In this document: positions 1 through 64,000 of the stretch, piece after piece
Position numbering within the stretch: the first letter of the stretch is position 1
Layout of the letters: each line of letters begins with the position of its first letter
Assembly: GCA_015956445.1 (NCBI GenBank)
Contig: WIUZ02000001.1
Location: 744,001-808,000 of the forward strand
Direction: 5' to 3'
Source: Thelephora terrestris
Taxonomy: Eukaryota > Basidiomycota > Agaricomycetes > Thelephorales > Thelephoraceae
DNA length: 64,000 nt
Notes under the pieces: generated by a model
The model's input: the letters and a program-made list of their open reading frames with translations, nothing else
Databases searched by the model: none
Told to the model about the DNA's origin: nothing
Translations under genes and position numbers: made by a program

Positions 1-1216
1 GGTGTCTTAACCCTCGCAGAATAGCCGTGGTGTCGCAGTGGAGCATGAGGATATACTGAAGGTTTGGAAGTGATTCGAATGCTCGGGAGGCTGGCAGGTA
101 AGAATCTCTAGGTGCCTGGTATCCCTGGATATAAATCTCCTCAACTTCGTCCGTGGGGAATGGCAAGAACGATTGGATCGATCCGACGAGGAGGTTATCG
201 AGGTTTGGGTTCGTTATCGGCCATCGTGCCATGACCGTGACCTTTCCATTCTCCCCAGAAAACTGGAAAGCACATCTTCCATCAATGGGAAGGATTTTGG
301 CGTGGATGCGCTTGACTCCCGACATGAAAGGAAGGCTGTCGGGGTACGGAGGGATGGCTTGCGCGATGGGGTTGGGCGATCCGTCCTGGATTAACAGCAT
401 CACCGTCACGTCAACTCCCTTTGGTAATTCTAAACGGGCCAGGAGGCTATTGCCACCGTGCCCAACTAATCCGAAACCGCTGATGTAGAGGGTCTTCAGT
501 GCCTTGAGCGAGACCCTCTTCTGACTTGGGGCGTCATGGACACAATCTCCGTGGAAGTCGATGCGCACCGCCTCAAGGAGGGGTGATCGTTCGAAGAAAG
601 CGAGAAGGTTGGCAAGAGATATCAATATTGGGGAACTGGTGACACCGCTCATTTCGAAGTGAGTGAGGTTAGGCAGGACGAAATGTTCCAGGTCCGATGC
701 GAGCCCTTGGAGAGCGAACGACCGTAAATTTGGGAGATTTCCGGTGAGCAAAGTCGATGGGACCGGACCGGCAGCGGAAGTGGAAGGATGACAAATGACT
801 GTCAGCTTTTCAAGGTTCGGGGCAGGTTCCGTGAATCTCGCGAACACAGATTGTGCAACGGACCAACGCGGCTTGAGTTGCAGGGATTTCATTCGTTCGA
901 TGTGTGGAGAAAGTCTCGCCAACAATTCGTCGTCGGGGATCTTCCTCACGCTGACGTGAAGCGGCGAACCCTTTGACCGGTGTAGACATGTGAGCGCTTC
1001 TGAAACTCGTGGGCAGTCGATGTTACACCAAAGCGGGCCGCAGGATATGAAAGTCGTTCGCCAGTAACGACAAACTTGCGTCGCTACGACTAAATCACGG
1101 ATGGGAAAGAATCGGGGGATTCGGGACAGGACCTCAGGCGGAAGCTTGTTGATAGGAGCTAGGACGTTCCGAAGCGCTTTGAACTTCGGAAGGAGGTTGG
1201 AGAAGTCCTGCTGCAT
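1..1216 (-). CDS. F-box/leucine-rich protein 1 (partial, runs off the window)
   Basis: The minus strand stays open from an ATG at 1216 to the window edge. The start of the protein has an F-box core (INKLPPEVLSRIPRFF, then VCRYWRT), the motif that binds Skp1 in SCF ubiquitin ligases. After it come irregular leucine-rich stretches that would form the substrate-binding part. It is a diverged paralogue of the F-box gene at 1822-3342. A 51-base intron with GTGAGT and CATAG ends (1276-1226) lies just upstream. A possible first exon at 1277-1449 reads in a phase that does not join cleanly to the F-box frame, so the true start may be upstream of 1216. The substrate cannot be told from the sequence. 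The family assignment is firm and the 5' end is not. Confidence 0.75.
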   Translation of the reverse strand, partial: MQQDFSNLLPKFKALRNVLAPINKLPPEVLSRIPRFFPIRDLVVATQVCRYWRTTFISCGPLWCNIDCPRVSEALTCLHRSKGSPLHVSVRKIPDDELLARLSPHIERMKSLQLKPRWSVAQSVFARFTEPAPNLEKLTVICHPSTSAAGPVPSTLLTGNLPNLRSFALQGLASDLEHFVLPNLTHFEMSGVTSSPILISLANLLAFFERSPLLEAVRIDFHGDCVHDAPSQKRVSLKALKTLYISGFGLVGHGGNSLLARLELPKGVDVTVMLLIQDGSPNPIAQAIPPYPDSLPFMSGVKRIHAKILPIDGRCAFQFSGENGKVTVMARWPITNPNLDNLLVGSIQSFLPFPTDEVEEIYIQGYQAPRDSYLPASRAFESLPNLQYILMLHCDTTAILRGLRH

Positions 1217-1821
1217 TTTCCGAACCTATGCGCGTCTTTAGTCCCCAATCGTCACGCCACGTCCACAGCAACTCACATCTTCCTGCTTCAAATTTAGTGG
1301 AGGTGGTCTGAATTTTGCTGGTCAGCTTTAGTGAGATGCCGATGTGATGACCGTCTGACCTCCGCTTGTTCGTGACGTCGTCGAGCTCCCTCTCCAAAGC
1401 ATACAAGAGCTGGGAGATCGTCATCCCCGCTCCTGGATATTGTTCCATTGTAAACAAGAATTGAACTGGGGGTTGTTGGCGAGGGCAAGAAAGAAAGCAG
1501 AAAGTGACAGTGCTTACGCTGTCTGGGAGGCAATTTATGTAGAATTCATGACAGGTGGGCGGTGCGTGGCATTTATACACCGCCTTTAGCCGTTGTGTGC
1601 ACTCATGTGCCTTGTCGCTGTCTTCCTGGTTCGTGAAATGCGATGAACGTGGACGCCTACGTGGAAAAAATATTCAACGGGTTCCATTCCGCAGCATTGA
1701 CTCAAAGACGAGTCGGAGGGCGTAAAATTCTCACGAAGGTCACCGATCCGCAAGGCACACGATGCGGAGTTCACGGTTACACCCGAAGTCTAACTTATAA
1801 GTAAACAACCTGCGACAAAAA
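1217..1821. other. Spacer between two F-box genes
   Basis: This should hold the 5' end and promoter of F-box gene 1 and the 3' region of F-box gene 2. The only coding-like stretch is the possible first exon at 1277-1449, with a splice donor at its end. Nothing else is recognisable. Confidence 0.4.
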
Positions 1822-3342
1822 TCATCTTGCACCGCTGTCCGTAGTAACTTTTATCCTCCCGACGTACCCCTTCAACGAAGAAATATCCCCTATAACGGCG
1901 CTGCCCGATGATAGGTCGAGACGCAAGCTCTCCAGCCTCTGACCACGTGATTTCCTGACTTTTGCCATCTTCCGAAGGTCCTCCGTCTGCACCCTGCATC
2001 CGTCGAACAAGTCCATAGAAAAATGCCGTAAGAGTGGCGATGTCCCTTCCTGGCGTAGGGCACACAATGGCGCAGCCGCGTGGTGGAAGAGCGAAACCTT
2101 CAGGGAGCGTAGGTTTGTCAAGCTGCGAAGAGCCTGCGTGAGGTACTGGTGGGCGCTGCCGTGATTTTCCACCACCAGGGTCTCTACCCCAGACACGTCC
2201 GGCGATCCGTAGGAACAGATCGCCCGGGCCGCAAAGTCGTGGGTTCCCCCCCAACACGCACCTATGCGGAGGGCGCTGTGAGTCCCGGAGAACAACATGA
2301 AACACTCGCTTTCTGATGAGCGTTGGAACCATATGCTCTCCGGCGACCTGATACTGGGGATGAGGTCGTGGCCAGGGGGGATAGTAAGTGCAACGAGATC
2401 TGTGCCTGACCCGTGAATGTGTACTGATAACTTGATAATGACTCTAGAGGGAAGCGATAAGTGGGCAAGGAGACCATGAGAAGTATCGGATGGTGTCAGC
2501 GGTTGTCCGTTAATCCTTATGTACTTCATGTGATGAAGTGTGACGACTCTACCCAACGCAACCGTGCTATCGTAATGGCTGTGGTAGTCGAGGTCTAGAC
2601 TTATCAGATGGGGAGATCGCTCGAGGAAATCGAGGAGGTCGGAGAGCGATAAAGTGGCATCAGGATGCGTGGTGTTCACCAATTCGAAAGTTGTGAGGTT
2701 GGGGAGGACGAGGTGAGTGAAATTGGAGGAGACGTTAGTGAGTACGAGTTTCCTGAGCGATGAAATGTTTCCTGTGAAGATTGCAGAGGGTAGCCGGAAG
2801 TAAGCAGCAGAATATTGGCTACCGCTAACTCTCAGATCACGCAGGAGAGGTGCGGTTGTGTTTGAGAAGTGCGCGAGGAGGGACCTCTGAACCGCATGGT
2901 GAGAGATATCCAACGATCGGATACGCGACGAGCATGCGCGCAGGATTGATAGTTGTACCTCCCCTAGTGAGCTGATTTGCACGTCAACTGGGGCTTGTTT
3001 CGACCGCATGAGGAAGATCTGAGCTTGGTAGATTTGGTCAAGGTCGATTTCTGACCAGACCACCGGCGACATCAAGGCATCGTACCAGCGTCGGCACACA
3101 CGCAACCCGGCGTATAAGTCGCAATTAGGTAGGAACCGCGCCACCTTGGTGAGAATCTCGGGTGGAAGACGGTTCACCGGGACACACGAGTTCTTCCAAC
3201 TCGCGAACAGCGGCATGAGTTCGAGCACCCGTTTCTCCAACGCTTCGACCTTTCCATTGGTCCTAATGTTAGCCAGATTTCTCTTGATTCATTCGATGCG
3301 CAATGCTCACATCGGACGATCCGAGTGACGAATGGCTACCAT
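1822..3342 (-). CDS. F-box/leucine-rich protein 2
   Basis: A frame of about 480 residues has an F-box near its start (VNRLPPEILTKVARFLPN, then LRVCRRWYDALMS) followed by leucine-rich segments to the stop at 1822. Proteins of this kind are substrate receptors of SCF E3 ligases and are very numerous in agaricomycetes. The main frame has no ATG upstream of the F-box. A 51-base intron with GTGAGC donor, CTAAC branch site and TTAG acceptor ends just upstream of it and supplies a short first exon. The ATG at 3342 is my choice, but the first exon is open further upstream, so the start could be more 5'. The relatives at 1-1216 and 12390-13400 show local family expansion. The substrate is unknown. Confidence 0.8.
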
Positions 3343-3850
3343 CGATTTCGTGAATTCTAGTGAGTTTGACGGTGGTGCACCACTACTCACGTTTGCTTCG
3401 CTATCGTACGCCGTACCTCCCGGCTCAGCGCGGAAAGAGAAGCGAGTATTGGATGACTTGTAACGGGGGACTGAGGAGTCTGCATCAAGGCTTGCGGACG
3501 ATATCACTGTAAAACTGTGGCGGCTGATTGTAAGGGGTCGCCTTTGAGGCAGGCGCCCATACCGACTGAACTTTTGATAATAGTCGAATTTACGGCATTG
3601 TGTGCGTAGGCCCATTGCCCGTACAGTGGTAGGTTCCAGGCCCAAAACCAAGTGTTTGGACACCACCCAGTTTGTTGCCAAGGGTATTGCATTACATGTC
3701 AGCGATGTCTGGATCGACACAATGTATGGTGCGTGAAAGCTGTTTAATCAGCCCACTAAGATCGACACTAAGACCGAGAGCGTGTCTTTGTAGAGTCCTC
3801 GTTGGATCTCAGGGTAGGGGACAGCAGCAAACGCAAGTCGATACAACCCA
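3343..3850. other. Upstream region of F-box gene 2
   Basis: The minus-strand frame of the first exon stays open for about 380 bases, so part of this stretch could be coding. I see no domain in it. It ends at the inverted-repeat element at 3851. Confidence 0.35.
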
Positions 3851-4140
3851 GCACTGGGTCCAGGGTAGAATAGGTTTTTGGGGGATTATTCTAAACAATA
3901 TTCTGAATATAATTAAAATAATAAATATGTTATTTTCAAAACAGATTCTGCCCACATTCAAGGAATATGCAAATGCAAATGAACTCTCAGCAGAGTTGGC
4001 TCTGGGCATCAGATTTGAATAAAATAATCCTAGGATATGGCTAGAATATGTTTAAAATAAGACATGTTTATTATTCTAATTATATTCTGAATATTATTTA
4101 GAATAATCCCCAGAAACCTATCCTATCCTGGACCCAGTGC
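3851..4140. mobile_element. MITE-like inverted-repeat element, 290 bp
   Basis: The left end begins GCACTGGGTCCAGG, and the right end, read on the minus strand, begins with the same 14 bases. The two arms then match with scattered differences for about 95 bases of AT-rich sequence. The core has no coding potential. This layout is that of a short non-autonomous DNA transposon. I could not find a clear target-site duplication: the left flank is ACCCA and the right flank AGAAA. The superfamily is therefore open. The arms have diverged more than those of the palindromic element at 14258-15092. Confidence 0.75.
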
Positions 4141-4544
4141 AGAAACATGGGAAACCATCCCGGCAATAGTCTACGCAAATCGCTCGCTGCTGCTGGTGAC
4201 AACGGGTGAGACGGTGTCAGGAACATGGTATTTCTATGGTATTTCTAAACTTTTTATAACACGCTCTTTCTTCAAACTCTTCTTATCACTTCTTATGTTT
4301 TGAATGCTTCACACTCCTTATCCTTCACACCAATCATTCGAAACACACACACGCGCGTACTATTCCCAGCGAAGCCACAACGAGCTATACAAGTGCTATC
4401 CTATCCAATCAAAAGTCGACTCTATCTACGGCAGGCCTGAAGGTCATCAACTGTCCATCCCGGAGATTGTAGTGTTGGCCCCTCCTCGCAAGGACATCCC
4501 CGAACATGGCGTCACCATCTTCGGCACTCAGCTGAACGACTAGT
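4141..4544. other. Spacer downstream of the interrupted coiled-coil gene
   Basis: AT-rich non-coding sequence between the inverted-repeat element and the stop of the coiled-coil gene at 4545. It probably holds that gene's 3' untranslated region. No other feature is visible. Confidence 0.4.
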
Positions 4545-5275
4545 TCAAGCCGATAGGAAGAGATACCTTCGAGCGGACCGATCAGCCTCCCAGATGTCAC
4601 CGAACTGCTGAACACCTGGTCCCACATCTCCATCACCGGGTGACTGCTCGACAGTACTGTCGACGTAGTCGGCAAGCGACCCTCCGTCTCCCTCGTCGGA
4701 CCCCTGGGCGGAATCCTGTCTTGCGAGTCGAAGCTGGTGGCGAAGCTGGATCTCCGACTCGACCTGTCGGTAGGGACGGTTGACTCGATAGCGGAACTCT
4801 CGTCCCTCACCTCGACCAGACTGGTCACCATCCGACTCGACTGGACGAGGATAGGGATTAGCCGATGGAGCCATGCGATGAGCAGGACGGCGTCGAGAGC
4901 GTTTGCATCGTTGCCCCTTAGTCACCGGACGTACCTCGGCGACCCTCGGAGCATCTTCGGCTCGGTCAACCTCCATGACCTCATCCTCGATCTTCACCAA
5001 TTGATGGATCGGCTGCAAGACGCAGCGCCCACAGTTCTCCTTGTCGGAAGCGGCCAAGGTGGAAGCCGGACCGGGAGTCGGAACGGGAACCGCGTTCTCG
5101 ATTGGAGGCGTCGCATAGGACGACGGGTTAGGAGATGGAAGTACCACCTCGTCGGCGTACTCCAACTCGAACGGAACATCGGCGGTCCCCTGACCAACCA
5201 ATTTGGGACCCTCCTTACAGTTACAGGTCTTGTCCTGCAAGGACTCGACCTGCGCTGACAACACAGCCACCACGT
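4545..5275 (-). pseudogene. Coiled-coil gene, 3' part (cut by an LTR element)
   Basis: This frame is the rest of the last exon of the gene whose first exons lie at 10033-10908. The LTR element at 5276-10032 separates the two parts. The piece starts with a heptad-like stretch (VLSAQVESLQDK), then a Cys pair (CNCKEG), a Pro/Ser-rich section, a basic cluster (RCKRSRRRP) and a Gln/Arg-rich end. The reading frame on both sides of the insertion is in register. This suggests the gene was functional until recently. I recognise no family. A cellular coiled-coil protein and a protein of some older mobile element are both possible. Confidence 0.55.
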
Positions 5276-6337
5276 TGAACAGGGGCTATGTGGGCTAGAG
5301 TCCGATGGGGAGAAGATGGGGTGCCCTGTCAACGTCGATGAAGGTGGTCCTTAGTCGTACGATGCCTCCTAGCTCCGTAGGGACACGTAGGGAACTGTAG
5401 GGAAATGTAGTGAAACGTCGGGAACGTCGGGAACGTCGGGACGTGTAGGGAGAAGTAGATATCAAGAGGGAATTAAAGATAACTAAAGATAACAGAAGGG
5501 AATCAATGAAACAGACAAAGGAACGACGAGGGAAAACTTCGGGACGACGATGAGAACTTCGGGAGGTCGGGATCTTCAGGATGACGACAGGACGCTAGAG
5601 ACGACGACGAGAACGCAGAGACGCAGGTATGACGACGAGAACGATAGGGAAGACGCAGGAGACTATAGGGAGACGACGACGACGAGAGGAGAACGATAGG
5701 GAGAGGAAAACATGGGAATCAGTCCCCTGGATTGGTCTCTGTGTTGAGTCTATCGAATACAGAGGCTTATATACTAATCTAGGAGGCTCTGAGAACGTAG
5801 GAAGCAAGAGGGAATGAACCAAATGATGTCAAAAGACCTAATGACGAGTCTATGACATAGGGAGGGCGAGGGATCGAAGGGAACAACCAAGGAAAGAGAT
5901 GTGGTTGAGAAATGAACCAAAAGGGAATGATCGAGCATAGGGATCGAGAGATCGAGGGGAGTGGTGTAGGGAGATATCGCGAAGGTATAGGGAAGTCGGG
6001 AGAAGATATAGGGAGGGGTCGCGAATGGTGTAGTGTTGGGAGGGATATAGGGAGGTCGGGGGGGGGGGGGGGGGGTAGCGAGAGATAGGGAGAATACTAA
6101 AACATCGGGAAGGTCGCGAAGCATCGGGACGAGTAGGTTAGTATAGGGAAGGGAGTAGTGAGGTAAAGGGAGATATATGGGTATGTAGGGAAGTATAGGG
6201 ATGCATAGGGGGGGGGGTAGGAAGGTATAGAGAGTATAGAAACGTCGCGAAACGTCGCGAAATGTCGCGAAGCATCCCGAGGGAAAGGGACGTAGGGAAT
6301 GTCGCCGACGAGTACTCCAGAGAATGGAGGCATGTCA
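5276..6337 (-). repeat. 3' LTR (left copy)
   Basis: Direct repeat of 1062 bases, nearly identical to 8975-10032 and differing visibly in the length of a poly-G run. The plus strand is very purine-rich, with many GTAGGGA, GTCGGGA and GTCGCGA units. Confidence 0.92.
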
Positions 6338-6721
6338 TCTCCTTGGGACTTCAGAATACAACCGTCCTCGGTTGTCCAAAGAATAGGGAGGACTCCTTGG
6401 GACTTCTGATACCAACTGGCTCGTCCCAATGTGATCCCGAAGAAAATGGGAGTAAGGGAATGGAGGGGAGCAATATAGGGTGAGAGGATGGGCAAAGGGA
6501 GACCTCGGGAGCCAAAAGCAAGCGGTAGGGAGATGTCGAAAATTGGAGGAAGGGTGTAGGGAAACTTCGGGATGAGTGAAGATGCGGTGAATAAATGAAG
6601 GGGGCAGCTGTAGGGAAGCCTCGTGAATGGGAGGGAAACCATAGGGAAGCTTCGGGAATCAAAGGGGTGTGGTCGGGAGAGGAAGGGAGACGTCCAGATG
6701 ACTTGCCACTGAGAAGGGAGA

Positions 6722-8884
6722 TCAGAGGAGTGGAACATCGCGATGGTCTGCTGGGGGAATAGGGAACTGGGGAGTAGGACTACGAACAGATGCAATAGAT
6801 GAAGAGCTGCTCGAAAACAATAACGGCGGAAGAGAAGCAGAAAAGGGAGAAAAGTCGGGAAGTGAAAGAGATAGATCGGGAGGGGGATAACATGAATCGT
6901 GAAGAGGACTAGATAAATCGCGTGGGAAACAACGGGGAGTAGAACCAGAACAAGAGTAGGGAGAAGATTCGTGGTGTAGGGAAGTGGGGGAAGTAGATAG
7001 GGAAAGATAATCGTCACAGGGATGGGCTAGAGGCGGAGAACCGCAAACAGAAGGAGGTAGCGAACTCGAATCCTGAAGGGAATGAAATAGGGAAGGAGAA
7101 CTATGAAGGGAAGTGAATAGCGAAGGGGAATTGTAATGGAAATGTGAAAATGGCTTGTGGAGTGAGGAAGATAGGGAAGGGGAGGCTACGAGTGTAAAGG
7201 GAGACTGAAGTAATGAGGGAGACTTGAATAGCGAAGGAGAAGGCATGTATGATAGTGGGGAAGAGATAGAGGAAGTGTAGGGAGAGGCGAAAGAGGTAGT
7301 AGGGAGGCTGTTGGACGAAGATTCGGAACAAGGAGAGGAGAAGGGAGGAGGGATGGAGACAACCTCAAGCAAAGTTGTAGGGATGGGAGGGTCGCGACTC
7401 GCGACTGTAGGGATGTCGGGAGAAGCGTCTTCCGGCCCGAAGAAGGTGGAAAGGTAGGAATCGAGAAGATTGTCTTCTTCCTCAACGTTCACGATGGGCT
7501 CCTCGCTATCAAAAGAATGATCGCGATGATAGGGAGGCTGTAGCGATGCATGGGGAGGCTTGGACGATGTGTAGGGAGGCTCAGGTGCGTAGACAGGCTG
7601 AGGGGATGTGTAGAACTGAGAGGAAACATAGGAGAGCTCGGGAGACACGTCGCGAAGCCGAGCGAAGGTGTGGGAAGGCTGGGGAGGTACTAGGGGGTTT
7701 TGGCAACGGATAGGACTGGTCTGGGAATCAGGCTCAGCTTCCCAGGCTCGTTCTTGTCTTCTCCGTTGGATATCAGCATAGACAGCGTTGAGTTGCATCG
7801 GCACCAGCTGAAACGGAGAGGGAGACTGAGTAGATGGGCAGGGAGACTGAGGGGGTGAGTAGGGATGCTGGGGAGATCGGTCGGGAGACTGAGGGAATAG
7901 ATTGTGAGGCTGAGGAGATAGGTAGGGATGCTGAGGAGATGGGTAGAGAGGTTCGGGAGGTGGATAAGAACGCTGAGGGGATGGATCACGAGGCTGAGGG
8001 GATGCTGGAGGGGTCTGGTGACGAGGAGGACTAATCTGAGGACTAGTCTCAGCTTTCCTGCGCAGTTCTTCTCTTCTCTTCGTGAGAACCTCAATACGAG
8101 CTTGCCAAAACTCCATCTGCTCCTGCTCAGGGTCGACTCCGCTGTTGTGGTTAGAACCTGCAGGGGAGTCTGTCCCAAAAGTGTCGCGATGGTTCTGTTC
8201 TTTGTCGCGAAGACGTCGAGAGTCCCAATACTTGATGACAAGGTCCTGCAAGGTTGTTCCAGGAACGCTCCGAGGAATCGAGTGTCCAGTGGGAAAAGCG
8301 AGTTTCCCAGAGCTGTTTCGGATTATCCATCCCTGCTCAAGGTAGTGAGCAGCTGTTGGACAACTGCGAACAAGATGTTCGCGCGAATCGCAGAAGACAC
8401 AGGCTAGGCTCCACCGGGGGGGGTTTTGAACTACTCCTCCTGGAGTAGGAGAAGGAAGACGCTGAGAGTAGGGATGAGCGACCGGATTTAGCGCATTGGT
8501 AGCAAGGAGTTCAGCAAACATAGCAAGAAATTCCTCGAATTGTCTATCACGGTGCTGATGATCGGGAGGATCGCAACCGTCGCGAGGCCTGGCGGCGAAG
8601 ATAAAGAGTGCAGCTTCATGAACATCATCAAGATGATATACTTTATCATAGGGCCTTGTTTTCGAGAGCCTCTGACGAATCTCTACACGGATTGGGTGAG
8701 GGAAACCTTGAAGATAGAAAGTGCCACATCGGGAGTCACAGAGGTCGTCATTGTCAACAAGATAGTCGCTCATGGAGAGGAATCGCTCGTAATAGGTGTG
8801 GAGCTGTTCGCGATTCATATCCCGATAGTCCGCAGTGTGCTCGATAAGGCGGTTGAGATCATAGAGGGAATATCCAGTTGGCAT
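6722..8884 (-). CDS. Gag-like protein of the LTR element
   Basis: The frame is 720 residues. Residues 1-140 resemble the helical capsid part of Ty3/Gypsy Gag proteins. A zinc knuckle of the form CX2CX4HX4C lies near residues 162-175 (CVFCDSREHLVRSC). It is followed by the tail that usually goes with basidiomycete Gag knuckles (YLEQGWI, then FPTGHSIP). Residues 280-720 are a long low-complexity Pro/Ser/Gln region. Gag packages the element RNA into particles. No pol frame follows. The start ATG is about 90 bases downstream of the LTR, as expected. Confidence 0.8.
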   Translation of the reverse strand: MPTGYSLYDLNRLIEHTADYRDMNREQLHTYYERFLSMSDYLVDNDDLCDSRCGTFYLQGFPHPIRVEIRQRLSKTRPYDKVYHLDDVHEAALFIFAARPRDGCDPPDHQHRDRQFEEFLAMFAELLATNALNPVAHPYSQRLPSPTPGGVVQNPPRWSLACVFCDSREHLVRSCPTAAHYLEQGWIIRNSSGKLAFPTGHSIPRSVPGTTLQDLVIKYWDSRRLRDKEQNHRDTFGTDSPAGSNHNSGVDPEQEQMEFWQARIEVLTKRREELRRKAETSPQISPPRHQTPPASPQPRDPSPQRSYPPPEPLYPSPQHPYLSPQPHNLFPQSPDRSPQHPYSPPQSPCPSTQSPSPFQLVPMQLNAVYADIQRRRQERAWEAEPDSQTSPIRCQNPLVPPQPSHTFARLRDVSPELSYVSSQFYTSPQPVYAPEPPYTSSKPPHASLQPPYHRDHSFDSEEPIVNVEEEDNLLDSYLSTFFGPEDASPDIPTVASRDPPIPTTLLEVVSIPPPFSSPCSESSSNSLPTTSFASPYTSSISSPLSYMPSPSLFKSPSLLQSPFTLVASPSLSSSLHKPFSHFHYNSPSLFTSLHSSPSLFHSLQDSSSLPPSVCGSPPLAHPCDDYLSLSTSPTSLHHESSPYSCSGSTPRCFPRDLSSPLHDSCYPPPDLSLSLPDFSPFSASLPPLLFSSSSSSIASVRSPTPQFPIPPADHRDVPLL

Positions 8885-8974
8885 GGTAGATGGCTTTAGA
8901 GGGAAGGGGGGAAAGTCGCGAGGGTTGGGGAGCTAATAGGGAGGCAGGGAGACTAACACGGCGTGGGTTCCAGG

Positions 8975-10032
8975 TGAACAGGGGCTATGTGGGCTAGAGT
9001 CCGATGGGGAGAAGATGGGGTGCCCTGTCAACGTCGATGAAGGTGGTCCTTAGTCGTACGATGCCTCCTAGCTCCGTAGGGACACGTAGGGAACTGTAGG
9101 GAAATGTAGTGAAACGTCGGGAACGTCGGGAACGTCGGGACGTGTAGGGAGAAGTAGATATCAAGAGGGAATTAAAGATAACTAAAGATAACAGAAGGGA
9201 ATCAATGAAACAGACAAAGGAACGACGAGGGAAAACTTCGGGACGACGATGAGAACTTCGGGAGGTCGGGATCTTCAGGATGACGACAGGACGCTAGAGA
9301 CGACGACGAGAACGCAGAGACGCAGGTATGACGACGAGAACGATAGGGAAGACGCAGGAGACTATAGGGAGACGACGACGACGAGAGGAGAACGATAGGG
9401 AGAGGAAAACATGGGAATCAGTCCCCTGGATTGGTCTCTGTGTTGAGTCTATCGAATACAGAGGCTTATATACTAATCTAGGAGGCTCTGAGAACGTAGG
9501 AAGCAAGAGGGAATGAACCAAATGATGTCAAAAGACCTAATGACGAGTCTATGACATAGGGAGGGCGAGGGATCGAAGGGAACAACCAAGGAAAGAGATG
9601 TGGTTGAGAAATGAACCAAAAGGGAATGATCGAGCATAGGGATCGAGAGATCGAGGGGAGTGGTGTAGGGAGATATCGCGAAGGTATAGGGAAGTCGGGA
9701 GAAGATATAGGGAGGGGTCGCGAATGGTGTAGTGTTGGGAGGGATATAGGGAGGTCGGGGGGGGGGGGGGGTAGCGAGAGATAGGGAGAATACTAAAACA
9801 TCGGGAAGGTCGCGAAGCATCGGGACGAGTAGGTTAGTATAGGGAAGGGAGTAGTGAGGTAAAGGGAGATATATGGGTATGTAGGGAAGTATAGGGATGC
9901 ATAGGGGGGGGGTAGGAAGGTATAGAGAGTATAGAAACGTCGCGAAACGTCGCGAAATGTCGCGAAGCATCCCGAGGGAAAGGGACGTAGGGAATGTCGC
10001 CGACGAGTACTCCAGAGAATGGAGGCATGTCA
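8975..10032 (-). repeat. 5' LTR (right copy)
   Basis: Direct repeat of 1058 bases, nearly identical to 5276-6337. On the minus strand it lies upstream of the gag-like gene and should carry the element's promoter. Confidence 0.92.
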
Positions 10033-10908
10033 ACGTTCTCGAGTTCTTCGGTCTAGGAAATGTCAGCTTCCATCATTCTAAGCAATGATGAAAGCGGCAT
10101 TACCTTTTCATCCCTCCTGGCCAACGCCCCCTTGATGTTGTTATCCCTAACCTTCAACCCGGCGATCAACTCTTGATGGTTGGCGACCATTGCCTCCAAC
10201 GCCTCGTTCGTCCCTTGTTGGAAGGCTGCCAAGGTCTCCTTCAATTGAAGACCCTCTGCTGATAGACGAAGGACGTCTGCCTTCGCTTCCTTTACCTCCC
10301 GCTCCAATCGTTCAACCTAGGCAGTCTGATTAGTCGAGAGTCATACTCGAATATTCAGACAGAAAACCTACCCGGCTTTCTCCCTCCCGAACGAGCGACC
10401 ACAAGAGGCTAGTGGAAGCGGTAGCATGACGGACGGCCCGAGGAACGGTCGCTCCGTGCTCCAACAGATCCTGATCGTAGATCCCCCTCTGAAGGGTGTA
10501 CCAGAGCTCCTTCTTGATCGGATGTTCCAGCTCTCCGAACCTACCCCTCATCTGAAAGGCCACCTTCTCGGCAATTATGGTACGGACCCAGAGTTCGTCA
10601 TCCCAGGTTAACCCCTTCAAATGAGGCATCGTCTCCCTGAGACGTTCGGCGTCCACTTCCGTGACGACCTCCAAGATCTAGAAGCCGTTAGTTTAACATC
10701 AAACGCCAAAAGAACGTTCCTCTACCTAGAGGAAGGCGTTAGTGCTAACACAAGAAGCTCTAGGTCTCCCCCATACCTGGTCATCTGTGGTATAGGGAGT
10801 CCCAGCCGCACAGGCGTAGGTCTTGCGAGCGGCGGCACGACGGTCGATGCGAGAGATGGTGGAGATGCCGTTGGCAACTTTGTAGGTATGGTTGTTGGGG
10901 AAGGACAT
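10033..10908 (-). pseudogene. Coiled-coil gene, 5' exons (cut by an LTR element)
   Basis: Four exons read cleanly on the minus strand: 10908-10777, 10677-10372, 10316-10104, and 10052 down to the insertion. All introns have GT..AG ends, and CTAAC or CTAAT branch sites are visible in introns 1 and 2. Phases agree at every junction. The start is MSFPNNHTYKVANG. Exon 2 holds an alpha-helical region (GLTWDDELWVRTIIAEKVAF). Exon 3 is a coiled coil (VERLEREVKEAKADVLRLSA). The gene continues at 4545-5275 on the other side of the LTR element and would encode about 465 residues without it. I do not recognise the family. Similar solitary coiled-coil proteins may be cellular or carried by mobile elements, and the sequence does not decide. 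Confidence 0.6.
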
Positions 10909-12390
10909 GTTTTGGTAAGATGATGGGGAAGTTGCTGGTGTTGCTGATCAAGGATGGCTCCAAGAAGACGTCCTTCTTATAGCCTAGATCGGTGATCCTT
11001 CACGTGACCTACCTCGACGAACCTCATTGGTCCGGGTCACATCAACTTCCGCCCCTGTACCATCATCGTCGGCTTACTACATCAAGCTGACACCTCGGCC
11101 CGCGGGACGGCCTTGGAAGAACTTCGTTCCGGAACGCCTAGAACGCGCGCGCACTAAAAATAGGTCTCAAGACCCTGATGACCCCTTTATGACATCACGA
11201 ACCCCTTTTACGACCCCTCATGACTTTACGATTACGATCAACCCTGGACCCTGATCACACACGTGGACAGTCACATCACAGTCTCCTAACCGGAGGAAGG
11301 AATCGCCGTTATTCGGAAGGAGTGCCTTAGACTCCTTTTGTTTAGCTCAGCGAATGTGGAAGTAGCCGTTAGCGTGAAACGCCGGCGAATCTGTAATCCC
11401 TCATGTCCCATGAGTCTAGGCTCGACCTCCTCATGTTCGGACGTACGTTGAGGTTGCCACTAGTCCGTGATGCTGTTACCGCCTACAGACAACAAGGGAT
11501 GTTGCATGGCTCTACTCCCGAATCCGCTGGCATAGCTATGTAAAGGGAGATTGCTACCTGGCCCTTGGGTGTGATCCCCAGGTACGAACTTTCATGACCC
11601 CATGCCCCTTTTTCTTTTAGGACTAGTGTTATCTTTACCCCTATGTTTCATGCGGACATTCCTTATCTTTTATGCAATCCTTCACACGCTAGTAAGGCCC
11701 TTTGTCTTTTATTCTCCCACGCGTCACCTTTGTTCGCTTCCCTTACTTAGCGTTCTCACACTCCTTATCTCCCTTTGTTCTGGACTTGATAAGGGTATAT
11801 TAGGGTATTGACGTCATGGCCACTCCTTTAGTATAAGTAGCAACTGTGGCTGTATCGTAGTACCTCAGTTTTGTTACCTCAGGAAATCCTCTGCCCTTCT
11901 CAGCCCAGTTGCAGTTAAGGACAAGTCAGAGTTTCTTGTTTGAACCAAGACATCCCCATCTGCTCTCCCTCCCGCTCTGCGCGTCAACTGCGCCTCGTAA
12001 CTATAGACTCCCAGCAGTCATATTAGAACACCTCGAGCGTCCAGTCGATCAACTGGTGGAGTCATCAATCCTGTTGTAGAGATCAACCCTTGTCTGTTAA
12101 ACCGAACGAAGTACGGTTTAGGTTGGGTTTCTCTTTAGGATTTCGACCTGACTTGCAGTGACCTCGGACAACCTACCGGAAGAATAGAGACGTGATCGTT
12201 CTCTCACAAGCTAGTCGGACTAGTGAGTACTCTGCGGAGTCGGCTCAGTGCACTGGTAGTTGTTGGGGTAGAGTGGCCCTGACAGACGGCACATACCCAC
12301 AACAGCGACGACGAGTAAAGCCTGAAGCTTGACCGGTGACCATGAATCGACTTCAGGCGCTCGACGTGAAATCACCAGGTGGGCTGACAG
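10909..12390. other. Non-coding stretch upstream of the coiled-coil gene
   Basis: About 1.5 kb without a supported gene. A TATAAG-like site at about 11830 on the plus strand is followed by a Pro/Thr-poor, CT-rich leader-like stretch. That would fit a promoter or an old solitary LTR, but no second copy is present to define repeat ends. The rest holds nothing I can name. Confidence 0.3.
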
Positions 12391-13400
12391 AATTTACTCA
12401 CAAGCCAAACCCTTATGCGGGCATCTGGTGAGAAAACACGTTACCCCGACAAATCTTGCAACGAGGGAATGTCTCAACGCTACCTCGTAGCGACGGATAA
12501 TCCAGCTTCTGACACGCAATTTGCGAACTTGTGCCTTCTCCAGAAGGTCATCCATGTACACGTTGCAATCGTGCAAAATAAGGCATCACAGTAGTGGGGA
12601 TGTTGCTCCTGGCGTAGGCCATGCAATGACTCGGCCGTAGTGAATGGAGCGATGGGCGTGTGCGGAGAACCTGCGTTAGGTACTGGTGATTGTCACTACA
12701 ACCCTCCACTGCCAAGATCTCAACTCCAAATACATCCAACTACCCGACAAACGGATTGCCCAGGCCGTAAAATCCTCCTAGATCCCCCGCTAACACGCGG
12801 TGACACGAGCTCACTGTGGGTCCCCTAAGATGTCATGCCAGTGTGACCGCGTTCTTGGATGAATGTCAGAACCGTACTTGAGTACTGACTTTGTGTAAAG
12901 GCGGTGGTGGAGGGGGATTGGGCGTGTGATAACATCTGTGTCTGGCCTGCACATGCACACTGACACACTGGCCATGATCCCAGAGGGGACCCGACGAGTG
13001 GGGAAGAACGTAGAAAATTGTTGACTGGGCTCGGATTGAAAAGTCTGGTGGTGGGGCGCTCGAGAGGGTGACAGAGTGGCACCAGGATCCGTGACGTTCA
13101 TCAACTCGAAGTTGTAAGACTGGGAGGGACCGAGTGCGTGAAGTTAGAGGAGATGTTGGAGAACACGAGATTCTTGTGTGATTGGATGTTTCCTGTGAAG
13201 AACGCGGTGGGTAGCCGGGAGCGGGCGGGAGTGACATGATGCGTGACGCGTGAGATGATCTTGGGAGTGACTGGCAGTGGCAGTGAGAGGCTAGAGGTAA
13301 TGGAATGCATTAACTTAAGAACGACGGCACGAGATCAGCCGTCCGACTCGTCTCTCCGACGCTTCAGCCTTTCCATCAGCGCTGACGCGGACACCTTGAC
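12390..13400 (-). pseudogene. Decayed F-box/leucine-rich gene
   Basis: Several short minus-strand frames match F-box gene 2 in order. At 13101-13310, RLPTAFFTGNI matches RLPSAIFTGNI. At 12548-12739, GVEILAVEG, HQYLTQVLR and LHSLR match GVETLVVEN, HQYLTQALR and LRSLK. At 12394-12576, DLLEKAQVRKLR matches DLRKMAKVRKSR. A remnant of the N-terminal segment is visible near 13330-13400. The F-box core and the following 100 or so residues are missing, and the frame changes several times. The gene is a pseudogene descended from the same family as 1822-3342. Confidence 0.75.
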
Positions 13401-13641
13401 GAGGTTAAGCTGGGCAACGCAGGGAGTGTTTAGCCGCATAAAGAAGAAGCCGAGCGATTCCTTGCCTGCAATATGCAGCTTGGGGTGCCAGCGATGGACG
13501 ATAATTCCCCATCAGATGTTCTTATTTGCACCAGGAATATCATGAAGCTGAGTCACCAGCACTGCCCATCTAACATATTAGGGTTCTTCTCCGCAGCTTT
13601 CATTCCACACTACTTTCTTGCCGCTACCTCAAGTTTCGACG

Positions 13642-16600
13642 ATGGCTTCAAACCCCCAGCGACCGGAAGGGCGGGATGACGTTCTCTCTAAGTTGGGTGC
13701 GGGCATCGAGACCCTGAGCCTGGCTAAGGATACCTCGAGCGTTGCACCTGTCAGGGCTATATTCGAGTCGGTCACTGACCTCTTGAAAACTATCGGCGTA
13801 TGTTCGCTCCTATCCCACGCGACGACCTTCCTGTTCACCCTCGACCAGGAACCCATGTTCAACCAGCAGGGCTACATCGAACTCGGGCTGAACTGCGCAG
13901 AGATTTGTGGAGCCCTTGATCGGGGAACGAAGGGGAAGAGAACCAAGGACATCAGTCGGCCCGTGCATGAGGCGATAAACCAGTTGACGACGTGAGTTGA
14001 ACCGGCGGTGCGCAATTTATATGACTGACTGACAACGTACTCTATTGCAGGATTGTGGCAGAGGTCCAGAAGAAGGTCACAAAGGAGAGGGAGCGCAACC
14101 CAGCCTCTCGCATTTTCCGCGCGGAGAGCGATAAAGACAAGATCACCGCCTGGAAGTTAGATCTCAACAGGATTCTCCACATCTTCGATGTACGTCCTGT
14201 CACTTCCCCGCCTCCTTCGCTGACGATCCCTTTCCAGACTGAACTCGCAATCGATACACTGGGGGCAAGGGGTCAAGTACCCAGTGGGTACATGCTGAAT
14301 ACATTGTGATCACAGTCAAAAAGTGATCACAATGTGCCCAGTGGGGAAAATTTGAATACATTCAAAATGTACCTGGCCATGTGAACCCAATGTGCCCAGT
14401 GGGCACATTTTGATTGCGATCACAATGTACCCATCAATGTGATCTCAATGTGCCTGCTGTGCACATTTTAATTTCTTTCACAATGTCCCCATCAATGTGT
14501 TCTCAATGTACCCAGCTCATTACATAATAGTTTCTTTCACAATGTTGTCCACAATGTGTCCAGCATGTGGCTGAGCCACTCATTCAAAATTCTTTCAAAG
14601 ATTATCCAGTGATGTGTCCATAATGTCCCCAGGGGGTTTTTTTTGAAGTAATCACAATGTAATCACAATATTTTTCAATTTCATCATGAACTTTCAAAGA
14701 AATCACTATGTGTATGGCTGTACACATTCTAGACACATCACTGGATACTTTGTGAAAGAATTTTGAATGAGTGGCTCAGTCACATGCTGGACACATTGTG
14801 GACAACATTGTGAAAGAAACTATTATGTAATGAGCTGGGTACATTGAGAACACATTGATGGGGACATTGTGAAAGAAATTAAAATGTGCACAGCAGGCAC
14901 ATTGAGATCACATTGATGGGTACATTGTGATCGCAATCAAAATGTGCCCACTGGGCACATTGGGTTCACATGGCCAGGTACATTTTGAATGTATTCAAAT
15001 TTTCCCCACTGGGCACATTGTGATCACTTTTTGACTGTGATCACAATGTATTCAGCATGTACCCACTGGGTATTTGACCCCTTGCCCCCAGTGATACCAA
15101 CGTAGCGGTTTCTGGCGTGCATCGCGAAGTTTCCGACACCCACAACATCGTCTCAGACACTCAAAACATTGTATATGAAACCCACAACGTCGTATCAGAC
15201 ATTCATCGTGCCATGGTGAAACGCCAAGACTTGTCCGGTGGTGGAAATCTTCCGGTTAGTAATCACCGCCCGCTATTCGTCACCAAAACAACTCCTAACC
15301 GTTCAATCCCTTGCTGTTGCCTAAACACAGACAAGGTTCGCGATTTTAACCACAAATATACCCAGTGTCTCATGTTTGCATCTAGCGTCCATGGAGAATC
15401 TCCCCCGCCGCCACCGAGGGCCTGTTTTGGACGCAACGAGCTAATCGAGAAGGTCGTCTGTCTTGCTGAGAACCTCGAGCCCGTCGCTCTCATAGGCGCA
15501 GGAGGGACCGGGAAGACATCTATCGCATTGACTGTCCTCCATAACGATCGCATCAAGAAACGGTTTGGTGATAACCGTCGATTTATCCCCTGCGACCAGT
15601 TTCCAGCATCTCTTCCTCACCTTCTCAACCGACTCTCCAAAGCCATTGGTGCAGGCATCGAGAATCCTAAGGACTTGACTCCCCTACGACCTTTCCTGTC
15701 CTCGAGGGACATGATCCTGTTCCTCGATAATGCCGAATCTATTTTCGATCCGCAAGGAACCGACGCCCGGGAGATATACACAACAGTGCAGGAGCTGAGT
15801 CGGTTCAGCAACATCTGCCTTGGCATCACCTCCCGCATCACCACCGTTCCCCCACATTTTAAGCGTCCGGTCATCTCCACGTTATCCCCAGAGGCGGCGT
15901 GCGATATCTTCTATAGCATCTACGACAACGGTGGACGGTCCGAGGTGATTAGTGACCTCATCAGACAGCTAGACTTCCATGCGCTCTCGATCACGCTGCT
16001 CGCCACCACCGCATCTCACAACCTGTGGGACTACAACCGACTGGCAAAGGAGTGGGACGTACAACGGGCGCAGGTACTCCAGACGGATTACAACGAGAGC
16101 CTGGCAGCAACCATCGAAATCTCACTGGCTTCACCGACATTCCGCAACCTCGGCCCCCACGCGCGTGACCTGCTCGGAGTCGTCGCCTTCTTCCCGCAAG
16201 GTGTTGCCGAGAACAACCTTGACTGGTTGTTTCCCACCATCCCCAACAGGAGGAATATATTTGACAAATTCTGCGTTCTTTCCTTGGCGTCCCGAAGTGA
16301 CAACTTCATCACCATGTTGGCACCCATCAGAGACTACCTTCGCCCCCGAGATCCAAACCTATCCCCACTCATATGCGCAACCAGGGATCACTACTTCACC
16401 CGGTTGTCAGTCAACATCTGTCCCCGAGAGCCTGGGTTCAAAGAAGCACGATGGATTGTGTCAGAAGACATGAATGTTGAGTATCTGCTCGATGTCTTCA
16501 TACCCATTGACATCGACTTGGACATCGTCTGGGATGCCTGTATTGGCTTCATGAGGCATCTATATTGGCATAAAGGCCGATACACCGTGCTTGGGCCGAA

Positions 16601-17498
16601 AGTCGAAGGGCTTGCCGATGAGCATCGATTCAAGCCAACGTGTTTGATCGAGCTCTCACGGCTCTCCTACTCGGTTGGGAATTATGCGGAGCAAAAGCGG
16701 CTTCTTTCTCTGGCCTTGAAGCTCGTGCGAGAGCGGGAGGATGACTACGAGGTTGCTCGCACATTGTCCCTCCTATCCCGTGCAAACCGTGGGCTAGGCC
16801 TCCATGAGGAAGGGATACATCAATCAAAGGAAGCACTGGGGATCTTCGAACGGCTTGGTAACACAATCCGACAAGCGGGTTGTTGGAACCTGCTTGCCTG
16901 GTTGTTCCGTTTGGAGGGACGACTCGACGAGGCGGAAGAGGCTGGATCACACGCGATTTATCTCCTTCCCGAGAAAGGCCAGGAATCCCTTGTCTGTGAA
17001 TCGCATCGAAGCCTAGGCGAAATATATCGTTTCAAGATGGAGAGAGAGAAAGCGATCCACCATTTCGAGAAAGCCCTCGGGATCGCGTCTGCTTTCGAAT
17101 GGCACAGTCAAATATTTTGGATTCATCACTCCCTTGCGGATCTCTTTTTGGCTGAAGGCGGATTCGACGAAGCACATCTTCATATCGATCAATCCAAGTT
17201 GCACACGGCCGGTAATGCATACGAACTGGGTCGCGCGATGGACACAAAGGCTCGGATTTGGTATCGACAAGGTCGGCTAGAAGATGCGCTCTCTGAGGCT
17301 TCGGGTGCGCTTGAGGTCTTTGAGAAGCTTGGAGCATCAAGGAATGTAGTGAGTTGCAAAGGTCTACTCCGGGATATTGAACAAGAGATTGCCGGTAAGC
17401 TTCTGGGAATTATGTCACTTCCTATCCCTCTTAACCCGCCCTCCTCAGAGCATGGCACACCATCCAGTGCCTCGGCGAATACCTCTCCGAGTCACTAA
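13642..17498 (+). pseudogene. NLR-A: NB-ARC/TPR protein, interrupted by a palindromic element
   Basis: This is the first of three tandem NLR genes. Exons were set by comparison with NLR-B: N-terminal helical domain (from MASNPQRPEG at 13642), a heptad linker, then NB-ARC and TPRs. The P-loop is GAGGTGKTS, the Walker B region ILFLDNAES and the sensor GITSR. At least five TPRs follow, for example EGRLDEAEEAGSHAI. The last exon ends in TSPSH. An 835-bp palindromic element (14258-15092) sits in exon 4 and brings in stop codons. All the rest reads cleanly, so the insertion is recent. The gene is either inactive or spared if the element is spliced out. Fungal NLRs of this build act in non-self recognition and programmed cell death. 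The function here is inferred from the family. Confidence 0.85.
14258..15092. mobile_element. Long palindromic (foldback/MITE-like) element, 835 bp
   Basis: Two inverted arms of about 370 bases (14258-14626 and 14724-15092) match almost base for base around a spacer of about 95 bases. Ends read ACTGGGGGCAAGGGGTCAA and its complement. The flanks carry a 5-bp duplication, GATAC (14253-14257 and 15093-15097). The matching site in NLR-B and NLR-C is uninterrupted, which defines both ends exactly. The arms contain sub-repeats around CAATGTGCCCA and TTCACAATGT. There is no coding potential. It is a non-autonomous DNA transposon of unknown superfamily. The high arm identity points to a young insertion. 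Confidence 0.92.
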
Positions 17499-18114
17499 TC
17501 ACATACTTGGACGGATTTTCCTCCCTGGACACAGTATCCCTTATCTCCGCTTCCACTCATTCCCCTGATGCAATTCTCGGCTCTACCAGTTAGCCTCCTG
17601 TATACTATGCATTTTCCTCTCCTCCGTTGTCCCATGGTTCCCCATTGATCTCTCTCCCATGTACCGGCAAAATCTATCTTCCACTCTCTTGTTGTTTATG
17701 CTTTGGTGTTTTGTGTCCATTGCGGACCGACTGTGATTTTTCGAGGTGTAATAGTCTGTCTGTTGCCCTTCGCATTGTCGATATACTAGTAGTCAGGTAT
17801 GGCAGACCGTTTGAAAGTTTTTTTATGGATCCTGACACCGAGCATCTCTCTGCCTAATGCAAAGCCAGACCTCCAGTAAGAGGGTCCGCCGAGGCCGCAA
17901 ATGAATGGATGACTCGCAGACGTCAAGTCGTAGCGCTCTCTATTTCTCGAGACTCGACGGTGGCTCGCATCCTTATGAGCCTTCAGACGTTTGTTTCTGC
18001 GTTTGTACGTCACAAGTTCACATGGCTTGGGGTGGCGGTTTCCCAAATTTAAGCAGGCAGAGTGACTGGTGGGGGACATGGAAGAAACATCAACAAATGT
18101 CGGGGCACGCACAG
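17499..18114. other. Spacer downstream of NLR-A
   Basis: Non-coding sequence similar to the region after NLR-B (22990-23747) and after NLR-C (29066-29884), so it is part of the duplicated unit. T-rich patches that may serve as the 3' untranslated region follow the NLR stop. Confidence 0.45.
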
Positions 18115-19000
18115 CTCGAGATACAAAGAGTAAAGCATATTAAGGACGTTAGCCCCTGCGCTCACAACAAACGGCGGCGATTTCTGCAATTCGATTGCGT
18201 ACGCTCCCTCCCTCGCTTTCTCCCCGTGCGCATTGAGATCTTGCACGCGGGCTTTTGGCCTGAGGGAGCCTAACAAGATCGATTGAGAGGCAAGTTAAAC
18301 CACATGGGTGAGCCCCAAACCGAATGGGTGCCGCAGTTGATACGAAGTCCCAGAGGGATCCGGAGTGTCGATGATCACCTACATGACGGTTTCAAATTAC
18401 CGCCTGTTGCTGTAATCTCCCAGGCGTTCAGTCCCCTCCGCATCACAGCTGATCTAGTTATTTCCGTCACAGATAATTACCGGTTCTCACAAAGCGCCAG
18501 TGCACCCAATGAGCTTGCCAATGGAACAAGGTCCATCCTATGGTGCATAGATCGTGTATGACTGCGGGAGGAGAGACCGAATTCGTCTCGAGGAGTCCAA
18601 CGAGGCAGAGACCAAGGCATATCTTGAGGGGATATGGATTGACCCCTCGATGCCTGCTGAATGACCACCCAGTGTTAGTTGGGATTCGAATATTCAACGT
18701 TCGACGTCAACTTCTACCATTGAACGTGACCTGCGGTACGAAGGAATTGTCTCCGAAGGTTCGTCGAACGCGCTGGGCAATCACCCCACGCTGCGGGCAG
18801 AGTCGCACGTTCTATTGTGTTGCCATCGCTACCACTAGCAAGGCAAAGTTTGCTTGTGTGGAAGCCAACGGTCCGGAAGGCGTCCAGGCGACGTGGGCAC
18901 CACATAGCCAAAAAGTGAGGAATGACTTACCTTCGCAGTGTTCGCTTGGCTTTCAAAAGTCTGATCCGCGCCCCCTCCAAAACCAGTAGTCATCTCCTCC
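18115..19000 (-). pseudogene. Striatin 3' fragment A (strongly decayed)
   Basis: The minus strand matches the 3' part of the striatin gene at 29885-31230. The end with the last WD40 repeat is recognisable near 18120-18280 (NAHGEKAREGAYAIELQKSP against [20 protein letters not shown]). Other WD40 pieces lie near 18380-18560 and 18830-18990. Large parts are missing and the frame is broken many times. It is more decayed than fragment B, which agrees with NLR-A being the most diverged of the three NLRs. Confidence 0.75.
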
Positions 19001-19009
19001 CTCTCGACA

Positions 19010-19450
19010 CGCTTCACTAGCTGATTCTCAGCGCCCCTAGCTCCAGCGCAAGAGAACGACGAACGTTCCTCGTGATCTCAATCAAACCTCCATCCTTCAC
19101 CCTCATTCGGCCCGAATACATCTTCCGCAGGGAAGGTAAGACGCATGTGCTTGCCATTGTCATCCTCGGGGCCGGGGAAGGAACGGTTGACACATGCGCA
19201 CTCGTGTGGTTTCCTGCCTTCGCAGAGGTTCTGGACGCTTTGACGTTGCTGTACATGGCGCGTGACGCGGACGCGTTGGACGCCTCGTGATATTAACCGT
19301 TAACCCCTGGAATTCCGGGGCCTGGGGGTGCACCGAGAGGATCATTTTTTCAATATTGAGCCCCGGACAACGATTTTGTGTTGAATGCCATCGCTGATCC
19401 CGCACTCCGAAATCATAAGCACCTGTGTGCATCGAGATCCAGCAAGCACA
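19010..19450. repeat. Unit-border block X, copy 1
   Basis: This block is similar to 25110-25500. In both places it lies between a striatin fragment and the upstream region of the next NLR. It is not part of striatin and has no counterpart before NLR-A or near the complete striatin gene. Frames are partly open on both strands in both copies (for example PEYIF and DADALD on the plus strand). I cannot assign it to a family. Confidence 0.6.
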
Positions 19451-19958
19451 ATACGAGAAGATATACGAATCGCATACCTTCGGTAGAATTCACTAATCCC
19501 CGTCGGTATCCTTATTCCGAGCCTCCCACCTTTTGAAACCGCGGCTGAATTTCAGTGTGTGGGTGAAATCAAAGATCGGAACGGAGTTGTCCGGGAGTGT
19601 CCGGGAGGCTCCAAGCGTTTCTGCTGTAACTCAGTTGACACTCTTCGTCGATCTTTTCCGGGCCCATCTTCCTCGCGATCATGCTCAAATGGTCCCCGTT
19701 TAAAGTGTGAGAGACTGACCGGCCCCCAAGCCAGGTACAGCTGGCGAGGGGCAGGTGGATTCATGCAGGGAACAGATCCTTTTGGTGATATGTATCCGAC
19801 AATACTACGGCTAGTGTCGGTCCGAAAGCAGTGTTGCAGAAGAAGCGCTTGCACGAGAGAAACACCGCCCATATACAACGTGTTACATAGGGCTAGGACC
19901 CTTCCCCGCAGCCTCCTCTTCCCGTACCACTTTCTCACAACAACCTCCAGCTTCGACG
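19451..19958. other. Upstream region of NLR-B
   Basis: Non-coding, and clearly similar to 25500-26080 upstream of NLR-C. The last 80 bases before the ATG are also similar to the sequence before NLR-A. It should contain the promoter; I see no certain TATA box. Confidence 0.5.
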
Positions 19959-22900
19959 ATGGCCACAGACTCCCCAAAACCGAAAGAGTGGGACGGTGTT
20001 GTTTCGACGTTGAACGTGTTCATCGAGGCTTTCAATCTTGCGAAGGAGATCTCGAGCGTCACACCCGCCAGGGCTGTCTTTGGCTCGGTCGCCGTGATCC
20101 TGACGACGATTAAAGTGTGTTTCTTCCTCTTCTATGTGACGGCGAGCTTACGCCTCGTCTTCGTCCAGGAATCTTTCGCCAACCGGCAGGACTGTATTGA
20201 GCTCGGGCAGACCTGCGTCGAGATCTGTTGTGTCCTGGACCGAGGAACGAAGGGGAAAGGAGCTGAGCACCTCAATCAGCTTGTGCGGGATGCGATAAAC
20301 CGGGCGCAAACGTGGGTTGAAACAACGGTGCACAGAGTGGATAGCTGACAGATGGTGCTCCCTATCTCAGAACTGTGGCGGAGATCGAGCGGAATGTCAA
20401 GAAACAGAGCAAGCGCAATGCAGCTTCGCGCCTCTTCCACGCAAAGAACGATCAAGCCAAGATCGCGGGCTGGGCGTCGGATCTCAACAAGATCCTCCAG
20501 ATCTTCAACGTACGTTCTCTCACTCCTCCGCTTGCGTCGCCGACCATCGGTTTCCAGACTGAACTTGCGATCGATACCAATGTCACCGCTTCCAACACCC
20601 ACAACATTGTTTCGGAAACCCACAACGTTGTTTCGGACACCCACAACGTTGTTTCCGGCACTCAAAACGTCGTTTCAGAAACTCAAAATATGGTATCCGA
20701 CATCCATCGTGCTGTGGTCAAACCCCAAGGAGCGTCCGATGGCGGGAATTCGGCAGTAAGTAATCATCATCTTCTATTTGTCGCTGGAATAACCAATAAT
20801 TCCTTACCATTGTCCAGGCTCCCACGAGGTTCGCGATTTCGACCACTAACGTATCCAGTGTCTTATATTTCCATCTAGCGCTCATGGAGAATGCCCGCCG
20901 CCGCCACCAAGGACCTGTTTTGGACGCAACGAGCTCATCGAGAAGGTTGTCTGTCTCGCCGAGGACCTCGAGCCCGTCGCTCTCATAGGTGCCGGAGGGA
21001 TTGGCAAAACATCTATCGCATTGACTGTCCTCCATCACGATCGAATCAAGAAACGGTTTGGCGATAACCGTCGATTCATTCGCTGCGATCAGTTTCCAAC
21101 GTCCCTTCCCCACCTCCTCAGCCGACTCTCCGAAGTCATTGGTGCAGACATCGAGAACCCCACGGATCTGGCGCCCCTACGACCATTCCTGTCATCGAGG
21201 GAGATGATCCTGTTTCTCGATAATGCAGAATCCATTCTCGATCCGCAGGGAACGGACGCGCGCGAAATATACAAAACGGTGCAGGAACTGAGTCGATTCA
21301 GCAACATCTGCCTTGGTGTCACCTCCCGCATCTCCACCGTTCCCCCACACTTTAGACGGCCCATCATCTCCTCGTTGTCAGCGCAGTCAGCATGCGATAT
21401 CTTCTACAGCATCTACGATAACGGCGGACGGTCCGAAGTGATTGGCGATCTTGTCAGACAATTGGACTTCCATGCGCTCTCGATCACGCTGCTTGCGACC
21501 ACGGCGTCTCACAACTTTTGGGATTACACCCGGTTGACCAACGAGTGGAACGTCCAACGGGCGCAGGTGCTCCAGACGGATTACAACGAGAGCCTTGCAG
21601 CGACCATCGAGCTCTCCCTTGCTTCGCCGACATTCCGCAGCCTCGGCCCGCACGCGCGTGACCTCCTTGGAGTCGTCGCTTTCCTCCCGCAAGGCATCAA
21701 CGAGAACAACCTAAACTGGCTTTTTTCCACCATCCCTAATCGGAAGAACATATTTGACAAGTTTTGTGTGCTTTCCTTGACATCCCGAAGCAACAACTTC
21801 ATCACCATGTTGGCACCAATCAGGGACCATCTTCGACCCCGAGACCCAAAACTATCCCCACTTCTCTGCACGACCAAGGATTACTACTTCACCCGGTTGT
21901 CAGTCTTTGTTAATCCCGGGAGGCCAGGGTTCGAAGAAGCACGATGGGTTGTTTCAGAGGATGTGAATGCTGAGCACCTGCTCGAAGTCTTCACATCCAT
22001 TGACACGAACTCGGACATTGTTTGGGATGCCTTCGCTGGCTTTATGATGCACCTGTATTGGCACAAACGCCGGTATACTGTGCTTGGGCCAAGAGTCGAA
22101 GGGCTTGCAGATGACCATCACTCCAAACCGATATGTTTGATTCATCTCGCTCGATTGTCTCACTTGCTTGGGAATTACTCAGAACAAAAGCGGCTTCTTT
22201 CTCAGGCCATAAAGCTCAAGAAGGAGCGGGAGGATGACTCTCAAGTTGCTTACGTGTTGCGCCTCCTGTCTATTGCAAACCAGGCACTAGGCCTCCACGA
22301 CGAAGGAATACAACAAACGAAGGAAGCATTGGCAATTTACGAACGGCTCGGCTACACAATCAATCAAGCGGAGTGTTGGAAAGACCTTGCCGAGTTGTTC
22401 CATTCGAAGGGACGACTCGACGACGCAGAGAAAGCGGGCTTACACGCGATTGATCTCCTCCCAGAGAAAGGAGAAGAATTCAAGCTCTGCCAAACTCATC
22501 GAAGTCTCGGTTCAATATATGGTGCCAAGAGGGAGAAGGAGAAGGCGATTGACCATTTCGAGAAAGCTCTTCGACTCGCCTCCGCTTTCGGATGGCGCAA
22601 TCAACTATTTTGGAATCATTACTCCCTCGCAGGTCTCTTCTTGAATGAAGCCAAGTTCGACGAAGCACATTCTCACATCGATCAAGCCAAGTCGCACGCA
22701 GCTGACAACGCACTCTACCTCGGTCGCGCGATGGAGTGGAAGGCTCAGATTTGGTATCGACAGCGCCGGCTTGAAGATGCGCTCTCGGAAGCTTTGGGTG
22801 CCCTCGAGATCTTCGAGAAGCTTGGGGCATCAACGGACACAGTGCGCTGCGAAGATTTTCTCGAGCAGATAGAACAAGCAATTGCTGGTGAGCTTCTGAC

Positions 22901-22989
22901 AGTTATGCTGTTTGCCATTCCAATTAACTCCCTCCTCAGCGCGCGATGCACCATCGAGCGGTCCAACAGCTACATCTCCAAGTCACTGA
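19959..22989 (+). CDS. NLR-B: NB-ARC/TPR protein with N-terminal helical domain
   Basis: Six exons give about 904 residues in register: 19959-20114, 20169-20311, 20371-20509, 20558-20755, 20859-22887 and 22940-22989. A CTAAC branch site precedes exon 5. Residues 1-150 form an alpha-helical domain like the MLKL/HeLo-type cell-death domains found in agaricomycete NLRs (CIELGQTCVEIC, LDRGTKGKG). Five heptads of the type NVVSDTH follow. NB-ARC has P-loop GAGGIGKTS, Walker B region ILFLDNAES and sensor GVTSR. The TPR part follows (EGIQQTKEALAIYERLG; KEKAIDHFEKALRLA). The tail ends TSPSH, as in NLR-A. Proteins of this build are cytosolic receptors that oligomerise on ATP binding and trigger regulated cell death. 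The ligand is unknown. The gene looks intact. Confidence 0.88.
20590..20715 (+). repeat. 21-bp tandem repeat coding for the NLR-B heptad linker
   Basis: About five imperfect 21-base units (CACAACGTTGTTTCGGACACC type) encode heptads such as THNVVSD. NLR-C has one unit fewer (about 26710-26820). NLR-A has a diverged set after its insertion (about 15110-15210). Val/Ile spaced by seven suggests a coiled coil or stacking motif between the death domain and NB-ARC. Confidence 0.8.
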
Positions 22990-23747
22990 CCCTGTTTCCC
23001 GTTCATGGACACAGCATCCTTCTCTATTTCAATCTCTACTCCTTTTTTCTAATCCAACACTCGACTGCACCACCCTACCTCCTGTTCTATGCCTCCCATT
23101 GATCATTCTCCTGTAGCGACAAACTCTGTGTCTCCTGCCTTGTTTTTGTTTTTGTTTTGTCTTATGCGTTTGTCGTGGACCGTCTGTTATTTTCCGGGGT
23201 ATATTCTGTCCGCAATTGTTAACACCAAGTAATCAGCTGAGCTTGATACTGAGTATCTCGTCCAAAGCAAAGCCGGAGCTCCAGTGATAGGGTCAGCGAT
23301 ACAAACGATTGCACGGCATGCGGACAAGAGTTTATATATTGTATGTTACCTGTTTCAAGACTCGAACGAACACTCGCTTTCTTAAGAGTCACCATACACT
23401 CGTTTACGCGCTCGTACGTTGCAAGTTCACAAGGCCCGGGGCGGCAGTATCCTACCCTCGCTCAAGCTCAAATGGTCATTTGTGTTGAACAAAGTGCCCG
23501 GATACAATCGACTGCAGGAAGTAAGGATGAACTGATCAGAATGGTGGCGTGACCTGAGAAATGAAGGGTTCCAAATAAACGCGAAGCCAACGAAAACCGA
23601 CAAAACAGAATCCGAAGATGTGTTAGAGAGAGGACCGATCCATGTGTGATGCAATTAATCGGGCGAAGGGGTCATGGACAAAAATCAACGAGAACAGACA
23701 GTATCAAAATCCTAAAAGCCACACGCACGACTCGGGATATTCTCACA
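22990..23747. other. Spacer between NLR-B and striatin fragment B
   Basis: Convergent 3' regions. The sequence is similar to 29066-29884 between NLR-C and striatin, so it belongs to the duplicated unit. No gene is visible. Confidence 0.5.
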
Positions 23748-25110
23748 CTACGAGGACGAGTAGAGCTTAATAATGCCATCAGCCCCCGCGCTCGCAACGA
23801 ACGGCAGCGATTGGTGGAATTCGACCGCGAGCACTCCCTCCCTCGCCTTCTCCCTGTGCACGTTGATATCATGGACGCAGGCCTTTGACCCAAGAATGAC
23901 CCAGAATCGCACAGAACCGTCGTGTCCACCAGAGACTAGCGTGAACCCAGCAGGATCGATCGAGAGACAAGTCACGCCCTCCAGGCGGGCCAACATCGAG
24001 TGAGTACATTGACCTAAGATCCTGGAGTGAGTGCTAATGGTCAGCCGACCGCGAGGGAACCCACAGGTGGAGATGTCAAAGATCCTGATGTACTTGTCTT
24101 CGTGCCCAGTTACAAGCAAGGGCATCATCAAATGGGACGCCAAAGCGTTAATCTGCGTTGACACTCCTTCATCTGAAAGGAAAGCTTGAGCACACCCCCA
24201 GCCCCCCGATTTTGAAACACCTACCGGCAACAATTTCTGGTTGCAACTTCATCTCCTCCTTCCCAGTTTCAATGTCGAAGATCTTGACGGTCATGTTCTG
24301 GTATGCGACCGCAACCTTGTTTAGATCCATTTTTAACGCTTCCACCACGGTCACTCCAGGGGCATCTTCGTTGTTGCCTTCGACCTTGATCACTTCTCCG
24401 TGGTCGTTCAATCCGTTATAGGACCATGAAAGTTTCAGATTACCGCCTGCCGCGGTGATCTCCCAGACCTTCACAGTTCCTTCCGCACCACAGCTGATCA
24501 GTGTGTTATCGTCGCGAACAAGCGCCAAGTCCCACACGTCGTAAGTGTCCAATGAGTTCACCGGCGGCTCGAGACCCATCATGAGGCGCATAGGTCGTGT
24601 GACGGTGGTGGGAGCGATCGGATCCGTATTAGGATTCCAGCGAGGCCGAGATCAGGTCGTGTCTTGACGGGATATGAATCGACTCTGTGATGCCTGCGGA
24701 ATGGCCGCGCAGTGCTACCTGGGGTTCAATTTCTACCGTTGAGCGAGACCTGTGATAGGGCGAGATCAGCTCTGAGGCCGAGGGCTCGTCAGGGGCAGGC
24801 GATCAACTCACGCCGAGGAAGCGAGAGTTGCGACGTCCATTCTCCACAGCTTGATTGTGTTGTCGTCACTACCACTAGCAAGGCAAAGTTTGCTGGTGTG
24901 GAAATCAAAGATACGGATGGCATCCAGGTGGCTGAAAAAATTATGAACACCCATACGGCCGAACAATGAGGAACGCCGTACTTTCGCAGTGTCCGCTTAG
25001 GTTTCCGAAGTTTGGCACCATCGGCTTCCGTCCCCTCCCCGAGACCAGTAGTCATCTCCCTCACCTTCCTTTCAACGCCCTTCCCACCACTAAGCTCACT
25101 AATTGATCCT
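23748..25110 (-). pseudogene. Striatin 3' fragment B (WD40 part only)
   Basis: The minus strand matches the WD40 half of striatin. The last repeats are intact and end in the same IIKLYSSS as the full gene, with its stop at 23748. The repeats around [20 protein letters not shown] are also well kept (24169-24591). The repeat just upstream (about 24600-24740) has stops and a changed frame, and the N-terminal half of striatin is absent. Similarity ends near 25110, where block X begins. A short WD40 peptide could still be made from the intact part, but no start or promoter is evident. Confidence 0.85.
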
Positions 25111-25500
25111 CTCGTGATCTCAATCAAACCTTCATCCTTCGCACTCATTCGGCCCGAATACATCTTCAGCAGGGAAAGTAAGGTGCCTGTGCTTGCCCTT
25201 GTCATCCTCGGGGCCGAAAGCCTGGAATCCGGAGAAGGAATAGTTGACACATGTGCATTCGTGTGGATTCCTGCCTTCACAGAGGTTCGGGACGCTCTGA
25301 CGTTGCTGTCCATGGCGCGTGACGCGGACGCGTTGGACACGTCGTGATATTTACCCCTGGGAATTCCGGGGCCCAGGAGTGCACCGAGTGGATCATGTCG
25401 TCGAGTCTCGAGCCCCGGACAACGACTTTGTGAATGCCATCGCTGATCCTGAACGCCGAGATCATAAGCACCTGCATGCATCAGGATCCAACGAGCACAA
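25111..25500. repeat. Unit-border block X, copy 2
   Basis: Second copy of the block at 19010-19450. It lies between striatin fragment B and the upstream region of NLR-C. Its left limit marks one end of the duplicated unit. The origin is unknown. Confidence 0.6.
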
Positions 25501-26080
25501 TACGAGAATATATACGAGTCGCATACCTTCGGTAGAATTAACTAGCCCCATCGATATTCTTATTCCGAACCTCCCAGATTCTGAAATCGCGGCTGAATTC
25601 CAGAGTGTGGGTGGAATCAAACATCGGAACGGAGTTGGCCGGGCATGAACCGGTGACGATCATGCAGTTACACTGGCAGCTAGTCACAGTCTTCCTCATC
25701 CAAGATGGAGGGATAACTCAGTTGACACTCTTCGTCAATCCTTTCCAGGCCCGTCTTCTTCCTTGCAACTATGCTCAAATGGTCCCCGTTTGAAATGCGA
25801 GAGCGCATTCCACCGATGGCCGGCCCCAAAGCAAAGCATCCGGCACGGCTGATTAGAGACTGGTGAAGTTGTGCAGGGAACAAATGCTTTCGTGATACGT
25901 ATCCGACGATACTGTGCTTAGCCTGGGTCCGAAAGCAGCGTTACCCAAGCAGTCCGACGTATGATAAGCGCTTGCACGAGGCAAGCCACGAGAGCATCAC
26001 CGCCCATCTACGAGTTGGGGCTGTGTAGGGTTCTTCCTTCTTTCCGTACCACCTTCTCGCAACTACATCCACCCTCGACG
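25501..26080. other. Upstream region of NLR-C
   Basis: Non-coding and similar to 19451-19958. An upstream in-frame ATG exists at 25961, but the start at 26081 matches NLR-A and NLR-B (context CGACGATGGC in all three). Confidence 0.5.
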
Positions 26081-29065
26081 ATGGCCACAGACTCTCCAAA
26101 ACCGAAAGAATGGGACGGTGCTGTGTCGACGGTGGACCTGTTCATCGAAGTTTTCAATCTTGCGAAGGAGCTCTCGAGCGTCACACCCGCCAGAGCCGTT
26201 TTTGGCTCGGTCGCCGTGATCCTGACGACGATTAAAGTGTGTTTCTTCCTCTTCCATGCGGCGGCGAGCTTACGCCTCGTCTTCGTCCAGGTATCCCTCG
26301 CCAACCGGCAGGACTGTATTGAGCTCGGGCAGACCTGCGTCGAGATCTGTTGTGTCCTGGACAGAGGAACGAAGGGGAAAGGAGCTGAGCACCTCAATCA
26401 GCTTGTGCGGGATGCGATAAACCGGGCGCGAACGTGGGTTGAGCCAACAGTGCACAGAGTGGATAGCTGACAGATGATGCTTCCTATCTCAGAACTGTGG
26501 CGGAGATCGAGCGGAATGTCCAGAAGCAGAGCAAGCGCAATGCAGCCTCTCGCCTTTTCCACGCGAAGAATGATAAAGACAAGATCGCGGGCTGGGCATC
26601 GGACCTCAACAAGATCCTCCAGATCTTCAACGTACGTTCTCTCACTCCTCCGCTTGCGTCGCTGACCCCCAGTTTCCAGACTGAACTTGCGATCGATACC
26701 AATGTCACCGCTTCCAACACCCACAACATTGTTTCGGAAACCCACAACGTCGTTTCCGGCACCCAAAACATTGTTTCAGAAACTCAAAATATGGTATCCG
26801 ACCTTCATCGTGCTGCGTTCAAACCTCAAGGAGCGTCCGATGGTCAGGTTCCACCGGTAAGCAACTGTTATGTTATGTTGGTCACTAGCTAATATACCCT
26901 CAAAATTACCTAGACTCACACCAGGTTTATAATTCCGATTTCACTCCCAGTGTACTAGGTGTCTTACGTTTGCATCCAGTGTAAGCGGAGAATCCCCCCC
27001 GCAACCTCCGAGGGCCTGTTTTGGACGCGATGAACTAATTGAAGAAGTCGTCGGTCTCGCCGAAAACCTCAAACCGATCGCGCTCATAGGTGCTGGAGGG
27101 ATTGGCAAGACGTCCATCGCGTTGAAGGTCCTCCATCACGATCGGATCAAGAAACGGTTTGGCGATAACCGTCGATTTATTCGCTGCGACAAGTTCCCGG
27201 TGTCACTTCCTCACTTTCTCAATCGACTCTCGAAGGTCATCGGCGCAGGGATCGAAAACCCTGAGGATCTGACTTCCCTACAATCATTTCTGTCATCGAA
27301 GGACATGATACTGGTCCTCGACAATGCCGAGTCTATCCTTGACCCGCAGGGAACGGACGCGCGGGAAATATACGCAGCGGTGCAGGAGTTGAGTCGGTTC
27401 AGCAACATCTGCCTTGGCATTACCTCCCGCATCACCACCGTCCCCCCACACTTCAAGCGTCCGATGATCTCCACGTTATCCCCAGAGGCGGCGTGCGACA
27501 TCTTCTACAGCATCTACGGGGACGGTGGACGGTCCGAGGTGATCAGTGACCTCATCAGACAGCTAGACTTCCATGCGCTTTCGATCACGCTGCTCGCTAC
27601 CACCGCGTCTCACAACACATGGGATCACACCCGATTGGCCAAGGAGTGGAACGTACAGCGGGCGCAGGTGCTCCAGACGGATTACAATGAGAGCCTTGCA
27701 GCGACCATTGAACTCTCCCTTGCTTCGCCAACATTCCGCAACCTCGGCCCCCATGCGCGTGACCTCCTCGGAGTCATCGCTTTCCTCCCGCAAGGCATTG
27801 ACGAGAAAAACCTGGACTGGCTGTTTCCCACCATCCCTAATCGGAAGAACATATTCAACAAATTCTGCATTCTTTCTTTGACATCCCGAAGCAACAACTT
27901 CATCACCATGTTGGCGCCGATCAGGGACCATCTTCGACCCCGAGACCCAAAACTATCCCCTCTCCTCTGTGCAACCAAGGATTGCTACTTCAGCAGGTTG
28001 TCAGTCTTTGTTAGTCCCGGGTGGCCTGGTTTTGAAGAAGCACGATGGGTTGTATCAGAGGACGTGAATGCTGAGCACCTGCTCGAAGTCTTCACATCCA
28101 TCGACACGAACTCGGAAGTTGTTTGGGACGCCTTTGCTGGCTTCATGCGGCGTCTGTATTGGCACAAACCCCGGCATACCGTGCTTGGGCCAAGAGTCGA
28201 AGGGCTTGTGGACGACCATCACTCCAAACCGAGATGTCTGATTTGGCTCGCGAAATTGTCTTACACACTTGGGAATTATTCGGAACAAAAGCAGCTTCTT
28301 TCTCAGGCCCTAAAGCTCACGAGGGAACGGGAGAATGACTCTCAGGTTGCTGAAACGTTGATCCTCCTGTCCGGTGCAAACGAGGCACTAGGCCTCCACG
28401 ACGAAGGAATACAACAAATGAAGGAAGCGTTGGCGATTTACGAACGGTTCAGTATCACAATCGAGCAAGCAAGTTGTTGGAAAGGCCTTTCCCGATTGTT
28501 CCGTTTTGAGGGACGACTCGACGAGGCAGAGAAAGCGGGATTACACGCGATTGAACTCCTCCCGGAGAAAGGAGAAGAATTCAAGCTCTGTCAAACTCAT
28601 CAAAGTCTCGGTGCAATATATGGTGACAAGAGGGAGAAGGAGAAGGCGATTTGCCATTTCAAGAAAGCCCTTGGAATCGCGTCCTCCTCCGGATGGCTCG
28701 GTCAATTATTTTCGATTCATTATGCCCTCGCATTTTTCTTCGCACGTCAAGACGAATTGGACAAAGCACATTCTCACATCGATCAAGCCAAGTCGCACGC
28801 AGCTGACAACCCACTCCGCCTCGGTCGCGCAATGGATGGGAAGGCTCAGATTTGGTATCGACAAAGCCAGCTCGAAGATGCACTCACTGAAGCTTCGGGT
28901 GCGCTTGAGATCTTTGAGAAGCTTGGGGCATCGACAAGTACAGTGTGCTGCAAAGATCTTCTGAAGAATATAGAGCGAGCAATTGCTGGTGAGCCTCTGG
29001 AATTTATACTGTTCCTTATTACAATTAACCCTCCTTCTCAGCGCGCGATGCACCATCCAGCGGTT
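26081..29065 (+). CDS. NLR-C: NB-ARC/TPR protein with N-terminal helical domain
   Basis: This copy has the same six-exon layout as NLR-B and is closer to it than either is to NLR-A. It starts MATDSPKPKEWDG. The helical domain has CIELGQTCVEIC and LDRGTKGKG. The linker has four heptads, one fewer than NLR-B. NB-ARC has P-loop GAGGIGKTS, Walker B region ILVLDNAES and sensor GITSR. TPRs include EGRLDEAEKAGLHAI and KEKAICHFKKALGIA. The last intron (GTGAGC..CTCAG) joins to a short exon, and the protein ends APSSG with its stop at 29065. The C-terminus is thus shorter than the TSPSH end of A and B. The gene looks intact. It converges on the complete striatin gene 820 bases away. Confidence 0.88.
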
Positions 29066-29884
29066 AACATTCAGGCCCAGGACGTCCAACGGCTACGTCT
29101 CTAGATTACTGACCCCATTTCCCGTTCTGGACACTATCCTTCTGTATTTGAATCTTTACTACTTCTTCCTGATGCATTACTCGACTGCGCCAGCCTACCT
29201 CTTGTTCCACGCCTCCCGTTGATCATTCCACTGTAGCAACAAACTCTGCATCTCCCACCGTGTTTTTTTTGTTCATTTTTGTTTTATGCGTTGATCGTGG
29301 ACGGTCTGCTGTTTTCCGAGGTGTATTCTGTCCGTGATCGTTAACACCAAGCAATCAGCTAATCTTGACACTGGGTATCTCGTCCGAAGCGAAGCCTGGG
29401 TTCCAGTGATGGGGTCGACGGGGCCACAAAAGCGACTGCATGTCATGCGGACGAGAATTTGTATTGTTCTCTATTTCAAGCCTCGAACGAAGACGTGCTT
29501 CCTTACGATTTTCAGACACACGTTTCCACGCTTGTATGTTGCAAGCCCACAAGGTTTGGGGCGGCGTTGTCCCACCCTCGCTCAAGCTCAAGCACTCATC
29601 TGTGTTGAACGGACAAAGTGGCAGGATCCAATCGATTGCGGGAAATAAGGATGAACTGATCAGAATGGTGGCGTGACTCGATCGAGAAATAAGGGTTCCT
29701 AATAAACGCGAAGCCAGCGAAAACCGACAAAACAGAATCCGAAGATGTGTTGGAGAGAGGACCGATCCATGTGTGATGCAATTAATCGGGCGAAGGGGTC
29801 ATGAACAAAAATCAACGAGAACAGACAGTATCAAAATCCTAAAAGCCACACGCACAACTCGGGATATTCTCACACTATCGACGA
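29066..29884. other. Spacer between NLR-C and striatin
   Basis: Convergent 3' untranslated regions, homologous to 22990-23747. No gene is visible. Confidence 0.5.
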
Positions 29885-32695
29885 CTACGAGGACGAGTAG
29901 AGCTTAATAATGCCATCAGCACCCGCGCTCGCAACGAACGGCAGAGATTGGTGGAACTCCACCGCGAGCACTCCCTCCCTCGCCTTCTCCCTGTGCACGT
30001 TGATATCCTGCACGCAGGCCTTTGACCCGAGAATATCCCAAAATCGCACAGAACCGTCGTGTCCGCCGGAGACTAGCGCGAACCCAGCAGGATCGATCGA
30101 GAGACAAGTCACGCCATCCAGGTGGGCCAACATCGAGTGAGTGCATTGACCTAAAACCCCGGAATGAGTAGAAGTAATCAACCGATCTCGAGGGGACCCA
30201 CAGGTGGAGATGTCAAAGATCCTGATGTACTTGTCTTCGTGCCCAGTTACAAGCAGGGGCATCGTAGGATGGGACGCCAAAGCGTTAATCTGCGTTGAAA
30301 CTCCCTCATCTGAAAGGGAAACATGAGCACATCCCCAGGCCCCCGATTTTTGAAACGCCCACCTGCAACAATTTCCGGTTGCAACTTCATCTCCTCCTTC
30401 CCAGTCTCGATATCGAAGATCTTGACGGTCGTGTTCTGATATGCGACCGCAACCTTCTTCAGATCCATCTTCACCGCTTCCACCACGGTTGCTCCAGGGG
30501 TATCTTCATCGTCGCCTTCGACCTTGATCTCTTCTCCGTGGTCGTTCAATCCGTTATAGGACCATGACAGTTTCAGGATACCGCCTGCCGCGGTGATCTC
30601 CCAGACCTTCACAGTTCCTTCCGCACCACAGCTGATCAGTGTGTTATCGTCGCGGACAAGCGCCAAGTCCCACACGGCGTCAGTGTGTCCGATGAGTTCA
30701 CCGGTGGCTCGAGATCCATCGTATGGCGCATAGGTCGTGTGTGACGGTGGGGGGAGCGACCAAATCCGTATCGAGGAATCCAGCGAGGCAGAGATCAAGG
30801 CGTGCCTTGAAGGGATATGGATCAACTTCGTGATACCTGCGGAATGGCCGCGCAGTGTTAACTGGGGTTCAACTTCTACAGTTGAGCGAGACCTGCGATA
30901 GGACGAAATTAGCTTCGAAGAATCGTCGGGGATAGGCGATCGACTCACGCTGAGGAAGCGAGAGTCGCGACGTCCATTCTCCACAGCTTGATTGTGTTGT
31001 CATCGCTACCACTAGCAAGGCAAAGTTCGCTTGGGTGGAAGGCGATCGTCCGAATGGCATCCAGGTGGCTAGAAAATTTGTGAATGCCCATACGGCCGAA
31101 AAGTGAGGAACGCCGTACTTTCGCAGTGTCCGCTTTGGTTTCCAAAGTTTGGCACCATCGGCTTCCGCCCCCTCCCCGAAACCAGTAGTCGCTTCCTCTT
31201 CGTCCTCCTCATCAACATCCTTCCCACCATCAAGCTCATCGACTGGCCCTCCGCGCTCCCATGAAGCAACTCCGCCCATCAACGATGGAGGTTGGCCCGT
31301 ACGTTCCAGTCTTTCGCGTTCAGCAGCTTCGTGGGACATTCTTAATTGTTCCTTCCACTCTCCGGCGTCATCGGGCCTAAAGATCGCAGTAAGCTGCCGA
31401 GGTTCGATATCCGTATCGTGGTTCCTCTCTAAGCTCTGCGACTGCAATTGTGGAGGAAGTTGCTGTTGTTGGGGTTGGGTTTGCGTAACCTGGCTCGATT
31501 GTTCTTGTTGCGGCTGAGACCCTGAGTGACCGGTAGAGTGCTGCTGCTGCGTTTGTTGTGACTGCGAGACGTTGCGGTCGAGGGCAGTGATCTGGCTCCC
31601 CTGCACGGAAGGAGGAGCAGAACCCATATTCATCATTTGAGGGAATTCTTTGGGAAGATCTGGCATCGCTTTTCTTGGGCGCCCATTGTAAGCGATCTGA
31701 TCAAACGAAGGAACGTTGGGGAGTGAAAGAGGGAGGGAGGGATTGCTCAAGAGTGGTCGATTCGGCAGAGGGTTCATTGCTTGAGGAGAGGTCAAGTACG
31801 AAACCTCTTGCAAACACCTTGGCGAATGTGAGCGAAGAAGAACGGTGAACATAAACAATCTAGACGCACTGTTTCAGGTACTCTCGGCTTCGAGCCCTAC
31901 TCTTCGGATCACGACCGGGAGGTGGCTTGCTGATGAGGTTCGCGGCATGCGGGCCATTTGTTAGCTGCATACCAGCCCAAGTGTGCGGTCTACTGCTTGG
32001 GTTTGACGGTGGGTTCCCGTTCGGCTGACCTCCTGGTATCCGTTCTTGGGGTAGAGCGGAGTCTAGCCGGCGAAAATCAGCGATCACGACTATGAGATAC
32101 GAATGTCCGACAAACCTTCGCTTCGCGGGGAGCTCCCACCGCTGCCTTCCTTCTCTTCCTTCTGGCTGTGCGAGACACCGGATTTCGTCGTTTGGACGCC
32201 TTGAGAGGTCGATTGGGTCAATTGTTTCGACCTAAGATAGTAAAGACACGTCAGAAGATGTGATGGATGCAGGAATGGCCACGATTTTGACGTACCGCTC
32301 GACACGAAGCGCGTACTCCAACATTTTGATACGGCGCATAAGGTCTAGCTTGACATTCTCAAAAGATCGTCGTTCTCCTTCCAGGAGCGCAATCCGAGCC
32401 TGCACCGGAAATTTAGAGATTGGGCGCTAGGGTAAAGGTGGTCGGACGAGCGACGTACCCTCATCTCGGCGCGTTCAATTTCCCATTCATTGCGGTCGCG
32501 TTCGTATCTCCGCCATTCGGTCTGGAGGAAGTGGAGGACAGAGGAGAGGGTGAAGTCTTGACCGCTTTGCGGAGGCGGGAGCAAATCACCCTGTTGTTGC
32601 AGTTGCTGCTGCTGCTGCTGTTGCTGTTGCTGTTGAACCTGCTGTTGCTGGCCCTGGGTTTGCTGTTGCCTAGGGACCTGTAGAGGACCGAGCAT
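29885..32695 (-). CDS. Striatin (STRIPAK scaffold, PP2A B''' subunit)
   Basis: The N-terminal exon starts [12 protein letters not shown] with a poly-Gln run, then the striatin signature [20 protein letters not shown]. The next exon is a coiled coil ([20 protein letters not shown], then [12 protein letters not shown]). [20 protein letters not shown] follows across an intron. At least five WD40 repeats lead to the end IIKLYSSS ([48 protein letters not shown]). There are about eight exons. Striatins (PRO11, Far8) scaffold the STRIPAK phosphatase-kinase complex, which in fungi controls cell fusion, septation and fruiting. The gene lies head-on to NLR-C. Its 3' half is the source of the two broken copies to the left. 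This is the only complete copy in the window. Confidence 0.93.
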
Positions 32696-32982
32696 TTTGC
32701 GGTTGACGGTCGGCGTCGGTGTCGCGATGGTGGTGGTGGTGTTGGTCGTGGGCGTGTACTTGCAGCTTGATGGCTTAGGTCACCACTTAATTTTGCGGCT
32801 GGCCACTCGACGTCAGCGCCGTGGCAAATGGGTCTTTGACCACAACTCTCATATCCGTTCTTTGAAAAATTTCTGCAAAGGATTTCTTCGTACTCTAAAA
32901 ACAAACAGAAAATACACCAAGTACTCCCCCCGGAAGCACGGGACTAGAGATCGGGAACGGTGCTGAGGTCGTTGTCGGATTC

Positions 32983-33417
32983 TCACTTCTTGCCAGACCT
33001 GTGGAAAAAGAAAGACCACCGGTTCAGTTAGGGAGATTCGAGGGCATTGAAAGTGCGGTTCTGCACACTTCTTGAGTCCAGCTCCCAACTGGCCGCCTGA
33101 AAGTGTATCCGTTTAGATGTAATCGAGGAGACGGCGAGATGTGAATACGAACCCTTCGCTAGAGAGACCGCAGAAACTCAGTCCCTTCATCACCGCAAGC
33201 GTAAGAAACACTAGTGCTCACCTCTTTCCTTCGCTTGGGCAAGGGCCAGTGCGTCAGCCTTCTGCTTTTCCTTGAGGGCCTTGTCATCCTCGTCCTCCTC
33301 TTTCTTTGCTTTCTTTGGAGCCTGAACGATGTCCAGATGACTTATCGACACGATCCACGACTACGCGGGAGACGCACCTTGAGGGGCTTCATCTTTCCTC
33401 CTTGCCTGTTGGACATG
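32983..33417 (-). CDS. TMA7: TMA7, translation machinery-associated protein 7
   Basis: Four small exons give 60 residues, close to the usual 64: 33417-33379, 33321-33222, 33096-33069 and 32998-32983. The protein starts MSNRQGGKMKPLK, continues APKKAKKEEDEDDKALKEKQ and ends GAGLKKSGKK. These are the conserved ends of this ribosome-associated family. All introns are GT..AG and the phases agree. The last exon has only 16 coding bases and would be missed by frame-based searches. The gene is transcribed in the same direction as striatin, 290 bases upstream of it. Confidence 0.9.
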
Positions 33418-34555
33418 GTCGTCGTGGATGACCGAAATCTATGTGATCCAAATCTTTGCGGAACACGCACAACCAGTCACATGCTCGCCTAATTGCAGCT
33501 TGCCACTGCCAGTGCCAGGCTTGAAACCTCCAAGCTCTAACCCTGTTCCATCCTCTCTTAATCTCAAATTCACGGCCAATCGGACTGCAGCAAACCTCAC
33601 ATGGGGCATATGGTGGACTGTAATCATATCTAAAATGAAAGGAACGATGGCTTCACGTCACCTTCCAGGCTTCTCACCCGCAGTCATGGCTTCCAAAAAA
33701 AAAAGACCCGGTCGTCGTGTTCGTTTCGTCTCTGTGCCCAGATGAACCTGCAGGTGCGTTTCGTTTCTTCACAGATTTTGGGATCTAATCGATCTTCTGC
33801 ACCACTGGGGATCCCCTCTTCCTCCAATCACCTGTGGGAAGTATTCGATAACGCTTATCCATCGAAACGCGCAGTTATTTGCTCAACGTTAGGCACCTTC
33901 TAGAGGCGCATCTTCTCGCGTTACCTCTTCCTGCGGAAATCCCGCCTGAGTCATTGTATGCACCCGAGGCGATGGCATCTCGTACCCCACGTTGATAACA
34001 TCACTTGGAAGGCCCACACAGCCAATAATGTGTCTCGACCCAGAAGAGGCGACATGAAGGAGAGGAAACCACTTAGCCTCTAGTGTTGCGGGCACTACTA
34101 ACCCAATGTCCTGTACGAGGCAGATTGCAGATCGCCTTTGAACAGGATTCCGGCACAGATCCTGGAGAGACGATTTCAAGGGCAGTTTCCCGTTGTACAG
34201 AAAATGGCTGATGCGAGGAAGCATACACATAGGGATGCGCGAATCCCCAGACTCAGCCACGAGATATAATCTAAACTCATCGCAATTCGTCGAGATGTCT
34301 CTAGTATACAGTCGTCAGAATAAAAAAACATAAGGCTACAGATCGTCGTGGGCTGGGGTAGAAACAGAGGGGGGGAGAGAAAACAGTGCGGTGGTATACA
34401 GGCAGCATGTCAAGCGACGAAAGATGAACAAAGCCAGATGGAAAGGAGAAAGCAGAGAAAGCAAATCGAGGGTCAAAGGGGGTTTGTAGAAGGTCGAATG
34501 TCCAAGCCGAAAGGAAAACCGAAAAAAACTGTAGTCTGGTCAGGCAACGGGCGAC
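33418..34555. other. Spacer between TMA7 and the phosphodiesterase gene
   Basis: About 1.1 kb without a recognised gene. A minus-strand frame of 123 codons (33889-34260) starts MAESGDSRIP, but it has no domain and no splice context I can trust. TMA7's promoter should lie at the left edge. Confidence 0.35.
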
Positions 34556-36186
34556 TCAAATCTCTGCGGCCAGGACAAAAAAGATTAGCACTCCCTTGGA
34601 ATCGGTGTGGAAGAGCAAACTCACGTATACGTGTTCCTTGTTCTAAAACGACAATCTCCGCACCAAGCCCTTTCTTCTCAACCAAAGCCCTGACCTCAGC
34701 CCCGATGACTTCGCTAATAGGCCCGTCATACTTTCCCCCCACATCGCCCTTGCAATGCATGATGTAGACGGTAACGCCATCCAGCATACCCCGCAGCGAC
34801 CCGAGAGGTATGGGGTTAAGTTTTTTCTTCTTCCTCGTGCGAGTGTCCGGACTGATTGCACCTTCTGCAACAGCGATCGAGGCCGATTGGAGATTGTTCT
34901 TCGCCTTATACACCTCCAGGGACAGTGCGACGAGTTCATCGACGAGATGCACAGGATTCAGATGTCCAAACAGAAGACTGTCGGGTCGGTCAGATGTCCA
35001 CGAGCATTCAATAAAGATCGAGGCAAGAGTGTGTGGGATTTTCGGGGCAGCGGCTTTCCATACGTGGATTGTTTGAGGTTTCAGAGATATCGAGTCCGGC
35101 TCAACATCTCCAAAGAACAAGAGCTCCCGTTCCGTCACGTTATTTCGCAAGAAATAAGCAGCAGATTCGTAGACACTCCCGGTTTTCGTGAGACCGTGCG
35201 TCACAGGCATGGAACACACAGACAAGTCGCGATTAAGAAAATAATATCCGCGATCTGTTGGTAATCTATTGCAGCGAATGATCAGAAAACATCTTCGCAA
35301 AACGGAAACAAGGACGGGGGGCTCACGGAGAGTATACAAGCATAGCATTCGCGTCCTCCTTCTTATGAGAGGCGAGTTTTGGCCACAGTCGATCGGCAAA
35401 GATAACTTCGAGGTCCTTGATGGTCTGTTTCCGAGCGTGGATTAATTTTTGGCCGCCCATAGAGCCCGCGGATAACACGAGACCGTTCACGTGGTCGAGA
35501 TGCGAATGTGTGATCAAGTAACACCTTTGGAGTGGTAAACGGCACCGATCAGCAAACGAAATCCCACACGACAGGAAAGAGACAAAGGCGAGAATCACGG
35601 GCCGGGCCGGGCGCCATGTAGAACAAATGAGGTATCATCGTGCCTTTTCATTTATCGCGAGCAAGATTAGATCACGAGCTGGGACTCACTTCATGTAGGA
35701 GAAGACTTGGGTCGCGGTGTACGGTTTTCCCGTCTCGCCGTTAACTCCGAACAGGTCAGGGTCAGACTTCATGATCGTTTCCAGTGCACCCAGTCCCGAA
35801 CCTGCGCGGAACACCCGTCAGAAACGCGGGGGAACAACTAAATACGAGGCAACGAGGTAAAAGTAACTTACCGGCTTCGAGGCCGACGACAGAATCCTTT
35901 TCCCAGTCTGAGCCTGACGCTTTGACGAGGTATCTGAAACCGATTGCGTCCTCGAGGTCAGCACATGACACAGCCCGAGTAACTTGCGGGTGAAAAGATC
36001 TTCACCGAACCGCAAGAGAGGTTCACTCACGCAGATAGGTTGGTCTCGAATGGTCCTCCTCCACACCCAATAACCACCATATCGAAGCTCGGGCCCTGGT
36101 CTACAATTTCCCCGATCGTTCCGGTGACAGCGGTGGAGGTCGAGGGAGACCCAGCGTCATGTCTGTCTTCAATAGGCCCAACTCTC
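34556..36186 (-). CDS. Class II (PDE1-type) cAMP phosphodiesterase
   Basis: About six exons. The start region holds FDMVVIGCGGGPFETNLSA, the family's opening motif. The next exons read YLVKASGSDWEKDSVVGLEAG and GSGLGALETIMKSDPDLFG. The metal-binding motif HSHLDHVNG of the metallo-beta-lactamase fold follows, then HGLTKTGSVYESAAYFLRNN and IFIECSWTSDRPDSLLFGHL. A short last exon after an intron (GTGAGT..CGCAG) ends the protein in TRIQI at 34556. These enzymes hydrolyse cAMP to AMP with low affinity and set the basal tone of the PKA pathway. I chose the ATG at 36186 because the conserved FDMVVIG segment needs residues before it. A start at 36087 is the alternative. Confidence 0.9.
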
Positions 36187-37212
36187 ATCCGGCAAAACCG
36201 TTGCAGCCGCCTGAGGAGGTGCCCGTACAAGTCAGAGATGGGCGCAAAGAAGTGAGATAAATATGTCTGTTCGTTTTGTTTCGACAGCTTGACGGACGGG
36301 AAATGGGTGAGAAATATCGGTGTGGGAGCCGAGAGAGGCGGCGGGAGAGAGGAAGCGACGAGAGAGATGTCGGGAACAGGCAAACCAAGGAGCAGGAGTA
36401 GAGGGTTATATACTGAGAGAGAAGAAAGGCACACGGACCTCTAGAGGCTGTCCAGCTGTGAGGTGGGAGGTCCGTGGTGTATGATGGAATAAGCGCAAGG
36501 TGAACAGAATGCGAAGTGTAAAACCGTTCCGGACACTATGCGGCAATCACTCTTCTTCCCGAGCTGCGCGCCGGGTGACAGAAGACGGCGGTGGGCCTGA
36601 AACACGTTCATCAACAACTCACGGAATGTGCGCATCAGCACATTGTCCCCCGCATTATCTATTTATCGCATACATCTTCCACTCAATCGCGACCACCTGT
36701 ACGACAATGGCATACAGGCTTCGCCTTGAGTCACCTCACCGGCCAGAGCACACAGCCATGACGAACCACTTGCACTGGGCGGGTGAGTCGATCAATAAAA
36801 ACACAAGTTCGATCCATTTACTTTGCTCAAAATCTGCACCAACCCATGTCCAGAAGTCATGCCTCGCATTTAAAAGCCAAGAATAAGTGGAAAAGGAAGA
36901 GATAAACCCCCGAGAGAGTGAGCATTATCTGTAATGAAATAAACGCCGCAAATAAAGGAGAGGTGTCATCATATATGAAGGCACAGTGCACGAGTAAGAG
37001 GGGTAGGCTAAAGTAAGGCAATCCGTCCAACCCGAGGTAGATAGAAAAACTAGGGGGTAGAAGGCGGAGATAACAATGGGACGATGATAAGGGCGCGGGG
37101 GAAAGAGACAAAGGCAACGAGTGTGTCTGGACCCGACGGAGTCGGGGAATGAAAAATATTCAACAATCGTAGTGAAAATAGATCTGCCCACAGCCAAAGC
37201 TCTCTCGGTAGG
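36187..37212. other. Spacer between phosphodiesterase and Ede1-like gene
   Basis: One kilobase with no supported gene. It should contain the promoter of the phosphodiesterase and the 3' untranslated region of the Ede1-like gene. The minus strand next to 36186 is open for about 250 bases but shows no domain. Confidence 0.4.
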
Positions 37213-40200
37213 TTATACAGAACCCACCAGGGAATTCAACGCCCTCTGGAAGTCGTATGAAGACCTCTCCAAGGCGGCAACCGCCTGGTCTCTGCTGAAT
37301 CCCATCGCCGTCAATTGCTTCACGACGTCCAAATCATCGTTCTCCGTGGAACCGTGTTCTTGCGGAGGTGTCAGATGTGAGCTCCGGCTTGGGATTGGAG
37401 GTGGGTTTTGCGTATCGTGTGATTTCTTCTTCTTCCCAAACGGCAGTCGGATCTGCTATCGAATAAAGGAATGTTCAGTCAGTAAAACTTGTCCAATTGA
37501 TCCAAGTCGGGTGTCGAGGAAACCCAATGATCAGCGTAAAGGTCAAAACTCACACTCAGCCTCGAGGTCCTAGTGGTGTGCTCCTTTTCTTTCAATTTGT
37601 CCGCCGTTGTCGGGCGCGGTTTTGGCGGTGTCAGCTTGTTCGAAGGTGGCTCGTGATGACTATGAACACTTCCGTTACTACCGAGTGGTGGGGAAGAGGC
37701 GCTTTGTTGAGGGGGAGGAGAGTACGAAGGCCGCGGGAATTGGACAGGCGGGACTGGTGAAGACGGCTTATTCGTCATTTGTGGTACCGGCCCAGATCCG
37801 AATGCTTCGAACAGCGCATCAGCTTTCGAGGTCCTATCCCCTCCAAAAAGGGGTACCCCATCCAAAGTTGGATGAAGCGCGGCACCTTTCGTTTCGCTTT
37901 CGGTGATTCCTGGCCTAGCCGTGGTCGTGGTCCCAAACGCTGTGTCGAACGAAAAGGGTTTGGTTTGTTCTTGACCGGGACCAGACGCCTGAGTGGCCGG
38001 TGGCCCAGGGGCAGGAGGCGAGAAAGTGTCCACGCTAAACGCGTTGTCGAACCCAACATTCACATGAAACGCATCTCCGCTAGAAGTAGGGGCAGGGGGG
38101 AACGGGTTCAAGGCGCCATTGGTGGTGGGAGCTGATTGGGGAACTGGAGCAGGAAATGGAGTGGGGAAAGGTGGTGCGTTCGAGTCAACCTTCACAGCTG
38201 CAAAATCAAAATCGTCCTCAAACGCAGAATCGAAACCGAAGGTATCATTCGTTGCCGTTTGACTAGAGGGTATCACTCCCATCGCCTCGTCGAAAGCGTT
38301 CTTTCCTGCAATAGGGTCGCTCTGCTGGTCCGCTGACTTGTCAGTAGGAGTAGACACCGACAATGGATTGTTTCCGGCCAAAAGTGAAGTCTGGAAGGGG
38401 GACTTTGACGCGTCGTTGCCGGTCTGGTTTGGTGTGATAGTAGAAGGCATGGAAATGATAGAAGCGCTCGTTTCCGAACTGACCCCAAACACGTCGTCAA
38501 AACTCGAGCCCGTCGAAGATTTTTTGGAGACCTCTACTGGAGCCGGCGACGGCGCACCGAACGGTTGCGGTTGCTGTTTAGAAGCGGCGATTGCCTCCTC
38601 AGGCCCGTCGTCTTCGTCACTGCTGTCCTCGTCGGCCGCAACGGTGTGGGCACCCAAGTCAGGCCCTGCGGAAAACGCTCCAGGGATCGGTGGGAACTGG
38701 GATGCGGCAGCATCGAGAGGGGTGAACGTGCGCGCGGGTCCTTTCGGGGATTCGTGCATCGCGGCGACAGAAGCAAGGGGGGTGACGAATAGATCGTCGG
38801 CCTCAGCGACAGAGGAGGGAGACATAGCTCTGTCATTGTCGGCGCCCGATTCTGTGCCACCTTCCATGGGTTGTGGTTCTTCGACGTGCGAGTTGCCTAG
38901 TCCGAATGGGTCATCCAAGTTGACCTGCACGTTGCTATCATCCATTGGTTGGGTCGGGACCGGAGGATCCGCCGGGGTACCGAACGACATGAATGGAAAC
39001 TGGGACGGAGGGGGACTTGCAGTGGTGCGGCGTTCGAATGGATTGGTATTCCTGACTGAAGATGACCGTAGGCTAGGTGAACCAAAAGCGGATCCTCCAG
39101 GGGTATCTGGGAGAGGTTGAGCAATAGCAGCGGCGAGAATGTCCGGCGACGAAGGCGTGAAGATATCTTGTCCGTTGGTTGACACTTCAGTGGGCATCGC
39201 AGCACCAGTTTCCTCAGCCAACTCGGCCTCTGCTTCGTTTACCTCCTTGACCGCCTCGACTAGCTCAGCCTCAGCATCACTCCGCTCATTCTCGACTTTT
39301 ACCTTCTCTGCCTCCCTCGTCGCGAGCTGCTTCCTTGCAATGGCCAAAAGTCCCTTCTGTAGTTTCGCATCCTTCCTGCTCTTCTCGATCTCAGCCTTGA
39401 CAGTCTCAATCTCGGCCCCCGCAGCCGCCATCTTCCTCTGCAATTCTCTGACCTCCTCTTTATCCCTGAGCAACGCATTCTGGACCTCGTTCTTCTCGAG
39501 ACGCAAAGCGCTAACGTCACTCTCAGCTGTGATCAGCTCTTGCCGGGTCTTGTTGATATCTGCATTCTGGTTGGCGTACCGCTCACGGAGTGCAGCGAGG
39601 AGCTTAGTTTCAGTCTCGTATGCGGTCTTGGCCGCCGTGAGCTGGCTCTGCAAATTCGAAAGTTCAGTAGCCTGCTCGGCCAATCGTTGCTCGGTTTCTT
39701 TACGCTCATTTGTGACGGTGCCCAGCGATCGATTTGTGGAGTTGAACTGATTATGAAGGTTTCCGATCTCAGCGGACTTGTCTTCTAGCGGCGGGGCAGG
39801 GGCAGATGGCTCATCGTCGCTGAGGAAGTCATGTGAGCCCGAGCTCGCGAAAGGGTCTGGGGCAGGTACAAAAGAGGGGGCAGTGAACCGAGTCGGGCCT
39901 CCAGTGGTCTGGGAGAAGATGGGTGGGGAATGAGACAACTGGGGGCCGGTTCCTTGTGGTTGAATGGGAGGCTGATACGACCCTGTGGTATGTGATTGTA
40001 GGGGTGTCGCGTTCAATGTTCCCGTTCGCTGAGGTTGCAGGGGTTGCCGAGTTGGTTGAGTTGTGGCAGTTGTAGATGGGGGAGGAGAATCATCCCATAG
40101 TAAATCCTGGATCTCTTGCTGGGGCAGAGAAGCGGGTGGTACGTTGCCACGCAGAGAGGGAGGGACCAGTGACGAGGGCAAGGTTGCTGGCAGGGCCTTA

Positions 40201-41551
40201 CCAGCAAGCTTTGATTGGATCAAATGAAATGCGACCGCAAATCCGTCCTTCGTGAGCCGTCCCTCCTTGTTCAAATCAGACAGGTCCCTGAGCCTCAAAG
40301 TCAGACAATCGAACGGTTAAAGACACTAAAGGGCGCACCATATCTGGGCGAGAACCTCTTCCGGAAGATTGGACTGCATCATGAAAGGAACTGCGGCATC
40401 GGCTTCAATGTAACCCTTCTTCGTCGTGTCGAGGCCTTCGAAGAACCTGTCGGAAGTGGCCTTCTCCGCCGGGGTGATGTCCCACGGTGGGGCTGGTGGC
40501 GTACCAAAGGGGGTGGGTTGGTTAAATGTGCTCGGCCCCGGAACTGCAGCTGGTCGGGGAGGAATGATTGGCGCGGGTCCTCTACCTGTGAGCTGAGCTT
40601 GCAGCCCACCCGTGTACTGGGGTTGAATGGGGCCGACAGGGAAGCGGCTTGTGGAAGGGCTTGGTTGCAAGCTGCCACCAGTTGAATGAGATGCGACCGC
40701 GTCGAACTTTCCGGACGCCTGGTCATAGAGGCCGGGAGGAAGGCTGGTTGGGACGAAGGAGAGTTGTCCCGACATAGTGGCTTGAATGAGGTACATTGCG
40801 ATGCAGAAGTCGGTCGCGTCCAAAGAACCGCGGTTCTTTGTATCTGCCAGGTTCCTATGTACGAGCGTGGAATAATCAGAAAAACCCCAGCTGCGAGCGC
40901 GAGGCGACAGACCATATCTGTGACAGCTTGTCGACAGGAAGTTTAGATTTGACAAACACCTCGCTGGCTTTTTCACCTATTCACGTCATTGGTGATTCGA
41001 AAATGAGTGGGGGCTCCGAGTTGAGGGCGATTAGACACACCTTTCAGTATGCCATTGACCGGGTTGCACCCATAGAATATCTTCATGAACTTGGCTTTAT
41101 CTTGAGGTGTCAGTGGGGGAACTGATGAAACGACGGGTGGAGGCGATTTTGCCCGGCCAGCCGAACTTCCAGTGTGTTGTTGGAGAATCGGTAACGAGAA
41201 GCCTTCAATGTTTGGTGGTAACCCGGCTGGACAAATATGAGTTCTTGCCAAAAGGGCTAGAGCGGAGCACTCACGCTTCGAAAGCAGTGCCTCCGAAAGC
41301 GGCTCACCGCGCTGAGCGTGTCCCATGAGTCGGAGGGCAATCGAAACGCCTTTACGGGTCAAAAAGCCATTGTTCTCGCTGTCCGCGGCGGCCCACACTT
41401 CCCCTAGAACGGTGGGAGAGAGCTTCGTACCGTTGAAGACGCCGACTGCGGTGTCTCCAGTGATTATACCTAGCTTCTTGGGGTCACATTTCTCGAATAT
41501 CTTGTTGGTCAGAGCAATTTCTGCTTGAGAGGGAGCAAAATCGCTGGACAT
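37213..41551 (-). CDS. Ede1/Eps15-like endocytic scaffold (EH domains, coiled coil, UBA)
   Basis: Start MSSDFAPSQAEIALTNKIF at 41551. Three EH domains follow in separate exons: VGVFNGTKLSPTVLGEVW; SEVFVKSKLPVDKLSQIW with NLADTKNRGSLDATDF; and MMQSNLPEEVLAQIW with DLSDLNKEGRLTKDGFAV. A Pro/Gln-rich section leads to a coiled coil near 39200-39750 (LREKYANQ-like heptads) and a long Ser/Pro-rich acidic region. After one more intron (AGT|GTGAGT..AGCAG) come a basic patch (FGKKKKSHD) and a C-terminal UBA domain (LDVVKQLTAMGFSRDQAVAA), with the stop at 37213. EH domains bind NPF motifs and UBA binds ubiquitin. Ede1 is an early coat protein that starts clathrin endocytic sites. The architecture matches the fungal family, at about 1,330 residues. 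Confidence 0.92.
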
Positions 41552-41941
41552 TGCGTCCAGAATTTACAGAGGAATCGTGGCGACAAGGTTGAGTCCGATG
41601 TGGGGAGGACGAGAGCTTGAGGTTGAGTGCAGACAGGCTACGATTGGTTGACCCCGGCCAACTCCGATCAAGCCGCTGGGCTTTGCTCTGTTTCTTTTGG
41701 CTCAAAGTGGTGTATGCGCACAATCAAAATATCAAGCTGCCAATGCCCAATACTCCACTCAGTTGTCTGAAGGCTTTCCGGGATTTTTACCGATTTTCTA
41801 GAGATGCGGTCACGCCAAACTGAGGCACAGGGTGACGACGTGATGTGACTGATCGCGTGATCTGCAATGTGGACGCGCCCAATTTGAAAAATCGCGAAAA
41901 AGTTGAACTTATAGGTCAACCATAAACCACCAGTCCACGCT

Positions 41942-42884
41942 ATGGAACAGCTCACGTCCTCTCTCGCCCCCCCTCGCGCCTCCACAAAGCAACCTGCGCA
42001 GGGCGCTTCTCAAGATGCCGCTGGCAGCGTTACTAAACGGTCTGTATTTGTCTATTACACATCACATTGAAATATAAGGATTCAAGCAAAATTCAAAAGG
42101 CTCAGCAGTGAGCTTATGACCTTGATGGTACGACCCAACAATTTCCCATCAATGTAGTGATGCTAATTGTATCTCATAGATGTCCTCTTTCCCTGGAATC
42201 GTGAGCGGCTACTTTCACATCCAGTTGCGTTCGCGTTGACGCGTCTCGACTAGTCTGCCTTCCCAAAATCCGATGCCAATCTCTTCGAGTGGGCCGGAAC
42301 GATTGAAGGCGCTTCGGCCACTGTAAGTCAAGTTCCAGGCGCGTCGAACCCTTCCATTGACCTCCCTCGGCTAGATTTACGCTGGCTTGCGCTTCAAGAT
42401 TTCTATCTCCTTCCCTCCAAACTACCCTTATGCCGCACCAACGATAAAATTTGATACTCCATGCTACCACCCTAACGTTGACCTGACTGGTGGCGCGATC
42501 TGTCTGGACATTCTCCAAGTATGCGGTCTCGCGTACTCTTATTCTAAACACGAGATTCTGACATGCCCACAGGACAAGTGGTCCGCCGTTTATAGCGTGC
42601 AAACCATCCTCCTCTCCCTCCAGTCTCTCCTAGGTGGTAAGTTAGAGTTCCCCGATGCAGAGTAGATTTGAAACAAGTGACAAACCTTCATTAGAACCCA
42701 ACAACGCTTCACCACTCAATCCAGATGCCGCAAGAATCTGGGACAAGCCTGGAGGTCAGTAGTCTATTAAACCCGCGTTTTGCACGTCACCCTGACCCCT
42801 TTCGCATCCTCGCTTTTGCTCACAGAGTTCAAGACGCAGCTGATGAAGTTCTACCGACCGATCAACGAGGACGGACCAATCTGA
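41942..42884 (+). CDS. Ubiquitin-conjugating enzyme E2, UBE2C/Ubc11 type
   Basis: Seven exons with clear splice signals give about 170 residues. The N-terminal extension starts [15 protein letters not shown]. The UBC fold follows: LSSELMTLM, then [40 protein letters not shown] and [15 protein letters not shown]. The catalytic Cys is in [27 protein letters not shown] and [16 protein letters not shown] complete the fold. The end [19 protein letters not shown] stops at 42884. UBE2C enzymes charge the anaphase-promoting complex with ubiquitin to degrade cyclins and securin. The ELMTLM and TPCYHPNVD signatures favour this class over other E2s. Confidence 0.92.
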
Positions 42885-43335
42885 GACCTCCCTCCCTTTG
42901 CATTTCGTCCTCACCCATCACCCTGCAGCCCGTTGGTGTATATATCTCGTAGTCTTGTTTTTGGAAGTCATCGCGTAATATAATGTACTGAGAATATACC
43001 ATCGCGACGGCGAAGCACTCCCGCGGTTGCTGGTTGCCGTCGAGACGACCGTGAGCATCGATCGAGTGAGCTGCAGTCGGTCATTGTAGACTTCCACTCT
43101 CTACAGACTACACCTGACCTTTTTCCTTCACCCTCCTTCCACCCCTTTCTTCTTTTCTCTCTTTTTTCAGTTGTCGTTCTTTTCGAAAGATAGGTCTTTT
43201 CCGTTTCTCCGGTCCAAGAGATCTAAGTCACGAACACACAGTCTCGCGTTCACGGTCTGTATCCATCTCCTGAACAAACATCGGAAAGGAAAACAAGCTG
43301 ATACTTTTCTAGGTCTTGCGACTATACACAGAACA
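42885..43335. other. Spacer with pyrimidine-rich promoter region
   Basis: It contains the 3' end of the E2 gene and a strongly CT-rich stretch (about 43100-43170) before the next gene. CT-rich tracts close to the start are typical of fungal promoters. Confidence 0.45.
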
Positions 43336-43988
43336 ATGCCTCGCCGTCCTGCTCCTACTCCCCTTCGTCTCTGCCCCCCTGGACCTGTCCCACGAGGCAC
43401 ACCCAAGTTCGTGATGCCGTCCATCCCTCTCCCTACCTTCCAACCACCCTCCGCCCTTTCATCGTATTCCACCCGGACCTCCTCTCGACGGAGGTCGCAC
43501 AGGGAGCTCCCTGTTTTTCAAGACTCCGAGCCCAAGGAGCAACATCAGGTTTATGGCCACATGCCTTCTGGGTCAACATCCTCGGTTTCCTCCATTTCCT
43601 CGACCTTGTCTTGGGATTCCAAATGCTCCTCGCCGGTCAGTTCCCAAGTTCGAGGACCCTGGGACCATTCAGGTTCCATTGGCAGCAAGCTGGATATTTC
43701 CAATATTTTGGCGCCTCCCCAACCAGTCGCGATCAGTCCTTGAGGTCTCCAGATCCAAGTTCTTGATGCTACTTTGGTCCCTCTTGACTATATTGTTGTT
43801 TCTTCCCTGGTGGCTGATCCAACATTGTGTATACCTCATCCGTGAGACTCGTAAGTTATTTTGAGGTTTTCACATTGAACGCCTTCTGCCCGGCTAACTA
43901 TTTGACAGTTCTTCAGTTCTTTGCCCTTCTACCGCCGTTTGTGCATACATGCACACATTTCCTTCGTTGCTCGCCTGGAATTACATAG
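43336..43988 (+). CDS. Small Ser/Pro-rich protein with predicted C-terminal membrane segments
   Basis: Start MPRRPAPTPLRLCPPGP, followed by a Ser/Pro/Arg-rich region. Read straight through, the frame stops at 43743. A 37-base GT..AG stretch near 43630-43670 would shift it into a frame with a strong hydrophobic segment (FLMLLWSLLTILLFLPWWLI). Next comes a good intron (GTAAGT, CTAACT branch site, ACAG), then LLQFFALLPPFVHTC to a stop at 43988. The second intron is convincing. The first is short for this genome, so the 5' half is less certain. I know of no family. The C-terminus would anchor the protein in a membrane. Confidence 0.5.
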
Positions 43989-44467
43989 CTGGATCTCACA
44001 TCGTATATTGCCCTTGTGTCGCACTGCGTGCTCTACATCATCAGAACTCCCTCGGCCACTCGACTCTCGCATAATCAGCAGGCTACCATATCGCGTACAT
44101 ATTGTCGAAGTGCAATTGCATTCATTTTCGCCCTCATAGATGTTCATTACCCTCAATCCCACCTCTCTGCGGCTGCCCATTGGGTCGTCATCTCTGACGC
44201 AACAGAATCTTGCCCTCCAACGTCCTTGAACCTGGCAAGGCCTGATGAATGGGCAATAGGACGTGATTATCCACAGGTTAGGAACTGGTCTCACAGAAGC
44301 CTTTGACTCATTTCACAACGGCGGATTGCGTGGGGGCGGTAACTCCCACCCCTCGGGTGTCGTTAGAGAGGGTGTAGGACCAAGGTCAATATTTCTATCG
44401 TCTCAAAAGGCGGTTCGGAGAAGTTGGGCCCGTCGTCCAACTTCCCTCAGTCACGGTGCCGAGTGAC
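43989..44467. other. Convergent 3' spacer
   Basis: Between the small membrane-protein gene and the end of the phosphoesterase gene. No coding region is supported here. Confidence 0.4.
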
Positions 44468-47453
44468 TTACAACTGATCCATGCCGTCCCTGTGGACTTC
44501 GGTCGCTCCAAGATCGTTCGACTTCCCAAAAACCGTCGAAAATAACTCGACACCCCGCACAATCCGGTGTATCCTTTGCTGCGTGTCGCGTGCATACTGC
44601 CAGCCGAACCAGTAATTTCGCAAGCGGTAGAAGTACATAACGTTACATTCACTTCCATCTTTCCACGGCCGCCCATCGTCACCTCCTTTTGACACGACGA
44701 ACTTACGCCCTGCCGCTATCCTTGAACCTTCCATCCAAGGTTGGATGTATACGTAACAGGTCGTCTTCGTCCATCGTGCGCAAGTTGGTCTCACCTACAC
44801 CTTTCCCCTTCTCCGAATTCGTTTCTTTGGGCTGAGAAGTTCCCCAGTTCCTTCTCACCCGTTCTCCATCAAAACAGTCCACTTCACTCATGTGTTCGAC
44901 CTGGGTGACACTCAGGTTATCCTGGTAATGCCTCCTGGACCTGATTGACTTGATCACAAGCGAGGTCGCAAGCTTCCAGTGCATCTTCGGGTTTTCCAAC
45001 TTCTGCGACCGTTTGCTTTCGCGTTGGATAATCATCTCCGTATTGGCTTGTATGAAACTCCGGGTGAGAGCGTCTTCTCTCGCCAGTCGTGACATTCGGT
45101 TCACAAATCGTGACCCTGTACGGTATGATCCGTTTCAGTTGACTGGAAAGGTGGAAGAGTCCGTCATCGACTCACCGAGGAGGTACTTCCTCGCTATGGT
45201 GCTCATCATTTGCCCGCCTTCATCCTCGACCAGATACTTGTTCCCTTTCAACATATCGTACCCGTCGTGTCCACTGGCTAGATACTCTCTCGTGACAACC
45301 TTGTACATCCTCCCACCTTTCTCCCGTTTCACCTGATCGACCCAGTCCCGACTGACGCCAATGGCCATCGATTGGGTGGGAGTAACTAAACCGGAAGTAC
45401 TGGTTGGAGTATCGGTGGTACTGTCACTGATTTCCGGGTCAAAATGCACACTGACGACGCGTTGTCCAGGTGGGAGGCGAGAGTCCCACACTACGCGGAA
45501 CCCTGAGATGACGGGAAACCGACTAGATATCTGAATCAGCGAAAAAGGACGTGTGGGCTACGAAGGGTGCGTTACCCTTCTTGGGCAGGCCAGGTTCTCA
45601 GACCTGCTTCCAACGCGGCCCAGATAGTCTCTCCGTCTAATTCTAACACGACCAACGAGTCTTCGAACGGGAGGATCTCCATGATATCTCCCAATGTGAT
45701 ATTTCCTATGATTCAGCGTTCAGTCAGCGGCGCAAAGACCAGTTTATCACTGGGTTACCTGGCCCATAGACTGAGTCGCCACGCAAGCTTCCTGCACAGA
45801 TGAGCACCGCGTCTGCCCCTCCGCATCCCTTCAGGCAGAGGACGTCGTCGTAGGCGTGTCTGAGGATGTCAGCAAACCAGTTGCTTGAAGCCATCTAATC
45901 GGGGATTATAGAACCACAAGACATTCAATCAATCTTCCGAACCATACCTCCTGCGTTCGAATGTATTGAGAGCTTAGATCAAGTTCGACATCCGTCTTGG
46001 CCACGGGTTCCTTTAGTGAGGCGGAAACGGATTCAAGGACGGACTTGAGGGCTTCCCTGAGACTTTGAGATTGAGGCATTCCAGGCTTTGTTTCGAGCCG
46101 TCGTCCTTAAATCACGTCTCAGCATATTCTGGAGGTATTTCTTGAGGGACATGCCTTTAATCGACTTGATCAATTTTCGTCTCACCGCCCCATCCGTGGT
46201 CTCGGGAACGTTTCCTAACTCCAGATCTATCGACGTGAGGTCACGGAAGTCCGTACCGCTCTTAATAACCAGGATATCTCCCTTGTCTCCTTCGGCTCCT
46301 AGGCACTCTTGATGGACATCATAGTTTTCCCAAAATGTCACACCTTTTGAGGCGAAGTAGAAGTGGTCGTGGCCTCCTAAGAGTACGTCAACTCCGTGTG
46401 AGAAAACGATCTGGCTTGACGGGATGTGTTCAGGTGAGAGAGCGAGAAGATCCCTCGCCAAAGCGATGTCCTAGATAGACTCGTAAACCTTGCGTGTTCA
46501 TGACGCGTCCGTGTTGATGTCCACCTACGTTCGGTAACCTGTGAACGGTGGAATCAGCGGAATGTCATAACTTTCCCGATGCGTGCCAGTCACCTCGAGT
46601 GCGTCAGAGCAATAATGATATCACACTTCTCTTCGCCCCTCAGACGAGCGGAGAGGTCTCGACCCACTTCGGCCATGCTTCTGTATTCAAAGTTAGGAGG
46701 CCAAGAAGAGACGGTTGCTATCCATTCCCTATTGCGAATGCGAGCGTTAAGGAATATAGCTTCAATTGAAGTTGTCACCGTACTCTTCTACGAGCCCAAT
46801 AACGCCGATGCGGACATCCCCGCGTTCAAATATCTCGTACTCCTTGAGATATTCTGGAACTTTTGACGTGGCGCTATCGATGATATTGCTAAGCACCCAG
46901 GGCTGTGAAAGGGATCATTGCCCGACGTTCAGCGCATATTAACGACGGTACGTACGAACTTTGTCGCCGAGACGAGCTTTGTTAAATGGGGATATCCTAC
47001 AATAATACTTCGGTAAGACGTTGGTTCCAAGTTTCACGCTGACAGACTTTTGTCGAACCAAAGTCAAAATCGTGATTTCCTGGCCAGAAGTCAGAAGTCA
47101 GCAAACGTTCCAGATGCTGGATTCATACCTGTGAGGGCGACATCGGGCGCGATCTCATTCACGACTGGGATCTATAGCGGTGACAGGAATTGAGAACGCA
47201 TCGGGGTAATAGATAGCGCAAAATCGCGTACCATATGGGTCCCTCTGGTCACAGAGCTCTCTACTGACGGAGCAAATAGATCTCCGGAAAACAATACGAG
47301 GCCCTCTTTCGAAGACTTCTTCCAGGACTCCCGGATATCATTTACCATCTGAGCAAACTGAGTGACATCAATCGTGTCGGGCGACTTTGGAGACAACTTT
47401 TGTGGCTGGACCCTGTACACATCGTTGAAATGCAGGAGAGAAATAGAAGGCAT
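44468..47453 (-). CDS. 5'-nucleotidase-family metallophosphoesterase
   Basis: Start MPSISLLHFNDVYRVQPQ at 47453. The metal-site motifs come in order: HFNDVY, FSGDLFAPS, GNHDFDFGSTK (47055-47090), and GVDVLLGGHDHFYF. The C-terminal 5'-nucleotidase domain follows, with a glycine-rich CGGADAV-like segment near 45810-45840, LASGHDGYDML and a tail. The gene has many short introns. The family hydrolyses phosphomonoesters such as 5'-nucleotides with two metal ions. I see no signal peptide, so it is probably intracellular and its substrate is open. The last 250 bases can be read in two frames after the segment RIHPTLDGRFKDSGR, so the end at 44468 is tentative. Confidence 0.85.
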
Positions 47454-47592
47454 CGTGATTCAACGCGCGCCGTTGCTTGGGCCGATCAGACCGAAGGCGG
47501 TTGTTTGTCCATGTTAGGAATCAACGATCCTCGATCAGACGCCGTCGGAGGGCAGCCCTATGACGTCTACCCAACACCCAAGCTGAACTGTG

Positions 47593-50500
47593 ATGAAGGC
47601 TGTCGTGCGCACCAGCGCACTCCTCAACAGAAACCATTGGCGTTCTTTCGCTACCACTTCTGCGCGTCGTATAGATGCATCGAGCCCAGCCGCTTTCACT
47701 GTTACCGAGTCCGCAGGAACGGTGAACACCGTATCACCGCCAAATTTGAAGGAGGGATGGCTCTACATCGACAGCGTATTCCCAATCCGCATAGGAATGT
47801 GGGAGTGAGTAAATTCAAGTATCTTCTCAGAAGGGCGCAGTTAATTCCGTGCAGCATTCGGTCCTGGATAGGAATTTTACGGGAGGACCACCTCACACAG
47901 GCTATCCGTTCAATGCTTTCGAACTCCGGCGTACCGAATTTCAACCTAGTAGCGCTGGAACCGCAACTTAAAGAGGGCGGACTCTTTGTGCGATATAGAT
48001 ATCAGGATTTTGATAGTGAAGGCACTGCGGCGAGCGCGATCGAAGAACAGCTACGCACGAGTCTTGTTGATCAAGGCGGGATTCCTTCTTGGGCGAACCT
48101 CGACAGGAGTGACGTCTGGGCTGTCAAGGGTACTCCGTGGAGAGAGGTGTGAATGTATGATAGCTGCAAATCAGGCTTTCACTGATCATAACACTTTCAG
48201 GATTTACAACGATTTCCAACTCCCGTGCTCAAAGTCTCCTTCGATGGTCCGGATATTCCTGAAGAACAACTTTGGGGCCTCTTTAGGGTACGTTGCCGCA
48301 TCCTTTCTCAATGCTGAGCACTGAGGGTTTACTGCCGGATGCAGCCCTTTGGTCGGATTGTGGAGCTCTCGCCACCTACGAGTGGCTCTCCCGGCACACT
48401 CAGATCTGTGAATGTCCTTTTCCGGACTATGCGGTCGGCTACAATCGCTAAAAATGTCATGCACAATCATTCATTTACAATGAACGGGGCTACAACCAAA
48501 CTGAAAACCGGATACGCGCAACTAATAAGGGCCCACGTAGTGAGGGACTGGATTACTGGCCATCCAAAGATTGTGCTCCCGATTGCAGTCTTCCTGTTAG
48601 GAAGTTTGACGTATGCGGTAAAACCAAGGATTTTATTCTTGCTGCCCACAGACTCTAAAATCGTGATAGATCTTCGACCCCATCCGCGTCTGGATGGTGC
48701 AAGCAAAAATACTCAATTGGTTCGACTGGGAGGAATACAGTCTCTTCAGGTGGCTGAAAGATAACACTCCTTCCCTCTCTTCGGGAAACCAAGGGACCTT
48801 GAGGCTCTCCAATGTCGCTGAGGTCTGGAAAGACAGAACGGAAGCCCAGGAAAATATCGAGAAATACTTGACTGAATACCCTCGTCAGCCAACCCGTTCA
48901 AGGCCTTGTGATCGTACTGAACTCTCCTTTAGCCTGCGCTATCACCTTTATTCACGGTCCCCAAGGAAGCGGTAAGACCGCTTTGGTCACCGAGGCCCTC
49001 ACGTCACTTGGAAAGTAAGTGCTTAGATCCCCGCCCTCAAAGCTTGCCCTCAACCTCCTCCTAGGAGGAGTTTGCTCCTCGACTGTGGTCCCATCATGAG
49101 ACTCAAAGACTCCGATACAAAGATGGTCTCGGCACTTGCCCAGCAAACTGGCTATTGGCCCGTCTTCACCTTCTTCAACTCCATGAGCAACATGATTGAC
49201 CTTGCCAGTGTCGGCCTAATTGGGCAGAAAGGTTTGGGCTTGCGTTCGCAAGGCTCGGAAGCGGTGTTGATTCTGAACCCCTGTAGCCGGACTAAGCGTA
49301 TCGCTGACCGACCAACTTAAGCAGATACTGGACGTTGTTGGGAGAAGTCTCGGTAAGGTTCACGAGTACCACGAGAAACAGGTTAAAGACGAAGCGAAGA
49401 GGGAGGAGAGTCTACAACAGCAGCGAGAGAGGCTGAAAAAGATCCAACGAGGGGAGTGGCATGATGGAAGGCTTGACTGTGTCGCTGGAAACGGTGTCAT
49501 GAGTGAACTTGGAATCGGGGACGAAAAGTTTGGTCCCGATGATTCGGAAGCAGGCGTCGAGGGGGCTGAAACATGGGATGCTGCGACCGATGCCGAAACC
49601 AAGCCCAATGGCGATCTTGACTCCATGAAGGGCTTACCGGTGGTCGTCATCAGGGGATTCGAGGATAGTGTCGGTGGTAAGTCTGAGCTCCTAGACGTTG
49701 TAGCCCAATGGGCGACAGGCTTGGTCGACAACAAAGTACGTGAACCACAGGCCTCGCATTCCCCAAGCCGATCTGAATGCCCCTTCGTCCAGATCGCACA
49801 TGTGATCGTGCTGAGCGACAATCGGGAAAATGCTAAGCGGCTTGCGAAAGGTATTGGGGTCGTAAACAAGCCGTTTGCGGACCGCTTACAGTGGGTTTTA
49901 GCCAATCACTCTAGGTCCCTCAATACAGTCGCCCTCTCTGACGCTGATGCGGACACAGCGCTTGCCTTCGTGCAACAGAAGCTCAAGGAGGCGAAGCTGG
50001 ATATCGAACTCACCTCTAACGCGACTGCCAGTATTGGGCGCCTTGGTGGACGAGCCAGCGACCTTGACAACGTATGCTACCTCAGCCTCGGCGCGTGTTA
50101 TTCGACCCTTTGACCCACACACTGCTCGTCAGTTGATCTACAAGGTTCGCAACGGTTCGACCATTGCAGATGCAATGGAAGACATCATCGTTCGTGATGT
50201 CGGGGAGCTGCGAAAGAGCGCTTTCGGTGACGATGCTGAGGATGCCAAGGACCTCCCTTGGACACGTGCTCAGGCCTGGAGCCTCATGAAACGATTGGCC
50301 AGGGAAGAGGAAGTAAGCGACCCTTTGACATTTTTCCCTACTTTTTACCTAAAATAAAACCACAGATCCCATACCACGACACTCTGATGAACTTCCCATT
50401 CAAAGGGGACGAGGCGGCGTTGAGGAATATGGAACATGCCGAATTGATAACGATCAGCACACACAATGGCCGACCGTCGACGATTCGACCGGGAAAACCG

Positions 50501-50860
50501 GTGTACAAGTGCGTTTTTGAGAGGGTCGTCGGAGGTTTGTTCATATCATCCGTGGTTTTTCCGGGGCGTGACGGCTGACAGGTTCTTCGACCATTAGACG
50601 CAGTCTTCGGTGCTACGCAAGATATCGACTACAACAAGCAACTTATCACTGCTTCGGAATCCACGATCAAGGCATGCGAAGAGGAACTGCTACGGCTCAG
50701 TGAAATCGGGGAGTACACCAGGTCTTCGGTTTTCGGTACAGATAGAGCTGTCAGCATGCGGACGAGGTACCTTTTGAACGCGATGGGCGAAGCATCAGCG
50801 AAGATTGAGTCTCTTGAGAGGGCTAACGCAAAGCTGAAAAAGTTGTTGGTAAATCATTAG
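47593..50860 (+). CDS. YME2: Mitochondrial escape protein 2 (Yme2/RNA12)
   Basis: The protein starts MKAVVRTSALLNRNHWRSFA, which looks like a mitochondrial presequence (Arg-rich, with FATTSARR). It continues with an N-terminal domain (EGWLYIDSVFPIRIGMWDIR), an RRM-like segment (LKVSFDGPDIPEEQLW, FRPFGRIVELSP) and one membrane helix (IVLPIAVFLLGSLTYA). The RNA12 domain follows, with P-loop GPQGSGKTALV. A coiled coil ends it at AKLKKLLVNH. About nine introns are present. Yeast Yme2 sits in the inner membrane with its ATPase-like domain in the intermembrane space and affects mtDNA nucleoids and escape of DNA to the nucleus. The gene shares a divergent promoter region of about 140 bases with the phosphoesterase gene. 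Confidence 0.92.
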
Positions 50861-51071
50861 ACAGCCTCTACTTTTACGCACACGGTTGGTTATATATAAT
50901 AGCGGAGTAGCACCCGTCACGGACTGTAGTCCTATTGTATTCTACGCATATCACCATATTCAAGGACACAGCTCACTTTCTGACGCTCGGTATCCAAACG
51001 GTGAACCGCAAGCGGCAAATCATTGGAATTTACGAGAAACAAAAAAGATTACAGCGTTTGGCCTACCATAA

Positions 51072-52195
51072 TCAAGTCCACTGACTCTCGTCGGACGTAC
51101 GGTGGTGCTGCATCTGCGGCGGAGGTGGCACCGGTGTAGACTGAAACGGCGACTGTCGGGAGGACGCACGAGGCGTTGGGAAAGGGTTCTGGCGATGTAC
51201 AGGATCTTGGCCGGGATAAGGAACGAATCCCGGTGGAGGAGGTGGTATCACCGGATTATCCGTGACGTACGATAACCCCGAGGAGCGTTGGCTTGACTGC
51301 TCAGGTCGCGATTCGAAGCGAAGATTGTTGGAACGGGGTACGGCTCGCGATGATCCCCTGGTCGCTCCGATTCTCGCGCTTGGGATTACCGGGTGCGTTG
51401 AGGCTGGAGTGTAACTGCCCCGAATTGGAGCGGTGGTTTCTGCATACCGGTAGAGATTTGGGTCGACGCCGGGCTCAAGCGAGTCTTCGCTTGAGTCGAC
51501 CGGATGGGGCGATCGCCGGATGGGACCAGGAGTTTGCGCCCTTCTTGGCCTACGGGACCTTCGCCTTCTCGTCCTTGTCGATGCTTCGGGCCCTAAGTTT
51601 GGTGATCTGGGATGAGAAGCCGGCACCGACAGCCAGAAGGGAAAACGATGAACGGGATCGAGAAACAAGAGCTCACTGTGCTCAGGGCCGTAGGTAGGCC
51701 CGACAAAAAACCGATTTAGATCCTGTCGTAGGCCATCGACCTGCGAGTGTAGTTCTTCGACCTCTGCGTGCCGTTCCAGTCGGTTGACTTGGAGTGATCG
51801 GTTCAGGTCGCTCAGGCAATCGTGGAGCTGGTTCTGTTGTTCGATAACGGCGAGCTGGTACGCTTTGTTTTCCTGGTGAATAAAACCGAATGTCATACGA
51901 CGAGTTCGATGCCAATAGAGGATCTGTACTGTACTTCGAGAACGCCGATTATATCGCGGAGAAGAGTATCCGACGCAGTCTGGAACGCAAGGATCGGAGA
52001 GCTAAGTTCCCTAGACGGATAGAATTGCCGGTTGATGTCCTCACAGTGTCTCTGGGAAGATAGAATATCGGCGGAATTCTTGGGCTCCTTTGCATGGTGC
52101 GGCGAGGTGGCAGCTTGATCGCCCACAGGATCCGAGTTTGAAGCTCGGGCGGTAAAGAGACTTTGATCGGGCGCAGACCCAACCTGTTCTGTCAT
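51072..52195 (-). CDS. Disordered coiled-coil protein, unknown function
   Basis: Two exons. The first starts MTEQVGSAPDQSLFTARA at 52195 and ends RDIIGVLE. A 57-base intron (GTACAG..CCAG) joins it in phase to ENKAYQLAVIEQQNQL. A coiled coil of about 50 residues follows (LERHAEVEELHSQVDGLRQD). The rest is rich in Arg, Ser and Pro (RTRRRRSRRPRRAQTPG; VIPPPPPGFVPYPG) and ends ESQWT. The first exon may also be helical. It could be a scaffold or a nuclear protein; no family is recognised. Confidence 0.6.
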
Positions 52196-55100
52196 CTCGA
52201 CCGCGGAGACAGCGCTTGCGAGCAACGTCGTCGGGTGGGCTCCGCAAGGAGAAAGGTAAACCGAATCACACTCGTGCGAACCTTTACGCTACGTTCCAGG
52301 TTCCAGTTGAGAGCGACATCGCACATTAAAGAAGGTCTATCGAAAGAGAGATTAACATCACGCCCAGGCGAACAATTCTCCCCCCTTTTTTCACAGAAAA
52401 AGTCTACGTCTGTTCGGGCGACGGGCCCCAGACTAGACTCACATAGAAACAATGGCGGTGCGGAATGAAATCGAGGTGACCATCAGAAAACACGGCTCTG
52501 GGCGCAGGAATCGCATATACGTACCGATTAAATGCGGGGCGGAGCAAGAATCCTCATCCGTTTGGGCCATGCTAGGTTTTGTATGGGATTTTGCGATGCG
52601 CTCACAGCCCTTTTTAACAGGGTGCCCAACTTCTTTCCTACCTTTTCCCGGGTGGGGGTAAGGCGTGATAGACACCGGATCGTTTGATTTGGTCCCTGAG
52701 TGGCTTTCCGACGACGGGGATCAACCTTCCCTCTCTACTGGGGTGTTGACTGCGGTGTGGCTTCTACCTCTCCCCCTCACGCACATGACTGAGAGTGCCG
52801 AGAGGGTTTCGCACCCCCCCCCCCCTCCCCACCTTCACTTCAAGCGTCGGGTGATCTCGCCGTTACCGACTGCGTGACTCCAGGAATTCCACGTTCCCGC
52901 TTTGGAACCGGCTCGTCACCAAAAAAACGATACAGGTTCGTTCCGCCACACAGCTAGAAGTTCTGCCGTAGAAGGTATGACATCGCGAGTGGGCCTCTCG
53001 TGCGGTTGTTGCCTCCTTTTTTTTTTTTTTTTTTTTCCAAACCACCTAGGCCGGCGTGGTTCCAAGCTTACTATGGGAAACGCTAACGCCACACACTCAG
53101 TCCTTCGGGTGCGAACGTTGACCCGTGACTGGTGATCAGTGATGGTGTTTCAACGTTCACCGTTTGTCATTCACGCAGAAAGCACGCGAAATCCACACCG
53201 TCTGTGGATTGCCAAACTTCTGTTCTTACATCAAGTGGGGGAGGGGGGGAGTAAACACGACCGAAACGCGTTATCTAGAGACCTGCTACGAACAAAATGC
53301 AAAGATTGAGGGGAAGAGCAAGGTGGTGTGAATAAGATAAGGATGATACTACAATCACGAGGAGGCACGCATGATATTATGTATAACTTTGGAACGGAAA
53401 GCAATTTGACAAACGGAATTTGAAGAGGGGGGAAGCTAAAATAATGCCACACACACTCAGTTCATGCTTCTCGTCGCGCGCTCTGCTTCTGGGCTCTTCT
53501 GCTTTGAGAAGGACACGATGGTCGCACGCCTCAATTTCCGTAACCACGGAGCCGGGTGTGTTTTTACCTGTAACGAGCTTAGAAAGGCCCTTCTAGAACA
53601 CGAAGGAAAACCTGGAACGTACACTGACAGATCGCAGGGACGGTTTACGGTTCAGAAGGATCAACTGAGTTTTGGGGCCCCGTTCGTCAAGAAGGGGAGT
53701 CGCTGTGCGTTCGGGCACAGGTGTTCCGACACGGCTCGGTGGCGGGGTGACAATGTCGAACTAGGCGAGACTGATAAGACAACGGATTTCGTTTTGCGCA
53801 TCCGAGAAAAGAGACCGTTTCATACCAGATAGTGAATTGGCGCGCATTTCGTCTCTTCGTAAACGTAGCATACAGTTTGCTAAAGCGGCGCGGCATCAGT
53901 TTCGGTATTCGCCACCGCCACAACCCATTAAGGAGCGCAATGAAAGGGGAGAGGAGGAGGAACGAACCATTAAATCATCGTTCTTGTTGGCGTGGGGCAC
54001 TTCGAAAAAGCAAGCGCTGGTGTTCGTAGCTTTTGATTCTGTGGAAGCGGGGCGAGAGCTTGACAGAGATCCCAGGACATAAGGGTAGGATGTACGACCG
54101 TAAGCATCGACAACCTCGGGAGTCATGACGATATCCAGGGGAATAGACCAACGGAGAGCTGGTCAAGGATAGCTTGCCACACTGTAGGGTTGGAAGGGAA
54201 AAGGGCGAAATCCGGAGTCGCCGGAGGGTGGGGCATCGCTTTATATCAGCAACAGAAACGAGCACATGAAAGCGTGACCGTTGCGAGCGACTGAATAATG
54301 CCGTGATGACAAGAGGCGACGGGACGGCCATTGGATACGAGAGAGAGAGAGCCCGTCCACAATTATGGGAGATGTTTCGGATTTCACAATAAACCGGACA
54401 CCCGAGGCCACGCTTGCCGCGCGCTGCTTCCAAGTCACCCTAGCCGAATGCCCTTTTTCGGTTTCGTTGTTCCACTCGGCGCAGTTCTCCCGCCCCCCCC
54501 CCCCCCCCCCTGCAGGGGTGTAGTATGTATGCGCGCCGAACTAGGTACCGGTGAATGCGTCGGGGGTCGCCTTCGCACCGAAAATATTCTGTGAGTGATT
54601 AGAAGAAAGTGGTGCCCCCCCCGCAACGCAAGCTCCGTGGAAGGTCTAGAAACGTAAACAGGTCATGGCGCAAGGAACGCGTCCGACTGCCCCGAATTTG
54701 CTTCCAGTCGGTCCAGCCGACAAGGACGACGGCCGATAATAGAGTCTGACTTTCAGGGCGCCACACGGACGCCGCCTGGTTGCCTTTTACCGACTTGGTT
54801 TGAAAATCCTTAAATTGATAAGGGAATCAGTGAACCAGCTCAGCGGCGAGAAACGCCCCCTTCGGTGCGGATGCGGAGAGGGGCATTTGGGTGATTGCAA
54901 GTCGAACACAACCTCAGTCAGTGGTGCCCTGGCGACCGACAGCCTGAGAGGACGGGTTGGATACACGCGGGACAGTGGCATCCCCAACGGCGCAGGTCAA
55001 TCAACCGCCACTGTCAGTTCCATCTGCTAGGCTTTCGTCCTGTCAACGACGGTCGGCACCTCCGCCCGTTGAGAGGCATCCGCCGGCACGTCGGCTGCCA

Positions 55101-55435
55101 TCGACAAACGTCTGAGTCACGGGGATACGCGCGCTCTGGGAGCCCATCTTTAATAGATCCCTGTCAGTGAAAAATCAGAATCCAAATCCTGTTGTAACAT
55201 CAAGTGTAGCGTTCTGAATGGAAACTGGCCGAGCATTGTACCCAGCACTCTGATCCCCCGCAGTGACCAAAGATAACGAAGAGATGCGTGAAGATAATCA
55301 CATGAGCGCCAGATGGAGGTATCAAACCCACCGCAGCGGTGTTTGTAGGCTGGAAACTGTAAATACATACGCATGATGTTATCGTACAGGGAGTGGAGCG
55401 AAATCCCTCCATAAATCCGCATAAATTATACCCTG
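52196..55435. other. Gene-poor stretch with homopolymer tracts
   Basis: About 3.2 kb. Open frames at 52452-52661 and 53464-53832 (plus strand) have no domain, no paralogue and no convincing splice context. There is a C run near 52817-52827, a T run of about 19 near 53018-53036, and a C run of 18 at 54493-54510 that could form G-quadruplex on the other strand. A further CT/GA-rich stretch is visible near 53240-53260. I see no RNA gene or repeat. Confidence 0.4.
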
Positions 55436-56460
55436 TCATGAAGCATAAGGAGGAAGGTCCCCGTCTCGCCATTGTAGCCCAAGCGGGGTGAGAACTCCTG
55501 TCCTGGACATGGAAGCAATCGGGGACGAGATGATTCGGTTTCCCTCATTCCCCATCTCCATCTCTCGACGCAACCGTGCCTTCTCGTTCTCCTCCGCCTC
55601 CTCGTATGTCCTCATCCCCCCACCGTACCCGACTTCTGGCTCAGGTGACTTGAAGGAACGCGCGGTCGGCACAGGTTCAACAACGCCCATCTCGACGTTG
55701 GGCCAAGGCTCGGAGTTCGACGGCAGACGCTTGTAGTCAGGTTTAGAAGAAGTAGGCACAGAAAGGCTTCGGGAGTATATCTCCGGGCTGTACGGCCGCC
55801 GCGAATGATCTTGTAGGTGGAAGGAATAGCTGAATACAATAAGCGATAAACCTGCGATCGAAACCTCGTGTTTAGCATGACACACGCTTCGGCGGACAGT
55901 CAGCGAGCGGACTCACACGGTTGGACGATGAGGATGACGGCGGAAAGGCCGACCCATGTCGGCTTGGGGGCTACCAGCTTCGAGCACCGCATGTCCCCAG
56001 CTTGACACGGCACGGTAGACGTTACTGCGGTCAACAGCCACGCAAGCACCGTCACATTAAGCGCAAGATGGGCGACGGTCCCATATGCACTAAAACGGAT
56101 CAGCCGACTGCTTTCTATCCACGAAGCAAAGATGCTTGTAGAAGTAGGTTAAACTTTTTTTGCTCGTTCGTTCGGTAAAGAAATGAACGCACATCGTGGA
56201 AGCCAACCCAACGAGAAGCACCTGCGATATGCTTGCGATCGCAGCCGCCGCTTGAGCACCACTCTCCATCGGAGGCCAGGCTATTTACGCACCACAAGCC
56301 ATCCGATCAGAGGGCTTCGGAGAACACACAAGACGTTGCACTTACCGCCCAGTTGGGAGAGACACAGCGCCATGAAGACGAACGCGAATATTATCAGGAT
56401 GCCAGAGACCACGATCGCGCAAGTCCTCTTCGAAAGTGGGAAGCTGAGATTGAGTGACAT
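55436..56460 (-). CDS. Predicted four-helix membrane protein
   Basis: Four exons with GT..AG introns in phase. The first starts MSLNLSFPLSKRTCAIVVSG at 56460. Four hydrophobic segments are seen: IVVSGILIIFAFVFMALCL, AAAAIASISQVLLVGLAST, VAHLALNVTVLAWLLTAV and WVGLSAVILIVQPCLSLIV. A Cys pair (PCQAGDMRC) lies between helices 3 and 4. The C-terminal 130 residues are hydrophilic, with a helical acidic stretch (YEEAEENEKARLRREME), and end LPPYAS. The topology resembles MARVEL-type or Sur7-like fungal plasma-membrane proteins, but no signature settles it. Function is unknown. Confidence 0.65.
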
Positions 56461-56905
56461 CGTCGTCGTAGTCGTGAAGAAAGATGGGTTTCCAACTATC
56501 GGTATTTCTGGATTGGCCTCAGTGCACCCTGGAAGGACCGCTCGGGGATATATGGTCTGAGGCGGATACGAAGCTCTGGCCCACTCACTAACACACGCAC
56601 CCCACCTAACGTTTTCACAGCCTCCACTTCCTGATTTGCAATTGACACATTTATCAGAGCGCTCAAGCGGGCAAGTCCGCTGAAGACGAACCGCGCCCCC
56701 AATTGATAGAATGATGGCCTGTGCTACTCCCTCAAACTAAAGCTCAAGCCATGCACAGGAAACAGCCAAAGATGCTTTGGTTCCGGTCGAGGCTGGTGGA
56801 AATCCCGGCTCGATCGGGGTTATCGGGGCAGCAGCGGGACCCCACAAACTCTGAACAGATAACGCATTTTGTGCAACTAATACTACATCGACGCTTCAGG
56901 GACGC

Positions 56906-58411
56906 CTAATACCTTGGATATTTAGGCCCATTGTCTGCGAGCCTGTAGTTCATGCCGTCCTCGCTCTCAATCTCACCCTCCTTCACTAGCTCCCTGATGG
57001 CGTTTCTGGTACGCTGGTTAGCGCCAGCCCACCACCAGGACGTCCGAGGATCTCACCTTATCTCCATCTTGGACATTCCATCACCTAGGCTCCTCTTCAC
57101 GTTCACTTCCTCCCCCGGGGTTTTGGATCGAATGAAGACCATAATCTTCCGCTTTGCCGGACTCCAGCCCGAATACGGGTCTGGTCTTAACCTTTGAGGT
57201 GTCGTTGGCGCGATCTGAGAAGAGAGTTCCGAGCGAAGGACGTCCAGCTCGTCATCAGAGTCCATTTTCGGGGTACTCGGAACACTTTCGTCCCTTGCGC
57301 GCGACTTGGACTTCCTTCTGGGAGTTCGTCCGTCCTCGCCTTCTTCATCCTCGGATCGAACGTCCGGCCTCTGCGTAGTTTGAGAGGATTGCGAGGAGGA
57401 GCCTTCTTCTCGATCTGAATGACCCTCGTAGGAGTGGTTCCTTGCAAAAGCGCCCATCGGAGTAGGGGAAGGAGAACGTTCGAGGGGGGAATCGGGTGGC
57501 TGATCAGTATAGTATTCCGTTGATCCATCACCGTCATCGCTTGTATCTTCCCCCATCGAATACGAAGGCATCCCAAAAACGGAATCCTGTAAACCTTCCC
57601 AAGGGTCATCAGCGACCTGCAGTGTGGATGCCGATACTGGCAACGGTTGACTTTGGGGAGTGAATGTCGGAGCGCTCATCACCCTCGCATGCCGCGAATC
57701 GTAGAGTCCCTGAGGCAATAATAAGACGAACAAGACGGTCTGCGAAAAACTGGAAGGTACATACTGGGGGTTGACCCCGAGAATACTGCAGTGTGACCAC
57801 CATGGCCTCCATTAGATGAAAGAACACTTCATGGGGGTCTTCGACGAGCCGGATAAACTTTACGGTAAAGAACACCGAGCCCTTGAATTCGCGGGGCACT
57901 CCAAATACTCTTGCGTATGCACCTGCTCTACAGTATGTCAGGATCGATTTCACTGGATTTCGATAGACGAGAGATATGATAATAGCCACCTCCATCTTGG
58001 TGGGTCCTCCACTTCTCCATCCTCCCCGATCGTGTACGTCGACGTTATCATTCCGGTTCCATCCTCGATGCGGATCGTCCGGGTGGCTTCACCAGAGATT
58101 TCGACGCTAATGATGTTTCCAACGAATGTGGCCTGTGAGGTAGAAATCAGTTCCGTCGGAAACGTGAATCAGAGTGTGAGAGCTGGGTCTACAAGGCCAA
58201 AGTCATCGCCGTTCAAGCTGTATCGGGGTTTGGATTTGCTCCTGTATAACTCTTCCCTGAACTCCGTTCGAACCAACTGCCGTATTGTAACCGGCCGGAT
58301 GGACTCGTGTCGTCGAACTGACCTCCTACAAGAGATACTCAGGTACACGGAGGCTATGCGAGCGGCTTGGACTCACGAAGTGTCCTGCGTGGCGGCGTCA
58401 AAGTCGTCCAT
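56906..58411 (-). CDS. RPA32-like protein 2 (divergent Replication protein A subunit 2 paralogue)
   Basis: About six exons. It starts MDDFDAATQDTSRSVRRHES, then IRPVTIRQLVRTEF, matching the RPVTIKQLL motif of the RPA32 N-terminus. The OB fold has ATFVGNIISVEISGEA, IRIEDGTGMI and AYARVFGVPREF, followed by DPHEVFFHLMEAMVVTLQYS. The C-terminal winged helix has KRKIMVFIRSK and TRNAIRELVKEGEIESEDG, with the stop at 56906. Between OB fold and winged helix lies an extra region of about 150 residues rich in Ser, Asp and Glu (SEDEEGEDGRTPRRKSKSRA). RPA binds single-stranded DNA in replication and repair. This copy is much diverged from its neighbour, so a specialised role, as proposed for human RPA4, is possible. 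Confidence 0.85.
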
Positions 58412-58529
58412 GATGATGATCAACCTGGAGATGATTGGCGTCTAATTACGGGAAGCACATCCCAAGTGGAACGAAGAAACTGAATAAGCCTGGTCATATT
58501 ACAGTAGATGCAGAGATTACAATTGTCGT

Positions 58530-59637
58530 CTAGATAGCAGCGAAGTGATTATCGGAGGTAATAAAAACGTCCCCGCCTTCCACTAGTTTTTCGAGCGTGT
58601 CGCTGGGCGAACAAACGGGTTAGCTACAATTGAAAAGGGGTAAAAGAACAGAGAACGCAGACCTGACTACAGCAGGGTCCTCTTTGATCGCCCTCCCAAT
58701 GGCTGCGACGTGAATGCCGTCACCCCCTGTGTCCTGACCTCGTAGGAACTGCATGATCTTGCGCTCAGTCTCGTTCATATGCGAGTATTGATCACCAGAT
58801 CCCTGATTTTGATGCGAGTACGCGGATTGGTTACCACCGAATGTCACCCCCTGCATAGGATCACCGGTGCCACCACCGCCACCAGGCTGTACAGCACTTT
58901 AGTCATAGTCACGAAAGGACATGAAGGAACACTCTTACCGACCCACGTGAGTATTCCATCGTGACATAGACGGCCTCGAAAAAGTGGAAGATAATTTCGT
59001 GCGGATCGTTGACCGGTTGGATGTGTGCGACATTGAGATATTTCTTGTTCCCGAATTGTTTGAGCGTTCCGGTGACTCTCGCATACATGTGTTCCCTGAA
59101 CCTCTGATTAGGCTGGGAGTTTGGAAATTCAGAGAACGAACTCACGTAACGCCGTCACCTTGCCCTTCATCGCCCTCCGTTGAAGCATCTACCCAATGCC
59201 GAGCTTCGATCCGCCCGGTACCGTCCCCGAGTTCGAATACATGATTTGTTGGGTTTACCAGGACATTCAAAACGTGGGCGACGGCTGTAACCTAAATCAC
59301 TCAGTCGTAAACATTCGCTTTCCGCAGTCGTATACAGTGATCGGCACTGACGTGGTTGATCTCGCAATCACCGAGCATCCATTCAGCGTCTCCATGCGCC
59401 TGCGTCGAGGCCAATAGCTGTTTGATCGTCACTGGCCTCAGGGAGTGCGAGGTGGCTTTCTGAGACGCGACGCTGAGCATCAGATTCCCGCCTCGGAATA
59501 GGGGTTCGTACCTTTGTAGATGGGCTGTTCTCTCCAAACTGCGATCCTTGTACGTATCCACCTGCGAAGTCGTCTAGACAGCATCATCGTCAGCGGAATG
59601 CTCGCGAACATCGAGAGGTGTTTGCACGTTGACTCAT
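58530..59637 (-). CDS. RFA2: Replication protein A 32-kDa subunit (canonical copy)
   Basis: The first exon is very short (MSQH), then a Gly/Ser-rich phospho-region (DFAGGYVQGSQFGENSPSTK) and, after a 51-base intron, HSLRPVTIKQLLASTQAHGD. The OB fold has VTAVAHVLNVLVNPTNHVFE, LGDGTGRIEARHWVD and ARVTGTLKQFGNKKYLNVAH. DPHEIIFHFFEAVYVTMEYS follows. The winged helix reads NETERKIMQFLRGQDTGGDG and ends DTLEKLVEGGDVFITSDNHF, with the stop at 58530. Length (about 270 residues) and domains match the second subunit of the heterotrimeric single-strand-binding complex. The stop is about 120 bases from the start codon of the paralogue at 58411, in the same direction. Confidence 0.93.
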
Positions 59638-59884
59638 TTTCCAATGTGAGGAAGCAGACCGGAGGTCGTGATGGTAAATGAGTGAGCGTGTCGCGTTACG
59701 TCACGCGACTGGTCAACAAACCAAGGCGCGTTTCGTTGCTCGCGCACCACGGTGCACCGCTGTAGTTGGCAAAAGTGGTGGTCGTGTATCATTATAAGGT
59801 TCCTAAGGTTATACCGTACAGAATGTTGTCACAGACATGATCTAAGCGTCACCGGCATGGCACTCTACTAGTATCCGTGCACTT

Positions 59885-62800
59885 TTATGCGTGGGTGGTA
59901 GCGATTTTGAGCATACCCTTTGCGATTCCCTCTAGTACCTTTCTACGAGAGTCTGCGAGTCTGGCAGCTTCAGAGGCAATGAACTTTGGTCCAATCTGAG
60001 GGGGAAGGGTGAGTCGAGGATCACGGTTCGGCTCGACAGTGCGTACCTGGGGGATATCCTTCAAAGATTCGCAGGCATCAATGAACTCCTGCTTGCTGTC
60101 ATTATCACCAATCTCTTGAGCTTTTGTAGTGATATCTGCGGACATCTTTTGGATGACCGCGACACCCTTTGCCTTAATCTCCTTGAAGCTTTGCACCAAC
60201 TGAAACAGACATCAGCCTCTCCTTTCGTAGCGCCCAGCACAAAGTCAACAACGCACCGCCGAGAGCTTATGGACCTTTACAATGGACGAGGGCTTGAAAC
60301 GCGTCGTCTCCACGTTTAACAGTATCAGCGCCTCCTGGGTTAACGCGACTATTTGGAGCAACTCTGGGGGCAACTCGTCGTTGTCGAGTGCGGCCGCCAG
60401 TCTCGCCTGCATATCTATGGGACTATAAATCGACCGTTGAATTGGCAGGAATGAAAACAACTCGCACCATCAAAGAAGACTGTCACGATTTCTGGGGGAG
60501 GGGTGACCTGGGGCGGCTCCTTTTGTTCGTTCGAACCGTCCTCTGCTGGGAGTTCAATACCGCGGAGGGGCTTTCCAGTCTTGAGTTCGTTCTGTTTCAT
60601 GGCATCTGCGAGCACAGTGGTAGGCGAGGGCCTAACATGATTGTGAAATGGTTCTAGCCACTCGGCAATAGCGGAGGTGAACTCGAAGAATTGTCTCTCG
60701 TGCGGTGTGAGCTTTAAAGTATAGCTGTCAGCCAAAATCGGGGATTTTGAGAACTGCAACGAACATTCTGTTCTTCCTTGTCATTCCTTTGAACCAGACG
60801 CTCTTTGAGAGGACGACCGGGATCGTTCGTTTGCTTGGGTCGATCACCAACGAGGAGCTTCTCTTCAACGGTCTCGTCCAGATCGCTGGCTTGTTGGAAG
60901 GCACGGATATAAATTTTCAGGAAGGTATGCAACCAACCGAACTAGTCAGCGCTTGTGGGTCAGCGATTTTTCCATGGCGTACAACGAACACACACCCCGG
61001 GATCCTGCCCGAATAGAGTGGTCTGCTCATTGAAGGAAAGTCCGTATCGGGGTTGATAATTAGAGAAGATCTCGTAGTCACGGTTGTCGTGGTGCACTGG
61101 GAAAGAAATTTAATTGGGACCGCCTTGGATGTACAGCAGATGGACTCACGTCGTGCAAAAATGAACTTGAGCTCAATCAGCTCCATGTCCGTGAGATCCG
61201 CGTTGACCGACTCGTGGAAGACTCGCATTCGCACGTGCTCCATCTTGGCGAGGTCTCTTTGGAGAGAGTTCTCTAGTCTGTCCTCGAACTCAATAAATTC
61301 CGGGATCTATAACACCCAGTCAGCATCAAGGTGGAGTTGTCGTGAGAGCAACATACTTGTGAGTACTTTTCCGCACTGAAAGCGCGAACGACGTATTCGG
61401 AGGTCTACAAGGGAATGAGGTTTTCGCTCACGAACAAAACTACGCTTGTGCACACCTCAGACGAATTCGCGATGTAGATCTGGCTTGCTTCCCCACACTC
61501 AGTGGAGTACGTCAAGTCGCCGGTGGATGCGAGAGCAAAGGTGCTAGCTCGGGACAGGATTAAATGTGACAAGGTGTCATTCTGGATCTGCTTCAGGTTT
61601 AGCCCGCGATAATGCTCCAATGCAGACGAAGGAGCGCCTGTTTCACTGGTGAGCTGACCGTCGGGGCACGCACAAAGAGGCTCACCGAGCAGATGATATA
61701 TCCTGATTAAGGTTAATCGGATCTGGTACGCCTGTTGGCTGTGTACCAGAGCAACCTCTAGGGCAACAGCGGCCTTGTATAGATGCGATTCGTCGTTGGA
61801 CACATTCCATGCGTTGACCAGCGCGTGAGCGCAGAGAATGATGAGATCGTCAGCGGGTTGGAGCTCTGTCTTGGGGAGGTCTTTCCCGAGTTCAAGACCC
61901 TCGAGGTAGAGCTCGAGGCATTTATCTGCCCGGGTAACTTCTGATTCCTCGCTGACTTGCGCTTCAGAGAGATTGTGACGTAGCAACTTGAGCACGTTGA
62001 TCGTTCGCTGAAGGTCCCTCTGGGTTTCCTGTAGCGAAGCGGGTCAATACGTGATCGTAGGGGTAGAAAAATCTGGTTACCGTTGCTACTGGCGTGTTCC
62101 TGAGGTGTGAAGTCCATTCTGCAAGACTTTCGCCACTGAGAGCAATGTACGGTTTCAGGTCCTCGAAACAACATGCTTTGTCACCAAACTGATCGAAATA
62201 CGACTTGAGGTAGCTCTCCAGGACCTTGGGGTCTTTGTGGTACGGTAAGTATGGATCAGAGGTTGGTCGTATGATATTCTGAAGGCACCTTCAGATATGG
62301 AGCGTTCCCTTGCCCGCTTCTCCAGTTCTAGTAGGGCCAAAGGACCGGAGCGGTCTTTTCTTCCATCGAGCTCGGCTATTTCAGAGAAGAATTTTCTTGC
62401 CTCCTCCACGCGTTCGACGGCACTTTCTTCCATAGAGAACGTGGCGTCGAGAACGGCCAAAAACTCTAGCCAATTGCGATCCCTGAACCTGATTAAGAGG
62501 CGGAAAAAAGACATCGGGAACGCACACCTACCCTTTCTCTGTTATCCGTCGCTGAGCTATCTGTTTCTCTTCCTCCCACAGGCCTTTTTGTTTCCAAACC
62601 TCCCTTCTAATTTCGTCTACAATCAAGCTTGTTTCACATATTGCGTTACCCGGCACAGTTGTCAGCAACTGGTGCGCATCGTCCCATAACTGTAGCTCCT
62701 TCAGGATGCTGAGATGGAGGTAGAAACGATCTGCGGAAACATGAGAAGGTATAACTGCCGAAGAAAGGAGGCGATGTGAAAGTTTGAAGAGTACGGGAAG

Positions 62801-63568
62801 CATGGACGCTGGGGTGGATGGATCTTTGGCCTTTTAGAAGGACCTGATCAGGGTATATGCGGAGTATTTCGGTTAGAAACTCACCTGAAGCACAGCACTG
62901 ATGACACTCCAGTAGATATAGCGATCCTCTTGGAACTGTTTGTGCATTTTCATGGCGAGCTACGGGTCTGCAGTAAGAGACAGAAACCACATAAATCGTC
63001 GGTCAAACCTGTTGAGCTGCCTTCCAGTTTCCCGTCCGTACGATCGCAAAGAATGTCTGCACACCCAGTTCTTCGTGGTGGGGCTGCTTTTTGTAGGCCT
63101 CCTCAAACATGGAGATCATGTCGTTGTCTGTCCATGTTCATTATCAGCTTTGCGAAATCTTAAGTGGCCTAGGGAGACACACGTCTGCCCAATCCGCGGA
63201 GGACGTGCATCATTGCAGATAAAGTAGCATCGTCCGTAGTCTTTGATGCTAAGACTTCATCACAAAGAACGAGGGATTCCTCGACCTTTTGAGTCCGGAC
63301 AAGGGCGAGTGCTTTAAGCGCCTGATGCGTTTTAGCTGTAATACTTGATCCTCAGAGAGAAGACCTGTCACCTTTACAAGGTTGTTGTTCGGACTCTTTT
63401 TGAGCAGCTTATTGCATGCTAAGATTGCGGTCTTGTTCGATCCGGAATCGATGGCGTCTGTGGAGCGCGGAGGCAGAAGCGTCTAGATGAGATGACGAGC
63501 GGGAGACGGGTGGTAAGACGCTCACCGTAGATGGGACGTAGCTGGCGGTCGAGCTGGGCAGGCTGCAT
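59885..63568 (-). CDS. MDM20: N-terminal acetyltransferase B auxiliary subunit (Naa25/Mdm20)
   Basis: Start MQPAQLDRQLRPIYG at 63568. TPR-like helices follow (CNKLLKKSPNNNLVK; ALALVRTQKVEESLVLCDE). The Mdm20/Naa25 central region has DRFYLHLSILKELQLWDDAH and RDRNWLEFLAVLDATFSMEE. Several short exons run to the end (SFKEIKAKGVAVIQKMSADI; MLKIATTHA) at 59885. About twelve introns are present and the protein has roughly 900 residues, the usual size. Naa25 anchors the Naa20 catalytic subunit to ribosomes; NatB acetylates proteins starting Met-Asp, Met-Glu, Met-Asn or Met-Gln. In yeast, loss affects actin cables and mitochondrial inheritance. Internal exon borders are approximate. Confidence 0.9.
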
Positions 63569-63718
63569 GATTATGACAGAAGAACACGGAGGCTGAGGTT
63601 AAGAGGAATCCGGTTCAACGCCTGCCAGCGAACAGGCGGCAGCTGACCCGCCCACAAAAATTATCCGAATCCGATCCTTCCGAGTGCACGCTTTAATTGC
63701 ACCCCCGACGCGGCACAC

Positions 63719-64000
63719 ATGCCCGCTTTGCTGTCTAGGTCCGCATTTGCTTTCTCACTTCCAAATGTACCTACCAATATTGCTGCAGGTCTCTTGACCC
63801 CATACTGGGCATTTTCACTGGCGTGTTCGCCTACTACCTGGCGGAAAATCACCCCAGGACCGGCTTCGCCCCGGAAGAGAAGCTTCGACCTCTTGTTCAA
63901 TGGAAGTGGGCTCAGTACAGAGCTAAGAGGGACAAAAAACTCGAAAGCCTTGAAGCAAATGTTGACTGGACAGGTTTATCCCCGGAGGGTGGCAAACAAT
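63719..64000 (+). CDS. NCE101-like non-classical export protein (partial)
   Basis: Exon 1 (63719-63738) encodes MPALLSR. A 50-base intron (GTCCGC..TGCAG) leads to exon 2 from 63789: SLDPILGIFTGVFAYYLAEN, then HPRTGFAPEEKLRPLVQWKW. The fungal NCE101 family has one membrane helix with the same FDPxLGIxTGxxAYYLYENxPR pattern. It has been linked in yeast to export of proteins without signal peptides. No stop is seen before the window ends, so the C-terminus is missing. The gene is divergent from Naa25, with about 150 bases between the start codons. Confidence 0.88.
   Translation, partial: MPALLSRSAFAFSLPNVPTNIAAGLLTPYWAFSLACSPTTWRKITPGPASPRKRSFDLLFNGSGLSTELRGTKNSKALKQMLTGQVYPRRVANN

What the first reader, a model, noticed from the sequence alone, without database searches (positions are those of the whole stretch)
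14258..15092. 835-bp near-perfect palindrome inserted in an NLR coding exon, with 5-bp target duplication
Arms of about 370 bases match almost completely. The ends are defined by the uninterrupted paralogues and by the GATAC duplication. The 19-bp terminal sequence plus a 5-bp duplication does not fit a family I can name with confidence. The rest of NLR-A is open, so the insertion is young and could be polymorphic. The terminal CAG of the element next to the duplication could act as a splice acceptor.
Basis: seen in the sequence. Interest (0 to 1): 0.75.

Follow-up and report, generated by a model that had tools for sequence, protein, structure and literature searches.

The report
Palindromic CACTA-type MITE in receptor gene
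A short, almost perfectly mirror-image jumping-DNA copy from a family present in hundreds of copies in this fungus-like genome has recently landed inside an immune-receptor-like gene and cut it in two; the kind of element is known, but its two arms change together in an unusually clear way.

Summary
The palindrome is real: 837 bp (14257-15093, not 835), 370-bp arms 98% complementary. The 5-bp GATAC duplication is a misparse: the ends are CACTG..CAGTG and the duplication is 3 bp (ATA). 28 of 29 elements read have such a triplet, against 39 of 812 cross-pairings; empty sites confirm it for one F1 and one F2 copy. The genome holds 553 ends at up to 2 mismatches. Tips, variable 3-bp duplication, 58-bp subterminal repeats and lack of coding make it a non-autonomous CACTA/EnSpm (CMC) element, a MITE. 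Transposase_21 genes exist (73 matches), but none was enclosed by the ends I could list, so the partner is unidentified. The copy is young and splits the NLR-like frame. The terminal CAG gives a stop with the presumed native donor; only donors in the left arm read open. Unexpectedly, in many copies the arms change together. New family of a known kind.

The parts
14257..15093 (.). Complete 837-bp palindromic non-autonomous element (family F1, 837-bp class)
   Evidence: further copies
14254..14256 (.). Left target-site duplication ATA
15094..15096 (.). Right target-site duplication ATA
14257..14276 (+). Left terminal inverted repeat CACTGGGGGCAAGGGGTCAA
15074..15093 (-). Right terminal inverted repeat (reverse complement of the left)
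14257..14626 (+). Left arm, 370 nt
14724..15093 (-). Right arm, 370 nt
14627..14723 (.). Central 97-nt spacer, not palindromic
14323..14515 (+). Subterminal 58-bp tandem array, 3.3 units, left arm
14835..15027 (-). Subterminal 58-bp tandem array, 3.3 units, right arm
14025..14309 (+). NLR-A frame upstream and into the element. A 48-nt intron 14190-14237 is presumed from its GT..AG signals; it is in frame and open, so it may also be read through. The frame stops inside the left arm at 14307-14309
15078..17498 (+). Rest of NLR-A frame (806 codons; TPR repeats above Pfam cut-off, STAND NTPase match below cut-off), open after the element
14288..15091 (+). Hypothetical in-frame intron (GT at 14288, terminal CAG of the element); untested

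Best explanation
It is a recent cut-and-paste insertion of a non-autonomous CACTA/EnSpm-type (CMC group) MITE. A transposase supplied in trans by an autonomous EnSpm-like relative is inferred to bind the CACTG tips and the 58-bp subterminal repeats and to integrate the element with a 3-bp staggered cut, which leaves a 3-bp duplication of variable sequence, here ATA. The insertion ends the NLR-A reading frame 23 codons after 14238 and separates the N-terminal part from the NTPase/TPR part. Shown: ends, duplication, copy number, empty sites, frame interruption, presence of EnSpm-type transposase genes in the genome. Inferred: that these transposases move it, and loss of function of NLR-A.
For: In 20 loci scanned without requiring the outer base, 23 of 24 left ends are preceded by C and 24 of 24 right ends followed by G (counted by me). 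28 of 29 elements have the same triplet on both sides, against 39 of 812 cross-pairings; L052 and L053 are one site on two contigs by their flanks, so 27 of 28 independent. This set was chosen for CACTG/CAGTG tips, so it tests the duplication, not the tips. Empty site of an F1 copy: three relatives carry one ATT where L004 has ATT on both sides; five close uninterrupted copies hold the two halves 840 bp nearer than the interrupted one (my subtraction). Empty site of an F2 copy: L083 against L067, one base of the flank differing. Motif CAATGT/ACATTG 11 times in one arm, 1.3 expected, maximum 6 in 1000 dinucleotide shuffles; 58-bp tandem arrays. Transposase_21 (tnp2) 73 matches in the genome. 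Published parallels: CNIRT6 of Cryptococcus neoformans, 24-bp ends beginning CACTG, variable 3-bp duplications, introns and exons hit (PMC12810828, passages); rust EnSpm CAC..GTG with 3 bp (PMC12730594, passages and section 15).
Against: No Transposase_21 or Plavaka match lies between listed end pairs; two KDZ loci do, but those ends do not belong together. The lists were capped: 258 of 369 exact 18-bp ends, later 100 of 114 and 70 of 70 of two F1 subsets, and ends with mismatches were not listed, so pairs are unseen. The ends of the genome's EnSpm transposase copies were not determined. One of 29 elements (L018) lacks the duplication. Tips and duplication length assign a superfamily only by convention.
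Confidence: 0.92

Rival explanations
1. The element has a 5-bp duplication and belongs to another superfamily (hAT5 or Transib-like), as the 5-bp reading would suggest.
For: In the window the flanks can be read as GATAC on both sides.
Against: C and G stand outside the 19-bp repeat in 23 of 24 and 24 of 24 ends, so they belong to the element; only 2 of 29 copies allow the 5-bp reading, the window's and one in L014.
Confidence: 0.02
2. It is moved by KDZ or Plavaka transposases, both abundant in this genome, rather than by an EnSpm transposase.
For: KDZ 125 matches and Plavaka 132 matches; KDZ matches lie between two outward-facing ends at C8 and at C23.
Against: At C23 the two ends belong to different families and the flanking triplets differ; at C8 the right end pairs with its own near left end, AGA on both sides. 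Published Zisupton makes 8 bp, Kyakuja 7 bp without TIRs; Plavaka has TGT..ACA with 2 bp or CATCA..TGATG with 2-3 bp (PMC12730594, passages); Cryptococcus KDZ makes 4-8 bp (PMC12810828, passages). No Plavaka match fell inside the long pairs checked.
Confidence: 0.05
3. The element acts as a removable intron (introner-like): the spliceosome removes 804 nt between a donor in the left arm and the terminal CAG, leaving 36 nt, so NLR-A stays functional with 12 extra codons.
For: The pair 14288/15091 reads open into the downstream exon, and only two of the enumerated GT-AG pairs do so; because of the palindrome both sites exist in either orientation; introners with TIRs and duplications, some adding codons, are known (PMC9860276, passages).
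Against: No RNA evidence. An 804-nt intron is long for such a genome (recalled, not tested). Both sites lie in the predicted hairpin. The donor is absent from the two F2 copies read. Copies also sit in or beside repeated or transposon DNA.
Confidence: 0.08

Closest known systems
CNIRT6, CACTA element of Cryptococcus neoformans (PMC12810828; passages seen)
   Same: Terminal repeats begin CACTG; 3-bp duplications of variable sequence; inserts into exons and introns.
   Different: CNIRT6 is about 7.5 kb with 24-bp repeats and encodes its transposase; this element is 837 bp, non-coding and palindromic over 370-bp arms.
EnSpm families of rust fungi (PMC12730594; passages and section 15 seen)
   Same: Termini CAC..GTG and 3-bp duplications.
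   Different: Those described there are coding, with a transposase and a TET/JBP gene; this one is a MITE.
Tgmt of soybean, CACTA (PMC2613891; passages seen)
   Same: 3-bp duplication (also ATA) and repeated subterminal motifs thought to bind a TNPA-like protein.
   Different: 20.5 kb, asymmetric subterminal repeats, CACTA tips; here the subterminal repeats are mirror-symmetric.
Foldback elements such as Tetris of Drosophila virilis (PMC4079207; passages seen)
   Same: Non-autonomous, long inverted arms with tandem repeats inside the arms; possible homogenization within copies noted there.
   Different: Tetris makes 8-10 bp duplications and is placed with Mutator; here 3 bp with CACTG tips.

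Membership tests
CACTA/EnSpm (CMC group) | Termini CACTA/CACTG (CAC..GTG) | tested here: met
   outer C in 23 of 24 and outer G in 24 of 24 ends
CACTA/EnSpm (CMC group) | 3-bp target duplication of variable sequence | tested here: met
   28 of 29, cross-paired control 39 of 812; empty sites
CACTA/EnSpm (CMC group) | Subterminal repeated motifs | tested here: met
   58-bp arrays; motif excess
CACTA/EnSpm (CMC group) | Tnp2/DDE transposase encoded by an autonomous relative with the same ends | tested here: inconclusive
   73 Transposase_21 matches in the genome, 7 within 12 kb of a listed end, none inside the 13 long pairs checked; ends lists capped
MITE | Short, non-coding, inverted ends, high copy number, uniform length classes | tested here: met
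   553 ends; of 97 pairs made from 258 listed ends, 40 are 836-841 bp and 28 are 952-954 bp; longest stop-to-stop frame wholly inside the element 57 codons
Foldback element | Long inverted arms with internal tandem repeats | tested here: met
Foldback element | 8-10 bp duplication (Mutator-type foldbacks) | tested here: not met
   3 bp
Introner | Spliced out of the transcript | not testable with these tools
   open-frame candidate only; no RNA reads available
Plavaka / KDZ | Family-specific termini and duplication length | tested here: not met
   CACTG..CAGTG with 3 bp against published termini

The most novel reading that the evidence does not exclude
The two arms of these CACTA-type MITEs are kept alike by copying one arm onto the other (hairpin- or cruciform-templated repair, or re-formation of the palindrome during gap repair after excision), so that substitutions, a 23-bp deletion and the number of 58-bp presumed transposase-binding units change in both arms together; selection for symmetric binding arrays then favours the symmetric copies. 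The same palindrome could give splice sites in either orientation.
Probability: 0.45. Interest if true: 0.5.

Novelty: new member of a known kind. Interest (0 to 1): 0.33.

Why it matters
It names a large young MITE family that has hit a host gene and a transposase gene in this genome, and shows how a misread boundary of one base at each end hid a known superfamily. The mirror-symmetric change of the arms gives a natural, countable record of arm-to-arm copying in a palindromic transposon, which could be tested with the hundreds of copies here. The insertion is a ready presence/absence marker at an NLR-like locus, a gene class often tied to allorecognition in fungi (recalled).

Tried and rejected
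5-bp duplication: rejected. KDZ as partner: KDZ matches lie between listed ends at C8 and C23, but those ends do not belong together. Plavaka and Transposase_21: no match inside the 13 long pairs checked; of 73 Transposase_21 matches 7 lie within 12 kb of a listed end, six beside or interrupted by a small MITE and one (C7:624402) beside a lone end that points away (read). Some long pairs come from the capped lists: at C21 one search lists a nearer partner.

Long pairs L009, L010, L011 looked like possible autonomous elements. Each has MITE sequence at both ends with other sequence between; that of L009 is a repeat seen at other loci, those of L010 and L011 were not identified. Seven of their frames and three-frame pieces of L082, ten in all with seven from L009-L011 and L082 two and one more from L009, gave no Pfam match at E 0.01 or better except Dscam_C below its cut-off (ten frames, three of L009, three of L010, two of L011, two of L082). 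Two long F2 pairs on C2 have matching triplets (ACT/ACT over 9.2 kb, AGA/AGA over 4.1 kb), a third on C12 has ATC/ATT. Of the 4.1-kb one, 3.0 kb were read and nearly all is a repeat also seen beside other copies. Three further long pairs (C58, C23, C56) were not read either.

Boundaries of EnSpm copies from paired loci: only another MITE boundary was found. 881 bp ending at one EnSpm transposase frame (L083) held no such end. Rfam: no match over 14000-15400. Pfam on two N-terminal NLR-A pieces: none. Literature, listings only: searches showed no paper on this family or on mirror-symmetric arm change in CACTA MITEs; one search found none at all. The library is partial.

Full report
Host. The window is part of an unnamed 40.6-Mb genome in 60 contigs. 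I take it to be a fungus, probably a basidiomycete, from its NLR-like STAND/TPR frames with short presumed introns and its many KDZ and Plavaka transposases; the tools did not name it.

The palindrome. Arms 14257-14626 and 14724-15093 are 370 nt, 98% complementary, 97 nt apart. Ungapped self-complementarity over 837 bp is 0.90 against mean 0.26 and maximum 0.35 in 1000 mononucleotide shuffles. Folded as RNA it gives one long hairpin, -720 kcal/mol against -233 (sd 7.7) for 20 shuffles.

Ends and duplication. In the window alone GATAC/835 bp and ATA/837 bp are equally possible. A scan for the 19-bp repeat (up to 3 mismatches) in 20 fetched loci, with no demand on the outer base, shows C before 23 of 24 left ends and G after 24 of 24 right ends (counted by me; the exception is a lone end in L016). 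Among 29 elements with CACTG..CAGTG tips and palindromic ends found in all loci then held, 28 have the same triplet on both sides (L018 does not); cross-pairing gives 39 of 812. L052 and L053 are one site on two contigs by their flanks. Two of the 29 would also allow the 5-bp reading. Empty sites: L004 lies in an EnSpm-type transposase frame with ATT on both sides, and three relatives (L084-L086) have one ATT. The F2 copy in L067 has ATA on both sides and L083 has one, with one flank base differing. The window's two paralogues have one ATA.

Family. 274 forward and 279 reverse ends match the 19-bp repeat with at most 2 mismatches; the backward control gives 0 and 1. 369 ends match the 18-bp tip exactly: 186 after A, 125 after T, 58 after C or G. 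From the 258 of these that were listed I paired 97: 40 are 836-841 bp, 28 are 952-954 bp and 10 are 1.3 kb or more; the lists are capped, so some pairings are wrong (C21). A sister family F2 (840 bp in the two copies read, repeat continuing CACTTACC or alike) is about 67% identical to the window element. Other elements with a similar tip and different interiors occur.

Superfamily. CACTG tips, variable 3-bp duplication, dense subterminal repeats (58-bp arrays; motif 11 against 1.3 expected) and no coding capacity fit a CACTA/EnSpm MITE. Published fungal parallels are CNIRT6 (PMC12810828, passages) and rust EnSpm families (PMC12730594). The termini given there for Plavaka and KDZ do not fit. 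The genome has 73 Transposase_21 matches, many with open frames of 800-950 codons, so a possible source of transposase exists. None lies inside the 13 long pairs checked; 7 lie within 12 kb of a listed end, six of them beside or interrupted by a small MITE, one beside a lone end that points away. The partner stays unidentified.

Effect on NLR-A. Read without splicing in the element, the frame stops inside the left arm, 23 codons after 14238. After the element the frame is open for 806 codons with TPR repeats above cut-off and STAND NTPase matches below cut-off. The window copy has 2 changes private to it, each in one arm, among eight copies of the 837-bp group, so it is young; an open downstream frame is expected from youth alone. 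The native intron 14190-14237 is presumed from its signals; it is itself open and in frame. From its donor to the terminal CAG the read is TGA at once. Of the GT-AG pairs enumerated (that donor and donors after 14238, acceptors up to the element's end), two read open: 14288/15091 and 14306/15091. This keeps the splice idea alive but weak.

Arm co-evolution. In a tree of 58 arms from the 29 elements, many copies and families have their left and right arms together, not sorted by side. Against this: the 501-bp family sorts by side, and L006, L012 at 1828, L014 at 8936, L018, L022 and L024 have arms apart. Against their group consensus, 4 of 7 copies of the 837-bp group and 8 of 8 of the longer group share more identical substitutions between their arms than independent change predicts, e.g. 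L007 9 shared with 0.2 expected; the window copy, L002 and L006 share none. L008, L016 and L023, used, were left out. L012 at 2971 has the same 23-bp deletion in both arms. The 837- and 953-bp classes differ by one 58-bp unit in each arm (mostly 3.3/3.3 against 4.3/4.3), while others are asymmetric (L023 4.3/6.3, L024 4.3/2.2). Many shared changes are inherited from subfamily founders, so the test shows that arm-to-arm copying happened in these lineages, not how often or when; the p-values treat sites and copies as independent and are rough.

Verdict. A real, young insertion of a new family of a known kind. The classification is well supported; the partner, the splicing and the mechanism of arm symmetry are open.

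Noticed in passing
L012 2971-3877, L019, L020, L021, L023, L024: Copies differ by whole 58-bp subterminal units, often by the same number in both arms but in some by one arm only, and one has the same 23-bp deletion in both arms.
   Followed up: partly
L082 57-3001 and matches in L002, L006, L009, L014, L037, L041, L043: A repeat of at least 2 kb lies inside or beside several of the MITEs; in L082 and L009 it interrupts a MITE whose ends keep matching triplets. Two of its frames gave no Pfam match. Its nature was not determined.
   Followed up: partly
L004 56-3250: A copy of the same MITE interrupts an EnSpm-type transposase frame; close relatives with frames of 898-906 codons elsewhere are uninterrupted.
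   Followed up: yes
window 5500-10200: Strong strand asymmetry (GC skew 0.51 at 6001-8000) with short tandem repeats; the arrays at 5523-6271 recur in the same order at 9222-9966, so a block of at least 0.74 kb seems duplicated 3.7 kb further on.
   Followed up: no
C12:991048-1003710 and contig C48: Contig C48 (18.7 kb) appears to duplicate part of C12 in reverse, with the same small element (L052, L053) and Plavaka matches, perhaps a leftover haplotype contig.
   Followed up: no
window 15078-17498, 20850-23102, 26933-29104: Three tandem NLR-like frames about 6 kb apart; WD40-like frames, judged by eye only, at 23748-24248 and 29885-30505.
   Followed up: partly
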